Shown: positions 1-57,278, numbered from the stretch's first letter. The stretch: DNA of 57,278 bases from Dehalococcoidales bacterium (GCA_020342155.1 CP070842.1:1-57278); one strand, 5' to 3'. The notes: a model not told the origin generated them from the letters alone. A program made the numbers and translations.

Positions 1-257
1 GTTCTAATGCTCAAATGTTCCAAAGTTTGCTTCTAGGACCATGGATGTCAATGACCGGGAGTAAGAAAATGGTTGTTCTATCGGCAAAACCAAACAAAGG
101 CGATCTGGTCTTTATGAAAGAACTCATCGAAGCCGGTAAAGTAATTTCCGTTACAGACAGACGTTACCCGTTAAGTGAGGTTGCTGAAGCTATCCGGTAT
201 CTTGAGAAAGGACACGCCCAAGGAAAAGTAGTCATTACTGTGAAGCATAATGATTGA
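1..257 (+). CDS. Zinc-binding alcohol dehydrogenase family protein, C-terminal end (5' truncated)
   Basis: The reading frame is open from base 3 to the TGA ending at 257, so the gene begins before the window. About 84 residues are visible. They match the end of medium-chain dehydrogenase/reductases (quinone reductase-like): a hydrophobic strand (MVVLSAKPNKGDLVFMKELI), then the usual C-terminal run with a V-T-D-R-R-Y-P-L-S-E segment, A-x-x-Y-L-E-x-G-H-A-x-G-K and a final V-V-I-T-V strand. The family oxidises alcohols or reduces enones with NAD(P)H in the cytoplasm. The catalytic and Rossmann regions lie outside the window, so substrate and metal dependence cannot be judged. Confidence 0.8.
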   Translation, partial: SNAQMFQSLLLGPWMSMTGSKKMVVLSAKPNKGDLVFMKELIEAGKVISVTDRRYPLSEVAEAIRYLEKGHAQGKVVITVKHND

Positions 258-317
258 ATCTAGTAGCAATATCAGGTATGTTACTTAGAAATCTACAGAT
301 AAAAAGGGGGGACACTT

Positions 318-770
318 GTGACAAAGGAAACTTTCCTAACCGCACGTTGGAATAACTGGCTTACCCTGCTGATAGGTATTCCCATTCTGATCTATGGGAT
401 TGTCTACTTGTCCACTGATGTAACGTCAGCTTTTCCGTGGTTTATCGGGATAGCAGTTGCCGGGGCGGTCTACTGAACGGTTGTCGAATTGCATTGCTCC
501 AAGCGGTTCGCTTGGCAAAGGGAAACCGTAGGCGGCGAAGGTCCCGTTAAACCTAAGATTACTTCCCTGCCCAGCCTGGCTTTTTGGGCCTACAATGTAC
601 CCATCTATTGGTTACCCATAATACTTCCCTTCACCCCGGTAATGGACTACAATGCCGGCTTCATAGCTTTCTTCATAGTTATTATCGTGAGGTCTTTTGT
701 TAATTTTTGCAGGAACAACTTCCTCACGCTTGAGCAGGCTGAACGCTTCCCACTCCGAATACCTGGATGA
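318..770 (+). pseudogene. Small multi-pass membrane protein interrupted by an in-frame TGA
   Basis: A GTG at 318 follows a purine-rich ribosome-binding stretch (aaaaagggggg, 301-311) and opens a 52-codon frame ending at TGA 474-476. The same frame continues without another stop to 770. Part one has two hydrophobic segments (about residues 14-31 and 40-52); part two has two more (about residues 90-107 and 112-130). If the TGA is read as Trp, the result is one continuous protein of about 150 residues with four membrane segments. A nonsense mutation in a four-pass membrane protein is the simplest reading. A sequencing error or two separate small proteins are alternatives. I do not recognise the family. 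Confidence 0.5.
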
Positions 771-862
771 GGTAGAGGCAGTCCTACCATGAACCACGTA
801 GTAGTTCGTCAGTTAACCGGAATGACAATCGAGTCAGGTTTTATCGCATAATTTGGACACCT

Positions 863-1285
863 ATGTTGTATTGTCTAGGTAAAGGACTATTCTTCCTCAG
901 TAAGAAAGTGATGGACCACTTTAGCAATCCGCGAAACGTGGGGGTGATTGAAAATCCAGATGGTGTTGGATATATTGGTGATCCATCATATGGCTTTGAT
1001 CTCGAACTATATATCAAGGTCAAGGACAATACTATCACTGATGCCAAATTCAAAGCCTTTGGCTGTGCTACTACTATCGCCACCGTTTCTATGGTCAGCG
1101 AAATGCTCGAGGGCAGGAGCATAGAACAGGCTCTGGACATTTCTGGTGAAGAGATAGCCGAAGCTCTGGATGGATTACCACCGTCAAGGATGCGTAGCGC
1201 TGAACTAGGTCACGAACTCATAGAATCAGCTGTAAATGACTTTCTTCAAAAGAAAGGTGAGTCGAAACTCATACAAACGGTGTAA
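863..1285 (+). CDS. NifU/IscU-like protein lacking two cluster-ligand cysteines
   Basis: The N-terminal motif V-M-D-H-F-x-N-P-R-N-V-G and the central D-A-K-F-K-x-F-G-C identify the IscU/NifU N-terminal scaffold family, which assembles [2Fe-2S] clusters. In normal members three cysteines hold the cluster. Only the middle one (C68) is kept here. The first position (G-D-P-x-C-G) reads Y43, and the third (L-P-P-x-x-x-H-C-S) reads R111-S112. Length (140 aa) is normal. The true start may be GTG 908 or ATG 911, because homologs usually begin a few residues before V-M-D-H-F. No cysteine desulfurase is adjacent. It may be a degenerate scaffold or one with another role. Confidence 0.75.
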   Translation: MLYCLGKGLFFLSKKVMDHFSNPRNVGVIENPDGVGYIGDPSYGFDLELYIKVKDNTITDAKFKAFGCATTIATVSMVSEMLEGRSIEQALDISGEEIAEALDGLPPSRMRSAELGHELIESAVNDFLQKKGESKLIQTV

Positions 1286-1446
1286 AGGCAATCAAGCAGA
1301 GATAATGCTAACTATCACTTCGCTACTCGGTCAATCGTATGTGTAAAGGTACATACATCCCGATATCCGTTCAGTGTAACTAGCTCTATATCAGGCAGTA
1401 ACTGAACAGATAGAAAGTACTTACGGTTTCGAGAGGTCAGTCTTTA

Positions 1447-2883
1447 TCATGCTGGTGTTTCTAGAGCTTTGAGGACGTCGGATACAAAACGGGTGAGCCG
1501 GAAGCCACTCTGTCCCTGTTCGTCCATGATATCGAAACCGCGACGAACGATTACGACATTCCTTGAGGGAATAATCATAGAATATTGGCCACGAGCGCCA
1601 GCTGCGGTGTATACGCCCTCGGGCAAGCCCTGCTCGGGGCCAAAGAGCCAGAATTGAGCCCCGTAGCCACGTCCGTCTGGCATATTAGGCTGGTCGGGTG
1701 CCGGTGTAGCAACATATTTAGACCAACCTTCAGGAAGAATCCGTTCTCCATTCCAGACCCCATCATTAAGGTACAGAATGCCGAACCGGGCAAAGTCCCG
1801 GGCTGTGCTCCAGGCCTGACCGGACATCAGGAAGTCGCCATTCCAATCGGTTTCAGTGGTTGTTCGGGTCATCCCAATCTTCCAGAACAACTCCTGAAAA
1901 GGGAACAGGTGAAAACGGGCATCATCTCTGATAGCAGTACGTACGGCACGAACCGCTAGAATTGTGTCTGATCCGGCATAGACCCATCGCTTACCTGGCA
2001 TGCAGTCAACGATATTAACAACAGAGCGTTCAGTTGCAGCCACACCTCCAAAATACAGTTCTTGTTGAGGATTCCCGGCCCGTTCGGTATACAGGCCACT
2101 GCACATGTGTAACAGGTCATTTGTCGTGATTTGTCGTCGGGGATCCCCAGGTGTACGCCATTCGGGGAGTGGTGCCTTTTTATAGATATCCATTAGTCCC
2201 TGCTTCACAGCTGCACCAACAACTGATACGGCAAAGCCTTTGGCCGCTGAATTGGTTCGATGGGGTGTGTGAATGTCGTAGCCACGACTTTCATCGTAGC
2301 GTTCACTAATGATTCTACCGTCCTTAACGATAACTACTCCCCACGTAATTCCACCATAGACCTCTCCGTCAAACGCGTTCTTCACAACACGTTCCAATGC
2401 ATCAGCCTGTGGGGAGGGAAGCGTAACTGCCGCCTCCTTATCTCCCTGAGGCCACGGCTCGTCATCGGTGTTGGGTATAATAAGATCTTCCGGTAATCGT
2501 GGCAGGTATTTCACTGCATCCAGCGTAGCGCCAATGGGAAGCTGAGTTGAGCCAAGACCGGGTCGCCAAGCAGCGATACGCGGTGGCATATCCGGAAGAT
2601 AGGTTACCGCTACAGTCTTATTTCTTTCATCTATCTCAGCTGGCATTTCCGGGAAGAGGCTTTCCCACACAGGAGAAACGCCGGTAAACACATCAGCTTC
2701 AATCCTTTCCGTCGTGTGGCCGGCAGTAAAAATACCACTACAATAATACATAGCCTTGTAGGCTGCAGCCATAGCCCTGACATGACGTCTCGTGTTCATT
2801 CCGGGACGCCTTCTTGGCTCTCGCTGATCGACCGATGGGGATTTGGCTGTGTTCATGCTCTCTTTGCCGCTTTCTGCCATCAT
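1447..2883 (-). CDS. Serine hydrolase of the beta-lactamase (class C / 6-aminohexanoate-dimer hydrolase) family
   Basis: This 478-residue protein has the penicilloyl-serine transferase pattern. The nucleophile motif S-x-x-K appears as S-A-A-K in T-N-S-A-A-K-G. A tyrosine motif V-Y-A-G-S-D stands where YxN is usual, and G-A-R-G-Q replaces the HxG triad, as in NylB-type esterases and hydrolases. The N-terminal ~160 residues are an extra region without a clear signal peptide, so it is probably cytoplasmic. ATG 2883 and ATG 2880 are adjacent; the GGGAGG ribosome-binding site favours 2880. The substrate (ester, amide or peptide) cannot be told. It stands alone, on the strand opposite to its neighbours. 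Confidence 0.8.
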   Translation of the reverse strand: MMAESGKESMNTAKSPSVDQREPRRRPGMNTRRHVRAMAAAYKAMYYCSGIFTAGHTTERIEADVFTGVSPVWESLFPEMPAEIDERNKTVAVTYLPDMPPRIAAWRPGLGSTQLPIGATLDAVKYLPRLPEDLIIPNTDDEPWPQGDKEAAVTLPSPQADALERVVKNAFDGEVYGGITWGVVIVKDGRIISERYDESRGYDIHTPHRTNSAAKGFAVSVVGAAVKQGLMDIYKKAPLPEWRTPGDPRRQITTNDLLHMCSGLYTERAGNPQQELYFGGVAATERSVVNIVDCMPGKRWVYAGSDTILAVRAVRTAIRDDARFHLFPFQELFWKIGMTRTTTETDWNGDFLMSGQAWSTARDFARFGILYLNDGVWNGERILPEGWSKYVATPAPDQPNMPDGRGYGAQFWLFGPEQGLPEGVYTAAGARGQYSMIIPSRNVVIVRRGFDIMDEQGQSGFRLTRFVSDVLKALETPA

Positions 2884-3238
2884 TTCCTCCCGTATCGCTT
2901 GTTCAGGATCGTGGGATGGATAATCCGACCCATATTATACCATTCCCTTCCTTTATGGTGCTCCGACCGGCAGTAATCGTCGTTTCGTACCATCGATACC
3001 GCCGGAACCGTGAACCTGTATACCAAGTATGAAGAATATTCGTCAATATAGCGGTTAGCTATACTCCCCTTCCCCCACCTCGCCGGCGTAAATGCTCTGG
3101 AAAAACAGCTGCCTTGGATCAATAACTGGGCAGTTAACGGCCACCGTCGAATTTGAGGCTTGCAGATTGTCGGGGTAACATTTATCATGGGATAATAACT
3201 GATTCGTAATCTTCTAAGCATTGTGTTTTGAGGTAACC
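2884..3238. other. Intergenic region between divergent genes, holding dispersed repeat copy R1
   Basis: No convincing gene lies here. The stretch separates the divergent hydrolase and molybdenum-hydroxylase operon, so it must contain promoters for both, though I see no strong -35/-10 pair. It contains a diverged copy (R1) of a repeat also found near 17.3, 18.3 and 33.2 kb. Confidence 0.6.
3063..3110 (+). repeat. Dispersed repeat copy R1
   Basis: A C-rich lead (actccccttcccccacctcg) is followed by AAATGCTCTGG and an A-rich run. The same order occurs in copies R2 (17295) and R3 (18290). R1 diverges after CTCTGG: it lacks the GGCTCAAA ending. This is probably a decayed remnant of the same parent sequence. 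Confidence 0.5.
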
Positions 3239-4135
3239 ATGACCAGTATTCGCTCCATTGACAGGTTTGAATATAGAGCCCCCGGTTCTCTGGATGAGAC
3301 GCTAGATATACTTAAGACGAGTGGTACCGATGCCAAGGTTTTAGCCGGTGGTACAGACCTGATTCTGCAGATGAAACAAGGGCTAATACGTCCTTCTCTG
3401 GTCGTCGATGTAAAAAAAGTCCCTGAACTGAATAGGCTGGAATGGGACGAAGTCGGGGGGTTACACGTCGGCGCAGTCGTACCTCTGAATAAACTAGCGA
3501 CCTTTCCCGCAATATTGGAGCGGTACAATATTCTGGCCCAAGCTTGCTCTGTCATTGGTTCCGCGCAGGTGAGAAATCGGGGCACAATGGCGGGAAATAT
3601 CTGCAATGCCGCCCCTTCTGCAGATTCGGCACCTGCGTTGCTATGCCTGGGAGCCGGGGCTGTCGTGGCATCCAGCAACGGGGCCCGCTCAATTGACCTG
3701 AATGACTTTTTTGTGGCACCGGGTGAGACCGCTATCGGTGATGGTGAACTCATGGTGGAAATAGAGGTACCGACGCCTCCCCCTCATTCGGCGGGTTGCT
3801 ACATAAGGCATACCACCAGGGAGGAGATGGATATTGCTGTAGTCGGTGTGGCCTCTTTTTTAACCTTATCACCGCAAGATAAAACGTTGAAGGAAGCCCG
3901 CATCGCCTTGGGAGCAGTGGCCCCGACACCAGTACGGGCACATGGTGCTGAGGCGTTTCTAACTGGAAAATCTGTAACGCCGGATATTATTGAAGAGGTA
4001 GCCGAGAAAGCGGCAGCGGAAGCTAACCCAATCTCTGATTTACGCGGCTCGGCTGAATATCGCCGGGAGTTAGTAAGGGTATTAGTCCGGAGAACTCTGC
4101 GGGAGTCTTGTAGCGAGCTTGGGCTAATAGAGTAG
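3239..4135 (+). CDS. Molybdenum hydroxylase FAD-binding (medium) subunit, CoxM/XdhB type
   Basis: The 298-residue protein carries electrons from the [2Fe-2S] subunit to an acceptor through FAD. The two FAD-pyrophosphate motifs of the family are present: A-G-G-T-D-L near residue 39, and R-N-x-G-T-M-A-G-N-I-C-N-A-A-P-x-A-D near residue 108. A C-terminal CO-dehydrogenase flavoprotein domain follows. ATG 3239 is preferred over the upstream TTG 3221 because TGAGGT sits 5 nt before it. The 2Fe-2S subunit starts 5 bp downstream and the large subunit follows, the classical M-S-L order. The substrate is unknown. Confidence 0.9.
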   Translation: MTSIRSIDRFEYRAPGSLDETLDILKTSGTDAKVLAGGTDLILQMKQGLIRPSLVVDVKKVPELNRLEWDEVGGLHVGAVVPLNKLATFPAILERYNILAQACSVIGSAQVRNRGTMAGNICNAAPSADSAPALLCLGAGAVVASSNGARSIDLNDFFVAPGETAIGDGELMVEIEVPTPPPHSAGCYIRHTTREEMDIAVVGVASFLTLSPQDKTLKEARIALGAVAPTPVRAHGAEAFLTGKSVTPDIIEEVAEKAAAEANPISDLRGSAEYRRELVRVLVRRTLRESCSELGLIE

Positions 4136-4140
4136 AGTCT

Positions 4141-4590
4141 ATGAAAATAAAAGTAAATGGGCAGGACTATGAGATCACGGTAGAGCCGGGGCGTACCCTT
4201 CTGGATATCCTGCGGTATGAGCTCAGATTAACCGGCACCAAGGAGGGCTGTGGCACCGGGAGTTGCGGTTCCTGCACGGTCCTCCTGGATGGTGAGGCAG
4301 TCAACTCCTGCCTGGTCTTCGCCATCGAGGTCGAGGGGAAAGAAATCACCACCATCGAAGGGTTATCCCAGCAAGGAAAACTCCATCCTCTGCAGCAGGC
4401 CTTTATTGATGAAGGGGCGGTACAATGTGGCTTCTGCACACCGGGTGTCATTCTTACAGCGAAAGCTTTCCTGGACTCAAATCCTCATCCGACCGAACTG
4501 GAAATAAGACAGGCCATAGCAGGTAACCTTTGCCGGTGTACCGGCTATGATAAAATCGTTCGTGCCATCATGAGTGCAACTAATTCTTAG
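4141..4590 (+). CDS. Molybdenum hydroxylase [2Fe-2S] (small) subunit, CoxS/XdhC-small type
   Basis: This 149-residue protein has the two-cluster architecture of the xanthine oxidase family. The plant-type ferredoxin domain holds C37, C42, C45 and C57 (C-G-T-G-S-C-G-S-C spacing). The helical [2Fe-2S]-binding domain holds C96-x2-C99 and C131-x-C133 (C-G-F-C and C-R-C-T-G-Y). All eight ligands are intact. It passes electrons from the molybdenum centre to the FAD subunit encoded immediately upstream. It lies between the FAD and molybdopterin subunit genes with very short spacers, so the three are probably co-transcribed and form a heterotrimer or its dimer. Confidence 0.95.
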   Translation: MKIKVNGQDYEITVEPGRTLLDILRYELRLTGTKEGCGTGSCGSCTVLLDGEAVNSCLVFAIEVEGKEITTIEGLSQQGKLHPLQQAFIDEGAVQCGFCTPGVILTAKAFLDSNPHPTELEIRQAIAGNLCRCTGYDKIVRAIMSATNS

Positions 4591-4601
4591 AGAGGCTTAA
4601 C

Positions 4602-6851
4602 GTGGCAAAATACTCTGTTGTCGGCAAGCGTGTTCCCAGGATAGATGCTTTAAATAAGGTAACAGGAACAGCTGTCTATAGCGGTGATGTAATACTACCC
4701 GACATGCTCTACGGTAAGGTGCTCAGAAACCCGCATACCCACGCAATCATCCAGCGCCTGGACGTGACGAAAGCCCAAGCGCTGGAGGGGGTGAAGGCTG
4801 TAATCACGGCCTCCGATGTACCCGGGTATCAAAGCAGAAGCCCGTTACTGCTTGCTGAGATGCCTCATCTTGCTCAGGAAAAGGTAACCTATGCGGGACA
4901 ACCCGTGGCGGTGGTCGCCGCTACCAGCATCGAGATTGCAGAAAAGGCAGTTGATCTCATTGAGGTGGAATATGAGGAATTGCCCCCGATACTGGACGTT
5001 CTGGAGTCAATGAAGCCCGAAACACCACCCATCTATCCCGACTTATATACCAACTTCATCGCCAGCCCGCCGTCCGATGAAGACAGCACGCCGAGTAATA
5101 TTGCTTATCATATGGTTATCAATCGCGGTGATTTGGAGGCTGGTTTCAAGGAGGCCGACCTCATCCTGGAGAACACTTTTCGTACTCAGCCAGTTCACCA
5201 CGGTTATCTCGAACCGTTCGCCGCTGTTGCCAGCGTGGATATGGGTGGCAAGGTTATTGTATGGACACAAAGCCAGGGTGTTTTTACGGCACGCCAGATG
5301 ATAGCGGCATTTCTGGACCTACCGGCCAGCCGGGTTAACCTGGTACCGGTGGAGATTGGTGGAGCATTCGGTGGTAAGAGTTTTTTGGCGTTGGCACCTC
5401 TTTGTGCTTTATTAGCCCTGAAAACTGGACGTCCTGTCAGGATGGAGATGTCCAGAGACGAAGTAATCAAAGCTGCCCGTCCGGCTCCGGGGTCGGTAAC
5501 AACGATAAAGATGGGAGTCACGAAAGAAGGCTATATTACAGCTGCCTCGATTTCGCTTATATATGATGCCGGTGGTTTCCCGGAGATGTCTCACACTATG
5601 TTTGCCAGGGGGAATACCCTTAGTCACTATAAAATTCCTAACCTGAAAATCGAGGCATTTGATGTCCTGACCAACAAGGTACCGGTGACTTATTACAGAG
5701 CACCGGGAACACCTCAGAACCACTTTGCTGTAGAATCCCAGATGGACCTTATTGCCAGAGTCCTGGATATGGACCCGCTACAGCTACGTATTCAGAATAT
5801 AGCTGTCGAAGGTGACACTGCGCCTAGTGGCGAAATCTTACCCAAGGTAGGTTATAAAGAGACTCTGGAGAGAATGGCTGAATATCTTAAGGAAAAAGGC
5901 AGTCTTCAAGGAGATGACCAGGGTCGTGGGGTGGCCTGTGGCTTCTGGCATGGTGCCACCGTTACCTTCGGTGCCTATGTGCACATAAATATCGACGGTT
6001 CTGTTACGCTGGTCGTCGGGGTTACCGATGTGTCGGGGAGTCGCACCAGTATCGCCCAGATAGTAGCCGAGGAGTTTGGCATACCGATGGAGTCTGTGTC
6101 TGTGGTGGTCGGGGACACGGATACGGCCCCCTGGGCATCACCATCCGTGGGCAGTCAGACCATCTATTCCCTGAGCCAGGCTGTATATCGTGCCTGCCAG
6201 GACGCGAAGGAGCAGCTCAGACATCTGGCAGCGGCCAGGTTTGAGGTTGAGGCTTCCGGATTTGAATTTGCCAACGGGCGTCTTATATTTCAGGGGGATG
6301 CCGAGAAATCTATCGCTATTGGTTCATTGGCAAGGTACTCTATATCATTCCGGGGGGCGGGACCTGTTGTCGGGCGGGGCTCGATAGGCGGGCTTCCACC
6401 AGCGCCATCTGTCGCTGTCCATGCCGCTGATGTCGAGATTGACAAAGAGACAGGCAAGGTCAAGGTGCTCTCTTACGCCGTAGCCCAGGACGTCGGTCTG
6501 GCTGTCAATCCACTGTCAGTAGAAGGGCAGATACAGGGCGCCGTCACGCAGGGCATTGGCTGGGCTTTAATGGAGGGCTATCAGTTCGACCAGGGGAAAG
6601 TACAAAATGATACGTTGCTGGATTACCGCATGCCTACAGCTACCGATGTTCCTATGATAGACGCCTTGCTCGTTGAAGTCGGCTCTGACAGTGGAATTTA
6701 TGGCATAAGACATGTAGGTGAGCCTCCAATAGTAGGCGCTCTTGCGGCCATAGCTAACGCCATCCAGAGCGCCACGGGTGTAAGAATAAAGGAATTACCT
6801 ATGACGCCTGAGGCTATACTGAATGGTTTAAAAGAACAGAATAAGTCATAG
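4602..6851 (+). CDS. Molybdenum hydroxylase molybdopterin-binding (large) subunit
   Basis: The 749-residue catalytic subunit starts at GTG 4602, six bases after AGAGG. It has the aldehyde oxidase/xanthine dehydrogenase N-terminal domain (to about residue 130) and the molybdopterin-binding domain. Visible signatures are the glycine-rich G-G-A-F-G-G-K, the cofactor-proximal Y-R-A-P-G-T-P-Q, and G-E-P-P near the C-terminus with the presumed catalytic glutamate. The A-Y-x-C-S-F-R loop of aerobic form I CO dehydrogenase is absent, so it is not that enzyme. It should hydroxylate a heterocycle, aldehyde or aromatic CoA ester, but the substrate cannot be inferred. Maturation genes follow directly. 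Confidence 0.9.
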   Translation: MAKYSVVGKRVPRIDALNKVTGTAVYSGDVILPDMLYGKVLRNPHTHAIIQRLDVTKAQALEGVKAVITASDVPGYQSRSPLLLAEMPHLAQEKVTYAGQPVAVVAATSIEIAEKAVDLIEVEYEELPPILDVLESMKPETPPIYPDLYTNFIASPPSDEDSTPSNIAYHMVINRGDLEAGFKEADLILENTFRTQPVHHGYLEPFAAVASVDMGGKVIVWTQSQGVFTARQMIAAFLDLPASRVNLVPVEIGGAFGGKSFLALAPLCALLALKTGRPVRMEMSRDEVIKAARPAPGSVTTIKMGVTKEGYITAASISLIYDAGGFPEMSHTMFARGNTLSHYKIPNLKIEAFDVLTNKVPVTYYRAPGTPQNHFAVESQMDLIARVLDMDPLQLRIQNIAVEGDTAPSGEILPKVGYKETLERMAEYLKEKGSLQGDDQGRGVACGFWHGATVTFGAYVHINIDGSVTLVVGVTDVSGSRTSIAQIVAEEFGIPMESVSVVVGDTDTAPWASPSVGSQTIYSLSQAVYRACQDAKEQLRHLAAARFEVEASGFEFANGRLIFQGDAEKSIAIGSLARYSISFRGAGPVVGRGSIGGLPPAPSVAVHAADVEIDKETGKVKVLSYAVAQDVGLAVNPLSVEGQIQGAVTQGIGWALMEGYQFDQGKVQNDTLLDYRMPTATDVPMIDALLVEVGSDSGIYGIRHVGEPPIVGALAAIANAIQSATGVRIKELPMTPEAILNGLKEQNKS

Positions 6852-6918
6852 AGAAATTACCGTTGCTGCCAGCGCGATTCGTCCACGTCTTTGCGGACTC
6901 CATAGCCTTATTTATTAG

Positions 6919-7194
6919 ATGAGCATAAAGGTTAACGTAGGACCTCTATTACAGGAATACTCTGACATTCCCGGCAATCTCGAAGTCAATGGGAGCACAG
7001 TCGGTCAGTGCCTGGATGACCTTATCAGGCAGTATCCGGAGTCAAGGAATTGGTTGTTTGACGAGGGCGGGCTGTTGCGTGTTGTGATAAGTATCAACAA
7101 CATCGAAACGGTTACGCTTGATAAGGAAGGCCTCGACCGGATTCTCAAAGCTGGCGACGAACTACAAATATTCGCCGTGGTTAGTGGCGGCTAA
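6919..7194 (+). CDS. MoaD/ThiS-family ubiquitin-like sulfur carrier
   Basis: This 91-residue protein has the beta-grasp composition of MoaD and ends in V-V-S-G-G. The terminal Gly-Gly is what gets adenylated and thiocarboxylated in sulfur carriers. MoaD supplies the dithiolene sulfurs of molybdopterin together with MoaE. Its position between a molybdenum hydroxylase and XdhC-like and MocA-like genes supports a cofactor role, perhaps a dedicated carrier for this operon. No moaE or activating E1-like gene is nearby. The start lacks a clear Shine-Dalgarno sequence, and the 67-bp gap before it holds no obvious terminator. Confidence 0.85.
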   Translation: MSIKVNVGPLLQEYSDIPGNLEVNGSTVGQCLDDLIRQYPESRNWLFDEGGLLRVVISINNIETVTLDKEGLDRILKAGDELQIFAVVSGG

Positions 7195-7211
7195 TCAGGT
7201 ACAGGTGACTC

Positions 7212-8270
7212 ATGAATACAGACATACTTGTTCCCAAAGTAGTCTTTGAGCAACTCGAGAGCGGCCACCCTGTAGTGCTGGTATCGGTAGTGGATGTACA
7301 GGGCTCGTCTCCCCGGCATCAAGGAGCAAAAATGGTGATCAGTAACGACGGGCAAAGCTACGGCACCATTGGTGGTAGCTTGTTTGAAGCTAGGGCTATA
7401 CAGGAAGCCAGGGATATTCTTGCTGCACACAGGTCGAAATTTATGGACTTCGACCTCGCCGACAACGGGGTAGATTCTACCGGTATGATCTGTGGTGGGA
7501 AAGCCGTAGTCCTGCTGGACTATATATCGGTTGCCAAAGAGAATATTGAACTCTTCCGGTACTGGCATGACGAAGCTATAGCTGGCAACTGTTTCTATTT
7601 CCTCACCCATGTAAGTGATGTAAAAGGGGAAATAAGTATCTCCGGCCACTCATTGTTATTTCGTGACGGCCAAGTGCTCGGGTATTCCCCTTTAACTGTC
7701 TCCCAGCTTAATAAGATAAAAACAGAATTGCGCCATATTTCGAGTACAATCATTATACCGGTAGAGAATACCCATGTCGTCGTGGACCCGATACGCAATT
7801 TAAAGACCCTTTATTGCTTCGGTGCCGGACATGTTGCTGTACCGACAGCCCATATGGCTGCCGTCGTAGGTTTTCGTGTGATAGTGATAGATGACCGGGT
7901 CGAATTTGCTAATACAGAACGTTTCCCTGACGCCGAACAGATTTATGTGATAAAGGATTACGGCGGGGCACTTAAGCGACTGGAAGTCGATAAAGACTCT
8001 TTTATTGTTATCATGACACGGGGGCACCAGTATGATGGGGTAGTCTTGGAGCAGGCATTGAAAACCGAGGCAAGCTACATCGGCATGATAAGCAGTCGTA
8101 CAAAAAGGGATACCATGTACCAGGCAATGCTGATTGAAGGAATCAAGAAGCAAGAACTGGAGCGTGTTCACTCTCCTATTGGGATAGACATCGGAAGTGA
8201 GACGCCCGAAGAAATTGCGGTTAGCATTGTAGCTGAGTTGATTAAAGAACGGGCGAGGAGGGTGAAATGA
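7212..8270 (+). CDS. XdhC/CoxI-family molybdenum cofactor maturation protein
   Basis: The 352-residue protein has the two family domains. The N-terminal XdhC/CoxI region includes V-x-G-S-S-P-R-x-x-G-A-K-M near residue 29 and the segment G-T-I-G-G-S. The C-terminal Rossmann domain has F-G-A-G-H-V-A near residue 204, I-V-I-M-T-R-G-H, and Y-I-G-M-I-S-S-R. XdhC proteins bind molybdenum cofactor and promote its sulfuration and insertion into molybdenum hydroxylases. It overlaps the downstream MocA-like gene by 4 bp, so translation is probably coupled. It follows the sulfur carrier by only 17 bp. Confidence 0.9.
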   Translation: MNTDILVPKVVFEQLESGHPVVLVSVVDVQGSSPRHQGAKMVISNDGQSYGTIGGSLFEARAIQEARDILAAHRSKFMDFDLADNGVDSTGMICGGKAVVLLDYISVAKENIELFRYWHDEAIAGNCFYFLTHVSDVKGEISISGHSLLFRDGQVLGYSPLTVSQLNKIKTELRHISSTIIIPVENTHVVVDPIRNLKTLYCFGAGHVAVPTAHMAAVVGFRVIVIDDRVEFANTERFPDAEQIYVIKDYGGALKRLEVDKDSFIVIMTRGHQYDGVVLEQALKTEASYIGMISSRTKRDTMYQAMLIEGIKKQELERVHSPIGIDIGSETPEEIAVSIVAELIKERARRVK

Positions 8271-8854
8271 AACCCTTCGCCGTGCTGATTCTGGCAGCCG
8301 GATTTTCCCACCGCATGGAGAAATTCAAGCCCCTGCTATCAATCGGCGGTGAAACATTTATTGACCGCCTGATTGCTACGTTTCTGGATAATGATGTCGA
8401 AGTTTACGTCGTGGTCGGTAATCAGGCCGAGGAGCTAAAGGCAGCTATCAAAGGCCAGAACGTCGTAGTTGTCGAAAACCCAGACTATTCCCTGGGTATG
8501 TTTACATCGGTCCAGGCCGGAGTGCGTGCTCTTTCGTCAGGATATGAAGCCTTTTTTGTCATGCCGGTGGATATCCCGCTGGTAAAGCCAGCCACTATCA
8601 CACGGCTCATGACTACCTTTGCGCAGCATTCGGGTAAAATCCTCTACCCGGTATCCCGTAGAAAACGCGGGCATCCACCCCTTATACCCATGAACCTGGC
8701 CCCGACTATTACAGGCTGGGTAAAAGACGGTAGTCTGAGAGATGTCCTGCATTCCTATGAGAGTCTTTCTCTAGAGGTCAGTGTGCCCGATAGAAATATT
8801 CTCCTTGATATCGACACGATTGATGATTACAAGTCACTCGTAGAGCGTTCTTAA
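8267..8854 (+). CDS. MocA/MobA-like molybdenum cofactor nucleotidyltransferase
   Basis: This 195-residue NTP-transferase has the glycine-rich signature L-A-A-G-x-S-x-R-M with K-P-L-L ten residues later, typical of the MobA/MocA/IspD-like fold. A metal-binding segment (M-P-V-D-I-P-L-V) follows near residue 97. Because it sits with xdhC and molybdenum-hydroxylase subunits, the likely reaction is CTP plus molybdopterin cofactor giving the cytosine dinucleotide form used by CoxL-type enzymes. GMP transfer cannot be excluded from sequence alone. It is the last gene of the operon and ends about 80 bp before a convergent gene. Confidence 0.85.
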   Translation: MKPFAVLILAAGFSHRMEKFKPLLSIGGETFIDRLIATFLDNDVEVYVVVGNQAEELKAAIKGQNVVVVENPDYSLGMFTSVQAGVRALSSGYEAFFVMPVDIPLVKPATITRLMTTFAQHSGKILYPVSRRKRGHPPLIPMNLAPTITGWVKDGSLRDVLHSYESLSLEVSVPDRNILLDIDTIDDYKSLVERS

Positions 8855-8933
8855 TGATATAAAGTACCAACGGAAGAGGAATGTTAGTCTTAGGATAGCT
8901 GAAGCTTTAATTAGGTTTTAATGCTAAATAACG

Positions 8934-9314
8934 TTACGCAAGGTTATTGTTAACTTCGTTTTCCCCGAGCCATTCTAATGCTTCATCAATGCTCTCAGTA
9001 GTCTTAATCGGTACACCTCTATTCCTGGCAACCGTTTCAACAAACCTTCGAGGGTCAAGGACGGGTTGCACAACAATGTAGGCCAAACGCAGTGCTGCTA
9101 CTTTCCTCGCTGCTGGCTCTCTCCTTAGTTCACGAGACAAGAATTCCCCAAATTTACACCTGTCCGTCGCGGATAGTTCACCCTCAACATCACGAGCATC
9201 AATGAGAACCTTTGATAGGCTATGTTTAAAAGCAGCATGGAATATTTTTATGTGACTTTCTTGTATGTCTTGAAATCCTTCGATGCGCCCATGTGGTTTT
9301 ACATATAGATACAT
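8934..9314 (-). CDS. SpoIIAA/STAS-like small protein
   Basis: The 126-residue soluble protein has the alternating strand/helix pattern of the SpoIIAA-like (STAS/SEC14-related) fold. V-L-I-D-A-R-D-V-E-G near residue 42 resembles the conserved strand and loop of that fold. R-L-A-Y-I-V near residue 79 and a C-terminal T-E-S-I-D-E-A-L-E-W-L helix also fit. Such proteins often bind lipids or act as small regulatory partners, but no anti-sigma partner is nearby. It converges on the molybdenum operon. I am fairly sure of the fold class and not of any function. Confidence 0.5.
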   Translation of the reverse strand: MYLYVKPHGRIEGFQDIQESHIKIFHAAFKHSLSKVLIDARDVEGELSATDRCKFGEFLSRELRREPAARKVAALRLAYIVVQPVLDPRRFVETVARNRGVPIKTTESIDEALEWLGENEVNNNLA

Positions 9315-9658
9315 ATGTCTTGGCTCAATATCTTGAGTTGTGCCCTAGCCTATTTATTCTCTCTACTACTACCCAATCATGCCTGCAAACTGACTTTATG
9401 TAATAGTAATATATTAAGAAATCACTGCTATATTCCCCTTGTTGTGATTGTCAATATATCGAAGGGTTGAATCTTACCTTACTAAGCGGGGTAAAGACAT
9501 TGATTGGGTAATGGAGGAGGGAGTATAATCAGTTACATCCGCGTAATGCATCTGGCTACAGGCTACCTGCTCTAGAAGCAATCGTAACGTTAAGGGAAAT
9601 GCTAGCTGAATTATATTTAGATTTGGACCAGAGCGCGGGGGTGTAGGGGCGTACAGTC
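9315..9658. other. Gene-free stretch with an IS3-type remnant and a possible promoter
   Basis: AT-rich intergenic DNA without an intact gene. The right half carries a transposase fragment (9512-9646). A possible promoter, TTGATT (9500-9505) and TATAAT (9524-9529) 18 bp apart, overlaps the fragment start and could drive the HPr-kinase-like gene at 9659. The element is weakly supported. Confidence 0.4.
9512..9646 (+). pseudogene. IS3-family transposase (OrfB) C-terminal remnant
   Basis: The frame reading W-R-R-E-Y-N-Q-L-H-P-R-N-A-S-G-Y-R-L-P-A to the TAG at 9644 matches the end of IS3-family integrase-core transposases, whose signature is W-R-x-x-Y-N-x-x-R-P-H-S-x-L-G-Y-x-x-P. Only about 44 codons remain. 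An in-frame TAA at 9509 precedes it, and no start, upstream catalytic DDE region or inverted repeat is visible. It is therefore a dead fragment marking an old insertion next to the following gene cluster. Confidence 0.65.
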
Positions 9659-10759
9659 ATGATTGAGGCATGGTATAATATCCATGACCTGGTTAAGGTT
9701 CACCTGTGTGTGGGGGAGTCGAACTCTGCTCGCGTCATTGATCCGCTCTTGGCATTCTTCAGAGTAGAGCCAATAGACCCCTCCCAGGTGAGCCTCGAGT
9801 TTCGTGATCCGATGAAACCTCCTGACTTTTCCGATGCCCTCCGTTTGGGGTTCTTGAATTATAGCCCCAGTAACAGTGAAATATGGGACAAAAGAAACTT
9901 ATTGAAGGTAGGTCCTGAAGGTAAAATCTCGGTATATTCTAATGATGGGGTGGATGAGTATGTTCTGACACTGTTGCTGATGATCCAGCTAGTGCGACGT
10001 GGCTTGGCGCTCTGCCATGCCTTGGGAATTGTGTCTGAGGGTAAAGCTATAGTCTTTCCAGCCTGGCATAACACAGGCAAGACAGGGTTGTTTGCCTATA
10101 TGCTCGACCGAGAGCGCACAGGGTTACTCGGAGATGACCAGGTGATTCTCTCGAAGCATGGAATTACATACAGTCTGCCGTACCCGGTAAAGATCGAGAG
10201 TTATCATGTGTCCAAAGGAGCGCCTGAAGTAAGCAGGGTAGTTAAAAGGAAACGCAATATCTCGGTCAGCAAGATATTAGGTTTCCTGTATGGTAAGTTC
10301 GCCAGCCGTGGGATATCCATTCTCTCCGCTATATCCCCCAGGCTTGTTCAGATAGTATATAGACTCTTTCCTAAGCGCTATGTGGCGCTTACAGTAAAAG
10401 AACTTGTTTCAGACGATAGAATGCCCAGTCAGGCTCCACTGGGAACAGTGATATCCTTGACACGGTACTCTGGGGACTCTCTTAAGATAGAGCTATGCAC
10501 TCCCAATGAGGTAGTCGCGGAGATGATAAGCATGTTGTACTGTAGCGAACTGTTTTCGCCATCTGTTCAGCGATTCATCCAATACTGGCAGTCTATGGCC
10601 GCCTTCGGTGCTATAGAGAGTTGGCAACAGCTGCTTAGTTCCCTCGAGCAAGTCCTGACAGAGGCACTGAAAGACGCAAACTGTTATCGCTTGAGTATAC
10701 CTGAAGACGTTGGGTTTACTGAACTCGGTGAGTTTCTGAGCGGTGTGGTAGGACAATGA
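9659..10759 (+). CDS. HPr-kinase-like P-loop protein
   Basis: The 366-residue protein contains a Walker A-like P-A-W-H-N-T-G-K-T near residue 134 and, about 20 residues later, L-L-G-D-D-Q-V-I-L. This spacing matches the P-loop and the D-D motif of HPr kinase-like proteins (compare P-G-x-S-G-A-G-K-S and S-D-D). These often occur beside peptide-modification or polysaccharide genes rather than with a phosphotransferase system. The remainder is not recognisable. No HPr or PTS gene is nearby. It faces the GNAT-like, FkbM and ligase genes convergently. The kinase fold is likely; the substrate is unknown. Confidence 0.6.
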   Translation: MIEAWYNIHDLVKVHLCVGESNSARVIDPLLAFFRVEPIDPSQVSLEFRDPMKPPDFSDALRLGFLNYSPSNSEIWDKRNLLKVGPEGKISVYSNDGVDEYVLTLLLMIQLVRRGLALCHALGIVSEGKAIVFPAWHNTGKTGLFAYMLDRERTGLLGDDQVILSKHGITYSLPYPVKIESYHVSKGAPEVSRVVKRKRNISVSKILGFLYGKFASRGISILSAISPRLVQIVYRLFPKRYVALTVKELVSDDRMPSQAPLGTVISLTRYSGDSLKIELCTPNEVVAEMISMLYCSELFSPSVQRFIQYWQSMAAFGAIESWQQLLSSLEQVLTEALKDANCYRLSIPEDVGFTELGEFLSGVVGQ

Positions 10760-10850
10760 GTCACACCTATCCGGATTAACATCTGTGCATACACCGCATT
10801 GAGGACTCTACTGTAATTACCTGTGATTCTGAGAAGCTAGTGATTTCTAA

Positions 10851-11510
10851 TTATTGGTGTTTCCTCATCGTGAAGAAGAGGAGTTTGAGCTCATGCATTT
10901 CCCCGAATTTCTGGAAACCTGATCTTTCTTCAGATTTCTGCATGGCTATATTGTCTTCTCTGACATAGCCTATCCACCGTTTGGCTCCACGGCTTCTGGC
11001 TATCTCGTACATGTCGGCTCCGGCGGCGGCCGCCAACCTGTAGCCACGATATTTTTCAAAGGTATAGGCATTTTCTCCGAGCACTTCATCCTCTTGGAGA
11101 ATAGGAAGTCTACCTCTGAAGCCTCGTTTACGGAGTTCATCGGGACGTGGAAATAGCATCCAGTGTATATGACATGGCTCTCCACTATCAGCAGCCTTAG
11201 CAATATAGCATTCATCAAAACCAGATTCATAGAACCATATTCTTTGTATCAGCTCATGGGTCGATTCCTTGCTTTCAAACCTTACCCGATTGAGAACATC
11301 ATCCATATCCTCTTTAGAAGCCAGTTGCAGTGTGTATTGTATTTTTGCCTCGACCTTGGTAATATCGGTATCCAGGTTCTTTACCATAGCGTAGTATGTT
11401 GTCCGGCTGTATATCTGGCGTTGTAGCTGATGAAGGAAGACTCTGAAGCCCCCTGTCCTGATCAGCAGAATTGCGAAACGAAATCTCCGTATTATACGTC
11501 TCAGAATCAT
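10851..11510 (-). CDS. GNAT-like acyltransferase family protein, copy 1
   Basis: This 219-residue protein starts with a basic, partly hydrophobic helix. A GNAT-like body follows: G-F-D-E-C-Y-I-A-K, C-H-I-H-W-M, E-D-E-V-L-G-E-N-A-Y-T-F-E, and R-G-Y-R-L-A-A-A-A at the acetyl-CoA pyrophosphate-loop position near residue 155. It is clearly related to the protein at 52925-53632, sharing G-F-x-x-C-Y-I, C-H-x-x-W and E-D-E-V-x-x-E-N-x-Y-T-F-E. It lies 40 bp downstream of an FkbM methyltransferase on the same strand. The other copy also adjoins an FkbM gene, so the two families probably act together. The acyl acceptor is unknown. Confidence 0.6.
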   Translation of the reverse strand: MILRRIIRRFRFAILLIRTGGFRVFLHQLQRQIYSRTTYYAMVKNLDTDITKVEAKIQYTLQLASKEDMDDVLNRVRFESKESTHELIQRIWFYESGFDECYIAKAADSGEPCHIHWMLFPRPDELRKRGFRGRLPILQEDEVLGENAYTFEKYRGYRLAAAAGADMYEIARSRGAKRWIGYVREDNIAMQKSEERSGFQKFGEMHELKLLFFTMRKHQ

Positions 11511-11550
11511 CGGTTTCCTCTGTTCAGCTGCTACCTAGATTTCACCCTTA

Positions 11551-12420
11551 CTACGCATGACTATCTCTTACGCACAACAGGTTTGTCGCCGAATAATTTT
11601 CACAGAAACGAATGATGCCAGCCTTGTCCGAGGGCCTTACCTCCCCGTGAATCTCATTCGCATAATATAGTTGAAATCCATTATCGGTAAAGAAATTCAG
11701 GAAATCCTCAGGTGATACACCGGCTCGCTCCAGAAGACTGGGGCGAAACTCAGCCACTATTTTCAACTCTCCGCCTTTTTTAACCAGGCCGGCCATTCCC
11801 CGCAGGGCTGCCAGTTCGGCTCCCTCGATATCGAGTTTGATGAAGTCGACAGCTCCGTCGTAGCTTGTTGCTAGAAAATCATCAATAGCTATTGTATCCA
11901 CCTCGAGACTTCCACTGGATTCATGGATGTCGTATATTGAAGACCAACGCATGTTGGCGTCTTTTTCCAGAAATAGCCGGACCTTCCCCGAAGTGTCTGA
12001 GACTGCTTTTGGTACAAGGACGACGTTTTCATAGCCATTAGCTTCAACGTTCTTCCTGAGGATATCAAAGGCACTCGGATTAGGCTCAAAAGCAAACACT
12101 TTACCTTCGTTCCCGACCAAACTGGCAGCTATCAGGGTAAAGTATCCGATGTTTGCTCCGATATCCAGCATAATATTGCCTTTTCGAATGTTCTTACGAA
12201 ATATCTCAGTAGTCAGTGGTTCATGAACCCCTTTTACCGATAAACCCAGATTGTCCTCGGGATCCAAGAACATGCGGTGTCCGTGGACTCTGACTACCTT
12301 ATGTCTTAGCCGATGTGCCAGGTAATTATAGAAGACCCAGGCCAGGTGGGAGCGCCTGACTCTTGATCCCCCGGGAATGATACGTAGCAATCTATAGATG
12401 ACTCTCAAAATGTAGTGCAT
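11551..12420 (-). CDS. FkbM-family SAM-dependent methyltransferase, copy 1
   Basis: The 289-residue protein has a basic N-terminal region of about 75 residues and then the Rossmann methyltransferase domain. Motif I is M-L-D-I-G-A-N-I-G-Y-F-T near residue 84. It continues with V-F-A-F-E-P-N-P, and later F-I-K-L-D-I-E-G-A-E near residue 190, the hallmark of FkbM. Family members O-methylate sugars, polyketides or lipid-linked glycans. It is followed by the GNAT-like gene and preceded, 57 bp away, by an acyl-AMP ligase on the same strand, consistent with an operon. Its paralog is at 51864-52751. Confidence 0.88.
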   Translation of the reverse strand: MHYILRVIYRLLRIIPGGSRVRRSHLAWVFYNYLAHRLRHKVVRVHGHRMFLDPEDNLGLSVKGVHEPLTTEIFRKNIRKGNIMLDIGANIGYFTLIAASLVGNEGKVFAFEPNPSAFDILRKNVEANGYENVVLVPKAVSDTSGKVRLFLEKDANMRWSSIYDIHESSGSLEVDTIAIDDFLATSYDGAVDFIKLDIEGAELAALRGMAGLVKKGGELKIVAEFRPSLLERAGVSPEDFLNFFTDNGFQLYYANEIHGEVRPSDKAGIIRFCENYSATNLLCVRDSHA

Positions 12421-12477
12421 TAGTCCAGTGTTCCCAGTTACTCCTTGTACTATGTATATAAAGGCCCCATAAGAACA

Positions 12478-14136
12478 TCAAGTCCCAAGCAGTTGCGTCT
12501 TTCTCAGGCGCATTTCGATGTCATGCCGCAGAGCCTGCTTATCTGCTTTCCCAACCTTAGTCAGCGGCATGTCGTCAATAAATTCAATCCTCTCCGGTAA
12601 TTGCCGCACAGACGCTCTTTTACCTTTTAGGTAGTCGATGATGTCCTCGAAACTAAGCATACTCCCTGGTCTGAGTTGAATATATGCGCATATTCGCTCC
12701 CCCAGCAACTCATCGGGCATGCCGATTACAGCAACAGCCGCCACACCGTGGTGGTCACTGATGAGGGACTCAACCTCGGCAGGAAGAATATTCTCGCCAC
12801 CTCTTATGATGACGTCCTTAATTCTGCCAGCTATCCTGGCCGTCCCATCAGAATCTATTGTTATCAAATCACCGGTCCTGAAGAATCCATCGTCTGTAAA
12901 TGCTAATCGGTTAGCTTCAAGGTCATTGAAATAACCACTGAAGACACCGGGTCCCTTCACCAAGAGTTCTCCCGGTGTATCTGGTGGTAATTCATTCCCA
13001 TCCTGATCCACAATTTTGTGCATATCGTAAGGGCAAGTTGGCTTGCCAACTGAGTCGCAGATAGTATCGAGGTCATCATCTAACCTGGTCATGAAACTTA
13101 TGCCCTCGCTGCTTCCATAAGCATTAACGTACTTGCAGCCGAGATTGTGATGGACACTCCGGATCAGGTCAGGTGAGCTAAGTGAACCTCCGACATGCAG
13201 CTTGACTAAAGAGCTTAAGTCGTAGTTTCTGATGCTGTCGAAATCGGCAAGCTGCCTGGCCAGGGTTGGAACCATTGCCGCCGCAGTTATTCTCTCCTTC
13301 TGAATCGTACTACAGATATCCTCGGAGTTGGTCGAGTCCAGCATAATGATTTTACCGAAGGTAATAACTGCCCCACAGATTATTGTACTGAAGGTCATGT
13401 CATGCCCAACTGGAGTTACAGCCAACGAAACGTCATCAGTGCTCAGTTCCCAGGTTCTGGCTTTATACTCAACGTTACATAGATAGTCGTTATGCGTGCG
13501 TGGGACTATTTTTAGGACACCTGTGCTGCCCCCGGTCGTTGACATACGGGCAACCTCCATTGGGTCCGGTCTTCTACCAGCCAACTCAGGAAGGTTATCT
13601 TTGTTAATACGGGCATGCTTGAGCAGACCATTCAAGCTATGAAACCGCTTGTCTTCGCTGCGGACCAGAATGACATGGCGGAGTTGCGGGTTCTCTCTCA
13701 GAACACCGTCTATGATAGGTAGATAGTCTATCTTACGGTGTTCCCCAGGCAGTATCCAGGCTGTCGCTCCCGTTAGGCGGCAAACATGGTTAATTTCAAT
13801 CTGTGAATGTCTTGGGACGAGCAGGACAGGAATCGCCCCGATTTTCTGTAGAGCAAAGAACGAGTACACGAACTCACTCCAATTGGGTAGCTGCAGTAGA
13901 ACTCGTTCCTTCGGCTTAATGCCCAGTTCCATGAAACCGATGGCACACTTATCGGCCAGCTCTCTGACTTGAGAATAGGTGAGGCGTCTATCGCCGTCAA
14001 CCAGTGCCTCTTTCTCGGGGTGCATATCGGAAGCTTTATCAAGGATGTCACCAAAAGTGAACCCGGCCCACCACCTCAGTCTATCGTACTCTTGGGCATC
14101 TGCTTTGTTATAATCGGTGAATCCTTCTAAAGACAT
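12478..14136 (-). CDS. Acyl-AMP ligase / acyl-CoA synthetase (EntE-like)
   Basis: The 552-residue enzyme belongs to the ANL superfamily and should adenylate a carboxylic acid, then transfer it to CoA or a carrier. Core motifs are S-T-T-G-G-S-T-G-V-L-K (P-loop-like A3) near residue 197, Y-G-S-S-E-G (A5), and T-G-D-L (A7). G-R-I-K-D-V-I-I-R-G-G-E-N-I (A8) follows, with the catalytic lysine in P-L-T-K-V-G-K-A-D-K. The length and the R-G-G-E-N-I segment resemble 2,3-dihydroxybenzoate-AMP ligases and benzoate- or cyclohexanecarboxylate-CoA ligases. It is the first gene of the minus-strand set ligase-FkbM-GNAT. The acid substrate is unknown. Confidence 0.85.
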   Translation of the reverse strand: MSLEGFTDYNKADAQEYDRLRWWAGFTFGDILDKASDMHPEKEALVDGDRRLTYSQVRELADKCAIGFMELGIKPKERVLLQLPNWSEFVYSFFALQKIGAIPVLLVPRHSQIEINHVCRLTGATAWILPGEHRKIDYLPIIDGVLRENPQLRHVILVRSEDKRFHSLNGLLKHARINKDNLPELAGRRPDPMEVARMSTTGGSTGVLKIVPRTHNDYLCNVEYKARTWELSTDDVSLAVTPVGHDMTFSTIICGAVITFGKIIMLDSTNSEDICSTIQKERITAAAMVPTLARQLADFDSIRNYDLSSLVKLHVGGSLSSPDLIRSVHHNLGCKYVNAYGSSEGISFMTRLDDDLDTICDSVGKPTCPYDMHKIVDQDGNELPPDTPGELLVKGPGVFSGYFNDLEANRLAFTDDGFFRTGDLITIDSDGTARIAGRIKDVIIRGGENILPAEVESLISDHHGVAAVAVIGMPDELLGERICAYIQLRPGSMLSFEDIIDYLKGKRASVRQLPERIEFIDDMPLTKVGKADKQALRHDIEMRLRKTQLLGT

Positions 14137-14302
14137 GCTCTTCTGCTTTACGACCGGCTACGAGATTGATTGTTTGGTGCAGTCCTCCTTGCCGGTACAA
14201 AGCTACTTTGACAATCCATACTTTTTAACTAAATCGATTTACTGGTTGGTGGATTAGTACGATACCTGTATCCCATTTGGATTAGATACAGGAATATGCT
14301 GT

Positions 14303-14806
14303 CTAAGGTCCGCCGGGCGACCATTGAATCAGTTCGAACATCACACCGCTGGCTTTGCCGATATCATAATAGGCGAAGCCGCCACCGCCTTCAAACTTCC
14401 CGGTTACAATCGCATTAATCCCCATATCAGCCAGCTTCGTTACCCATTGGTCGATGTCATCTACTGAGAAAGCCAGGTGGCTAATACCCTCACCCCTGCT
14501 CTTCAGGAATCTCTCATGGAAGGACTCACCTGAAACAGGCTGTATGAGCTCAAACCACAGGTCTCCTATTTTGGCTACTCGTATTCTCATTACGAAATCG
14601 ACTGGTTTTCCGTATTCCATTCTATCGACAGCGACAGCGTCGACCCTCTTGAAGGGCCCAATACCCAGTGCCTGATAGTAGCCAACAGCTTTGTCCAGTT
14701 CGCTAACCACCACTCCGATATGGTCAATCTTTGAGAATGGCATGCCTCCCGTAATTGCTTCACCGTTGATTTGCATGGTGGTTGTTTTCCGCGAGTTCTT
14801 AACAGT
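14303..14806 (-). CDS. VOC (glyoxalase / methylmalonyl-CoA epimerase-like) superfamily protein
   Basis: Reading from ATG 14806 gives 167 residues. GGAG lies a few bases upstream, which makes it better than the ATG at 14851. The body has the paired beta-alpha-beta3 modules of the vicinal-oxygen-chelate fold. It opens with K-I-D-H-I-G-V-V-V, where H is the first metal ligand. A central F-E-L-I-Q segment carries the Glu, G-I-S-H-L-A-F carries the second His, and a terminal F-E-L-I-Q carries the last Glu. This H-E-H-E pattern and length suit methylmalonyl-CoA epimerase-like proteins. It stands 167 bp downstream of the ligase gene start. The exact substrate is uncertain. Confidence 0.8.
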   Translation of the reverse strand, partial: TVKNSRKTTTMQINGEAITGGMPFSKIDHIGVVVSELDKAVGYYQALGIGPFKRVDAVAVDRMEYGKPVDFVMRIRVAKIGDLWFELIQPVSGESFHERFLKSRGEGISHLAFSVDDIDQWVTKLADMGINAIVTGKFEGGGGFAYYDIGKASGVMFELIQWSPGGP

Positions 14807-15173
14807 CATTTCCGACTCCAATATGGTTTGTCTGGCATAACCACATTTCAACTTCAGATTGGGAGAATATACAGATGAACTTTCACCTGATCAATTGAGT
14901 TATGCGTTACGCCGTATTATCTTGTTAAAGTCTGTCTCCTTAAGTCAGAGATGTAGTAGGCAGTTGTTACCTTTTCCCACATTATGTGTCTTTTTTGTTA
15001 GAATTTAGTTGGAACGCAGTAAGGATATTGTTAGAATATCGGGCATATTGGAGATGGTCCAGGGTACCGGCGACTGGTGACCGAATAAAGACGACTAAGC
15101 CCTATACAGCTGCCAGGTGATAGTCTGATTGGTCGGAGTAATACTTACTCTAACTATGACGGTTGGGATTATT
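14807..15173. other. Gene-free intergenic stretch
   Basis: No ORF, RNA gene, strong hairpin or promoter pair is evident. It separates the start of the VOC gene from the end of aroE, both on the minus strand. Confidence 0.6.
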
Positions 15174-16052
15174 TTATTTTTCATCCCTGGTCAGCTCGCG
15201 AATCACCTCTTCCCTCATTAACCTGGCTGGTGCTTCGACCCCTGTCCACAACTCAAAGCCGAGCGTCCCCTGCCAGACGAGCAACTCCAGTCCGCTGATA
15301 ACTCTGGCGCCAGCTTGCTTTGCCTCCGTCAGTAGTCTTGTTTTCACTGGATGGTATATGGCGTCAAATACAACCAACGATGACTTGAGCTGGCTGGCAG
15401 CGACCAGAGTCTCGTTGATATTAGGTGTCATGCCTACGCTGGTAGCGTTAACCAGTATATCTGTTTCTTTTAACACACTGGCAAGGTTGCTATCAGTAAG
15501 CTCCAGGGCCTTTACCTCATATCGATAAGTCTCGGTTAAATTGCGTGCCAGTTCTTCTGCCCAATCGAGTTCCAGTCGACGGTTAAGGATGAACATGTGG
15601 ACGCCCTGTTCCGCGAGTGCAAAGGCAACTGACCGTCCAGCTCCTCCGGCACCCAGTACCGTTACCATTTTGCCCTCCGGCTCCACTCCGTCTTCGGCAA
15701 GGGCTCTCATAAAACCGGCGGCATCGAAATTATACCCCCGTAAGATACCATCGTTGTTTACGACAGTATTAACCGCACCTATTTTTTGGGCCAGGTCATC
15801 TACCTCGTCCAGGAACGGGATTATGGCTACCTTGTGCGGCATGGTAACATTCAATCCCCTTATGTTTAGAGCCCTCATACCTTCCACAGCCTGACGCAGG
15901 TCTTCCTTTCTGACCATGAAGGCGACATAGCAGAAATCCAGGCCCATATGCTCGAAGGCGGCATTGTGCATTGCGGGCGACATGGTATGGTCTATCGGGT
16001 CGCCGATTACTCCGCAGAGCTTTGTCCTTCCGGTTACGCTTCTTTTCATCAT
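15174..16052 (-). CDS. aroE: Shikimate dehydrogenase
   Basis: The 292-residue enzyme reduces 3-dehydroshikimate to shikimate with NADPH in the aromatic amino acid pathway. The substrate-binding start is G-V-I-G-D-P-I-D-H-T-M-S-P-A-M-H-N, with the S-x-S position reading T-M-S. The catalytic lysine lies in V-T-M-P-H-K near residue 70, and N-T-V-V-N and N-F-D-A-A-G follow. The nucleotide loop is G-A-G-G-A-G-R, and N-R-R marks the NADP preference. GGTGAGGT is directly before the paired ATGs at 16052 and 16049. The next feature upstream is tRNA-Asn. Other shikimate genes are not in the window. Confidence 0.93.
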   Translation of the reverse strand: MMKRSVTGRTKLCGVIGDPIDHTMSPAMHNAAFEHMGLDFCYVAFMVRKEDLRQAVEGMRALNIRGLNVTMPHKVAIIPFLDEVDDLAQKIGAVNTVVNNDGILRGYNFDAAGFMRALAEDGVEPEGKMVTVLGAGGAGRSVAFALAEQGVHMFILNRRLELDWAEELARNLTETYRYEVKALELTDSNLASVLKETDILVNATSVGMTPNINETLVAASQLKSSLVVFDAIYHPVKTRLLTEAKQAGARVISGLELLVWQGTLGFELWTGVEAPARLMREEVIRELTRDEK

Positions 16053-16131
16053 ACCTCACCAAGATATTGGTTTTTATCAGCTCTGTCAACCTCGAGCTTA
16101 ATCTCGGCTCTGGACTAACCGGCTTCAGCGC

Positions 16132-16206
16132 TCCCTGGTAGCTTAATGGTAGAGCGGGCGGCTGTTAACCGCCAGGCTGTAGGTCCGAGTCCTACCCGGG
16201 GAGCCA
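16132..16206 (+). tRNA. tRNA-Asn (GTT), with encoded CCA
   Basis: A full cloverleaf can be folded by eye. The acceptor stem pairs TCCCTGG with CCGGGGA (one G-T pair). The D arm is GCTT-AATGGTAG-AGC. The anticodon stem is GGCGG/CCGCC around the loop CTGTTAA, giving anticodon GTT. The variable loop is AGGCT, and the T arm is GTAGG-TCCGAGT-CCTAC. The discriminator G is followed by encoded CCA. Copies of its 3' third recur at 20316 and 33105, which suggests this gene served as an integration site. Confidence 0.95.
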
Positions 16207-16295
16207 GCCTCTTTCACATCTTTCCCCAGATTGTCACCACCAGTATCCATACGCATATTGTCCGATTAAGCGACGGGTGCTATAATCCGCAGCAA

Positions 16296-17252
16296 ATGCC
16301 GCTGTCAGAGCAAGAGAACCACTGTGTAGATTGTGCGTGTGAATTTCTGTCTTCAGCCATTGGCGGTCGATGGAAAGTGGAGCGTTACCTGGATGAGCTC
16401 TACACTGAAGAGCCCACCCCTGAGGTCGTGGTCACCAATGGAGAGACTACCGTTGCCATAGAAGTGAAACGGATGGCTGGCGACATGTCTCAACAGGCAT
16501 ACATGCAGAGCCTGCTCTCAAACGAAAGATACCTCGTTCCTTCATGTGGAGGATACTACTTGCTGGAGCCGCCGATTGACTTGCGCCTCCCCCTCGATAA
16601 CGCACTTCGCCGACAGGTAAAAAGGGAAATAGAGCATGTCGCGCCTACACTCCAGCCCGATGAGAAAGGGGTCATTCTGGTTCCCAGAAGCGGCCATATA
16701 TCGTTCATATCTGAAACCAAACCGTCAATGATATTCTGTTTACATGACCGTTGCGCTGATTTGTTCCAACCGTTGCTTGAGCGGCTGGAGGGACGTTTCA
16801 TGCTCGTGGACGAGGGGCTTGAGCACTCGTTCTTCACCGATAAGGGGAAGGAGGCCTTCTATGACGCCGTAGCCTCAGCTTACGAACGGCGCTTGGAGGG
16901 CGACTCATCCAAATTCTATTGGAATGAGGAGTGGCAGATTACCAGATTGAAGGCCAGCGCCGGATCAGGAGAAGACAGGGACGGCGTCTGGATACTTGCA
17001 TCTACTGAAGCGCGAAGCGTACCGGCATCGATTAATGAGAACCTCCAACTTGTGCTAGACAATGCCCTACGTAAGTTCGTCAAACGGTGGGCTTCCCTGC
17101 ACATACTGGTTCTGGAAGACAGCATTGGTGTCTTTACGCAGGAGATGCAGGAAACCGTTGCGGGTCTCAGTTCAGACGAGTTACCAAACATAGAATACGT
17201 GCTTCTTGTCGCCAACGATCAAGTTATCCAGTGCTATCCTCTGCTTGGCTAG
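16296..17252 (+). CDS. Uncharacterised protein with a PD-(D/E)xK nuclease-like motif
   Basis: The open frame extends back into the tRNA, so the real start is probably ATG 16296 (318 aa). Near the N-terminus, T-P-E-V-V-V-T-N-G followed by T-V-A-I-E-V-K-R fits the acidic residue plus E-x-K core of PD-(D/E)xK nucleases. The remaining ~260 residues show mixed helices and strands and no family I recognise. There is no methylase or helicase partner. Its place just inside a tRNA-Asn gene is typical of cargo in integrated elements. A stand-alone endonuclease or defence protein is a guess. Confidence 0.5.
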   Translation: MPLSEQENHCVDCACEFLSSAIGGRWKVERYLDELYTEEPTPEVVVTNGETTVAIEVKRMAGDMSQQAYMQSLLSNERYLVPSCGGYYLLEPPIDLRLPLDNALRRQVKREIEHVAPTLQPDEKGVILVPRSGHISFISETKPSMIFCLHDRCADLFQPLLERLEGRFMLVDEGLEHSFFTDKGKEAFYDAVASAYERRLEGDSSKFYWNEEWQITRLKASAGSGEDRDGVWILASTEARSVPASINENLQLVLDNALRKFVKRWASLHILVLEDSIGVFTQEMQETVAGLSSDELPNIEYVLLVANDQVIQCYPLLG

Positions 17253-17294
17253 GCTGCCTATTGCGAACGCTATCATAGGAATTTGGTAAGGCCT

Positions 17295-17370
17295 TACCAC
17301 CCCTCCCCCCGCCCCGCCAGCGCAAATGCTCTGGGAAATTGGCTCAAACGTGACCGACAACCTGCAAGTT
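17295..17370 (+). repeat. Dispersed repeat copy R2
   Basis: A C-rich stretch leads into GCAAATGCTCTGGGAAAT and then GGCTCAAACGTGACCGACAA. The core is shared with R3, and the tail resembles R4 (GGCTCAAAATGCGACTGATAA). The tail reads as W-L-K-R-D-R-Q-P-A-S-stop in one frame, which hints at the 3' end of a decayed gene, though no longer homology is visible. It lies between two genes, at the 3' side of both. Confidence 0.6.
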
Positions 17371-17388
17371 AAGAATCAAACGCTTATC

Positions 17389-18201
17389 TCAATCGCGCAG
17401 ACCGTATCCACTCTCAACCAACTCCCTAAACCTCTGCATAAATTGAGCCGCCGGGACACCATCGATAGTATCGTGATTAAAACTGGCTGTGACAGATAAG
17501 TATTCCCGGATTTTTACTTCCCCTTTGACCACTCCCGGTTTCTCTGAGATGCCACCAACAGTAATACTTAAGTTATACGCTGGCACAGGAATCCCCCAAC
17601 CGCTTCCTCGACCAAACATGCCAACGGCTGAAATTCCAACGGTACCAGTCAGTCTCATACGCCAATAAGGTGAGTTTAGCAACGTCCTCCATAATAAGCT
17701 TCTCAGAAAACCTGGCAGATACCAGTATAGGTTGACCCATTTCTGTGTGGTAGGCAAATCTTCACGCTTCTGTGCTGTTCTTATCTCCTCATGAATTTGC
17801 TCCAGAGTTTTTACGTTGGCTGCCTTTACCACGTGCGGGTAGATAGGAGCTCTTTCATGGTCTATTTCACGCTCAATCACTACTGCTATATCTACATGGT
17901 CATAGACAATTAGTTTGCCACGTCTTCTATAAGCATGTACTATTTTGTTCTCGTCGATTGCCTTTCCCAAACAAAATGTCAAAAACGCAGTAAAAGATAA
18001 TGAGCCACTAGTCGTCTTTCTGAAGTCCTTTACCCATTTGCGTGTATCGGTAACATCTATTTCTACCAGTGCGTGAATTGTGCTCATATGCCTAGACTGG
18101 TGCAAGCTATCAACTACCGGCTGTCTTATCTTCGGGAAAGGAATTACAGTAAATTTATCCTGTTTCTCTTTCACCATTTGTCCAACTTCTTTGATTCTCA
18201 A
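17389..18201 (-). CDS. Stand-alone E2-type (2-oxo acid dehydrogenase) acyltransferase domain protein
   Basis: The 270-residue protein corresponds to the catalytic domain of dihydrolipoamide acyltransferases only. There is no N-terminal lipoyl domain or peripheral-subunit-binding domain. The active-site motif H-x-x-x-D-G is present as F-N-H-D-T-I-D-G near residue 246, and M-S-T-I-H-A-L-V-E-I-D-V resembles the conserved early strand. No E1 or E3 gene is adjacent. It may use CoA substrates directly, as chloramphenicol acetyltransferase-like relatives do, but the substrate is not visible. The first ATG is 18201; ATG 18177 is an alternative. Confidence 0.8.
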   Translation of the reverse strand: MRIKEVGQMVKEKQDKFTVIPFPKIRQPVVDSLHQSRHMSTIHALVEIDVTDTRKWVKDFRKTTSGSLSFTAFLTFCLGKAIDENKIVHAYRRRGKLIVYDHVDIAVVIEREIDHERAPIYPHVVKAANVKTLEQIHEEIRTAQKREDLPTTQKWVNLYWYLPGFLRSLLWRTLLNSPYWRMRLTGTVGISAVGMFGRGSGWGIPVPAYNLSITVGGISEKPGVVKGEVKIREYLSVTASFNHDTIDGVPAAQFMQRFRELVESGYGLRD

Positions 18202-18289
18202 TTCAAGATAATAACCAACATGCTAGATGATATACTCTTGATACAGTGAGAATCAAATGTTTGTATATGCATACTCGTGAATCACTTCC

Positions 18290-18365
18290 TTACTCCCCCT
18301 TCCCCTACCTCACCAGAACAAATGCTCTGGGAAATTGGCTCAAACGCAGCCGCTTGACATCGTCA
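18290..18365 (+). repeat. Dispersed repeat copy R3
   Basis: Carries the C-rich lead (tactcccccttcccctacct), AAATGCTCTGGGAAATTGGC and TCAAACG. It agrees with R2 without mismatch from AAATGCTCTGG to TCAAACG. It sits directly upstream of the MBL-fold gene at 18443. Confidence 0.6.
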
Positions 18366-18442
18366 GGCACCAGTCGTAGACTGACGAAAATGCCGCGAAC
18401 CCAGGCCCGTGTTATAGCGTATCAGCCCTATCCATTATCTCA

Positions 18443-19336
18443 ATGACGAAGATAGAAGAAGTAGCGGAAGCCACATACCGTCTCGAAACGATACTGCCGC
18501 GTGCACTCTACACCTTCTCGGCGTATCTGATCAGGGAGACTGAAGGAGTCCTGATAGAGCCGGGGCCAGCTTCCATGGTGCCTTCTATCCAGGAAGGAAT
18601 GGAGCAACTGGGTATCCAGTCGTTGTCCTACATCATTCCAACCCATATCCACCTGGACCACGGTGGTGGCGCAGGGAGACTGGCAGAGCTGTTCCCACAC
18701 GCAAGAGTGGTGCTTCATCCGCGCGGAGCAAGGCATGTTGCTAGTCCCTCACGCCTCATCGAGGGTACCAAAATGGCCTACGGGGACGACTTTGAGCTCA
18801 CCTACGGCCCAATCTTGCCCGTTCCCGAACCGCAGATAAAAGTACCTGCGGATGGTGAAACGATAAGCATCAATGGAAGGGAGCTGATAATTGTCTATGC
18901 ACCGGGTCATGCCCTGCATCACATTGCAGTCTATGACAGTAAGACCGGCGGTCTCTTCTGCGGGGAGGCTCTGGGACTGCCAATTTCCGGTGACGAATAC
19001 GCCGCCTTGCCTTCGGTGTCTGAGCAAGACTTCTATCTGGATTTGTACCTTGCGACAATACAGAAACTGGAGAGACTTAAACCTCGCATGCTCTTCTATT
19101 CCCATACAGGAGGTGTGAGGGAGCCAGCGGAGCTAATCTCCAGCCTCAAGAAAAGCACCCTGGTACTGGACGACGCGATTCTTGCTGGGTTGAAGAATGG
19201 CGAGTCCACCGAATCCATAGAACGACGGGTTAAAGAGTCTCTCTCAAGCCAACTGGGTGTAGAGACAGAGAACATGAGTATGGAGACGACTATTCTTGGC
19301 TATACCACGTATTACAGGAAGAAGGGTTTGATATAG
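18443..19336 (+). CDS. MBL-fold metallo-hydrolase
   Basis: The 297-residue protein contains T-H-I-H-L-D-H-G-G near residue 72, the HxHxDH metal-binding motif of the metallo-beta-lactamase fold. Further expected ligands follow: H in A-P-G-H-A-L-H-H and H in Y-S-H-T-G-G. The position after the second His motif reads G-E-A, where many members carry an Asp. The layout matches broad-specificity hydrolases of the glyoxalase II-like branch. The methyltransferase gene begins 55 bp downstream on the same strand. The substrate is unknown. Confidence 0.85.
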   Translation: MTKIEEVAEATYRLETILPRALYTFSAYLIRETEGVLIEPGPASMVPSIQEGMEQLGIQSLSYIIPTHIHLDHGGGAGRLAELFPHARVVLHPRGARHVASPSRLIEGTKMAYGDDFELTYGPILPVPEPQIKVPADGETISINGRELIIVYAPGHALHHIAVYDSKTGGLFCGEALGLPISGDEYAALPSVSEQDFYLDLYLATIQKLERLKPRMLFYSHTGGVREPAELISSLKKSTLVLDDAILAGLKNGESTESIERRVKESLSSQLGVETENMSMETTILGYTTYYRKKGLI

Positions 19337-19390
19337 GCCCCCCATTAATGTCAGGTTAAAAGTCGGGATTCAATAAAGGAGTACGTGCTT

Positions 19391-20245
19391 ATGAGTACAA
19401 ATGAATTCAATCCGGCTCAGTACAAAGCAGCGACCCAACAGCTGTGGCAAGAAATGGCACCTGGATGGCACAAGTGGTCGTCCTCCCTTTTCTCTGAATT
19501 GAATCGGAACATCACTAACCAGATGTTAGAGCTGGCCGGCATTCGTGCCGGGTCCCGGGTCCTGGACATTGCTGCGGGTGACGGCGACCAGTCCATAACG
19601 GCAGCTCACAGAGTTGGACCAGACGGCTATGTTCTGGCTACTGACCTTTCGTCTAACGTACTGGCCTACGCTGCTTCCGCGGCAGAAAAGGCGGGCTTAG
19701 CCCATCTAGAGACCAGGGTAATGGATGGGGAAAATCTGGAACTCGAAGATAACTCCTTCGATGCGGTTATTTGTCGAAGCGGACTGATGCTAATGCCTGA
19801 CCCGAAGACTGCTATGGCCGAAATCTATCGTGTGCTCAGGCCGGGGGGACGCGTATCCGCCTTTGTCTCTTCCACGCCGGACAAGAATCCATGGCTCGGT
19901 ATTTCCGTTGGTATTTTGAGAAAACATGCTCAACTTCCGCCAGCACCCCCCGGGAGACCAGGAACTTTCAGCCTTGGTGCACCGGGTGTATTTAAAGGCA
20001 TTTTTCACGAAGCGGGTTTTCAGAGGGTAGTGACGCATTACACTTCCGGGTCGTTACCACTGTCATCGGCGGCTGAGTGCGTGGAGCTTCTAAAAGACAT
20101 TGGGCTGGACTCCGTGCTGGTGTCTTTAGGTGAAGATGAGCAGCAACAGGCATGGGCTGAGGTGGAACAGGCATTGAGGCAACTGGAAGGCCCAGATGGC
20201 TTCGTGTCGCCGGTTGAGGGCATAATTGGTGCCGGGTTGAAATAG
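19391..20245 (+). CDS. Class I SAM-dependent methyltransferase (UbiE-like)
   Basis: ATG 19391 has AAAGGAG nine bases upstream, so it is preferred to GTG 19385. The 284-residue product has methyltransferase motif I, V-L-D-I-A-A-G-D-G-D-Q-S, near residue 56. An acidic residue ends the next strand (V-L-A-T-D-L-S), and V-I-C-R-S-G-L-M-L-M is motif IV. M-A-E-I-Y-R-V-L-R-P-G-G is the usual post-motif. This layout fits the UbiE/COQ5-type Methyltransf_11 group. It follows the MBL gene. The tRNA-derived fragment begins about 70 bp after its stop. Confidence 0.87.
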   Translation: MSTNEFNPAQYKAATQQLWQEMAPGWHKWSSSLFSELNRNITNQMLELAGIRAGSRVLDIAAGDGDQSITAAHRVGPDGYVLATDLSSNVLAYAASAAEKAGLAHLETRVMDGENLELEDNSFDAVICRSGLMLMPDPKTAMAEIYRVLRPGGRVSAFVSSTPDKNPWLGISVGILRKHAQLPPAPPGRPGTFSLGAPGVFKGIFHEAGFQRVVTHYTSGSLPLSSAAECVELLKDIGLDSVLVSLGEDEQQQAWAEVEQALRQLEGPDGFVSPVEGIIGAGLK

Positions 20246-20315
20246 AACTGAGGTCTCGCCATTTTCAGGTTGCTGTTGACCGGCCTCCCGACGACTACAA
20301 CCAGCATTCCGCAGT

Positions 20316-20352
20316 CGCCAGGTTGCAGGTTCGAGTCCTACCGGGGGAGCCA
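20316..20352 (+). repeat. tRNA-Asn 3'-end fragment (putative attachment-site copy 1)
   Basis: Bases 20316-20352 match the variable loop, T arm, acceptor 3' strand and CCA of tRNA-Asn (16170-16206), with 4 mismatches in 37 positions. Nothing upstream folds into a full tRNA: the anticodon and D arms are absent. Such 3' fragments are what integrative elements leave when they insert in a tRNA gene. Its antisense reads as A-P-P-V-G-L-E-P-A-T-W-R-L, a common false ORF from tRNA. Confidence 0.75.
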
Positions 20353-20423
20353 GCTTTGATGAGCTAACGGTCATCCTCTTGTATCTCGAGTGACGCCCAT
20401 TTTGGCTATTCCAGAATGTTTTC

Positions 20424-21134
20424 TCAGTCCAGGTAGACCGGAACCCGTGGAGCATACCACATATCGTTGACTATGCGTTTAACAATGATGACAAGCAGTA
20501 GTATATTTGGGATAACGACTAATACATACCAACTGAGCTTGGTTTCTACAAGGCTTGATATGTAGTCGATAAAGGAATCCACAGGCTTGGTAATTCCGGA
20601 GGTGTCAGATACGACAGACCGCTGAATAGAAGGGGGGGCTTCTATCCGTTTACTGTTTGTGAAAAGTATACCACTGTGCCCGGATAGCACCTTATTTAAT
20701 TCCGGTATTTTTGCATATTCGCAGGCCGTCGTTATTCCTGATGAAGTGCCATAATGAGTAATTGTGTGTTGCGAACTAATGTCCACTGTATTGCCAACGC
20801 CGATATCTGTATGTACAGGATGGCCGTTGATAGAATAGGCAGTACCAATAATAGAGAAGGTCAGGAATAGAAGGACGGCAATAGCGAAGGCGAGTGTTGT
20901 CGTCACCAACCCGCGAATAGCTTCTATTGGTAAGGCTGATTGTCTAGCCCTGGCTTTACGTCCGGTTTGTTTCGCTCGCCTGAATCCCGGTAGCCGTGTA
21001 TCCGCGAAATGACTAAACCTGGTCAACTTCAACCACCCCAATCTACCGGCTACCTCCCTATATACCGCTATAACTGCAATATCAGGGAACACTGCCTTCA
21101 GGCCAATAATTACCGAGTCATGGTATTTCGACAA
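20424..21134 (-). CDS. Uncharacterised membrane protein with two transmembrane segments
   Basis: I do not recognise this 236-residue protein. A basic N-terminal half (about residues 35-70) precedes a hydrophobic segment at about residues 75-100. A polar, Ser/Thr-rich segment of about 100 residues follows, then a second hydrophobic segment at about residues 202-222 and a short basic tail. A likely topology is both ends in the cytoplasm and the ~100-residue loop outside. It is the first gene inside the tRNA-fragment-bounded region and lies 330 bp from the 15-haem protein. It may be unrelated to the cytochromes. Confidence 0.5.
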   Translation of the reverse strand: MSKYHDSVIIGLKAVFPDIAVIAVYREVAGRLGWLKLTRFSHFADTRLPGFRRAKQTGRKARARQSALPIEAIRGLVTTTLAFAIAVLLFLTFSIIGTAYSINGHPVHTDIGVGNTVDISSQHTITHYGTSSGITTACEYAKIPELNKVLSGHSGILFTNSKRIEAPPSIQRSVVSDTSGITKPVDSFIDYISSLVETKLSWYVLVVIPNILLLVIIVKRIVNDMWYAPRVPVYLD

Positions 21135-21465
21135 TGCCTTTAGGTTATTTTAGTATTTCTCGGTATACTCCAATCCTAGCAGTTAGACGTGACTTGTAGA
21201 ACTGCTCTTTAGTACTTTTTATGGCGCTACTTTCGTACCGTGTAAGTATTTTTCCAATGAAGGCCAGAGTGGGTAAAGTTGAAACGGTTATCCACTATTA
21301 CCGGGATGTGTTCTAGAAATGTAACTGCGTCACCATATAAGCTACGAGAGGTGGACCCTTACAAGGTGTATAGATAATAATGACGTATGAAAATGCTGGA
21401 ACCTCTGGAGAGATTTTTAACTGGCATGTGGTAACCTGCCAGGGCTGGTTTTCTGAGTATATCCT
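21135..21465. other. Gene-free intergenic stretch
   Basis: AT-rich DNA between the end of the 15-haem gene and the start of the two-segment membrane protein gene, both on the minus strand. I find no ORF with family resemblance, no strong terminator and no repeat. Confidence 0.5.
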
Positions 21466-22734
21466 CTAGGGGCTGGGTGTATGGCAGACAGAGCAGTCGC
21501 TGCGGCCTTCGAGCTTATGCGGTATTTGGGGTACACCACCCGAGACCACGCTATGGCATAGCTCGCAGGTTGCATCAGTCCGGTTACTATGTGTCGCTGG
21601 TAGTACACCGACCATCTGTCCGGCAGAATGGCACTCGGAGCATGGACGGTGGTCATCATCTACCGGATGGGGAACACCTGTCGGCAAAACTAACGAAACC
21701 TTATGGCAGACTAAGCATGTCTGATCAGTTCGGTCAGCGTGGGACTGCGGCAGGATTACCAGGCCTTGCGCCGAATGGCAGGTTGAGCAGAACTCCATCT
21801 CTCCCCCGAGGCCGTGGGCAATCAGCGTTGCCATCACCGTTGAGACATCGTGGCAGACCTGACAGGTCTCATCTGTCCTACCATTATGAGTGGCCGGTAG
21901 CGTAACCATCGCTCCAGCGGCATGGCATGACGTGCAAGCACCGTCTTCAGTAGCCTCGTGCGCTATCAGGGGTGTTGGTACCGGCGACAGTGTGTGACAG
22001 GTGCGACACCATATCGAGCTGTCCCTGCCCTCATGGCTTGCGGGCAGGTCTACCATAGCTCCTGTAGCGTGGCATACGGGGCAGGAGGAGTTCTTTTCTA
22101 CATTATGGGTTATACCGGGTGGCAGAACCGGGGTGACATCATGGCATGCCTGGCACATCGGCTCAACGGCTCCTTCATGATCGGCGGGTAAGTCTAATAG
22201 ACCCTCATCACCGTGGCAATTCGTGCATACCCATCCCTCAACAGCGTGAGCTATATATGGAGCTTGAATACCGATCTCCTCATGGCACATGAGACATGTT
22301 TGTACTGGGCGATCTTCATGGCTGACTGGTAGAGGTGTCAGGCTCCCGGCAGCATGACATTGGTCACATATGCCCCGCCGACCTTCGATGTCATGTGTTA
22401 TGTGTGTCACTCCGCCGGGAATCATCTGATGACAGGTCGGGCAGATCGCATTTCCTCGACCTTCGTGACTGGCCGGAACCGGCCAGAGCACCCGTGTATT
22501 ATGGCAGACTAAACAGTCGTCTCTGCCTTCAGTAACATGTGGTATATCAGGACCGATACGCTCTCCTGGCAGGTCACCACCGTTATCATCCACTACATCT
22601 CCGTTGTCAGGTTCTCCGTTGTCGTCTGTTTGTGTATCACGTTCACAACTGGCAGATAGCAATGCTAACACAGTAAGGAGCGCAAATATTGCAATGAAGA
22701 GATAGGCCTTATGAGGCATGTGATCAGCTATCAT
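21466..22734 (-). CDS. 15-haem tandem-repeat c-type cytochrome lipoprotein
   Basis: The 422-residue protein begins with a hydrophobic signal segment ending L-L-S-A-S-C, an approximate lipobox. An acidic Asp/Asn/Gly linker (to about residue 60) follows. The rest holds 15 CxxCH haem sites in seven consecutive ~47-residue units of two haems each, plus a half unit. The shared pattern is C-x-x-C-H-A-x-G-x-M-V-x-L-P-x-S-H-E-G-R, then a second CxxCH and P-x-I-x-H. Every CxxCH has an additional His shortly before it, suggesting bis-His haems. It should be anchored outside the membrane as an electron conduit. It is divergent from the tetrahaem gene at 23095. Confidence 0.9.
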   Translation of the reverse strand: MIADHMPHKAYLFIAIFALLTVLALLSASCERDTQTDDNGEPDNGDVVDDNGGDLPGERIGPDIPHVTEGRDDCLVCHNTRVLWPVPASHEGRGNAICPTCHQMIPGGVTHITHDIEGRRGICDQCHAAGSLTPLPVSHEDRPVQTCLMCHEEIGIQAPYIAHAVEGWVCTNCHGDEGLLDLPADHEGAVEPMCQACHDVTPVLPPGITHNVEKNSSCPVCHATGAMVDLPASHEGRDSSIWCRTCHTLSPVPTPLIAHEATEDGACTSCHAAGAMVTLPATHNGRTDETCQVCHDVSTVMATLIAHGLGGEMEFCSTCHSAQGLVILPQSHADRTDQTCLVCHKVSLVLPTGVPHPVDDDHRPCSECHSAGQMVGVLPATHSNRTDATCELCHSVVSGGVPQIPHKLEGRSDCSVCHTPSP

Positions 22735-23094
22735 GTAACTTTAGAACGGCTGCCAACTTTTATGATTTATGATGGTAAACATTGTAAGTGATTTCGTACT
22801 AGCTGTCAATAACACCGTAGAACTCTATTGTCCAATATTGAGCTGGAAAGTATAGAACAATAATAAACCAATATTGAACTCGCGTTCTTACCAATTTTCT
22901 ACCGAGTTCCTACCTCCTTTTTACTCTCCCGACGTATGATATAGCTAGGAACACAGGGGATAGCTCACTTGAGCGTGCACGTGCTTGACAAACTGGATAT
23001 AGCTATAGTAGTGTATATTACTAGTCTTCAATATAAGTCTAGTAATAATTAATCTGTTGCATGCAGAAAAATCAATGCTTCAAGAGAGGTGCAG
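22735..23094. promoter_or_regulatory. Divergent control region between two cytochrome genes, with repeated palindrome and dyad
   Basis: The stretch separates the divergent 15-haem and tetrahaem genes. Two copies of CCAATATTGA (22832-22841 and 22868-22877), each containing the palindrome CAATATTG, lie 36 bp apart. Nearer the tetrahaem gene, TATTACTAGTCTT (23016-23028) and AAGTCTAGTAATA (23035-23047) form inverted arms with one mismatch around six bases. TTGACA occurs at 22985-22990 but no well-spaced -10 follows. The elements could be operators for one regulator acting on both genes. Confidence 0.45.
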
Positions 23095-23505
23095 ATGAAT
23101 AAAAGACGACTGATGCTAGTGTTATTTGCTCTCTTTGCTATAGGAGGGGCCGTAGGTGGCTGGTGGTTCAGCCAGTCGGTCCCGTTGTTACACCCGGAGG
23201 GAATTCCTACTAATGTAGCTCACGCCGCAGGAGGTCTAGCGGACGGGTGTGTGAAATGCCACACGGCGGCTCTTCCTTTTTCAAATTGTCTGGATGCGGG
23301 TTGCCATGATTCGCTCGAAACTGCTGTTGGCACCAACAGTAATGTGTATCTCGCGCACCATGATGTAACGGCAACCGATTCTTGTATTGATTGCCACCAG
23401 GACCCGTCTTACGAAAATGACGCTCGATATGTTGCGATTCCAGAGACTAATCATGGTTTCTGTAGTTCATGCCATAACATGATGCAGCACCAGACAGGCA
23501 GCTAG
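23095..23505 (+). CDS. Small tetrahaem c-type cytochrome
   Basis: ATG 23095 is preferred because AGAGGT lies four bases upstream; GTG 23089 is also in frame. The 136-residue product has an N-terminal basic-hydrophobic signal or anchor (about residues 3-23) and then the haem sites. These are C-V-K-C-H, the unusual C-L-D-A-G-C-H (CX4CH), C-I-D-C-H and C-S-S-C-H. Several additional histidines could be distal ligands. The size resembles periplasmic electron shuttles such as the tetrahaem c3-like or class III cytochromes. A strong terminator follows at 23526-23563. Confidence 0.85.
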   Translation: MNKRRLMLVLFALFAIGGAVGGWWFSQSVPLLHPEGIPTNVAHAAGGLADGCVKCHTAALPFSNCLDAGCHDSLETAVGTNSNVYLAHHDVTATDSCIDCHQDPSYENDARYVAIPETNHGFCSSCHNMMQHQTGS

Positions 23506-23525
23506 AGTAAGAAAGAAGTAAGAGG

Positions 23526-23563
23526 AAAGGGACGCTACACTAAGTAGCGTCCCTTTTATTTTA
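23526..23563. terminator. Rho-independent terminator, probably bidirectional
   Basis: The perfect stem GGGACGCTAC / GTAGCGTCCC (23529-23538 and 23544-23553) has a 5-base loop. It is extended by A-T pairs and followed by ttttatttta on the plus strand. The preceding A-run gives a U-run on the minus strand. It lies between the convergent tetrahaem and NrfD genes. Confidence 0.9.
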
Positions 23564-23585
23564 CGGTTTAACGGATTCCTGAAAA

Positions 23586-24905
23586 TCACCCGATCTCAGG
23601 TGCGTCAGTAGCTGTTTCGGTAGGAACAAGAGGCGGGTTCGCTCCTTCTTCCTGTCCAGATACTGGGGCATTGTCTTCCAGTGGCAGAAGGCGACTACCC
23701 AGAGAATAAAGTAGAAGCCACATGCCAACAGCCGCAACGACAGTCAGTATCTCGATGATATGAGGGAAGTAGTGCCAGAGTTCGTCCTGACCGACAATCG
23801 GAGACAACTGTCCGGCGATAACCAGGTTATATCTCGCAAAGAATGTACCGACGAAAATCAGGAGTGGAGCTACTATCAACCCCCATGTTCTCTTACCCCG
23901 TGTGTAGGCAAGGATAGCGATTGGAATAATCAGACCAATTATGATTTCACCTGCCCAGAAGGATACCGCCAGCGGCCCGTTTACCAGCACCTTCACCGAA
24001 TTATAGCTCTCAGGAATAAGTCCGTACTGGGCGGCAAGAATATTCCAGACGGTGAATACCAGGTAAATTCCAATAAGGAGCAGAATCAGCTTGCTCAGGG
24101 TCTGTGTGACCCCGGCAATCTCAGGGGCCGGCTCTTGGCCTTTACTTCTATGCTTGAGTACCAGAAACAGTGTCAGGATAGAACTACCGGCAACAGAGGC
24201 TGACAAGATAAAGTAGACAGGCAAGAATGGGCCGTGCCAGATAGTCCTCGAACTTGTGAAGCCAAAGACCGCCCCCAGCATACTTAAAGCTGCAATAGCG
24301 AAAAAGACAGCCGCGGTCCCGCTGATTTTTGCTACCTTTTTACTGTGCTGTAAGAAGTACTCCATGTCTGGATTAGACCAGATTGCTAGTATCCGATAGA
24401 GCAGCTTTGTAGAGCCTGGAGAGGCCTGCAACCTGCGTATTGCTTCAGCACGGCATAAAAAGATAAACTCCAGTATAAGGAGAATCAAGTAAACGGCGTA
24501 GAGGCAACCCATCCACCACATTGGTGAGGTGGGGTTGGGGGTGACAAAGAGGTACATCGCCATACGCCACGGGCTTTCTAGGTCAGAGGCGATAACCAGA
24601 AATCCAGAGAGCATCAGGGTTATCGCTATGAGAATAGCCCGGTGTCCTATCGGCTTGAATCTATCTATGCCGAATATGTGTCCCAGTGAAGAAAGCAGGC
24701 ACAGTCCCGAAGCGGGGAGCACGAAAAACAGGTAGGTCGAAATTAAAATGCCCCAGGGCACACCGGTACTCGTGTTAAAGGTCGCATGGTGCCCTATGAC
24801 GAAGCCGACAACAATGGCTGTGAAACCTCCCAGGGTCACCGCCGCCATTAAGGCAATCCACAGATTAGAACGGGACAGTAGTCTTTCCTGACTTATACTA
24901 GCCAT
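23586..24905 (-). CDS. NrfD/PsrC-family quinone-interacting membrane subunit
   Basis: The 439-residue protein is strongly hydrophobic, with about ten membrane segments and a hydrophilic, Pro/Glu-rich C-terminal tail of ~40 residues. The start G-F-T-A-I-V-V-G-F-V-I-G-H-H-A-T and the loops W-G-I-L-I-S-T-Y and A-S-D-L-E-S-P-W-R are typical of polysulfide reductase NrfD. These proteins exchange electrons between menaquinol and a partner ferredoxin-like subunit. The 4Fe-4S protein gene ends directly at its start, and the hexahaem gene precedes that. No molybdopterin or other catalytic subunit is adjacent. Confidence 0.88.
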   Translation of the reverse strand: MASISQERLLSRSNLWIALMAAVTLGGFTAIVVGFVIGHHATFNTSTGVPWGILISTYLFFVLPASGLCLLSSLGHIFGIDRFKPIGHRAILIAITLMLSGFLVIASDLESPWRMAMYLFVTPNPTSPMWWMGCLYAVYLILLILEFIFLCRAEAIRRLQASPGSTKLLYRILAIWSNPDMEYFLQHSKKVAKISGTAAVFFAIAALSMLGAVFGFTSSRTIWHGPFLPVYFILSASVAGSSILTLFLVLKHRSKGQEPAPEIAGVTQTLSKLILLLIGIYLVFTVWNILAAQYGLIPESYNSVKVLVNGPLAVSFWAGEIIIGLIIPIAILAYTRGKRTWGLIVAPLLIFVGTFFARYNLVIAGQLSPIVGQDELWHYFPHIIEILTVVAAVGMWLLLYSLGSRLLPLEDNAPVSGQEEGANPPLVPTETATDAPEIG

Positions 24906-25676
24906 TTAACGTACTCCTTCCCTGAGACCTGTGTAATAGACGCGGGGCTTTGTCCCTAGGGAAGGTCTTATTACCTGGAGGCTCTCATCCAGAAGACGCT
25001 GCCTGACCGGGTCTTCAGGTTCCAGGAGGTTACCAAAAGACCGTGCACCCCTTGGACATGCCTGAACACAGGCTGGTGGCAGTCCCTGGGTGATTCTGTG
25101 GTAGCAGAATGTGCACTTATCCACCACTAAAGTCTCAGGATTAAGGAAGCGGGCTCCGTAAGGACACGCCACCACACAATACTTGCACCCGATACACCGC
25201 TCCTGGTCCATCAGGATGACGCCGTCATCGGTACGGAAGGTAGCGTTGAGCGGACATACTGATACGCATGGTGGATTGGCACATTGCTGGCATAACTTCG
25301 GGACAAAGAAACCATTAAGTGAATCATTGTCCGGCTCGAATCCGAGGTCTGTCTTTGTAATAAGTTCCGCCTGCAAGCTGCCATCCGCAGCTATTTCGTA
25401 TCGTTCCAGCCAGGTACGGTACAGTTCCGGTTCATGTGGCACATGATTCTCTTGCTCGCAGGCACTTAGGCAACGCCGGCACCCGATACACTTCTCAATG
25501 TCCACGATCATAGCCCACTGGTATTTTCCCGCTTGGTAAGCAGCAGGATCCGTCTGTTCATCATCCAATTTGTTGTTTTGATATAACCACAGGGCTGCGG
25601 GAAGGGAACCATACACAACCACTCCACCCACTGTCAATCCAGATATCATAAGAAACTGTCGTCGCGAAACGGTCAT
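24906..25676 (-). CDS. TAT-exported 4x[4Fe-4S] ferredoxin-like electron-transfer subunit (NrfC/DsrO type)
   Basis: The 256-residue protein begins with a twin-arginine signal: V-S-R-R-Q-F-L followed by a hydrophobic stretch to about residue 32. Four cysteine groups follow. The first is C-I-G-C-R-R-C-L-S-A-C near residue 62. The others are C-Q-Q-C-A-N-P-P-C-V-S-V-C-P, C-I-G-C-K-Y-C-V-V-A-C-P and C-T-F-C with C-V-Q-A-C-P. This is the pattern of NrfC, PsrB and DsrO, which join an NrfD subunit on the outer face. Its start overlaps the hexahaem stop by four bases, and GGAGGAG precedes the ATG. It probably transfers electrons between NrfD and the cytochromes. Confidence 0.9.
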   Translation of the reverse strand: MTVSRRQFLMISGLTVGGVVVYGSLPAALWLYQNNKLDDEQTDPAAYQAGKYQWAMIVDIEKCIGCRRCLSACEQENHVPHEPELYRTWLERYEIAADGSLQAELITKTDLGFEPDNDSLNGFFVPKLCQQCANPPCVSVCPLNATFRTDDGVILMDQERCIGCKYCVVACPYGARFLNPETLVVDKCTFCYHRITQGLPPACVQACPRGARSFGNLLEPEDPVRQRLLDESLQVIRPSLGTKPRVYYTGLREGVR

Positions 25677-26287
25677 TGTGTATCTCCTCCTTGTTCATGG
25701 CAGTGCGTGCAGCTCTCGATAGGCCGCTGTGCATGGTCAGCGGGGGCTGGATGGAATCCCTGAGTCCCGTGGCAAATCCGACAGTCTACGCCTTTGTAAA
25801 CCGTGTGGATAGATGGGGGAGCTCCTCCCACATCAGGGCACATCGGATTATGGCAATGAATACAGGAAAATCCACCGCAGTGTTCGGCAGAGACTACCTG
25901 GGGAAAGTCATCGGGCCTTGAACAGCATGCTTCGTGACAGGTGATACATAAGTCGGCTGAAGTATTCACTATCATTGAGGTAGATTCTTCAACATGTAGT
26001 CCTCCCGAACCATGGCAGCTTTCACATACTACCGTGCAGTGCTCCGACTCTAGCCATTCGCCCAGTATGGTCTGATGGCAATCACCACATTGTTCTGTGC
26101 CAAGATAACTCACCTGTCTTTCCATGACACTGGCCTGAGCAATTTCCTGGAACGAAACCCTGCTTCCAGGCTGGTCAAGATATGGGGCGAGGAATGCGTC
26201 CAGTAATATCCAGCCGAAAATGAAAACGGCCAGGGCGACCACTGCAAGTCCCATTGTAATCAAGGGATTCTGAGGTAGTTTGCTCAT
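25673..26287 (-). CDS. Membrane-anchored hexahaem c-type cytochrome
   Basis: The 204-residue protein has one N-terminal membrane segment (about residues 10-30), then six CxxCH sites: C-G-D-C-H, C-E-S-C-H, C-I-T-C-H, C-I-H-C-H, C-R-I-C-H and C-T-H-C-H. Additional cysteines (for example in E-A-C-C-S) are unusual. It overlaps the ferredoxin gene by four bases, so the two are translationally coupled, and AGGAG lies before the ATG. It probably is the haem partner of the NrfD/ferredoxin pair, similar in position to NrfH- or ActA-like subunits, without close match to either by eye. Confidence 0.85.
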   Translation of the reverse strand: MSKLPQNPLITMGLAVVALAVFIFGWILLDAFLAPYLDQPGSRVSFQEIAQASVMERQVSYLGTEQCGDCHQTILGEWLESEHCTVVCESCHGSGGLHVEESTSMIVNTSADLCITCHEACCSRPDDFPQVVSAEHCGGFSCIHCHNPMCPDVGGAPPSIHTVYKGVDCRICHGTQGFHPAPADHAQRPIESCTHCHEQGGDTQ

Positions 26288-26540
26288 TTCTCTGTACTCC
26301 TAAGAATCTGCCGTGGTAAACACTCTGGTAGTCGTGCATACCACGATCCGGAATCGATTCCTGAGATAAAACTCGTGAAGAGCACGATGGACATGGGGAT
26401 ATTGTGCTTGGTTAAGGAACGGTCATGACCGGCATTGCAATCCGGGATACGCGAGTTTCTAATGTTCAGGCTCTTCGTCTGCAAGAACTTCATTCTGATT
26501 TTCTGTTTGTAAAAGAGAGTCGTATCTTCGGTGACCTAGA

Positions 26541-26771
26541 CTATGACCTCCAGATGAAATTGAGAAGTGTGAAAGCCCCGTAGGAGATAAACAACAATCC
26601 GAGCGTTAGTATCAGACTCTGTAATGAGAAAGTCATTACAGAACCCCTGGTGTCGAAGCCGAGGCGTATTCGCTGTCTTACTTTCATGCCGCCAATTGCT
26701 GTCAGGATAACGCCGAGGACAATCAGCAGGACAAGGGAAATCCATACCAGAAAGACACCTCCTGCCTCCAT
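26541..26771 (-). CDS. Small two-pass membrane protein, first gene of the cytochrome module
   Basis: Reading from ATG 26771 gives 76 residues. The ATG at 26852 is also in frame, but its extra residues are polar. Two hydrophobic segments (about residues 5-29 and 49-70) flank a basic loop, which should face the cytoplasm. It resembles small accessory subunits beside NrfD complexes, but I cannot name a family. It lies about 250 bp before the hexahaem gene on the same strand, so co-transcription is possible. Confidence 0.55.
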   Translation of the reverse strand: MEAGGVFLVWISLVLLIVLGVILTAIGGMKVRQRIRLGFDTRGSVMTFSLQSLILTLGLLFISYGAFTLLNFIWRS

Positions 26772-27095
26772 TGTTTCGTCTCTCCTCTCTAAGGTCCTTG
26801 TTGTTCTATAATCCTCAACAACTAATAATAAGGGTGTAATACTTAGACGCACGCCGACAATCCCGAAGGTTAATCTATAGCCACCGTCTGGTTACACCTT
26901 AGCAGTATAGGTGGTAGTAGGTCATATTATCTGGGATAACCCGGTTATAATTACCCAGAATACAGGTTATTTTTTCCCACTTTGCGAGACATTTTAGCAT
27001 ACTGTTACTAATTGTGACAACGCATGAGCGGATATTCGCAGGGTGATATTGCCTCTGGCTGAGGTTTCAGCCGCAGCGGGAACTACACCGGCCTG
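26772..27095. promoter_or_regulatory. Intergenic stretch with dyads between ccmD and the cytochrome module
   Basis: A hairpin with CTGGG/CCCAG outer arms (26931-26935, 26954-26958) encloses the palindrome ATAACCCGGTTAT (26936-26948). A second dyad, TGTTAC-N5-GTGACA with one mismatch (27003-27019), resembles CRP/FNR-type site spacing but is unproven. A short hairpin GGCTGA/TCAGCC (27057-27072) lies after ccmD without a U-run. The region probably carries the control of the 26771 gene. Confidence 0.35.
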
Positions 27096-27245
27096 TTACT
27101 CTGAGTCGCTGTCTTTTAGCGATTCACGTAAGGTATTGATTTCGGCTCTCAACTGCCTCTGCCGGTTAAAAAGTAAAAACACAAACCCAAATAGCAGTAC
27201 CCATACTATCGCGAAAGCAGCAAATAGAAATCCAGCGTTTTCCAT
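27096..27245 (-). CDS. ccmD: CcmD-like small membrane protein
   Basis: A 49-residue ORF begins at ATG 27245, with AGGGAG a few bases upstream. One membrane segment (about residues 5-28) is followed by a helical charged tail (R-Q-R-Q-L-R-A-E-I-N). This size and layout match CcmD, which stabilises the CcmABC haem exporter and CcmE release. Position directly after ccmC supports the call. The sequence itself is too short to be conclusive. Confidence 0.7.
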   Translation of the reverse strand: MENAGFLFAAFAIVWVLLFGFVFLLFNRQRQLRAEINTLRESLKDSDSE

Positions 27246-27276
27246 TATTATACTCCCTGTACCAGCAATTGAATGT

Positions 27277-27951
27277 TCAATCGCGTAGTTCCTTCAACCT
27301 TTTTAATTCAACCTCGTCTTTCCTGATGGCTATTCTGAGCGTAAGGAGTAACCAGTACAACAGTGTAAAGGCGACCAGGCTAACAAGTAATGTGGCCAGC
27401 ATGGAGGATTCCAGGCCTCCCTCAAAAATGACCGCGCTGGGATGCTGTGTCCGCCACAGGCTAATCGCCAGGGCCACAATGGGTACATCAATAAAGCCGA
27501 CTATGCCAACTATAGCAGCAAATCGAGCACCCCGTTGCTCGTCAGCAGTATAAGGACGGATAATGAGGTAGGCGAGGTACATCAGCCAGAGGACCAGTGC
27601 TGCGGTGAGCCGGGCGTCCCACGTCCACCACACACCCCAGACCGGTTTTGCCCATATAATACCTGTAATCAGAAACAGGGTGGTGAAGGCTACTCCTACT
27701 TCGGCGGACGAATGAGCTAAAACGTCCCATTTTTCCTGTCGCTTCCAGAGGTACATTACGCTGCCGATAAAAACTAGGAAGAATGCGAGAAAGGCAAGCC
27801 ATGCCAATGGGACATGGAGATAGAATATCCTCTGTATGACACCCATCTCATATTCAGTAGGAACCCAGATAAAGATGAGGTACATGGTGACTACCATGGC
27901 AATTGTTGTTAGCCCCAGCAGTGCCATTCTAAATATATGGTTCTCTTTCAT
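27277..27951 (-). CDS. ccmC: Cytochrome c maturation protein CcmC (haem-handling membrane protein)
   Basis: The 224-residue protein has about six membrane segments. It carries the tryptophan-rich haem-handling motif W-G-V-W-W-T-W-D near residue 108, flanked by histidines in F-Y-L-H-V-P (about residue 46) and A-H-S-S-A-E (about residue 80). CcmC passes haem to CcmE. A strong ribosome-binding site (AAGGAAGG) precedes ATG 27951. It sits between ccmB and ccmD on the same strand, each with close spacing. Confidence 0.93.
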   Translation of the reverse strand: MKENHIFRMALLGLTTIAMVVTMYLIFIWVPTEYEMGVIQRIFYLHVPLAWLAFLAFFLVFIGSVMYLWKRQEKWDVLAHSSAEVGVAFTTLFLITGIIWAKPVWGVWWTWDARLTAALVLWLMYLAYLIIRPYTADEQRGARFAAIVGIVGFIDVPIVALAISLWRTQHPSAVIFEGGLESSMLATLLVSLVAFTLLYWLLLTLRIAIRKDEVELKRLKELRD

Positions 27952-27960
27952 CCTTCCTTA

Positions 27961-28629
27961 CTACTCCTCAATAGCATAGCTGAATACCCAAAATGATACC
28001 ACCAGGAAGATAGCATCAAAAGCACCGATTATCTGGAGCCATGAAGCGATTTCACCCCATGATTCACCTGAGAGAGCCAGTCCCGATCCCTCGACGGCGG
28101 CGATAATGAGCGGGACAACAATTGGAAGGAATAACAGCGGAAGCACCATCTCCCGTGCCTTGGTGTTGATTGCCAGCGCTGAGAACAGGACACCGACGGC
28201 GACGAAGCCAACCGTTGTGAGCAGAGTGATAACTATCAGTTGAAACGAAATATCCAGATTAAACAGAATGGCGAATATCGGCAGGGCAACTACTTCTACA
28301 GAGAGCATAAAAAGCAGACTGGCCAGCATCTTCCCTAGATAGATGCCCTCCCGGCTTACGGGGCATACCATCAGTCCCTCAAGGCAACCCTCCTCCTTCT
28401 CTATGATAAAAGAGCGATTAAGACTCAGCACGCCGGCAAAGGTGAAGGTTATCCAGAGCATGCCTGGGGCTACCATCTGTATTGTGTTTTGACCGCCTCC
28501 AAAGGCGAAATTGAAAATAACGATCACCAGGAGAGTGAAAACCAGCACCGAGAAGATGATTTCTCTAGTCCGAAATTCAGAGAGAACATCTTTCCATGTT
28601 ATAGCCAGAACCTTCCGCCAGAATCTCAT
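27961..28629 (-). CDS. ccmB: Cytochrome c maturation ABC permease CcmB
   Basis: The start at ATG 28629 (222 residues) removes an upstream hydrophilic extension and lies five bases after the CcmA stop. The protein has six membrane segments and the CcmB-type start W-K-D-V-L-S-E-F-R-T-R-E. N-R-S-F-I-I-E-K-E-E-G-C-L-E-G-L-M near residue 73 is a classical cytoplasmic loop. With CcmA it forms the ATP-driven unit that releases holo-CcmE. The closely spaced gene order E-F-zinc ribbon-A-B-C-D supports one operon. Confidence 0.92.
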   Translation of the reverse strand: MRFWRKVLAITWKDVLSEFRTREIIFSVLVFTLLVIVIFNFAFGGGQNTIQMVAPGMLWITFTFAGVLSLNRSFIIEKEEGCLEGLMVCPVSREGIYLGKMLASLLFMLSVEVVALPIFAILFNLDISFQLIVITLLTTVGFVAVGVLFSALAINTKAREMVLPLLFLPIVVPLIIAAVEGSGLALSGESWGEIASWLQIIGAFDAIFLVVSFWVFSYAIEE

Positions 28630-28633
28630 CCTA

Positions 28634-29359
28634 CTACCTTGTAGTCTCCTCGTAGACTTTACGCAGGGTTGACAGGTCTGGACTAATCCCTGTTTGCTCG
28701 TGGACAATCTTCCCCTTGGCCAGAATTACGAGGTGGTTACCCAATTCAAGGCTACGCTCCAGGTTATGGGTGGTCATGACGACGGTACGTTTCTTCTGCT
28801 CCTCGTTCTGTAATGCCTGCCAGAGCATGGGCAGGGCCTCCTGGTCCAGTCCGGTTTCCGGTTCGTCCAGTAACATGATATCAGGCTTGTGAAGCAGGGC
28901 TCGTGCAATTGAAAGTCTCTGTTGCATGCCGCGGGAGAGGGTACTTACCCGGTCGTTGAGACGAGTAGCCATTCCTACTGTATTTACTACTTCGTGGATT
29001 CTCTGCCTGGCTTCGGCAACATCGTACATGCGGCTGTAGAATTCCAGGTTCTCACGAGCAGTAAGGTTATTGTATAAAAACGTCTGGTGGGTTACCACGC
29101 CAACCCGACGCCTTATCTCTTCGGCATCTTTCTTGAGGTCAAGACCACCAATTCGCACTTCTCCTGAGGAAGGTTTCATAATGGTGGCTAATATCTTGAG
29201 CAGGGTTGTCTTGCCAGCTCCATTAGGGCCAAAGATTATGAGGAAATCACCGTAAGTTACCTGAAGGTCAATCCCTCTCAAGGCACGGTTGTTACCGAAG
29301 GTCTTGGTCAGTTCCTGGACCTCTACTCCGGACGAAAGAGGAATACTGTCACTCATCAT
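28634..29359 (-). CDS. ccmA: Cytochrome c maturation ABC ATPase CcmA
   Basis: The reading starts at ATG 29359 or 29356, overlapping the end of the zinc-ribbon gene (241 residues). It shows Walker A, G-P-N-G-A-G-K-T-T, near residue 38, and a signature close to L-S-R-G-M-Q-Q-R. Walker B is I-M-L-L-D-E-P-E-T-G-L-D, and the switch histidine is in T-H-N. CcmA hydrolyses ATP for the CcmB complex. Translational overlap with the upstream gene suggests coupled expression. A second, unrelated ABC ATPase is at 45726. Confidence 0.93.
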   Translation of the reverse strand: MMSDSIPLSSGVEVQELTKTFGNNRALRGIDLQVTYGDFLIIFGPNGAGKTTLLKILATIMKPSSGEVRIGGLDLKKDAEEIRRRVGVVTHQTFLYNNLTARENLEFYSRMYDVAEARQRIHEVVNTVGMATRLNDRVSTLSRGMQQRLSIARALLHKPDIMLLDEPETGLDQEALPMLWQALQNEEQKKRTVVMTTHNLERSLELGNHLVILAKGKIVHEQTGISPDLSTLRKVYEETTR

Positions 29360-29561
29360 TCTCTGCTGTTTTAATAAGACTGGCTCCGCAGCGGGGACAG
29401 AAAATATCACCCTCACGCCGCTTTACCCCGCATTTGGGGCAGAATCCGGCATCCTTAGCACTATTTTTCTGTCGGTGCGGTGCCTGAGGTTTTCTGAAGA
29501 ATGGATAGGCGATAAAAAAGAATGCTACCAGTGCCAGTAAAATAGAAACCAGAACGGTCAT
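29349..29561 (-). CDS. Membrane-anchored zinc-ribbon protein within the ccm operon
   Basis: The 70-residue protein begins with one hydrophobic segment (about residues 3-22) and ends in a zinc ribbon with two CxxC pairs, C-P-K-C-G and C-P-R-C-G, fourteen residues apart. It overlaps ccmF by four bases and ccmA by a few, so it is an integral part of the operon. No recognised Ccm protein matches it. In many operons CcmH or CcmI occupies such positions, but neither has a zinc ribbon. Ribbon location cytoplasmic versus outside cannot be decided. Confidence 0.7.
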   Translation of the reverse strand: MTVLVSILLALVAFFFIAYPFFRKPQAPHRQKNSAKDAGFCPKCGVKRREGDIFCPRCGASLIKTAENDE

Positions 29562-31507
29562 CGGGGATTCCTCCTATCAGGCCAGAAAGCAATGAGTCCC
29601 CCGGTGAGGAAAACAAAACCTCCTATCCATATCCAGCTGACCATAGGGTTTACCATGAATGTATAGGAAACGGCACCGATCTCAAAATCCCAGCCCATAA
29701 GGATAACGTAGAGGTCTTCAATAAGGGTACTTCGGATAGCTACCTCTGATACCGGGTTTGGATAGCTCCTGTGGAAGCATTTCTCTGGAGTCAGTTCGCC
29801 AATCAGCTTTCCCGCATCGTAGACAGTGAGGGTGGTGCGTAAGATAGCTTTAGTATCACCGACGTGTTCGACTTCCATATCTTCATAGGTGAGGGTATAT
29901 TGCTTGATGGTGGCCGATTCACCCGGCATCAGGGTAGCTTCTGTCTCAGTATTGAACAGGGACGAACCGGTGATGCCGACAGTAATAATGACAATGGCGA
30001 TGTGAACCAGATAGGCACCATAGCGTGGCCGGTTCGCGCCAATCAGTCCGAAAAAGGAGGAAACAGCATCGCTGCCGCTGGTCCGGCGCCGTGTTATTAC
30101 CTCTTGTAGCCACTGATACGCTATTGCCACGAGAATGAATGAAGAGAGCGAGAAGATAACTATGGCTGCCCACTGTCCCATCCCCACGACAAAAAGAACT
30201 ACCCCGCTTACTACTGCTACCCCCGCTGGCCACAACAGCTTCCGAATCAGATTCCTGTTTGAAGGCCGCTGCCAACCAATAATCGTACAGATACCGGCGA
30301 GTACTATAATAGTTATAAAAATGGGATTGGCCACCTGATTGAAGAAGGATGCGCCGAGCTCGATCTTGGCACCGCTTAATGTCTCGGATATGAGTGGGTA
30401 CATGGTTCCTACGAATATGACTGCTGTGGCTCCTACCAGGAGCAGGTTGTTCAGCAGGAAGGTACTTTCCCGGGAGACCATAGTGTCAGTCCCTGTATCA
30501 CTTTTCAGCCATTTTCTGCGATAGAGCATTAGGCCTAATGAACCGAAGAGGGTAATACAAAGAAATGCGAGGAAGAAGGGACCCAGGTTGGACTCGCTGT
30601 AAGTGTGGACTGAGGCGATAATACCGCTCCGGGTCAGGAAAGTGCCAAAAATAGCCAGTGTGAAGCTGAGAATTACCAGGACCATGCTCCAGGCTTTGAA
30701 CCTGTATCTCCGTCGCTGCATCACGGCAGAATGAATGAAGGCGGTAGCTATCAGCCAGGGCATCAGCCCGGCATTCTCCACCGGATCCCAGGCCCAGTAG
30801 CCTCCCCAGCCCAGTTCCACGTAAGCCCACCAGGCACCGATGAGATTACCCACTCCGAGAAGGAGCCAGGCAAGAAGCATCCATCGTCGTATAGTTAACA
30901 ACCATTCTGCGTCGAGCTTCTTGGTCAACAGGGCGGCGATGGCAAAAGCAAACGGCACGGTAAGACCAACATAGCCGGCCAGCAGGAGTGGTGGGTGAAA
31001 AATCATTCCCACGTTTTCCAGCATGGGGTTAAGCCCCGTACCGTCAGCAGGAACGTAGGACAGCTCAGTAAACGGGTTTGATACCGCAATAAGCACGATC
31101 AGGAAGAAGGCTTCGGTGAACATAATGGTTGCCGCAGCATAAGGTACCAGTGCTGCGCCGCGGTTTCGCTTTTGCAGGACAACCACCAGTCCCACCAGGG
31201 ATAAGAGCCATGCCCAGAACAGCAAAGAGCCATCGTTTCCTGCCCAAAGGGCACTGATGAGATAAGGTAGGGACATATCGAGGCTGGTATAGGCGCTAAC
31301 GTATTCTATCTGGAAATTATGTGTAACCAGGGCGTGTAAAAGGATAATAACGGCCATAGAGACCAGTCCGAACGTGGCAATCAGGCCGTTACGGGCACTT
31401 TCTAAAAGGGTGGTGCGATTTTGCCGTTGTCCGAACACATAGGCCGTGATTGAGTATATTGATGTTATCAGGGCTAGTATCAGGGTAATATATCCGATGT
31501 TTACCAT
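29558..31507 (-). CDS. ccmF: Cytochrome c haem lyase CcmF
   Basis: The 649-residue protein has about fourteen membrane segments. It contains G-N-D-G-S-L-L-F-W-A-W near residue 90 and the haem-handling W-x-W-D region as G-G-Y-W-A-W-D-P-V-E-N near residue 230. Histidine loops for a haem b lie in the later segments. A large extracytoplasmic domain follows before the last segment. CcmF attaches haem to apocytochrome cysteines. Its start follows the CcmE gene by ten bases, and the end overlaps the zinc-ribbon gene. Confidence 0.93.
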   Translation of the reverse strand: MVNIGYITLILALITSIYSITAYVFGQRQNRTTLLESARNGLIATFGLVSMAVIILLHALVTHNFQIEYVSAYTSLDMSLPYLISALWAGNDGSLLFWAWLLSLVGLVVVLQKRNRGAALVPYAAATIMFTEAFFLIVLIAVSNPFTELSYVPADGTGLNPMLENVGMIFHPPLLLAGYVGLTVPFAFAIAALLTKKLDAEWLLTIRRWMLLAWLLLGVGNLIGAWWAYVELGWGGYWAWDPVENAGLMPWLIATAFIHSAVMQRRRYRFKAWSMVLVILSFTLAIFGTFLTRSGIIASVHTYSESNLGPFFLAFLCITLFGSLGLMLYRRKWLKSDTGTDTMVSRESTFLLNNLLLVGATAVIFVGTMYPLISETLSGAKIELGASFFNQVANPIFITIIVLAGICTIIGWQRPSNRNLIRKLLWPAGVAVVSGVVLFVVGMGQWAAIVIFSLSSFILVAIAYQWLQEVITRRRTSGSDAVSSFFGLIGANRPRYGAYLVHIAIVIITVGITGSSLFNTETEATLMPGESATIKQYTLTYEDMEVEHVGDTKAILRTTLTVYDAGKLIGELTPEKCFHRSYPNPVSEVAIRSTLIEDLYVILMGWDFEIGAVSYTFMVNPMVSWIWIGGFVFLTGGLIAFWPDRRNPR

Positions 31508-31517
31508 AGGCTATATC

Positions 31518-31964
31518 TTAACTCTCGTCTGATTCCTCCGGGACATATTTAGAGGGGCACTTGGTCTTTAGTGTGTGTGCCTGGAAGATGCCAGCTGAGT
31601 CAAGATAACCCTCTATGACAACATCATTACCTTCGGTGAAAGCGTCCGGTACCACACCCTCGTACACCACGGGAACCGTTTCTTCGCCATCGACGCTGGC
31701 AATGCTGAACCTGAGAATGCGACCAACCGCCTCCTGTTCTACTGAGCCAGTTAATACCTGGCCATTAACCTGGACATTCTGGTCAATAACAGAATCTCCC
31801 TGTTCGATAAACTCGCTGACCGTATAGTAATAGACTGCTGAGATGGAGAAACCCACGTAACCCAGATAGGCTATGGCGGCTAATACCACGACACCACTGA
31901 TGAAGAACTTCTTTCGTTTCAGCAATATTTCACCATCACTGGTATGCACCCCGGGTGCATCCAA
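31518..31964 (-). CDS. ccmE: Haem chaperone CcmE, CxxxY type
   Basis: The 148-residue protein has one N-terminal membrane segment (about residues 20-40) and a small OB-fold domain, then C136-P-S-K-Y140. The haem-binding motif is therefore CxxxY rather than the HxxxY of E. coli. Such CcmE proteins belong to the System I* variant known from archaea and some sulfate reducers. It is the first gene of the operon. A possible -10 (TATACT on the minus strand, 31978-31983) is very close to the ATG, implying a short leader. No ccmG or ccmH is in the window. Confidence 0.88.
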   Translation of the reverse strand: MDAPGVHTSDGEILLKRKKFFISGVVVLAAIAYLGYVGFSISAVYYYTVSEFIEQGDSVIDQNVQVNGQVLTGSVEQEAVGRILRFSIASVDGEETVPVVYEGVVPDAFTEGNDVVIEGYLDSAGIFQAHTLKTKCPSKYVPEESDES

Positions 31965-32263
31965 CTCAATTGTCCTGAGTATAAGGCGTTAATAATCCTA
32001 ACATTACAATAAAAATGATAGACATGTCCAGAACTCAGGGCTAATCACAGAAACGGAAAATAATCAACTCATGCAATGTCGGTGTTTTTGTCGAGTCTGA
32101 GTTGGTAAAAATTGCCCGCCACCACATATATCTACCTGAGTCCAAATACGACGTTTGACATCAAAGCACAAACCGTGCAATCTGTAGTGGGCTAAAAGAC
32201 TACAAGTACCCATTAGTGCCAGAGTAGTACCGAAGTCGATGAAAGAGAAAAGGAAGGCTCAAA
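31965..32263. other. Intergenic stretch between ccmE and the SnoaL-like gene
   Basis: Divergent 5' ends lie on both sides, so it should hold two promoters. TTGACA is at 32155-32160 with no good -10 at 16-18 bp. A TATACT lies on the minus strand at 31978-31983. AGGAAGG at 32248-32254 precedes ATG 32264. No gene or RNA is visible. Confidence 0.4.
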
Positions 32264-33001
32264 ATGAGTGAATCGTCCCGTATTGAAGCCATCGAAGCCA
32301 AACTGCAAGCGCTAGAGCATGAGTTGGGCATCCAGAAGGACATAGAAGAAGTCCGGCGACTCCACTACATATACATGTACTACAACAGCAACCGCATGGC
32401 CAAGCAGTTGATCGACCTGGTCGCCGAAGACGCGGAGTCCATCGAGATAGCCGGGCGCGGGGTGTACTCCGGCAAGGAGGGCTTTCGCAAGAACTTCGCC
32501 AGCCCGGGTGAAGATGTGAAAGACAGGGGCTGGTCTTTCGGAAATGTCCTCTTTCAGCTAGGCGGGATGGACGTGATAACCGTGGCCGACGACAGGAAGA
32601 CCGCCAAAGGTCGTTTCGCCGTCCTGACCCCGGTCATAACCGGCTTTCCGGACAATCAGCGCGTCAGTCTGAACGCAGGGGTGTATGAACAGGAGTTTGT
32701 CAGGGAAGATGGTATCTGGAAGATCAGCAAGTTCAAGTATGTCCATTACTTCATGGTCCGGTTTGAGGATTTACAGGTAATACCGGGCTACTCCCGCTGG
32801 CCTGACGAGGACAATCCACCTGACGCGCCCACCACCTGGTACCATCCATTTCCCGAGGCAGGGGTCATGCCATTTCACTTCCCCAATCCTGTTACTGGAG
32901 AAATTGCCCCGGAGATTGTTGACCCCACGCACTACTGGATCGGCAACTGGTCCGGAGAATTCGGGCAAAAGGGCCGGATCGAGAGGACCCCTGAGAAGTA
33001 G
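32264..33001 (+). CDS. SnoaL/NTF2-like protein
   Basis: The 245-residue protein begins with a helical segment and then shows an NTF2-like fold typical of SnoaL_4 members, with K-D-I-E-E-V-R-R-L-H-Y-I-Y near residue 25. A pocket-lining segment F-A-V-L-T-P-V-I follows, and the last strand of the fold is D-G-I-W-K-I-S-K-F-K-Y-V-H-Y-F. A proline-rich tail of about 80 residues follows. Such proteins bind or transform small organic molecules. It is the only gene of its kind between the ccm operon and the tRNA fragment at 33105. The substrate is unknown. Confidence 0.75.
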   Translation: MSESSRIEAIEAKLQALEHELGIQKDIEEVRRLHYIYMYYNSNRMAKQLIDLVAEDAESIEIAGRGVYSGKEGFRKNFASPGEDVKDRGWSFGNVLFQLGGMDVITVADDRKTAKGRFAVLTPVITGFPDNQRVSLNAGVYEQEFVREDGIWKISKFKYVHYFMVRFEDLQVIPGYSRWPDEDNPPDAPTTWYHPFPEAGVMPFHFPNPVTGEIAPEIVDPTHYWIGNWSGEFGQKGRIERTPEK

Positions 33002-33104
33002 CTCATTCCCGGGACCGCCGAAGGTACCTGGCTCCGGGTGACCAAACTGAGGGGGAGTGCCTATCGCTGGTGGCGGTGGAAAACGAGAGGAAAACACTTC
33101 GGAA

Positions 33105-33142
33105 CCACCAGGCTGCAGGTCCGAGTCCTACACGTGGAGCCA
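33105..33142 (+). repeat. tRNA-Asn 3'-end fragment (putative attachment-site copy 2)
   Basis: This 38-base stretch matches positions 16169-16206 of tRNA-Asn with four mismatches and ends in the encoded CCA. The 5' part of a tRNA is absent. It has the same orientation as the intact tRNA and as the fragment at 20316, so the three are direct repeats bounding intervals of about 4.1 and 12.8 kb. Confidence 0.75.
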
Positions 33143-33180
33143 GTTTCTTAGTGTACCCGGAAGAAGGACGCCAAAGGCGT

Positions 33181-33240
33181 TACTCCACCTGCCTACGCCA
33201 ATGTGTCCAGAAAGTGGCTCAAAATGCGACTGATAACTAG
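33181..33240 (+). repeat. Dispersed repeat copy R4
   Basis: Located 38 bp after the tRNA fragment. It shares the C-rich lead, the AATG-rich middle and the tail G-G-C-T-C-A-A-A followed by G-x-G-A-C-x-G-A-x-A-A with R2. It is the least similar of the four in the middle part. The arrangement, tRNA fragment then repeat, may reflect the end of an integrated element. Confidence 0.45.
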
Positions 33241-33244
33241 CGAG

Positions 33245-34111
33245 TTACACACCCAGCAAGACATCGAGGCACATGCCCAGGAACAGCAGACCGAGATAGG
33301 GGAATGCCGACAGCCGGTACAATCTCCATGAAGCCTGAGAAGAAGCCGAGATTGCCAGTCGCAGGCTGGTGTAGAGCAGGACACAGCCCAGGATGTTTAC
33401 CAGCAAGAGGAAGACCCAGGAAAAACCACCGGCGAAGTATAGCGTAATAGACGCAGCATAAAGCATCAGGCTCAGGACCACGAGGAGCCTAACCACCTCA
33501 CCGGTTTTCCGATTCAACGGAAAGTAGCCGATACCGGCACGAGCGTAGTCGTCCCGCCGGGCGACCATTACGCTCCAGAGGTGGATGGGTACCCAGATGG
33601 CGATGAGGAGGCAGAGCAGTAGCAACTCCCAGTCGAAGGTTGGACTAATGGCAAACCAGCCCGTCAGCACCGGCGCGCAGCTGGCCAGCATACCCTGGGG
33701 AAAGACGCACGTCCACCTCTTCCGCCAGCTTACCGCCGCAATTACTCCTACCAGGCCAGCCCAGAAGCAGAACGGGTGCATCCACCAGGCCAGTACCAGG
33801 GCGCCAAGGACCAATACTGTAACGAGGGGCAGTACTTTCTCGGGCGGATAGATGCGTCCTGAGGGCAAAGCTCGGTGGCTGGTCCTTTGCATCCTGGCAT
33901 CGATATTGCGGTCCAGATAATTAGTGAGCCCGTTGGTGCCACTGCTACCCGCCAACAATCCGACCGAGACGAGCACCAGTCGGCCCGGTGAGGTAAATCC
34001 GCCTCCGGCGATGACGGCGGCACATATTCCGATGAAGCTCAGCAGGATGCTCTCGCGAGGCTTCAACACTTCAAGGTAGTTACTGGCTGCACCGAGAACG
34101 GAATGCCTCAT
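33245..34111 (-). CDS. ctaB: Haem O synthase (protohaem IX farnesyltransferase), UbiA family
   Basis: The 288-residue protein has about eight membrane segments. The prenyl-diphosphate motif is N-Y-L-D-R-N-I-D-A-R-M near residue 64, followed by R-T-x-x-R-A-L-P-S-G, which fits haem O synthases better than quinone prenyltransferases. It farnesylates haem b to make haem O for a haem-copper oxidase. GGGAG lies before the ATG. No oxidase subunits appear in the window. It may be either part of the cytochrome island or the first gene outside, because the att-like fragment lies just beyond its stop. Confidence 0.8.
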   Translation of the reverse strand: MRHSVLGAASNYLEVLKPRESILLSFIGICAAVIAGGGFTSPGRLVLVSVGLLAGSSGTNGLTNYLDRNIDARMQRTSHRALPSGRIYPPEKVLPLVTVLVLGALVLAWWMHPFCFWAGLVGVIAAVSWRKRWTCVFPQGMLASCAPVLTGWFAISPTFDWELLLLCLLIAIWVPIHLWSVMVARRDDYARAGIGYFPLNRKTGEVVRLLVVLSLMLYAASITLYFAGGFSWVFLLLVNILGCVLLYTSLRLAISASSQASWRLYRLSAFPYLGLLFLGMCLDVLLGV

Positions 34112-34296
34112 TATTACTCCCAGCAGAGTAAGTCGGCTTGTGCTGATGTTAATTCAGGTAAAGGCAGTTGTCAAGGTTGTCCTTTTGGCTCATATAGTTG
34201 AGCCCTTGGGGCTTTCATACCTGATACGGTGGGTCTAGAATCTTAGTTGCCAGGACAATCCCGAGTGCAATTAAAATGGGGAGGACTACAGGGGCT

Positions 34297-34728
34297 ATGA
34301 ATACTACTGCAAGCGAGACGCCCTCTGCGGACAAGGTAAAAGAACTGATACAGGGTGTGGGGAGTCTCGCCGAGCAGGTCAGGCGTTGGCAAGACAAGCA
34401 GGAAAAGACGCACTCTTCGGACCTTGAGACCCTGAAAAATCAGGTGGATGAGATAGGGAGCGAACTGAGTGAAGTCTCTTCGCGTATTAATACCTATAAT
34501 GAAATGCTGGAATCTGCCTCTACATCACCTATCGGAGCGGCCGAGATACCTGTACTGGAACACCTGGCGCTTCGAGTTACCCATATAGAGAGGTGGGTTG
34601 CCAAGCTGGAGGAGAAGTTCAGGAAAGATGCCTCAATGGCAAGAAAGCAGTTCGTTATCTCTCTGGTTACGCTAGCTGCCGCCGCTGTGTTTTTAGGGGT
34701 AGCCGTCTGGTATGGACTGAGTGGTTGA
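34297..34728 (+). CDS. Coiled-coil protein with C-terminal membrane anchor
   Basis: ATG 34297 (143 residues) is chosen because AGGGG precedes it; ATG 34276 is in frame upstream. The middle is rich in heptad-compatible Leu, Val and Glu residues (about residues 15-70 and 85-110). A membrane segment follows at about residues 118-138. The topology is probably a cytoplasmic coiled coil with a short outside tail. The DivIVA-like genes follow on the same strand, so a link to cell shape or division is possible, but nothing in the sequence proves it. Confidence 0.6.
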   Translation: MNTTASETPSADKVKELIQGVGSLAEQVRRWQDKQEKTHSSDLETLKNQVDEIGSELSEVSSRINTYNEMLESASTSPIGAAEIPVLEHLALRVTHIERWVAKLEEKFRKDASMARKQFVISLVTLAAAAVFLGVAVWYGLSG

Positions 34729-34815
34729 CGGAGGACTTTATTAATAAGCAGGGGTATACCCCTTAATATATCAATATCAGGATACAAGAAGTACTAAAGG
34801 AGGTTTTTGGGGAAG

Positions 34816-35931
34816 ATGGAGATAATGGGTAGAGAGTTCCGCATTATCGATAATGGTCTTGACCCGGATGAGGTCACCGAATTCCTGAAGGCGGCCACCG
34901 GTTCGAGCGACGATGCCTTTCAACGGCTGGAGCAGTTCTCCGCGCTGCAGGCGGTTGCAAGGACGATGGAAGAATCGATAGAACAGGCAAAACGTTTAGC
35001 GGAAAATGCCAAGAGACAGGCGGAGGTAGAAGCTCAGCAGGAGAAAGACAGGACAGTCACAGAGGCGAGACAGCAGGCTCAGGCAATGATCGACCGGGCG
35101 AGGGAGAGTTGCACTGCTTTAATTGACGACGTCCGCTCCGTTCTGTCGGGTAATATAAACAGGGCTTTCGAGCAGGCGAGAGAAACCATCTCCAACAACC
35201 TGAGGGACCTGGATGGGAGTGTCCACAAGGTGGTTGATTCACAGCACAGCCAGTTGACTGCAGAAAGCGAGCAGCCCAATGAAGAGACACCAGTTCCACC
35301 GACTGACTCTGTTGATGTGTCTGCTACCGATGAAGTAGAGGTGGCGGAACCGGAGCAGGATTCTACTCTTGATTTGACCAATCTACAACAGAGCCTGATG
35401 GAACTGGAGAACAGCCTGACAAGTTTACAGAATAGTAAGAACGGCGTGGAGAATGAGCCGGAACTCCAGTCCTCCAGCCAGGAATCTGGTCAGGATGTTG
35501 AGGATAAGGATGAATCGTCTGATACAAAAGTGCTTGATTCAGATACGAAGGCGCTTGCTGATGAACCGGGCGATGATAACCATCAGTATAGCGGTGAGGT
35601 CGTGTTAGCAATTCCTGCCGGTGCTAACGAGTCATGGATGCAGGAACTACGACAGCGTACTCTCGAACTACCGGGTGTGCACATTCGGGCAGAATCAGGT
35701 ATGGATGAGAAAACTACTTTGGTGACGCTGTCACTTGGCGAACCTGTTGCGTTGCTCCCCATTTTGCGGGCAATGCCAAAGGTGAGCAGGGTTGTTGAAG
35801 ACCAGGCGAAGGAAGAGTCTTCAAGCAAGTCGCGATTCAACTTGCTACAAAAGGTCCCGAAGAAACAAAAGCAACCCACCATCACGGTAGAACTTAATAT
35901 GGATTCTTCCAATGTACCTGTTCTGCTGTGA
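34816..35931 (+). CDS. DivIVA-like protein, tandem copy 1
   Basis: The 371-residue reading (ATG 34816; AAAGGAGG lies upstream, TTG 34807 also in frame) starts with F-R-I-I-D-N-G-L-D-P-D-E-V-T-E-F-L. This resembles the DivIVA N-terminal membrane-targeting and coiled-coil start. A long Ala/Glu/Gln-rich coiled coil follows to about residue 150, then an acidic low-complexity linker. A C-terminal domain of about 70 residues begins Y-S-G-E-V-V-L-A-I-P. The same architecture is repeated in the next gene. DivIVA proteins mark poles and septa; here the role is inferred only. Confidence 0.6.
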   Translation: MEIMGREFRIIDNGLDPDEVTEFLKAATGSSDDAFQRLEQFSALQAVARTMEESIEQAKRLAENAKRQAEVEAQQEKDRTVTEARQQAQAMIDRARESCTALIDDVRSVLSGNINRAFEQARETISNNLRDLDGSVHKVVDSQHSQLTAESEQPNEETPVPPTDSVDVSATDEVEVAEPEQDSTLDLTNLQQSLMELENSLTSLQNSKNGVENEPELQSSSQESGQDVEDKDESSDTKVLDSDTKALADEPGDDNHQYSGEVVLAIPAGANESWMQELRQRTLELPGVHIRAESGMDEKTTLVTLSLGEPVALLPILRAMPKVSRVVEDQAKEESSSKSRFNLLQKVPKKQKQPTITVELNMDSSNVPVLL

Positions 35932-36032
35932 GGTTCACTAGCAGGCTCACCTCAGTACCTTTGACTGTTGGTATCGAGGCCCAAAGTACTATTCACATCT
36001 TGAGGCCTTGAGCTTAGAATTAGGATACGAAT

Positions 36033-37172
36033 ATGAGTATAGTGGATTCAAGGGGCAAATCTGATTCGCGTGCCGAGTCTAAGTCGGCAGGGGCAGCGGA
36101 GCAAAGTTACGTGGAATTGCTTGGTCGGGCATTCCGTATCGTCGAGAAAGGCCTGGACCCGGATGAGGTTGCCTCTTTCCTGCAGGCAACCGCTGGCTCG
36201 AGTGATGATGCCTTTCAACGACTGGAGCAGTTTTCCGCTTTGCAGGCGGCAGCGAAGACGATGGAGGATTCGATAACACAAGCCAGACATCTGGCAGAGT
36301 ATGCCAAGAAACAGGCGGAGACGGAAGCCCGGCAGAAGAGAGCTCAGGCGACTGAGGAAGCAGAGCGGCAGGCTACGACAATAATCGACCAAGCAAAAGA
36401 GAGCTGCATCAGCTTTGTCGATAGTACTCATGTCGCTCTTCTTGAGGCTATCAAGGGGGCTCTCGGACAGGCCAGGGAAACGGTCTCCAATAATCTGACG
36501 AGGATACACGGGGATATTGAGGAGGCCGCGAAGTCGCACCTTGGTCAGTGGGAAACAGATGTTCAGCAGTCTGTGGAGCAACCAGCGGGTATAACCTCCG
36601 GACCTACCGATTCCAGTCCTGATGATGAAGCAACAGACGAAGAGGATCTGGAAAAGGCAGTTCCTGACCTGATCAGTCTTTACGGAGATTCAACAGGTCC
36701 ACGTAGGAGTGAACACTCGCCTGATGACACGCCGGCGACAGACTCAGAAAGCGGGGAAAGCCCCGAATCGAAGAAAGATGCCGAAGGCGAGGAAGCCAGC
36801 AGTACTGCTGCTCTGGGGCTAATGGACGGTGAGCTGGTCGAAGCGGCTGACAGTCTCTATAGCGGTAGTGTGAGAGTGATAATACCTCGTGGTGTTAAGG
36901 AAACGTGGATGCATCAGTTCCAGGAACGAATGTCCCAGGCACCAGGGGTGAGTATTCAAGAAGAATTCCAAAGTAATAAAGAGAGAATCGAGGTGACTTT
37001 GTCGCTGGATAAGCCTATCGCGTTGATACCGATGCTGCGGGAACTACCGAATGTAAGAAAAGTAATGGAAGCCTGGAACGCTGGAGGTCCTCCAGAAGAA
37101 CGAGGCTCAGGGCGAGTTCATCAGGTCTCCAAGGATTCGGGAGAAGTGGCTCTGATACTACAGTTTGCCTAA
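36033..37172 (+). CDS. DivIVA-like protein, tandem copy 2
   Basis: The 379-residue paralog of the preceding gene adds about 25 residues at the N-terminus. It shares F-R-I-V-E-K-G-L-D-P-D-E-V-A-S-F-L and the stretch S-S-D-D-A-F-Q-R-L-E-Q-F-S-A-L-Q-A. After the coiled coil and acidic linker come Y-S-G-S-V-R-V-I-I-P and E-x-W-M-H-Q-F-Q-E-R, equivalent to the C-terminal domain of copy 1. The linker is poorly conserved, so the two may differ in partner or position. A terminator follows. Confidence 0.6.
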   Translation: MSIVDSRGKSDSRAESKSAGAAEQSYVELLGRAFRIVEKGLDPDEVASFLQATAGSSDDAFQRLEQFSALQAAAKTMEDSITQARHLAEYAKKQAETEARQKRAQATEEAERQATTIIDQAKESCISFVDSTHVALLEAIKGALGQARETVSNNLTRIHGDIEEAAKSHLGQWETDVQQSVEQPAGITSGPTDSSPDDEATDEEDLEKAVPDLISLYGDSTGPRRSEHSPDDTPATDSESGESPESKKDAEGEEASSTAALGLMDGELVEAADSLYSGSVRVIIPRGVKETWMHQFQERMSQAPGVSIQEEFQSNKERIEVTLSLDKPIALIPMLRELPNVRKVMEAWNAGGPPEERGSGRVHQVSKDSGEVALILQFA

Positions 37173-37204
37173 CACGATGCAGGGCCTTTAAACAGTAAAT
37201 AATG

Positions 37205-37236
37205 AGGGAGTCCCAATCGGGACTCCCTTTTCTTTG
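37205..37236 (+). terminator. Rho-independent terminator
   Basis: The stem AGGGAGTCCC / GGGACTCCCT (37205-37214 and 37219-37228) with a 4-base loop is followed by ttttcttt. It ends the DivIVA-like gene run. Confidence 0.9.
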
Positions 37237-37281
37237 TATCATGGATCTAACCGTCAGCTCGACAGGGTATGGTTTGCTCTG

Positions 37282-37848
37282 TTAATTTACTTCTTCATAT
37301 TCCTGGTTAGGTCCACTTTCGGCAATCTGCGGTTGAATTACATATTGCCCGCTTTCCCCGGCCTCGACGACAGTAACGTCGTAGACAAACTCGGTAAGTT
37401 CACCCTCCGTAATTTCAAAGGGATAAGAAAGGTGTAGCTTCCCGCTGGGCAGCTTTATGGTGTCTCCGTCTTCGTTCGGGATCCCTTCGATTTCACTTAC
37501 ATAGATGAATATCTTGGTATAGGTACCTTCATCGAGTTGCCCAGTCCAGATTTCGGTGGCATTACTGCCCGGTAGGTCGGTCAAATCTACTATCTCTGCC
37601 GGCTCGAGTTCAAACTCAAGCCAGGAACCCGGATCACCGCTTTTATGTACACCGATCTTGGTGATGGTCACATATAGATTCTCGAAATCACCGATGGCAT
37701 TGACCTCGTCACTAATCAGGAGGCGGAAGTTCACGTTTTCGGAATTCTGGCTGTTGTATGCATCGAACAATGTCGTCAGGTCTTCGCAGCCTCCGGTAAG
37801 CAGTGGTACCAGTATCAAGGCTACCAGAATTGCCAGGTGTCTCCTCAT
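37282..37848 (-). CDS. DUF4382-type lipoprotein
   Basis: The 188-residue protein starts with a signal peptide and lipobox L-T-G-G-C (about residues 17-21). The rest matches the DUF4382 pattern: L-L-I-S-D-E-V-N-A-I-G-D-F-E-N-L-Y-V-T-I followed by I-G-V-H-K. The paired beta-strands E-I-V-D-L-T-D-L and G-T-Y-T-K-I-F-I-Y-V then follow. The function is unknown; such proteins are surface-exposed beta-rich lipoproteins. GGAGGAG precedes the ATG. The gene follows the pilin-like set on the same strand, so it may be part of the same surface assembly. Confidence 0.75.
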   Translation of the reverse strand: MRRHLAILVALILVPLLTGGCEDLTTLFDAYNSQNSENVNFRLLISDEVNAIGDFENLYVTITKIGVHKSGDPGSWLEFELEPAEIVDLTDLPGSNATEIWTGQLDEGTYTKIFIYVSEIEGIPNEDGDTIKLPSGKLHLSYPFEITEGELTEFVYDVTVVEAGESGQYVIQPQIAESGPNQEYEEVN

Positions 37849-37954
37849 CTTTCTCCTCCTTTCGAAGCCATTCTAACTTCTTTGTGCTCAGGCACCTAAC
37901 AGTAATACAGGAGTATTAACATTACCAGGTATGGTCTGTTGTTGAAGCTCCTCA

Positions 37955-38788
37955 TTATGTATCCGGGTTCACCTGCCAGCAGGTTATGCTTGTCGTTCCG
38001 CCCTCCCAGAATCCAGTCCTGATTGTAGCTATCACTGTACCGGTGGAGTCCTTGGCTTGGGCGGTAACCGTAAACGGACTGCTATCCGTATCCCAGACGG
38101 TACCTTCATCTTGTCTACTTGCTTCGACACAGCAGTGGCCTTCAACCCCGGAAACATCGGGGGGGCCACTTAGCTGAAAGAAATGTATTCGTGATTCGGT
38201 CATCGGTATAGTGGGATAAGGGTCAAACTGCCAGTAGATTGTTACGCCCGTGGAAGCGTCACCGACCACTGTAGGATCGTCATTATAGAGTTCTCCACCG
38301 GTTGACCCTGGCACGTACTCAAGTCCGGGAGGGAAATCAATAAGGATTTTTTCTATTTTCATATTCCCATCGCCGTTATTAATTATCGTTATAGTGTAAG
38401 TATATATTCCCGCATCGTAAGTTATTGATTTCTCAATTATCATCCAATCGGCATGCACCCCGAAATCACCTATTTCTACACCAGCAATGGTCGTAATCTT
38501 ATCAATCACCACGTCTACCGTCATCCCGTTAATGTCAGTCAGCTGATACGAGTAGGGGAAATTCCCGGGAATGTCGTTTATCATTTTCCATATAGCATCC
38601 TCTACGCCGGCTTCAGCCGCGTAGAGGGCTTCCAGCTTCTCTTCGAAGATCTCTCCGGTATTGACGCTGGTGGCGACGAAGTTGAGGGTAGGTATGATGA
38701 GCACGCTGCCCACTGTCATCATCACCAGGACAATAAGCAGAGTCACGCCTTCTTCCCTTCGAGTTATCTTAGACAACCATTTCTTCAT
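37955..38788 (-). CDS. PilX-like minor pilin-associated protein
   Basis: Reading from ATG 38788 gives 277 residues. The hydrophobic N-terminal helix (R-R-E-E-G-V-T-L-L-I-V-L) is followed by L-E-A-L-Y-A-A-E-A-G-V-E-D-A, characteristic of PilX N-terminal proteins. The C-terminal 220 residues contain beta-rich repeats such as T-Y-T-I-T-I-I-N-N-G-D-G and a domain with paired cysteines (H-C-C). It is the third gene of a pilin-like set. The upstream GTG 38803 is in frame and may be an alternative. Confidence 0.7.
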   Translation of the reverse strand: MKKWLSKITRREEGVTLLIVLVMMTVGSVLIIPTLNFVATSVNTGEIFEEKLEALYAAEAGVEDAIWKMINDIPGNFPYSYQLTDINGMTVDVVIDKITTIAGVEIGDFGVHADWMIIEKSITYDAGIYTYTITIINNGDGNMKIEKILIDFPPGLEYVPGSTGGELYNDDPTVVGDASTGVTIYWQFDPYPTIPMTESRIHFFQLSGPPDVSGVEGHCCVEASRQDEGTVWDTDSSPFTVTAQAKDSTGTVIATIRTGFWEGGTTSITCWQVNPDT

Positions 38789-38808
38789 TAGTAAGTACCA
38801 CACTAAAT

Positions 38809-39327
38809 CTATTCCTGGAGTCTCTGACTGATTTCGTATTCTCTAGTGACACTCTTATCTCCGGAGCGCGTTTCCACCGTCAGTTTCCATGAATCAGTCT
38901 GGGGGGTGAGGGTTGCCGAGTAGATGTTGTCTGCTATTAGGGCTGTCGTGTTGCTTATTTCCACACCCTCGCTATCACGGGCAATCTGGTTTCTCTTTAG
39001 TTGCTTCATTGAGTCAGTTGAATCAAACCACAGGTAACGGGTGTCGTAGGTGTACCCATTCTCCCAGTCCTTCCAGAAGAGGGCAATGAACTCGAGCTCA
39101 GCGGTTTCGGGATCGTCGCCGATGTCAATGGTACTTACTGTCAACGCATCCTGACTGATCCACTGGCCAACACTCTGGGCTTGGCGTACTGCCACGTTCC
39201 AATCGCTGTTTTGCCGGGAGCTTCTGAAAATCTGAGCGGTGGTCATACCCGCGCCGACGGCAAGCAGGGCCGAAATGCTGACGGCTATTAGTATCTCAAC
39301 AAAGGAGTAACCCTTCTCGCTCTTCAT
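38809..39327 (-). CDS. PilW-like prepilin-type protein
   Basis: The 172-residue protein carries a type IV prepilin N-terminus: G-Y-S-F-V-E-I-L-I-A-V-S-I, with cleavage expected after the Gly and the conserved Glu at mature position 5. A long hydrophobic helix follows. It overlaps the previous gene by four bases. Minor pilins of this type prime pseudopilus or pilus assembly. No assembly ATPase, PilC or prepilin peptidase is in the window. Confidence 0.8.
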   Translation of the reverse strand: MKSEKGYSFVEILIAVSISALLAVGAGMTTAQIFRSSRQNSDWNVAVRQAQSVGQWISQDALTVSTIDIGDDPETAELEFIALFWKDWENGYTYDTRYLWFDSTDSMKQLKRNQIARDSEGVEISNTTALIADNIYSATLTPQTDSWKLTVETRSGDKSVTREYEISQRLQE

Positions 39328-39749
39328 CTGGCCACCTTATAAACAACGAGTGAGAGGACGGTTTCACCCTGGCGTTGAGCGATGACTGTCACCTTCTGAA
39401 GGCCGTCATCACTGGCGTGCACGGGCTCGACAATGGGGGTTGGCACCGTCCAGCCTTCAGGGATGGTGAGTGTTGGATCGACCGGATATTCCGATGTATC
39501 GTATTGGTAGCCGTACCTTTTAACGTACTCCGCTTCACTGCGCACCAGACTCTCAGCAATTGACTGTTCTTTTGTAATGATAGTCGCCCGGGTGCTCGTG
39601 CCTATACCACCAAGAAAGGCAATTCCCACCAGGCCGAGGATGGTAATGCCAATCAAGATCTCAATCAAACTGACACCACTCTCGCCTTGTACAGGGCAGC
39701 CTTTGAGTAGCTTGAGGGGTCGTATCAGGTGCTTCCGCCAGCCGAACAA
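39324..39749 (-). CDS. PilV/GspI-like prepilin-type protein
   Basis: The 141-residue protein has the prepilin motif E-S-G-V-S-L-I-E-I-L-I-G-I-T with Glu at position 5 of the mature form, and A-E-S-L-V-R-S-E-A-E-Y-V further on, a PilV-type helix. It begins with TTG (39749) after a near-perfect AGGAGGTGAT Shine-Dalgarno, which decides the start. A hairpin overlaps that ribosome-binding site (39761-39784). Confidence 0.78.
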   Translation of the reverse strand: MFGWRKHLIRPLKLLKGCPVQGESGVSLIEILIGITILGLVGIAFLGGIGTSTRATIITKEQSIAESLVRSEAEYVKRYGYQYDTSEYPVDPTLTIPEGWTVPTPIVEPVHASDDGLQKVTVIAQRQGETVLSLVVYKVAR

Positions 39750-39760
39750 ATAGAATCACC

Positions 39761-39784
39761 TCCTGACAGTTGGTTAGGTCAGGA
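39761..39784 (-). promoter_or_regulatory. Hairpin overlapping the ribosome-binding site of the pilin operon
   Basis: TCCTGAC (39761-39767) and GTCAGGA (39778-39784) are perfect 7-base inverted repeats with a 10-base loop. On the minus strand the second arm includes the first bases of AGGAGGTGAT. Folding could mask initiation at TTG 39749. Confidence 0.5.
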
Positions 39785-39890
39785 TACCTTATTAATACAT
39801 TCTAACTGCGTGGCTCCATTTGAGGTAGATTACTTTCGTACGCTTGGGGTGGTACCTTAGTTCCGAAGTCAGATTAAGATAGGGGTATCT

Positions 39891-39919
39891 GTGACACTTT
39901 CATCCTCGCATCGTATAAT
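39891..39919 (+). promoter_or_regulatory. Promoter of the serpin gene
   Basis: GTGACA (39891-39896) and TATAAT (39914-39919) are separated by 17 bp. The predicted start site lies about 50 bp before ATG 39979. This is among the best sigma-70 type matches in the window. Confidence 0.6.
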
Positions 39920-39978
39920 CAAACAAGGACGCCCCGGGAATTACCTGCGGTAATAAGCAGCAATAGGAGATAGCTAAT

Positions 39979-41250
39979 ATGAAGAGGACGCATGTTTCTG
40001 TACTGATGATAACTTTAGCCGTAGTGCTAGGCCTGACAGCCTGTACCCCCAATCTGGCAAGCGAGGTGTTAAGCTCGGAGAAGCAGAGGGTGACTTCTCC
40101 GGATGTGCCCGAGGCTGACCTGACACTTCTGGTTGATGGCAGTAGTGCCTTTACCTTCGACCTCTATCAGGCTCTCAGAGATGAGGAGGGTAATCTGTTC
40201 TACTCCCCATACAGCATCTCGCTGGCACTGGCGATGACGTACGCTGGTGCTCGTGGTGAGACAGAACAACAGATGGCAGATGCCCTCAATTTCCTGCTGG
40301 CACAAGAGGGACTTCACCCGGCGTTTAACAGCCTGGATATCCTGCTCGGCCAGCGCGGTGAGGGTGCCGAGGGCAAGGATGAGGAGGGCTTCCGGTTGAA
40401 CATCGTCAATGCCATCTGGGGCCAGAAGGACTACGAGTTCCTGGCCGAATTCCTCGACATCCTGGCTGAGAACTACGGCGCCGGGCTGAGAATACTCGAT
40501 TTTATCAATGAAACAGAGGAATCACGTGTCACCATTAACGACTGGGTCAGTGACCAGACGGAGGGACGTATCGAAGACCTGATTCCGCCGGGTGTGATTA
40601 CGGCACTGACACGGTTGGTCCTCACCAACGCTATCTACTTCAACGCAGCCTGGGAATATCCCTTCAATGAGGATGCTACCTACAACGGTCCTTTTTACCT
40701 GCTCGATGGGAGTGAAGTCACCGTACCGATGATGAGCCAGACGGAGTCATTCGGCTATACTGAAGGCGAAGGCCATCAGGCAGTTGAACTGCCATACGAT
40801 GGCCACGAGCTATCGATGGTAATCCTGCTCCCCGAAGAGGGACAGTTCGAGGCGTTCGAGGGCTCTCTGGATGCTGCTTTCGTGGATGCTATTATAGAAG
40901 ACCTGGGGTCAAGAGAGGTCGCCCTGACGATGCCCAAGTTCGAATTCGAGTCCGAATTTGGTCTCAAGCAGACTCTGACGGCGATGGGTATGCCGATTGC
41001 CTTTACAGACGCTGCGGACTTTTCCGGCATGACGGGCATACCAGACCTGCACATAGCAGAGGTCATCCACAAGGCATTTGTCTCTGTCGATGAGGCCGGT
41101 ACTGAAGCGGCTGCCGCCACCGCTGTGATTATGGATCTATCAGCAATGCCCGAAGTGGTTGAGATGACTCTTGACCATCCCTTTATCTTCCTGATTCGGG
41201 ATATCGAGACCGGTACAATACTGTTCGTCGGGCGTGTGGTGAACCCCTAG
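39979..41250 (+). CDS. Serpin-family protease inhibitor, predicted lipoprotein
   Basis: The 423-residue protein begins with a signal peptide and lipobox-like L-G-L-T-A-C. It shows serpin hallmarks: N-L-F-Y-S-P-Y-S-I-S near residue 74, T-N-A-I-Y-F-N-A-A-W, and L-P-Y-D-G-H. The reactive-loop hinge E-A-G-T-E-A-A-A-A-T begins at about residue 372, with H-P-F-I-F-L-I-R-D following. Counting 17 residues from the hinge Glu gives P1-P1' at about S388-A389 (L387-S388 adjacent), which suggests inhibition of elastase-like or subtilisin-like proteases. It is complete and probably anchored outside the cell. Confidence 0.9.
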   Translation: MKRTHVSVLMITLAVVLGLTACTPNLASEVLSSEKQRVTSPDVPEADLTLLVDGSSAFTFDLYQALRDEEGNLFYSPYSISLALAMTYAGARGETEQQMADALNFLLAQEGLHPAFNSLDILLGQRGEGAEGKDEEGFRLNIVNAIWGQKDYEFLAEFLDILAENYGAGLRILDFINETEESRVTINDWVSDQTEGRIEDLIPPGVITALTRLVLTNAIYFNAAWEYPFNEDATYNGPFYLLDGSEVTVPMMSQTESFGYTEGEGHQAVELPYDGHELSMVILLPEEGQFEAFEGSLDAAFVDAIIEDLGSREVALTMPKFEFESEFGLKQTLTAMGMPIAFTDAADFSGMTGIPDLHIAEVIHKAFVSVDEAGTEAAAATAVIMDLSAMPEVVEMTLDHPFIFLIRDIETGTILFVGRVVNP

Positions 41251-42527
41251 GCGATAATGCCTTTATCTTTGAACTGGGCAATATCCTCCCAGGTGTAGCC
41301 GTACTCGAGGAGGACTTCCTCGGTGTGTTGCCCGACCTCCGGAGCTGCCATTCTTATCGAGGCTGGAGTCTCACTGAGCATCACCGGGTTTGCCAGTACT
41401 TCGAGACGGCCGTGGGTGGGGTGGTCGTAGGCTACGAAGAAGTCATTAGCCCTGGCCTGGGGGTCGTTGATGACCTCACGCATACTTTGATGTACTGCAT
41501 ACGGGATTCCTTCGAGGAGCGGGCGCCATTCATCCAGTGTCTTACCTGCAAAGGCTTCATCCAGCATCGGGTAGAGGATGGCGTTATTTTCTTCTCTGGC
41601 CTCCCTCGAGTTGAACCTGGGGTCGTTCTCTAGGTCACCCCGTCCAATAGCCTGACAGAACTTGCCCCAGTAGCGGTCGGGTTGCAGGGCAACAAACACA
41701 ATAGTCCTGTTATCTTTGGTTTCGTACCGGCCCGCGAGCGGATTAGGGGCCTTGCTTCTATAGAAGGCCCTTGCCGGGGCAAGCCCTTCCTCGGCAGCAG
41801 CTACTACTTCGGGTGGAGGTTCGTCCCACCAGTCTTCGTGATCCAGTCCCGTAGCCAGGGCACCGGCAATGTCGAAGGAAAGCTGATACATTCCGGCATG
41901 GAGCAGGGCGACGTCTACTTCCTGGCCCTTCCCGGTCTTCTCACGCACATAGAGGGAGGTCATGATACCGTAAGCCAGGGCCAGTCCGGCAACATTGTCT
42001 CCGAAAGCCGGGCGGAAACCGGACTGTGGTAAGCCCGGCCGGGTAAACATGTAGGGGATACCCGACCTCGTCCAGTAGGCGGTGGCATCATAGGCCGGGG
42101 CATCCTTCTCGGGCCCCTTTTTACCAAAGCCGGTAAGGGCAGCATATATCAACTTGGGATTGAGCTTGTTTAGAGTCTCGTATTGCAGGTTATATCTCTC
42201 CAACTCGAACGGCCGTAGATTTGTCAGGAACACATCCGCAGTTTCCACGAATTTATAGATGACCTCCTGGCCTTCCTTCTGGGAAATGTCGACAGTAGCA
42301 CTTCTTTTATTACGATTGAAGTTCTCCCAGTTGTAGTTAATCTCCGATGGAGCACCGGCCCTACCAGTATCCTGACCGGCCTGGTAGACTCGCCAGGAAT
42401 CACCTGTTTTTGGGTTCTCGATATGCACAACATCCGCTCCGAAATCTGCCAGGTGTCGAGCAGCCACGGGTACGGCTGCCACCTGTGAAACATCAATAAC
42501 CTTAATACCATCCAGGGCACTAGACAT
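41247..42527 (-). CDS. Class III CoA-transferase (CaiB/BaiF family)
   Basis: The 426-residue enzyme transfers CoA between acyl groups. The start G-I-K-V-I-D-V-S-Q-V-A-A-V-P and A-D-F-G-A-D-V-V-H-I-E are typical. N-R-N-K-R-S-A-T-V-D follows, and the catalytic Asp is presumably in P-A-F-G-D-N-V-A-G. AGGAGA precedes the ATG. The stop overlaps the convergent serpin gene by four bases. A second member of the family is at 55750. The acyl group is unknown. Confidence 0.88.
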   Translation of the reverse strand: MSSALDGIKVIDVSQVAAVPVAARHLADFGADVVHIENPKTGDSWRVYQAGQDTGRAGAPSEINYNWENFNRNKRSATVDISQKEGQEVIYKFVETADVFLTNLRPFELERYNLQYETLNKLNPKLIYAALTGFGKKGPEKDAPAYDATAYWTRSGIPYMFTRPGLPQSGFRPAFGDNVAGLALAYGIMTSLYVREKTGKGQEVDVALLHAGMYQLSFDIAGALATGLDHEDWWDEPPPEVVAAAEEGLAPARAFYRSKAPNPLAGRYETKDNRTIVFVALQPDRYWGKFCQAIGRGDLENDPRFNSREAREENNAILYPMLDEAFAGKTLDEWRPLLEGIPYAVHQSMREVINDPQARANDFFVAYDHPTHGRLEVLANPVMLSETPASIRMAAPEVGQHTEEVLLEYGYTWEDIAQFKDKGIIA

Positions 42528-42623
42528 TTGCTTTCTCCTGATTCCGTACTTATTCTGGCTCTGAGTTTATCATCTAAACGTCGAGTGTGTAAAATGGGCG
42601 GGAGAGGGATGCCACAGGACTAC

Positions 42624-42706
42624 TTGACAATCTCAGCCTAAAGTGTCAATATCAGAATGTGGCGGGTAAGCAGACTTTATGAAGTAGACCCCGCCACAAA
42701 ATTCTG
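42624..42706. promoter_or_regulatory. Inverted repeats upstream of nfu
   Basis: TTGACA (42624-42629) and TGTCAA (42644-42649) form a 6-bp dyad around 14 bp. Next, TGTGGCGGG (42658-42666) pairs perfectly with CCCGCCACA (42690-42698), and CAGAA/TTCTG extends it outside. The hairpin lies just before the nfu ribosome-binding site (GGGAGG, 42721-42726), so it may be an RNA control element. Confidence 0.4.
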
Positions 42707-42732
42707 AAAGGTGTATCAGCGGGAGGTAGTCC

Positions 42733-42951
42733 ATGAACGAGCAAGTAGAGGCAGTTCTGAATGAGATAAGGCCTTCTTTGCAGGCTGATGGTGGTGATGT
42801 CGAGCTGGTGGGTGTCAATGACGGTATGGTCAGTCTGAGGCTGACCGGTGCCTGCGCCGGTTGTCCTATGTCTACGATGACCCTGAAAATGGGGATTGAG
42901 CGAATCCTGAAAGAGAAGTTACCCGAAGTCAAGGAAGTCGTAGCTGTATAA
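42733..42951 (+). CDS. NifU C-terminal domain (Nfu-type) iron-sulfur carrier
   Basis: The 72-residue protein is the Nfu domain alone, with a conserved start ([14 protein letters not shown]) and the cluster-binding C-A-G-C-P-M-S motif. Nfu homodimers bind a [4Fe-4S] cluster and deliver it to targets. A clear GGGAGG site precedes the ATG. Length is standard. No other isc or suf gene is adjacent. It contrasts with the NifU/IscU-like protein at 863, which has lost cysteines. Confidence 0.93.
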
Positions 42952-43023
42952 GTAAGGCTGAGTAAGCGGGCTTTATTCACCACCTTCGGAATAGAGGAGG
43001 GGTGGGTTCCAGGAACAGGTAGT

Positions 43024-43068
43024 AGGCTTCGTCTCTCTATGTTATATTGTTTCAGAGCGACGAAGCCT
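43024..43068. other. Large hairpin between nfu and hypB
   Basis: AGGCTTCGTC (43024-43033) and GACGAAGCCT (43059-43068) are perfect inverted repeats with a 25-base loop containing TTATATTG. It could be a weak terminator (cttctatttt follows) or a control element of hypB. Confidence 0.4.
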
Positions 43069-43134
43069 CTTCTATTTTGCAGCCTTTACTCGGTTAATCA
43101 ATCCTGGTTCGTGATAAGTATCGAGGTGGACTAG

Positions 43135-43785
43135 ATGGAAATCAAGGTGCTGAAGGATATTTTAGGTGCCAATGACCAGATGGCGCAGAACAATCAGCAG
43201 TTACTAGACAAGCACAATGTCTTCGCGGTGAATCTGATGGCGTCACCGGGTGCCGGTAAGACCAGCCTTGTCCTAGAGACAATCAAGGGATTAGGGGGCA
43301 AAGTCCGTACTGGCGTTATCGAAGGCGATATCAGTTCTAGCATCGACTCTAAGAAAATCGCTCAGGAGGGCGCACCGGTGGTGCAGATAAACACCGGTGG
43401 TGAGTGCCACCTCGATGCCAGCATGATTCGTAACGCATTGGACAATCTACCCCTAGCGGATATCGAGCTACTGCTCGTTGAGAATGTGGGTAATCTTGTC
43501 TGCCCGGCCGAGTTTAATCTCGGTGAGCACCGCAAGGTCGTGGTCTCCAGTGTCCCGGAAGGTGACGACAAGCCGATAAAGTACCCGGCGATATTCCTCA
43601 TTGCTAATGCAGTGGTGCTCAATAAGACCGACCTTTTACCATACGTTAAGTTTGATGCTGGTAAATTCTGTGAAGCGGTCAGGGGCGTGAACCGGAAGGT
43701 GGACATCTTCGAGGTCTCCTGCACGACCGGCGACGGAATCGACCGCTGGGTCTCCTGGCTCCTTGCTCAGATGGGGCGTAAGTAG
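43135..43785 (+). CDS. hypB: HypB-type nickel-insertion GTPase
   Basis: The 216-residue GTPase helps insert nickel in [NiFe]-hydrogenases or ureases. The P-loop is M-A-S-P-G-A-G-K-T-S, followed by V-I-E-G-D-I. The metal-site region is G-G-E-C-H-L-D-A, and N-K-T-D-L-L gives guanine specificity. The histidine-rich N-terminal stretch of some HypB proteins is missing, leaving a short N-terminus. GAGGT precedes the ATG. No hypA, hydrogenase or urease gene is in the window, though an HD-domain gene follows 11 bp later. Confidence 0.9.
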   Translation: MEIKVLKDILGANDQMAQNNQQLLDKHNVFAVNLMASPGAGKTSLVLETIKGLGGKVRTGVIEGDISSSIDSKKIAQEGAPVVQINTGGECHLDASMIRNALDNLPLADIELLLVENVGNLVCPAEFNLGEHRKVVVSSVPEGDDKPIKYPAIFLIANAVVLNKTDLLPYVKFDAGKFCEAVRGVNRKVDIFEVSCTTGDGIDRWVSWLLAQMGRK

Positions 43786-43796
43786 TTTCTCTGCTT

Positions 43797-44489
43797 ATGG
43801 ACAAGATTCGTCAGATAGAAGACTATGTAAGGTCAACAATGATCGGAGCGGTCGCCCACGATTTCAAGCACGTCGACCGTGTCCGGCAGTGGGCGCTGCT
43901 AATCGCCGAAGAAGAAGGTTTTGAAGACCTGGAGATAGTCGAAGTCGCCGCCTTGCTGCATGATATCGGCTCAGCGTCTGTGGATGAGAAAAGAGAAAGG
44001 GATAAGCACGGTCAGGTGGGGGCCGAAATAGCGGCAAAGTTCTTGAAAGAGAACTATAACTTAACTCAAGAGCAAATTGAACAGATTACATCGGCAATTC
44101 GACATCATTGCTCACCACCTTCGCTGGTGGCAGACCTTCTCAGGACCATCGGGGAAAAAGGCAGGTTATTAGCAATCATCCGTGATGCTGACACGATGGA
44201 TGCCATTGGTGCTGTCGGCCTGATGAGGGCGTTTACATCCAAGGCTGCCAAACTGGAATATGACCCTGAAAATTTCAAGGGTGATACCTGGGGACTGTCC
44301 GGGAGAGAATTTGACGAGAAGTTCGCTCAAGGGCTGGGGATAGGTGGTACTATTATTGACCAGATTAATTTCCAGATTAGCTATTACGACAATCTGAATA
44401 CGAAAGCAGCTAAGCGTATGGCGAAGCCCCTTATTGACTACATGAAGGAATACATTGTCCAGCTTGAACACGAAATAAATAATCGCTGA
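43797..44489 (+). CDS. HD-domain metal-dependent phosphohydrolase
   Basis: The 230-residue protein has H-D-F-K-H-V-D-R-V near residue 20 and the H-D signature as A-L-L-H-D-I-G near residue 56. The later H-x-H-C region (I-R-H-H-C-S) and D-A-D-T-M-D-A-I fit as well. This is the YedJ/YfbR-like HD family, acting on nucleotides or other phosphate esters. It starts 11 bp after hypB and may be co-transcribed. The substrate cannot be inferred. Confidence 0.85.
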   Translation: MDKIRQIEDYVRSTMIGAVAHDFKHVDRVRQWALLIAEEEGFEDLEIVEVAALLHDIGSASVDEKRERDKHGQVGAEIAAKFLKENYNLTQEQIEQITSAIRHHCSPPSLVADLLRTIGEKGRLLAIIRDADTMDAIGAVGLMRAFTSKAAKLEYDPENFKGDTWGLSGREFDEKFAQGLGIGGTIIDQINFQISYYDNLNTKAAKRMAKPLIDYMKEYIVQLEHEINNR

Positions 44490-44492
44490 GAG

Positions 44493-45020
44493 GTGCGAGA
44501 AAGAGTGCCTGCGGACGAACTCTACGAAGAGAACCTGCCCTTTCCCCTTGCAACGGTCGCCACGTTGGTAATACTCTTGGTTGCCCTGCTGATGCTCATC
44601 CTGTTTATCCTGCAGCTGAGTTCCGGCCCGCTTGGTAGCCGCCCCGCCCCGGACTGGTTCTATCTGTTAATGTTTATTTTCATGTCGGCCATTACCTTTC
44701 TGGTGGCTAATTTCAGGACCCTTGCCATCAGGATAACCAACCAATCCGTAACGGTGGCTTACGGCCTGATAAGGAAGACCATTCTCTGGGGTGATATCGA
44801 GGAGGGTTTTCTTGATAGCTCTTCGCCGTTGGGTTACGGGGGTTGGGGAGCCCGTATTGCCCGGGTCGAAGGCCGGTGGCGGCTTGCCTTCAATGTAATC
44901 GGTGCTTCCAAGGTGGTACTGCGGCTACGAAAGGGTAGAGCCCGTGAGTTCATGTTTTCCACGAAAAACCCGGAGCAGGTACTGGCAATTATTGCCCAGG
45001 AAACGGAGGGAACCGATTAA
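44493..45020 (+). CDS. Uncharacterised membrane protein with two membrane segments and a beta-rich tail
   Basis: GTG 44493 follows the HD-gene stop by 3 bp; GTG 44505 is another possible start. Two hydrophobic segments (about residues 20-42 and 54-72) precede a ~100-residue cytoplasmic tail. The tail, with I-R-I-T-N-Q-S-V-T-V-A-Y-G-L-I-R-K, resembles bacterial PH-like domains. I do not recognise the family with certainty. The gene is probably co-transcribed with the HD protein. Confidence 0.5.
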   Translation: MRERVPADELYEENLPFPLATVATLVILLVALLMLILFILQLSSGPLGSRPAPDWFYLLMFIFMSAITFLVANFRTLAIRITNQSVTVAYGLIRKTILWGDIEEGFLDSSSPLGYGGWGARIARVEGRWRLAFNVIGASKVVLRLRKGRAREFMFSTKNPEQVLAIIAQETEGTD

Positions 45021-45047
45021 AGGTTTTCTCGACCTGAACTACTGGTA

Positions 45048-45632
45048 CTAGGGCACGCCGAACAGGCTAAAGACGACAACTACGATTATACTGGCGAGCA
45101 GAGTACCGGCAGCTACCTGGGCAGGTGAATGTAGCCTCAATGTCAGTCTTGCCCAGGCCACCATCAGGACCAGCATTATGGCAGTAGCGGCTATCCAGCC
45201 GTAAAAAATTATCAGTATTGTCGCCAGTGCTGCTATGAAGGCAGCGTGCAGGCTTATCTTCCACACCAGATTGATACCCGTGAATAAGACCGCACCGAAC
45301 AATCCTCCAGCGAATGCTGCCTCCAGCGTTAGCGGTGCCCGCGAATAGTGCAGGATGAGATAGCCAACCGCGGCGCATAGAATCGAAAGCAGATAGATGA
45401 CGGTTCTTTGCCGGCGGGAGGCAGTAAGTACGCTGTCAAGCCAACCTTTTTTTACCAGATAGACCACAATCGTCAGGACTGGTAGTACACTAATGGCCGC
45501 CAGTATCAACGACCATTTCAGGGCATCAGCTACTCCGGACGTGGACTCAAAGGTCAATATCAGGATTGCTGTCAGGCTAACCAGGAAGGGGTTGAGGGTA
45601 TTGGAGGTCAAGGTGGCGATTCGGTGTCTCAT
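45048..45632 (-). CDS. PAP2-like membrane phosphatase
   Basis: Reading from ATG 45632 gives 194 residues with about six membrane segments. Late motifs K-I-S-L-H-A-A-F (compare S-G-H) and R-L-T-L-R-L-H-S-P-A-Q-V (compare S-R-x-Y-x-G-x-H-W) fit the type 2 phosphatidic acid phosphatase family, though the first Arg motif is not obvious. Such enzymes recycle lipid phosphates. It lies alone between convergent and divergent neighbours. Confidence 0.7.
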   Translation of the reverse strand: MRHRIATLTSNTLNPFLVSLTAILILTFESTSGVADALKWSLILAAISVLPVLTIVVYLVKKGWLDSVLTASRRQRTVIYLLSILCAAVGYLILHYSRAPLTLEAAFAGGLFGAVLFTGINLVWKISLHAAFIAALATILIIFYGWIAATAIMLVLMVAWARLTLRLHSPAQVAAGTLLASIIVVVVFSLFGVP

Positions 45633-45688
45633 GCTATCTCGATTGTAGCGGAAATGCATTGGATAGTCTACTTAATCTCCGGGTTTGC

Positions 45689-45717
45689 TTGATTTTACGC
45701 TACGCCCCCACTATTAT
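45689..45717 (+). promoter_or_regulatory. Promoter for a probable leaderless ABC-transporter transcript
   Basis: TTGATT (45689-45694) and TATTAT (45712-45717) are 17 bp apart. The expected start is at about 45724, only about two bases before ATG 45726, and no Shine-Dalgarno is visible. The mRNA would therefore be leaderless or nearly so. Confidence 0.55.
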
Positions 45718-45725
45718 GGTCATCA

Positions 45726-46478
45726 ATGGTGACATCAGATTCCAACCAGGTTGCGGTCGACGTCAACGAGGTGACCTTCCGGTACGGTAACATCAGGGCA
45801 CTTGATGCATTATCGCTGGAGATTCCTGCGGGTATCAGCTTCGGACTGCTCGGCCCTAACGGGGCGGGAAAAACAACCCTCATCCGTTTGCTGGTAGGCC
45901 TGCTCAAGCCCAAGAGTGGCAGTGTCCGGGTGCTGGAGGAGGCCCCTTCGCGGCGGATGGCCAATCGCGTCGGCTATATGCCACAGCTACACTCCCTCTA
46001 TACCGAGCTGTCTGTCCGGCAGAATGTCGACTTCTTCGCCAAGATTAATCGGCTGAGCGATGGGGCTGAGCGTGCCCGGCAGGTGGAGGAAACCATCCGG
46101 CTGATTGACCTCTGGTCGCGCCGCAACGATTCCGTGGTCAAATTGAGCGGTGGGATGAGGCAGAGGGTGAGCCTGGCCTGTGCCATCGTCCATAATCCCC
46201 CACTGCTCCTACTCGACGAGCCAACGGTCGGCCTTGACCCGGAGCTAAGGGTCACCTTCTGGGAGCACTTTGCCAACCTCAACAAGCAGGGGGTAACTAT
46301 CGTCGTTTCCAGCCACACCATGGACGACGCCGCCCACTGCGACCGCCTTGCCTTTATGCGTGATGGCCGGGTGATTGCCCAGGGCAGCCCCGATGAGCTG
46401 CGGAGCAATACCAGACAGGATACCCTGGAAGATGCCTTTTTGTATTATGTGCGGAGTGGGGGTGAACATGCTGCCTAG
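45726..46478 (+). CDS. ABC transporter ATP-binding protein (CcmA-like/ABC-2 drug or polymer exporter)
   Basis: The 250-residue ATPase has Walker A (G-P-N-G-A-G-K-T-T) near residue 45. The signature K-L-S-G-G-M-R-Q-R is near residue 139, Walker B is L-L-L-L-D-E-P-T-V-G-L-D, and the switch is V-S-S-H-T. The ABC-2 permease gene overlaps its end by 11 bp. This pair resembles exporters of drugs, lipids or polymers; the substrate is unknown. A strong promoter lies immediately before the start. Confidence 0.92.
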   Translation: MVTSDSNQVAVDVNEVTFRYGNIRALDALSLEIPAGISFGLLGPNGAGKTTLIRLLVGLLKPKSGSVRVLEEAPSRRMANRVGYMPQLHSLYTELSVRQNVDFFAKINRLSDGAERARQVEETIRLIDLWSRRNDSVVKLSGGMRQRVSLACAIVHNPPLLLLDEPTVGLDPELRVTFWEHFANLNKQGVTIVVSSHTMDDAAHCDRLAFMRDGRVIAQGSPDELRSNTRQDTLEDAFLYYVRSGGEHAA

Positions 46479-47205
46479 GTATGCCCTGACGATTGCCGGT
46501 CGTGTTATCCGCCAGCTAATTCGAGACCGCCGCACGATAGTGTTGATTGTGGCCGTACCGATGGTAGTGATGACCCTCATCGGCTTGAGTTTTCCCGAAG
46601 GGATAGTGCTCGACCGTATTGCCCCGGCTCTGCTGGCGACGATGGTGCTCTTTTTCAGCTTTCTCCTCACCGGCATCAGTTTCCTCAGGGAACGCTCTCA
46701 GGGTACGATGGAGCGTCTGATGGCGTCACCGGTCTCGCGTCCGGACGTGGTCCTCGGCTACCTGTTAGGCTTCTTCCTCTTTGCCCTGGCGCAGACGCTG
46801 ATTATCCTGCTGTTCACCATCTACGTTCTGGATGTCAATTATTCTGGAGACCTGTGGCAGATATTCGTCTTTCAGATTATTATCATAGCCGGTGCGGTTA
46901 ACCTCGGCATCTTTATATCTACCTTCGCCCGCAACGAGTTCCAGATGGTGCAGTTCATTCCGCTCATCCTATTCCCGCAGGTATTCCTCTGCGGCGTCAT
47001 CTGGCCGGTGGAGCAGATGCCCGAATATCTACAGTGGATAGGCAGGTTTCTCCCGCTGAAATATGGGGTTGATGGTTTGAGGGGTATCATGCTGACCGGG
47101 GAGAGCCTGGTTGACGTTGGCTTCGAGTTGCTGGTGCTGGTGGGCTTTACCGTGGCAACCTCGGTTCTGGCGACGCTTACACTGAGGAGGGGGGTGGGAG
47201 GCTGA
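46468..47205 (+). CDS. ABC-2 type permease
   Basis: The start at ATG 46468 (245 residues) overlaps the ATPase gene by 11 bp. Five or six membrane segments are visible. The core segment F-L-R-E-R-S-Q-G-T-M-E-R-L near residue 75 is typical of ABC-2 permeases, and the later Q-V-F-L-C-G-V-I-W-P-V-E loop is the ABC-2 signature. It forms the channel for the adjacent ATPase. No regulatory gene is adjacent. Confidence 0.9.
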   Translation: MLPRYALTIAGRVIRQLIRDRRTIVLIVAVPMVVMTLIGLSFPEGIVLDRIAPALLATMVLFFSFLLTGISFLRERSQGTMERLMASPVSRPDVVLGYLLGFFLFALAQTLIILLFTIYVLDVNYSGDLWQIFVFQIIIIAGAVNLGIFISTFARNEFQMVQFIPLILFPQVFLCGVIWPVEQMPEYLQWIGRFLPLKYGVDGLRGIMLTGESLVDVGFELLVLVGFTVATSVLATLTLRRGVGG

Positions 47206-47245
47206 AGAATTACATCCAAAAATCCCAATCATAGACTCCATTTTG

Positions 47246-47254
47246 TGGTAGAAT
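47246..47254 (+). promoter_or_regulatory. Possible extended -10 promoter of the sugar nucleotidyltransferase gene
   Basis: TGGTAGAAT combines a TG dinucleotide with the -10 hexamer TAGAAT. No -35 is recognisable at the usual distance, consistent with an extended -10 type. ATG 47291 is about 30 bases downstream of the expected start. Confidence 0.35.
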
Positions 47255-47290
47255 CTAGCCAGATGCTGAAAAAGGGGAAAATGGCTTCCG

Positions 47291-48322
47291 ATGCAGGCAG
47301 TAATCCTGGTGGGCGGGCAGGCAACAAGACTCCGACCCCTTACCATTAACACACCCAAGTCAATGGTACCGGTGCTCAACCGGCCGTTCCTGGAGTATGT
47401 CATTCAGAACCTCAGCCGGCACGGGGTAACAGAAATTATCCTGGCGCGGCACCACCTGGCCGGACCGATTGAGAGTTACCTCGGCGATGGCAGCCGCTTT
47501 GGGGTCGGGATTCGCTATGTGATTGAGGAGGAAGCGCGGGGTACTGCCGGGGCGATAAAGAACGTCGAGAAGTACCTGGACGGTACTTTCCTCGCCCTGA
47601 ATGGCGATATATTCTCCGACCTTGACATAACGGAGATAGTCAGGTTTCACACAGAGCAAAACGCCAGGGCAACAATTGCTCTTGTCCCCGTGGAAGACCC
47701 CTCTGCCTATGGGCTGATTGAGACTGACCTTACCGGCCGGGTACGTCGATTCCTGGAGAAACCCGACCCGGGTGAGATTACCACCAACCTGATAAACGCC
47801 GGTACCTATGTCCTTGAGCCGGAGGTGCTGGCACAGATACCTCCGGATGTACAGGTCAGCATCGAACGGGAGACGTACCCATTGTTGGTGAGCAGCGGTC
47901 AACCCGTTTATGCCTTCTCCTTTGCCGGCTACTGGATGGATGTGGGCACGTCAGAAAAGTACCTGCAGCTTCACCGTGACCTACTCAGTGGTAAGAGTAC
48001 CTGGTATACACCGGGGACGGATGAAGAGGTGCTTATTGGGGAGGGATGCAGCATTGACCCCACAGCACAGATAACGGGTCCGGTGGTCATCGGGGCCGGG
48101 TGCACAGTCGGGGAGGGTAGTATCGTTGAGGACTCGGTCATCTGGCATGATGTCCTGCTAGGGAGCCGAGTGAGAGTGCAGTCGTCAGTAATAGCTGATA
48201 ATTGCACGCTCAATGATGGCAGTATTGTTGAGGGTACGGCTCTCGGTGACCACGTAATGGTCGTTGCCGGTGGCAGGGTGGAGCCGGGCAGTACGGTTGA
48301 ACCGGGGGAAAGGGTCGGGTAG
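47291..48322 (+). CDS. Sugar-1-phosphate nucleotidyltransferase with hexapeptide repeats
   Basis: The 343-residue enzyme starts V-I-L-V-G-G-Q-A-T-R-L-R-P-L-T, the NTP-transferase P-loop, with K-S-M-V-P-V-L-N-R-P-F-L near residue 22 and L-N-G-D near residue 100. From about residue 250, repeats such as I-x-x-x-A-x-I, G-P-V-V-I-G and G-x-x-V form a left-handed beta-helix. This arrangement matches mannose-1-phosphate guanylyltransferase and glucose-1-phosphate thymidylyl/uridylyltransferase relatives. Product identity is uncertain. Confidence 0.85.
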   Translation: MQAVILVGGQATRLRPLTINTPKSMVPVLNRPFLEYVIQNLSRHGVTEIILARHHLAGPIESYLGDGSRFGVGIRYVIEEEARGTAGAIKNVEKYLDGTFLALNGDIFSDLDITEIVRFHTEQNARATIALVPVEDPSAYGLIETDLTGRVRRFLEKPDPGEITTNLINAGTYVLEPEVLAQIPPDVQVSIERETYPLLVSSGQPVYAFSFAGYWMDVGTSEKYLQLHRDLLSGKSTWYTPGTDEEVLIGEGCSIDPTAQITGPVVIGAGCTVGEGSIVEDSVIWHDVLLGSRVRVQSSVIADNCTLNDGSIVEGTALGDHVMVVAGGRVEPGSTVEPGERVG

Positions 48323-48378
48323 GGGTGGACATATAACCCGCCGATTTCAACCTTTATCTTCCTGCTCTTTCAAGGAGT

Positions 48379-48406
48379 TTGTACTTTTCTCTCTTTGTTA
48401 TATACT
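48379..48406 (+). promoter_or_regulatory. Possible promoter of purA
   Basis: TATACT (48401-48406) is a good -10. TTGTAC (48379-48384) is a partial -35 at 16 bp. ATG 48455 follows about 45 bases after, with GGAGGTGG near 48443-48450. Confidence 0.4.
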
Positions 48407-48454
48407 ATCAATCGGCTGGTGTTCCTTTCGCGAATGTGAATCTGGAGGTGGACA

Positions 48455-49732
48455 ATGCCGGTAACAGCGATTGTCGGTGCAAACTGGGGCGATGAAGGTA
48501 AAGGAAAGACGACTGATTACCTGGCGGCCAGAGCTGATTTTGTGGTCCGCTTCCAGGGCGGGAATAACGCCGGTCACACCATAATCAACGAGTATGGCAA
48601 GTTCGCCCTGCATCTAATACCGTCGGGCGTCTTTTATCCTGACGTGGTCAATGTGCTTGGTCCCGGGGTGGCGGTGAACATCACGGCCTTTCTCGAAGAG
48701 CTAAAGCAACTTGCCCAACGCGGTGTGCCCGAACCGGTTATACGGATTTCGGAGCGGGCCCAGGTTGTCTTACCCTACCATATACTGTTTGACGAGTACG
48801 AGGAGGAGCGACTCGGTAGTCAGCAGTTTGGCTCCACTAAAATGGGGATAGCACCCTTTTACGCCGACAAGTATATGAAGGTTGGGGTGCAGGTGGCTGA
48901 TTTGTACCATGAGAAGCGCTTGCGGGCGCGGCTCGAATCAGCGCTGGCGGTGAAGAATGCTCTCGTGGAACACCTGTATCGCAAACCGCGTCTCGATATC
49001 GACGAAATTATCGCCGGGCTGCTGGAAGACGGCCGGCGTGTCGACCGTTTTGTTTGTGATACTACATCGCTTTTACACGACGCACTGGCCGAGGGAAATG
49101 AAATCCTGCTGGAAGGACAGCTAGGCGCTTTACGTGACCCTGACCACGGGATTTACCCGTATCCGACCTCGTCCTCGCCGCTGGCCGGGTTTGGCGCTAT
49201 CGGAGCCGGTGTCCCCCCTTATGCTATCAACCGAATCATTGCTGTGACCAAGGCGTATTCCAGTTGCGTTGGTGCCGGACCTTTTGTAACCGAGCTGACA
49301 GGGCCTGAAGGGGATGAGTTACGTCTCAGAGGGGGAGATGAGGGGGAGTTTGGGGCGACGACGGGCCGCCCTCGCCGGGTGGGGTGGTTCGATGCTGTGG
49401 CGACTCGCTACGGTTGTCGGGTACAGGGTGCCACCGAGGTGGTATTCACCGTGCTGGATGCGCTGGGCTACCTGGACGAAATCCCTATCTGTGTGGCTTA
49501 CGAGGTGAATCGAAAGACGGTCAGTGATTTTCCCAATCCGGCTGAGCTTGGGAGTGCCTTGCCTGTCTTCGAGGTGCTCCCCGGATGGAGAGAGGATATT
49601 TCCGACGCCAGGTATTTCGATGACCTTCCTGCCAATGCGCAGGCGTATGTCCTGCGAATCGAAGAGCTGATTGGGGTTCCGGTTAAATTCGTCTCGGTGG
49701 GATCAGACCGACAGGCAACGATTGTACGCTAA
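48455..49732 (+). CDS. purA: Adenylosuccinate synthase
   Basis: The 425-residue enzyme converts IMP and aspartate to adenylosuccinate with GTP, in AMP synthesis. The N-terminal G-A-N-W-G-D-E-G-K-G-K-T and Q-G-G-N-N-A-G-H-T are diagnostic. G-P-G-V-A-V-N further on and T-G-R-P-R-R-V-G-W-F-D-A near residue 305 also match. Length is that of bacterial PurA. It has a strong ribosome-binding site (GGAGGTGG). It is not linked to purB in the window. The HAD genes follow on the same strand. Confidence 0.97.
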   Translation: MPVTAIVGANWGDEGKGKTTDYLAARADFVVRFQGGNNAGHTIINEYGKFALHLIPSGVFYPDVVNVLGPGVAVNITAFLEELKQLAQRGVPEPVIRISERAQVVLPYHILFDEYEEERLGSQQFGSTKMGIAPFYADKYMKVGVQVADLYHEKRLRARLESALAVKNALVEHLYRKPRLDIDEIIAGLLEDGRRVDRFVCDTTSLLHDALAEGNEILLEGQLGALRDPDHGIYPYPTSSSPLAGFGAIGAGVPPYAINRIIAVTKAYSSCVGAGPFVTELTGPEGDELRLRGGDEGEFGATTGRPRRVGWFDAVATRYGCRVQGATEVVFTVLDALGYLDEIPICVAYEVNRKTVSDFPNPAELGSALPVFEVLPGWREDISDARYFDDLPANAQAYVLRIEELIGVPVKFVSVGSDRQATIVR

Positions 49733-49750
49733 TCTCGTGAATTGAGACCA

Positions 49751-50428
49751 ATGAACTACGAAACCGTAATCTTCGATTTATTCGGGACGCTGGTCAATGA
49801 CCTTGCCGGACCAGAATATGAGGTTATACTCGGGCAAATGGCGTCGGTGCTGCGTGTATCTTACCGTGATTTTCGGCAACTATGGTCAGATACCTACTAC
49901 GAACGAAATACGGGTGGCTTTAATAGCATTGAGGATAATGTTGCATATATTTGTAAGGAGTTTGGGGTTCAGGCAGAGCAGGATGATACCAAGCGTACCG
50001 CGCAGATCAGACATGATTTTAAGAGAAGCGTGATGTTGAAGCCTAGAACAGACGTTTTAGAGGTGCTTTCTAACCTGAAATCTCAGGACCTCAAGATTGG
50101 CCTTGTCAGCAACTGCACTCCTGCTGCTCCGGTAATCTGGCCGGATACACCTCTCGCTTCACTCTTCGACGTAACGGTGTTTTCCTCTTCAGTAGGTATA
50201 CTGAAACCAGATCCCCGTATTTATCTATTAGCTACGGAGCGGCTGGGGGTGCAGCCAGAAGACTGTCTCTATGTCGGTAACGGGGGTAGTCAAGAGCTAG
50301 CCGGTGCCGCAAAGGTAGGTATGACTTCTGTTCTTATCCGTGTCCCTGGAAAGTATTCTGTTGTCAGGGAAGAATGGAATGGCCCTACTATCGCTTCCCT
50401 TACAGAATTGCTGGCGCTGGTTGAGTAG
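49751..50428 (+). CDS. HAD-family hydrolase, tandem copy 1 (altered motif IV)
   Basis: Reading from ATG 49751 gives 225 residues. The nucleophile motif is F-D-L-F-G-T-L; the second Asp position holds Phe, as in some haloacid-dehalogenase branches. Motif II is G-L-V-S-N-C, and motif III is K-P-D-P-R-I-Y. Motif IV reads Y-V-G-N-G-G-S-Q-E-L, where the usual acidic pair is missing its first Asp. The next gene is a clear paralog with G-D-G. Reduced magnesium binding or a non-catalytic role is possible. Confidence 0.8.
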   Translation: MNYETVIFDLFGTLVNDLAGPEYEVILGQMASVLRVSYRDFRQLWSDTYYERNTGGFNSIEDNVAYICKEFGVQAEQDDTKRTAQIRHDFKRSVMLKPRTDVLEVLSNLKSQDLKIGLVSNCTPAAPVIWPDTPLASLFDVTVFSSSVGILKPDPRIYLLATERLGVQPEDCLYVGNGGSQELAGAAKVGMTSVLIRVPGKYSVVREEWNGPTIASLTELLALVE

Positions 50429-50464
50429 CTCAACTGATTTTGTATAGGTATTGGGAAAGAATCA

Positions 50465-51154
50465 ATGAAATACACAGCCGTTATATTTGATTTGTTTGGG
50501 ACGCTGATAGATAATTTCTCAGATGAAGAATATCGTAAGGTATTAGCAGAGATGGCCTCGGTACTTTCGGCTCCATCAGACGATTTCGAGAACCTCTGGT
50601 TAGGCCTGTTCGAGGAGAGGGTGACAGGCGTACTCGAAAGTCCGGTGGGTGCTATTGGATGTGTCTGCCAGAAGCTTAACGTACGCCCGGATAATGCTCA
50701 AATCGAAAATGCTGCCCGAATCAGGTTTGACATGTCCCGGCGGGTAATGAAGTTGAGGCAGGATGCTGTAAAGGTGCTCTCGCATTTGAAAACAGAAGGC
50801 TATAAGACCGGTCTCATCAGCGACTGCTCATACGAAACGACAGTCGTATGGGAAGATTTACCTCTGGCACCATTAATCGATGTCGCCGTATTCTCTTGTT
50901 TAGTTGGTATAAAGAAGCCCGACGCACGTATTTATCATCTGGCAACGGAGCAACTGGAAGTACGGCCGGAGGACTGTCTCTATGTCGGTGATGGTAGTAG
51001 TCAGGAACTGACCGGTGCTACTCGGGTGGGCATGAGCCCTGTCTTGATCCGTATCCCCGATGAGACGTGGGAAGACCCCTATCCCAACGATGTCAGGGAT
51101 TGGAGTGGCCCCAGGGTCTCATCGCTGACGGAAGTTCTGGCGCTGGTTAAGTAG
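50465..51154 (+). CDS. HAD-family hydrolase, tandem copy 2
   Basis: The 229-residue protein shares with copy 1 F-D-L-F-G-T-L at the start, the motif II region G-L-I-S-D-C, K-K-P-D-A-R-I-Y-H and the motif IV segment Y-V-G-D-G-S-S-Q-E-L-T-G-A, here with Asp. Both are of the subfamily I cap type by length, and they probably arose by duplication, with 36 bp between them. The substrate is unknown (a phosphoglycolate phosphatase-like or dehalogenase-like enzyme). A NUDIX gene follows. Confidence 0.82.
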   Translation: MKYTAVIFDLFGTLIDNFSDEEYRKVLAEMASVLSAPSDDFENLWLGLFEERVTGVLESPVGAIGCVCQKLNVRPDNAQIENAARIRFDMSRRVMKLRQDAVKVLSHLKTEGYKTGLISDCSYETTVVWEDLPLAPLIDVAVFSCLVGIKKPDARIYHLATEQLEVRPEDCLYVGDGSSQELTGATRVGMSPVLIRIPDETWEDPYPNDVRDWSGPRVSSLTEVLALVK

Positions 51155-51173
51155 GCTGTTGGAGGAGGAGAGT

Positions 51174-51647
51174 ATGAGCTCCGAAGAGGGTATTCCTGAT
51201 TCATTTAGCCGTGAGTACCCGCAACGCCCGATAGTCACTACCGTCGCATGTGTCTTTCGTGAAGACAGGGTACTCCTGATAAAACGCGCCCAAGAGCCCA
51301 GCAAGGGTTGCTGGAGTGTACCTGGCGGCGTTATTGAGATTGGCGAGGCAATCTACGATGCCATACGGCGCGAAATCCGCGAGGAGTGTGGCATTGAAAT
51401 TGAAGTGGTCAAAGTCATCAATGCGGCTGACGGTATTATCCCGGACGGAGCCGGGCGTGTCTGGTTTCACTACGTGCCGATATACATACTGGCCCGCTAT
51501 GTGAGTGGGGAAGCACACCCCGGTTCGGATGCCTCGGAAGTCGGCTGGGTGGCACGTGAGGGACTGGATACTTTCGATCTGAGTCCTATTACCTACGAGA
51601 ATGTAATCCGGGCCTTTGACATGGCTCGTGACCTGGGCCTTTTCTAA
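51174..51647 (+). CDS. NUDIX hydrolase
   Basis: ATG 51174 (157 residues) is chosen because GGAGGAGGAG lies just upstream; ATG 51159 is in frame. The NUDIX box G-x5-E-x7-R-E-U-x-E-E-x-G-U is intact: it starts G-V-I-E-I-G-E-A-I-Y-D and ends R-E-I-R-E-E-C-G-I, near residues 48-70. It probably hydrolyses a nucleoside diphosphate derivative. The leading segment and S-K-G-C-W-S-V-P-G-G resemble the ADP-ribose or 8-oxo-dGTP groups. It is co-directional with the HAD genes, which could share a nucleotide-clean-up role. Confidence 0.9.
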   Translation: MSSEEGIPDSFSREYPQRPIVTTVACVFREDRVLLIKRAQEPSKGCWSVPGGVIEIGEAIYDAIRREIREECGIEIEVVKVINAADGIIPDGAGRVWFHYVPIYILARYVSGEAHPGSDASEVGWVAREGLDTFDLSPITYENVIRAFDMARDLGLF

Positions 51648-51863
51648 CGGAGAGTCGCAGTATCTCTACGAATGGGAGACGACTCAAGGGGGACATCCCC
51701 TTGCCCCCAGTTCCAAACGGATTTCACCCCTCTAGACTCTCCAAAAGGGGATGGGGAGTGAAATTTTGGGTAAGTACCACCTTAGGCACGACCATTCGCC
51801 TGCTACATCGTATGACTGGAATTTCATCATAGTCTAGCCTTTGTGACTTCTCTGGGTATACCC

Positions 51864-52751
51864 TTACTTTTCCAATAGTAGATTAATAAAGGATAAGAGA
51901 CCTGTTCGTCCTGCCTCCTTTTTACGCAGATCGATAAGCTCTAGTACTTGCGCAGGCAGTAAATAGCGGGTAGTCTCATTTATCACCTTTATTTTAAAGC
52001 CCATTTCTTGTAGTTTATGCAATAGAGCTGACGGTTCGGTTCCAAGATGACTAAGTCCTTCTGGCCAAAATTCCATCATGATTTTTAGTTCATCCTGTTT
52101 TAGTATGTTCTCGGCACCATCCAATATCAAGCCCTCGGCACCCTGTGCGTCCAGCTTGATAATATCTACCTTTTCGTCTTTAAAAAATTCGTCGAGGGTT
52201 ACGGTTTCTACCTCTATCGAAACGGCCTTTTCAAAAGTATTGTCCTGAGATAAGGAGTGGGTGCTTGAGCTAACCCTGTCAAGAAACAGTTCAGCTATCC
52301 CGCATTCATTCGAAACGGCTTTGTTAACAGCGATGACATTGGTGTAGCCGTTTAATTCAATATTCCTGACAAGAAGTTTGTAATTACCCGGTTCCGGCTC
52401 GAATGCATATACCTTACTGTTGTTCCCGACTAATCTTGCTGCAATCAGACTGTAATACCCTACGTTAGCGCCAATATCCACCACAGTCATGCCTTTAGTT
52501 ACCATATCATTGAACAGTTCTGTTTCGGCTTTTTCATAGCTTTGGCTTAGTAACCCGCCAAGCCCGACCCTCTCGTAGTCAGCATTAATGTACATCTTGA
52601 TTCCCTGGAGCTTGGTTAGTGCAATCCCCCGTGGCCGAAGTCTCTCGAGTAGAAAACTATATGCCCATGGTACTCCGGGGACTCTTCTCAGCCCTTTTCT
52701 GCTAAGAAACGCGTTGGCCTGCTTAAAAAGCGTAAACATGAGTTTTTTCAT
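51864..52751 (-). CDS. FkbM-family SAM-dependent methyltransferase, copy 2
   Basis: The 295-residue protein shares the FkbM layout with copy 1 at 11551. Motif I is V-V-D-I-G-A-N-V-G-Y-Y-S near residue 91. V-Y-A-F-E-P-E-P-G-N follows, and I-I-K-L-D-A-Q-G-A-E near residue 198 is the family hallmark. The N-terminal helix of about 70 residues is longer and basic. It is divergent from the GNAT-like gene at 52925, with a 173-bp shared region. The two genes together repeat the pair near 11-12.4 kb. The methyl acceptor is unknown. Confidence 0.87.
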   Translation of the reverse strand: MKKLMFTLFKQANAFLSRKGLRRVPGVPWAYSFLLERLRPRGIALTKLQGIKMYINADYERVGLGGLLSQSYEKAETELFNDMVTKGMTVVDIGANVGYYSLIAARLVGNNSKVYAFEPEPGNYKLLVRNIELNGYTNVIAVNKAVSNECGIAELFLDRVSSSTHSLSQDNTFEKAVSIEVETVTLDEFFKDEKVDIIKLDAQGAEGLILDGAENILKQDELKIMMEFWPEGLSHLGTEPSALLHKLQEMGFKIKVINETTRYLLPAQVLELIDLRKKEAGRTGLLSFINLLLEK

Positions 52752-52924
52752 TGGTCTGCTCCTACTCTAAACCCACCTCATATTACTCAGTCAGAGATAG
52801 TCTCTGCTCCTTTGTCTGAGTATATTTACTGCAAAATTTATATAATAGAACATACCATATTCAGGTAACCTTGCTCTACTTCCCATTATCACGATATTGA
52901 CTTATACTAACATTGAAGGAAACT
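52752..52924. promoter_or_regulatory. Shared divergent region of the second FkbM/GNAT pair
   Basis: AT-rich stretch between divergent gene starts. TATAAT (52841-52846) stands on the plus strand without a convincing -35. TTGACTTATACT occurs at 52896-52907, too compact for a normal promoter. It should contain promoters for both genes. Confidence 0.35.
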
Positions 52925-53632
52925 ATGTTTAACGTGATGGTTTCTAAGGTCAGGCGCGCATTTGCCGTAGTACGTTTCGGACTGCTTATTTTACGATGGT
53001 GCGGTTTACGAATATTCATAAGTAATGTGGTACACCAGCTATATGGACGAACAATTTTTCTTATCACGACGGGGCAGTTTGATAGACCGCCGCCGTCCGA
53101 TTTTGAATGTACTGTTCAACTGGCTTCACCCAGTGATATAAAAGAGCTCTTTAGTGGGCTACGCACTGAAAGCCCCGAAGGAAGGTACCAACTGCTCGTC
53201 CGAAGATGGTACCACGAACGCGGGTTTAATGATTGCTATATAACCAGGACATCTGATACCAATGAAATTTGTCATGTTCGGTGGCTTGTAACAGCCAAAC
53301 ATATCAAACAAATGGGATGGGAAGAAAGGTACTCTCTTGGTGAAGACGAAGTAATGTCAGAAAATAATTATACGTTTGAAAGGTTTAGAAGAAAAGGCGT
53401 GAGCCGAGCTACTGCTATTCAAATACGGGAAATTATGCTCCAGCTAGGTTATCGTCATAGAAGGGAATACACTGACGAAACAAATATGGCACAACTCAGA
53501 GGCGAAGAGAAGAGTGGTAATATGGTGCACGAGAAGATTCTAGAACGGCACCTCTTATTCCGTGTCACTCGTAAAACCCTGGAACGGTATGACCCGCCAA
53601 TACCTGTAAAAGCTCCGGACGAAAGTCAATAA
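52925..53632 (+). CDS. GNAT-like acyltransferase family protein, copy 2
   Basis: ATG 52925 is preferred (235 residues): AAGGA lies four bases before it, and the TTG at 52913 is weaker. It has an N-terminal basic-hydrophobic helix, G-F-N-D-C-Y-I-T-R, C-H-V-R-W-L, E-D-E-V-M-S-E-N-N-Y-T-F-E and the region R-R-K-G-V-S-R-A-T-A. These correspond, block by block, to the protein at 10851. The R-x-x-G-x-x-x-A element fits the GNAT acyl-CoA loop. A role next to the FkbM methyltransferase is inferred from the repeated pairing only. Confidence 0.6.
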   Translation: MFNVMVSKVRRAFAVVRFGLLILRWCGLRIFISNVVHQLYGRTIFLITTGQFDRPPPSDFECTVQLASPSDIKELFSGLRTESPEGRYQLLVRRWYHERGFNDCYITRTSDTNEICHVRWLVTAKHIKQMGWEERYSLGEDEVMSENNYTFERFRRKGVSRATAIQIREIMLQLGYRHRREYTDETNMAQLRGEEKSGNMVHEKILERHLLFRVTRKTLERYDPPIPVKAPDESQ

Positions 53633-53658
53633 GTCAGAATTCGCCAGGTATTCAGGCT

Positions 53659-53689
53659 AGCAGGTCTTTAAGGGTCTGCTGGTTTTCTT
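53659..53689 (+). terminator. Probable terminator
   Basis: The 8-bp stem AGCAGGTC / GGTCTGCT (53659-53666 and 53673-53680, two G-T pairs) is followed by ggttttcttc. It follows the GNAT-like gene. Confidence 0.6.
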
Positions 53690-53795
53690 CTATCCTTTGA
53701 ATAACTCCCTCATTTCCCGACCTGTCTGCTATATACTACTACCTTATCCCTTTGTCGTGTGGACGCATGTCCTTAAGTATTAACTGGGCCTGTGC

Positions 53796-53801
53796 TATAA
53801 T
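53796..53801 (+). promoter_or_regulatory. Possible -10 element of prfA
   Basis: TATAAT at 53796-53801 lies about 18 bases before ATG 53819, giving an mRNA leader of about 10 bases. The -35 candidate TTAAGT (53773-53778) is weak. This would be another short-leader gene. Confidence 0.4.
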
Positions 53802-53818
53802 TCTATCGGTGATTGAGT

Positions 53819-54889
53819 ATGTGGGATAAGCTGGAACAGATAGACAATCGATACCAGGAAATCGACCGGCAGATGGCGGTCCCTGAGGTCGCTTCGGATC
53901 CGAAAGAGCTACAAAAGCTGGCCCAGGAGAAGGCTGCTATTGATGAGGTTGTGACTATTTATCGGGAGTACAAGGCTACTGTAAAATCGCTAGAAGAGAC
54001 CAACGAGATGCTGCGTACCGAGCAGGACGAAGAGATGGCCGCTCTTGCTAAACAGGAGGTCACCGAATTAGAGTCACGGCTTGAGCAGTTGAGTGAACAG
54101 TTAAGGCTGGCCCTGGTACCCAAAGACCCCAATGATGAGAAGGATATCATCATGGAAATCCGGGCGGGGGCTGGTGGTGATGAAGCCGGGCTTTTTGCCG
54201 CCGACTTATTCCGTATGTACACCCGGTACGCACAGGCGAGGGGCTGGGGTGTCGATATTGTCAGTGCCAACGAGAGCGGTATCGGTGGATTCAAGGAGAT
54301 TATCTTCGAGGTGAAGGGAAAAGGTGCTTTCAGCCGACTTAAGTATGAAAGGGGCGTTCATCGTGTGCAGCGGGTACCGGTCACCGAATCTTCCGGTCGG
54401 ATTCACACCTCTGCCGCCACCGTAGCCGTCCTGCCCGAGGCTGAGGAAGTGGAGCTGGATGTCAACCCCGACGACCTGCGGATTGATATCTTCCACAGCG
54501 GTGGTGCCGGGGGACAGAATGTCAACAAGGTTGCCACGGCGGTACGTATTACCCACGTGCCGACCGGAATGGTTGTCGTCTGCCAGGACGAACGGTCACA
54601 GCTAAGGAACAAGACGAAAGCAATGGCCGTGCTCCGTGCCCGGCTACTCGATATTGAGCAGCGACGGCAGGAGGCTGAGGTAAGCACGCAGCGCCGTTCC
54701 CAGGTTGGTACCGGTGACCGTTCCGAGAAGATTCGTACCTATAACTTCCCGCAAGACCGTGTTTCAGACCACCGTATTAGCATGAATCTGCATAACCTGC
54801 CCCGGTTTATGGAGGGAGACCTCGACCAGCTTATTGATGCCCTTGCCAACGATGACCAGGCAAAACAGCTGCAGGAACAACTGACGTGA
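53819..54889 (+). CDS. prfA: Peptide chain release factor 1
   Basis: The 356-residue protein terminates translation at UAA and UAG. The anticodon-like tripeptide is P-V-T in R-V-P-V-T-E-S-S-G-R-I-H-T-S. The catalytic G-G-Q lies in S-G-G-A-G-G-Q-N-V-N-K, followed by I-T-H-V-P-T-G. The start M-W-D-K-L-E-Q-I-D-N-R-Y and the helical N-terminal domain are standard. TTG 53813 lies in frame upstream, but ATG 53819 is usual. prmC begins overlapping its stop. Confidence 0.96.
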   Translation: MWDKLEQIDNRYQEIDRQMAVPEVASDPKELQKLAQEKAAIDEVVTIYREYKATVKSLEETNEMLRTEQDEEMAALAKQEVTELESRLEQLSEQLRLALVPKDPNDEKDIIMEIRAGAGGDEAGLFAADLFRMYTRYAQARGWGVDIVSANESGIGGFKEIIFEVKGKGAFSRLKYERGVHRVQRVPVTESSGRIHTSAATVAVLPEAEEVELDVNPDDLRIDIFHSGGAGGQNVNKVATAVRITHVPTGMVVVCQDERSQLRNKTKAMAVLRARLLDIEQRRQEAEVSTQRRSQVGTGDRSEKIRTYNFPQDRVSDHRISMNLHNLPRFMEGDLDQLIDALANDDQAKQLQEQLT

Positions 54890-55725
54890 TTGTCAGACAG
54901 GCCTTAGCTAATGGGCGGCGGCTGCTTGAGGAGTATGAAATCGAGGACGCTCCACTTGAGGCTGAGATTCTGCTCAGGGATGTCCTCAAGAAAACACGAG
55001 TAGAGTTGTACCTGGAGCTTGACCACGAACTGAGTCCACAACAGTATTATGCTTACCGCATATTAGTCAGGCGACGCTGTCGTGACGAACCCACCGCTTA
55101 TATCCTGGGGCGCCGTGAATTTTACGGCCGTGATTTTCTGGTTGACAATCGTGTCCTGGTACCACGTCCAGAGACAGAGCTTCTGGTAGAGAAGGCAATC
55201 GGGCTGGCCCGTGATTACGAGACCCCTTTACTGGCCGATGTTGGTACCGGCTGCGGTGCGGTTGCTATTATATTGGCGCTGGAGCTACCGGAGTCGATAG
55301 TCTATGCCACTGATGTCTCCGGTGATGCCATCAGGGTAGCCCGTAAAAACTGCCAGAAGTACGAAGTCGGTCTTCGGGTACATCTTTTGAGGGGGGACTT
55401 GCTTGAAATCCTCCCTCAGTCTGTTGACATAATAGTTGCCAACCTGCCGTATGGCTGTAATGCCGACCTACCCAGTACCGGTCCGGTCAGCGCCGAGCCG
55501 CGTCTGGCCATCGATGGCGGTGTCGATGGGCTGGAGCAAATACGCCAGCTCTGCCGTCAGGCAGGCAGCAAACTTCGTCCTCATGGCCATCTGCTTCTGG
55601 AGGTAGGGCTGGGCCAGGCTGAGGCTGTCGCTATTCTACTGCACGGCCTGTTTCCCGAGGCCCAGACGGAGATAATACCGGATCTGAGTGGTATTGACCG
55701 GGTAGTCAGCCTGTCGTTATTTTGA
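54886..55725 (+). CDS. prmC: Release factor glutamine methyltransferase
   Basis: The 279-residue methyltransferase starts at GTG 54886, overlapping the prfA stop by four bases. It methylates the GGQ glutamine of release factors. R-E-F-Y-G-R-D-F-L-V-D-N is the usual central segment. L-V-P-R-P-E-T-E-L-L-V near residue 91 is the PrmC signature, and D-V-G-T-G-C-G-A-V is motif I. The motif IV N-P-P-Y appears here as N-L-P-Y-G, a frequent variant. The coupling with prfA fits the substrate relation. Confidence 0.95.
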   Translation: MIVRQALANGRRLLEEYEIEDAPLEAEILLRDVLKKTRVELYLELDHELSPQQYYAYRILVRRRCRDEPTAYILGRREFYGRDFLVDNRVLVPRPETELLVEKAIGLARDYETPLLADVGTGCGAVAIILALELPESIVYATDVSGDAIRVARKNCQKYEVGLRVHLLRGDLLEILPQSVDIIVANLPYGCNADLPSTGPVSAEPRLAIDGGVDGLEQIRQLCRQAGSKLRPHGHLLLEVGLGQAEAVAILLHGLFPEAQTEIIPDLSGIDRVVSLSLF

Positions 55726-55749
55726 TATCTAAAAAGAGGAGGTTCTCAA

Positions 55750-56943
55750 ATGGCGGGACCGTTAGTCGGGATAAGAGTGCTTGACCTGGGACGCTTTATT
55801 GCCTGCCCATTCTGTGGAATGCTGCTGGCTGACCTCGGTGCCGAGGTTATCCGGGTGGAGAGGTCAGGCGGTGGACAGGACCGATACCTCGGCCTTTTGG
55901 CGCCAACAGGTGATAGCTATGGTTTTACCAACTATAATCGTAATAAGAAAGGTATATCGTTAAATTTCGAGAGGACTGAGCGCGGCCGGGAGATACTTAA
56001 CGAGTTAATTAAGCGCTCGGATGTGGTGATTGAGAACTTCAGCCCTGAGGCCGCCCGGGCTCTTGGTATTACCTATAAAGACTTGAAGAAGGTCAGGCAG
56101 GATATTATCTTCGCTGATATATCCGCCTTCGGTACTACCGGTCCGTTCAACCACCGTCTTGGCTTTGACCAGATTGCCAAGGCAATGTCCGGGGCAATGG
56201 CTGTCAGTGGCTTTCCCGGGCCTCCGACCAAAGAGCAGACACCCCACATTGACTACATGACAGCCAGTCTGACGGCGGTGGGTGTCGTGTCGGCACTCTA
56301 CCACCGGGAGCGAACGGGGGAGGGGCAGATGATTGATACCGCTCTGCTGCAAACGGCCGTTACTATCATGGCACCGACGATAGGGGAGTGGGAGATTGGC
56401 GGCAAGCTTCGCCAGCAGACCGGTAACCGCAGCCCGTGGATTGGGCCGAGTGACCTTTATAAAACTAAAGACGGCCGGTGGGTAATGCTGGCCATCATCA
56501 CCAGCTCTATCTGGAGGCGATTCTGCCGCTTTATTGACCGTGATGACCTGGCAGAAGACCCCCGGCTCAACGACGACCTGGCCCGCTGGGAGCACCGTGA
56601 TATCGTTGACCCGGTGGTTGCGGAGTGGGTGGCCTCGAAGACTGCCGAGGAAATCATGACGGCTGCGGAGCAGGTACCCATCCCCGCTGGAATCTGCCAC
56701 GAGCAGACCGAGGTCGCTAGCCATCCCCACGTAAAGGCGCGTGAGATGCTGACCGAGGTGCCTTACCCTGATGGCAGTAGTAAGATGCTGGTCACCGGAT
56801 TGCCCATTCGCATGTCAGGTACTCCGACCGAGATACAGCGCTCCTTCCCGGCGGTGGGGGAGCACAACGAGGAAATCTACTGTGGACTGCTCGGGTACAG
56901 CCGCGAAGACTTGACCCGGCTGGCTGAAGAAGGCATAATCTAA
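55750..56943 (+). CDS. Class III CoA-transferase (CaiB/BaiF family)
   Basis: The 397-residue protein starts G-I-R-V-L-D-L-G-R-F-I-A-C-P-F-C, followed by L-G-A-E-V-I-R-V-E and N-R-N-K-K-G-I-S-L-N. D-V-V-I-E-N-F and a presumed catalytic Asp in H-I-D-Y-M-T-A follow. AGGAGG precedes the ATG. It is related to the 41247 gene. The adjacent methyltransferase at 56989 may be co-transcribed. CoA donor and acceptor are unknown. Confidence 0.9.
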   Translation: MAGPLVGIRVLDLGRFIACPFCGMLLADLGAEVIRVERSGGGQDRYLGLLAPTGDSYGFTNYNRNKKGISLNFERTERGREILNELIKRSDVVIENFSPEAARALGITYKDLKKVRQDIIFADISAFGTTGPFNHRLGFDQIAKAMSGAMAVSGFPGPPTKEQTPHIDYMTASLTAVGVVSALYHRERTGEGQMIDTALLQTAVTIMAPTIGEWEIGGKLRQQTGNRSPWIGPSDLYKTKDGRWVMLAIITSSIWRRFCRFIDRDDLAEDPRLNDDLARWEHRDIVDPVVAEWVASKTAEEIMTAAEQVPIPAGICHEQTEVASHPHVKAREMLTEVPYPDGSSKMLVTGLPIRMSGTPTEIQRSFPAVGEHNEEIYCGLLGYSREDLTRLAEEGII

Positions 56944-56988
56944 GTCCACTGTTATACCCAACAGTAATCACCTGACTGAGGTGGAATT

Positions 56989-57278
56989 ATGCCACAGACA
57001 ATCCCCTGGCACGAGGACGATACCCTCTGGGAAACCTGGGGGCCCGTGATGTTCTCCCGCCAGCGCTGGGAGGGTACACCGGCTGAGGTCGATGACATCA
57101 TCTCTTTATTGGATATCCGACCAGGCATGCGTGTGCTTGACCTCGGCTGTGGCGTGGGAAGGCACTCACTGGAGCTAGCCCGCCGTGGCTTTCATGTGAC
57201 CGGGGTAGACCGGACAGGCAAGTATCTGGAACAGGCCAGAGAGAACGCCCGGGCTGAGGGACTGGAGATTGAATTTGT
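56989..57278 (+). CDS. Class I SAM-dependent methyltransferase, N-terminal part (cut by window end)
   Basis: ATG 56989 follows GAGGTGGAATT. The visible ~96 residues show W-H-E-D-D-T-L-W-E-T-W-G near the start and motif I as V-L-D-L-G-C-G-V-G-R-H-S near residue 50. G-V-D-R-T-G-K-Y-L-E-Q-A follows. This resembles the Methyltransf_25/11 type. The gene runs off the window, so size and family are provisional. Confidence 0.8.
   Translation, partial: MPQTIPWHEDDTLWETWGPVMFSRQRWEGTPAEVDDIISLLDIRPGMRVLDLGCGVGRHSLELARRGFHVTGVDRTGKYLEQARENARAEGLEIEF

Follow-up and report, generated by a model that had tools for sequence, protein, structure and literature searches.

The window analysed here is a stretch of 57,278 nucleotides from a Dehalococcoidales bacterium (GCA_020342155.1 CP070842.1:1-57278). 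The presence of three genes on the minus strand at 23586-26287 was confirmed; they encode a hexahaem cytochrome c (HEX), an iron-sulfur protein (FeS) and an NrfD-family membrane protein (Table 1). The genes overlap or abut, as the first-pass annotation had stated: HEX and FeS share 4 bp (ATGA), and the FeS stop codon directly abuts the NrfD ATG. Motifs resembling ribosome-binding sites precede FeS (GGAGG) and NrfD (AAGGAG). The trio combines an NrfC/NrfD redox module and a cytochrome c, in agreement with the quinone-interacting NrfD/ferredoxin/hexahaem unit proposed in that annotation.

Table 1. Features of the trio and its surroundings (positions in the window)
Feature	Position	Strand	Characteristics
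MHC15, 15-haem lipoprotein, candidate surface cytochrome	21466-22734	-	15 CXXCH; lipobox LLSASC
MHC4, small membrane-anchored tetrahaem cytochrome, possible shuttle	23089-23505	+	3 CXXCH and 1 CX4CH; PF02085, E 5e-6
Inverted repeat, candidate terminator	23526-23556		13-pair stem separating the convergent MHC4 and NrfD genes; consensus match only
NrfD-family integral membrane subunit	23586-24905	-	439 aa; PF03916, E 4.7e-37
FeS, NrfC/DsrO/TtrB-like	24906-25676	-	256 aa; 16 Cys; twin-arginine-type signal; Fer4_11, E 6e-27
HEX, membrane-anchored hexahaem cytochrome c	25673-26287	-	204 aa; six CXXCH; one N-terminal hydrophobic anchor
Cytochrome c maturation operon ccmE-F-A-B-C-D	27096-31964	-	directly upstream of the trio, same strand

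The FeS N-terminus reads SRRQFLM, and the arrangement of the cysteines fits four [4Fe-4S] clusters. FeS scored 195.6 bits against the curated DsrO model (cut-off 200) and 200 bits against TtrB (cut-off 416), and matched Thermus PsrB with an E value of 2e-45. The window's proteins reached none of the curated Nrf, Qrc, Dsr, Hmc and Hyb subunit models, DsrO being the nearest. In HEX, haems 1-4 form a conserved core that is invariant in 11 aligned sequences, whereas the C-terminal haems vary; by sequence match to MHC15 units, its C-terminal dihaem unit is of the kind repeated in the 15-haem protein. The structure prediction for HEX was of low confidence (pLDDT 62, pTM 0.36) and the model was set aside.

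In MHC15, the CXXCH motifs recur with a period of 23-25 residues and form a tandem array of alternating unit types, each of ~24 residues. The lipobox makes this protein a candidate for the cell surface. The six-haem and 15-haem arrays are not products of chance. Within the maturation operon, CcmE, CcmF and CcmC were identified by domain matches, CcmB and the ABC ATPase were also matched, and a CcmD-like peptide was recognized from the sequence. Relatives from the same order carry short dihaem lipoproteins beside CcmE/CcmF (L193 7748-8146, L194 7431-7823, L195 12371-12658), which align to MHC15 units at 31-42%. Because these lipoproteins and the C-terminal dihaem part of HEX resemble MHC15 units, the sequences suggest, without proving it, that MHC15 originated by repeat expansion through unit duplication.

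Catalytic and multihaem genes in the genome and in relatives

No catalytic gene adjoins the trio. The 2.30-Mb genome contains nine Mo/W oxidoreductase genes, the closest of which, at 131 kb, is ~105 kb away from the trio, so the earlier statement that no catalytic subunit lies nearby was upheld. The two remaining NrfD genes of the genome, at 376 and 597 kb, each belong to a separate operon that also encodes an FeS protein and a Mo/W subunit; the reading frame of each Mo/W subunit contains one TGA, probably for selenocysteine. Given the distance to the closest Mo/W gene and the engagement of the other NrfD genes in their own operons, a catalytic partner elsewhere was rejected.

Genome-wide and on both strands, CXXCH clusters were confined to the window (15, 6 and 3 motifs), which together with one CX4CH gives 25 haem motifs; the stretch from ~1.89 to 2.30 Mb was read directly and held no ORF with two or more CXXCH. 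These 25 motifs are the entire multihaem complement of the genome. There is no other multihaem protein and therefore no NrfA, MccA, octahaem enzyme, or nitrite or sulfite reductase elsewhere, and this two-strand census ruled out a hidden nitrite or sulfite reductase. An oxidase is also unlikely as the electron sink, since no haem-copper oxidase gene (COX1, PF00115) was found in the genome, despite the presence in the window (33245-34111) of a UbiA-family protein most similar to haem o synthase (TIGR01473, 158 bits against a cut-off of 210).

With HEX, FeS and NrfD probes, at least 12 genomes of the same class were found to carry the trio in this order and orientation, and again with no catalytic gene beside it. 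Among named genomes, a scan recovered it in Chloroflexi, Dehalococcoidales, Methanosarcinales METP1, Methanoperedens, Archaeoglobus JdFR-37, Bacteroidota, Krumholzibacteriota and a Thermodesulfovibrionia bacterium (Nitrospirota), and further named-genome records yielded only HEX and NrfD close together. In the contig scan of these named genomes, matches were returned by the HEX alignment query and none by the NrfD protein query. The missing catalytic subunit is a regular property of the trio and is conserved across phyla.

These observations bear on the possibility that the trio is the remnant or membrane portion of a catalytic complex, of Nrf type or another, with a catalytic subunit encoded elsewhere in the genome. 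The first-pass annotation had itself foreseen this case as one that would count against its proposal, and FeS does score against the NrfC, TtrB and DsrO models. However, the absence of a catalytic neighbour is conserved across phyla, the genome encodes no other multihaem protein and hence no NrfA, MccA or octahaem enzyme, and the model scores fall below the curated cut-offs, with DsrO for the archaeal FeS of L097 as the sole exception. We therefore consider this explanation highly improbable and already largely refuted.

In the class sample, a HEX match better than 1e-30 was present in 13 of 393 genomes and a full-length 15-haem homologue (E below 1e-30) in four of 393. Only two of the 13 genomes with a strong HEX match also carried a full-length 15-haem homologue, namely that of the window and G083, in which a 44% identical homologue lies directly downstream of NrfD. 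The link between trio and 15-haem protein made in the first-pass annotation is thus plausible in view of G083, but a general pairing was rejected, as most trio genomes are devoid of a full-length 15-haem homologue.

The cytochrome cluster of G083 (L080, 5761-15530) comprises two proteins with seven CXXCH each, a cytochrome b561-like protein, the trio, the 15-haem homologue and an 822-aa protein with eight CXXCH that carries collagen-like and carboxypeptidase-regulatory-like repeats; the HEX reading frame in L080 may be disrupted. In L078, L081, L086, L090 and L096, a gene for a 251-273-aa protein with one N-terminal TM helix is found just upstream of HEX or beside the trio, and the L078 copy encodes a Band 7/SPFH protein (PF01145, E 4e-36).

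Relation to known complexes and history of the NrfD subunit

The first-pass annotation had concluded that the module matches no known complex in gene content. This did not hold: both the layout and homologous subunits have been described in Methanoperedenaceae, and Cbc4 and Nhc are analogous. Assignment to a known complex, which that annotation had named as grounds for refutation, was largely achieved, the complex being the NrfD-type menaquinone:cytochrome c oxidoreductase. Its version in Methanoperedenaceae comprises multihaem cytochromes, a ferredoxin-type 4Fe-4S protein and an NrfD-like protein; one copy is highly expressed during Mn(IV) reduction, and the NrfD clusters with the Dehalococcoidales family RBG-16-60-22 (PMC7327174, PMC7082337). 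These units have been described as groups 4/5 (PMC7327174) and as an operon with NrfD, a 4Fe-4S protein and 3- and 6-haem cytochromes (PMC7082337).

The trio has the same three gene types in the same order and likewise no catalytic gene; identity to Methanoperedens L100 was 43% over the full length of FeS and 30% in the HEX core. Unlike the Methanoperedenaceae units, it has an NrfD of another subtype, six haems in HEX rather than the three of L097 and L100, and a link to a 15-haem lipoprotein. Gene content and subunit homology thus place the trio in the Methanoperedenaceae/Dehalococcoidales type, and its NrfD falls outside the clade of the other trio NrfDs, a phylogenetic refinement of a published definition that is made by gene content. 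The clade mismatch marks a variant; the name quinone:cytochrome c oxidoreductase rests on architecture and function.

Several other systems share the layout. Geobacter Cbc4 (CbcS-CbcT-CbcU) combines a cytochrome c, an FeS protein (the DsrO-like CbcT) and a membrane subunit with no catalytic subunit, and Shewanella SirCD beside a cytochrome c3-family gene is similar, both being comparisons of architecture only (PMC11434368). Cbc4 has been placed between quinol and periplasmic cytochromes, and CbcU is also called a b-type cytochrome (PMC11434368). The nine-haem complex NhcABCD of Desulfovibrio likewise joins a multihaem cytochrome, a protein with four [4Fe-4S] clusters and an NrfD-like subunit and has no enzyme active site, but it differs in its nine haems, the extra NhcD and its TpIc3 partner (PMC8076601); the window's NrfD was far below the cut-offs of the related sulfate-reducer models.

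Qrc and alternative complex III also couple an NrfC/NrfD module to a multihaem cytochrome, and the NrfD fold here matches ActC. In contrast to QrcABCD, the trio has no Mo-like QrcB, and the scores reached only 121.5 bits for the QrcC model (cut-off 400) and 52.6 bits for QrcD (cut-off 570). It differs from alternative complex III in having neither a fused Mo-like/FeS ActB nor ActE/ActF, FeS being a stand-alone protein and NrfD the product of a single gene at the locus. The JOP part of DsrMKJOP is a comparable trio of cytochrome c, FeS and NrfD, and FeS comes close to the DsrO cut-off, whereas DsrM/DsrK are missing next to our trio, NrfD scored 30.5 bits against a DsrP cut-off of 350, and the cytochrome has six haems, not three. 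Nrf nitrite reductase (NrfABCD) is set apart by its NrfA pentahaem subunit, which the genome, having no other CXXCH cluster, does not encode.

In a tree of 25 NrfD proteins, the NrfDs of the window, L077 and L086 formed a group separate from the NrfDs of every other trio (support 97/100). The next relatives of this group were the NrfDs of L087 and L088, whose genes have no neighbouring hexahaem gene. The FeS proteins of the window, L077 and L086, by comparison, fell among the trio FeS proteins, a clade with support of 94/96 in the larger tree and a weak 40/75 in the reduced tree. In topology tests with several long branches and with groups named after the trees had been seen, a single clade of all trio NrfDs was rejected (p-AU 0.009), as was a grouping of the window, L077 and L086 FeS with the L087 and L088 FeS, which is how their NrfDs group (p-AU 1e-6). 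An NrfD unlike the subtype found in most trios, combined with FeS and HEX proteins that belong to the family, would fit an exchange of the membrane subunit; we treat this as a lead rather than a result.

New at this locus are the combination of a differing NrfD subtype with the FeS and HEX of the family, and the position of the sole multihaem complement of the genome beside a Ccm operon. A tentative and possible extension is that the trio is a hybrid in which FeS and HEX derive from the known menaquinone:cytochrome c oxidoreductase family and NrfD from another lineage, the ion-coupling/quinone part having been swapped and the electron-wire part kept. With the 15-haem surface protein and the Ccm operon, such a hybrid would form a complete and sole extracellular electron-transfer locus in an order known for quinone-free respiration.

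Two genomes of the same genus do not carry this NrfD and have a different Ccm cluster (CcmF 36-37%). The locus would therefore either have arrived, newly or as a replacement, during the history of the genus, or have disappeared from the sister genomes. Beside the different Ccm cluster, these genomes (G001 and G002; L233 4093-6061, L234 14020-15985) encode a protein of 361 aa that carries ten CXXCH, together with a twin-arginine-type FeS protein that is unlike the window's FeS (32-34%). There is no NrfD in the stretch, which represents another Ccm-linked cytochrome module with no obvious membrane partner.

Proposed electron path, quinone and direction

We consider it likely that the trio is an NrfD-type quinol:cytochrome c oxidoreductase that links the quinone pool to c-type cytochromes on the outside of the membrane and, through these, to surface cytochromes and an external acceptor. 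As it sits with the only multihaem cytochromes of the genome, it is probably the starting point of a short electron wire that leads to the cell surface. Quinol would deliver electrons to NrfD at a quinone site near the outer face, from where they would pass through the four [4Fe-4S] clusters of FeS to HEX as the membrane-anchored receiver. HEX would then pass them to MHC4, to MHC15 at the surface or to both, and the surface protein would reduce the external acceptor, so that a separate catalytic subunit would be unnecessary. We infer the formation of the complex, its outward direction, the surface location and the identity of quinone and acceptor.

The NrfD model (AlphaFold2; pLDDT 77, pTM 0.79) resembles ActC of alternative complex III (6lod_C, TM 0.77/0.74) and PsrC (2vpw_C). 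A PDB search with the single NrfD sequence gave no match, and a profile query led to ActC. Asp108, at an acidic-or-histidine position, and Ser127, the family serine, mark a putative quinone site, and Arg358 is a conserved arginine. According to Calisto and Pereira, the serine at the position of Ser127 is present in all quinone-reactive NrfD proteins. Residues and predicted fold support quinone exchange but do not prove quinone use, because the quinone-free complex of Dehalococcoides includes an NrfD-like subunit in which structure prediction likewise shows a quinone-like pocket (PMC10772276).

The window's genome probably belongs to the same order as Dehalococcoides. In a search for two menaquinone-pathway markers in this genome (~94% complete), MqnA/MqnD (PF02621) was not found and no MenB scored above the family cut-off. 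Together with the NrfD-like subunit of the quinone-lacking Dehalococcoides (PMC10772276) and the nine Mo/W oxidoreductase genes, this result speaks for a quinone-independent module like the organohalide-respiration complex, in which an undocked hydrogenase, formate dehydrogenase or similar enzyme would feed FeS/NrfD and NrfD would be a proton path or anchor only. Against this, the two other NrfD subunits already have Mo/W partners in their operons, the lineages from which homologous trios are known possess menaquinone pathways (PMC7327174), and NrfD has retained its quinone-site residues; we regard a quinone-independent role as improbable.

The outward direction of the proposed quinol:cytochrome c oxidoreductase is suggested by its published homologues; the sequence features leave the direction unfixed and would suit either sense. 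The same complex might run inward as a cytochrome c:quinone reductase, with electrons taken up from a mineral, a partner cell or another external donor passing via the 15- and 4-haem proteins and HEX to quinone. Qrc, which has an analogous hexahaem subunit and FeS and NrfD module, works in this opposite way (PMC13059093), and Nhc is listed as a TpIc3:quinone oxidoreductase (PMC8076601). We nevertheless think an inward flow rather unlikely: physiology and expression assign the closest published homologues, those of Methanoperedenaceae, to the outward direction (PMC7082337), and the genome encodes neither a soluble cytochrome c3-type partner nor any multihaem protein elsewhere.

The missing catalytic subunit, then, is a regular trait of a three-gene electron-transfer unit that is widespread in Chloroflexota, archaea and several other phyla. 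The locus offers a compact test case, as ~11 kb contain all 25 haem motifs of the genome along with the maturation genes and a single quinol-linked module, so that expression or deletion of the entire proposed wire as a unit would be feasible. If an exchange of NrfD did take place, the membrane coupling module and the electron wire would separate in evolution, and the two NrfD subtypes would merit comparison with respect to ion coupling.

Two further features lie in the window. A full-length serpin (39979-41250; PF00079, E 5e-119) is unusual for an anaerobic bacterium of this kind, and neighbouring genes at 38809-39749 encode two small proteins that carry prokaryotic N-terminal methylation (pilin-like) motifs.
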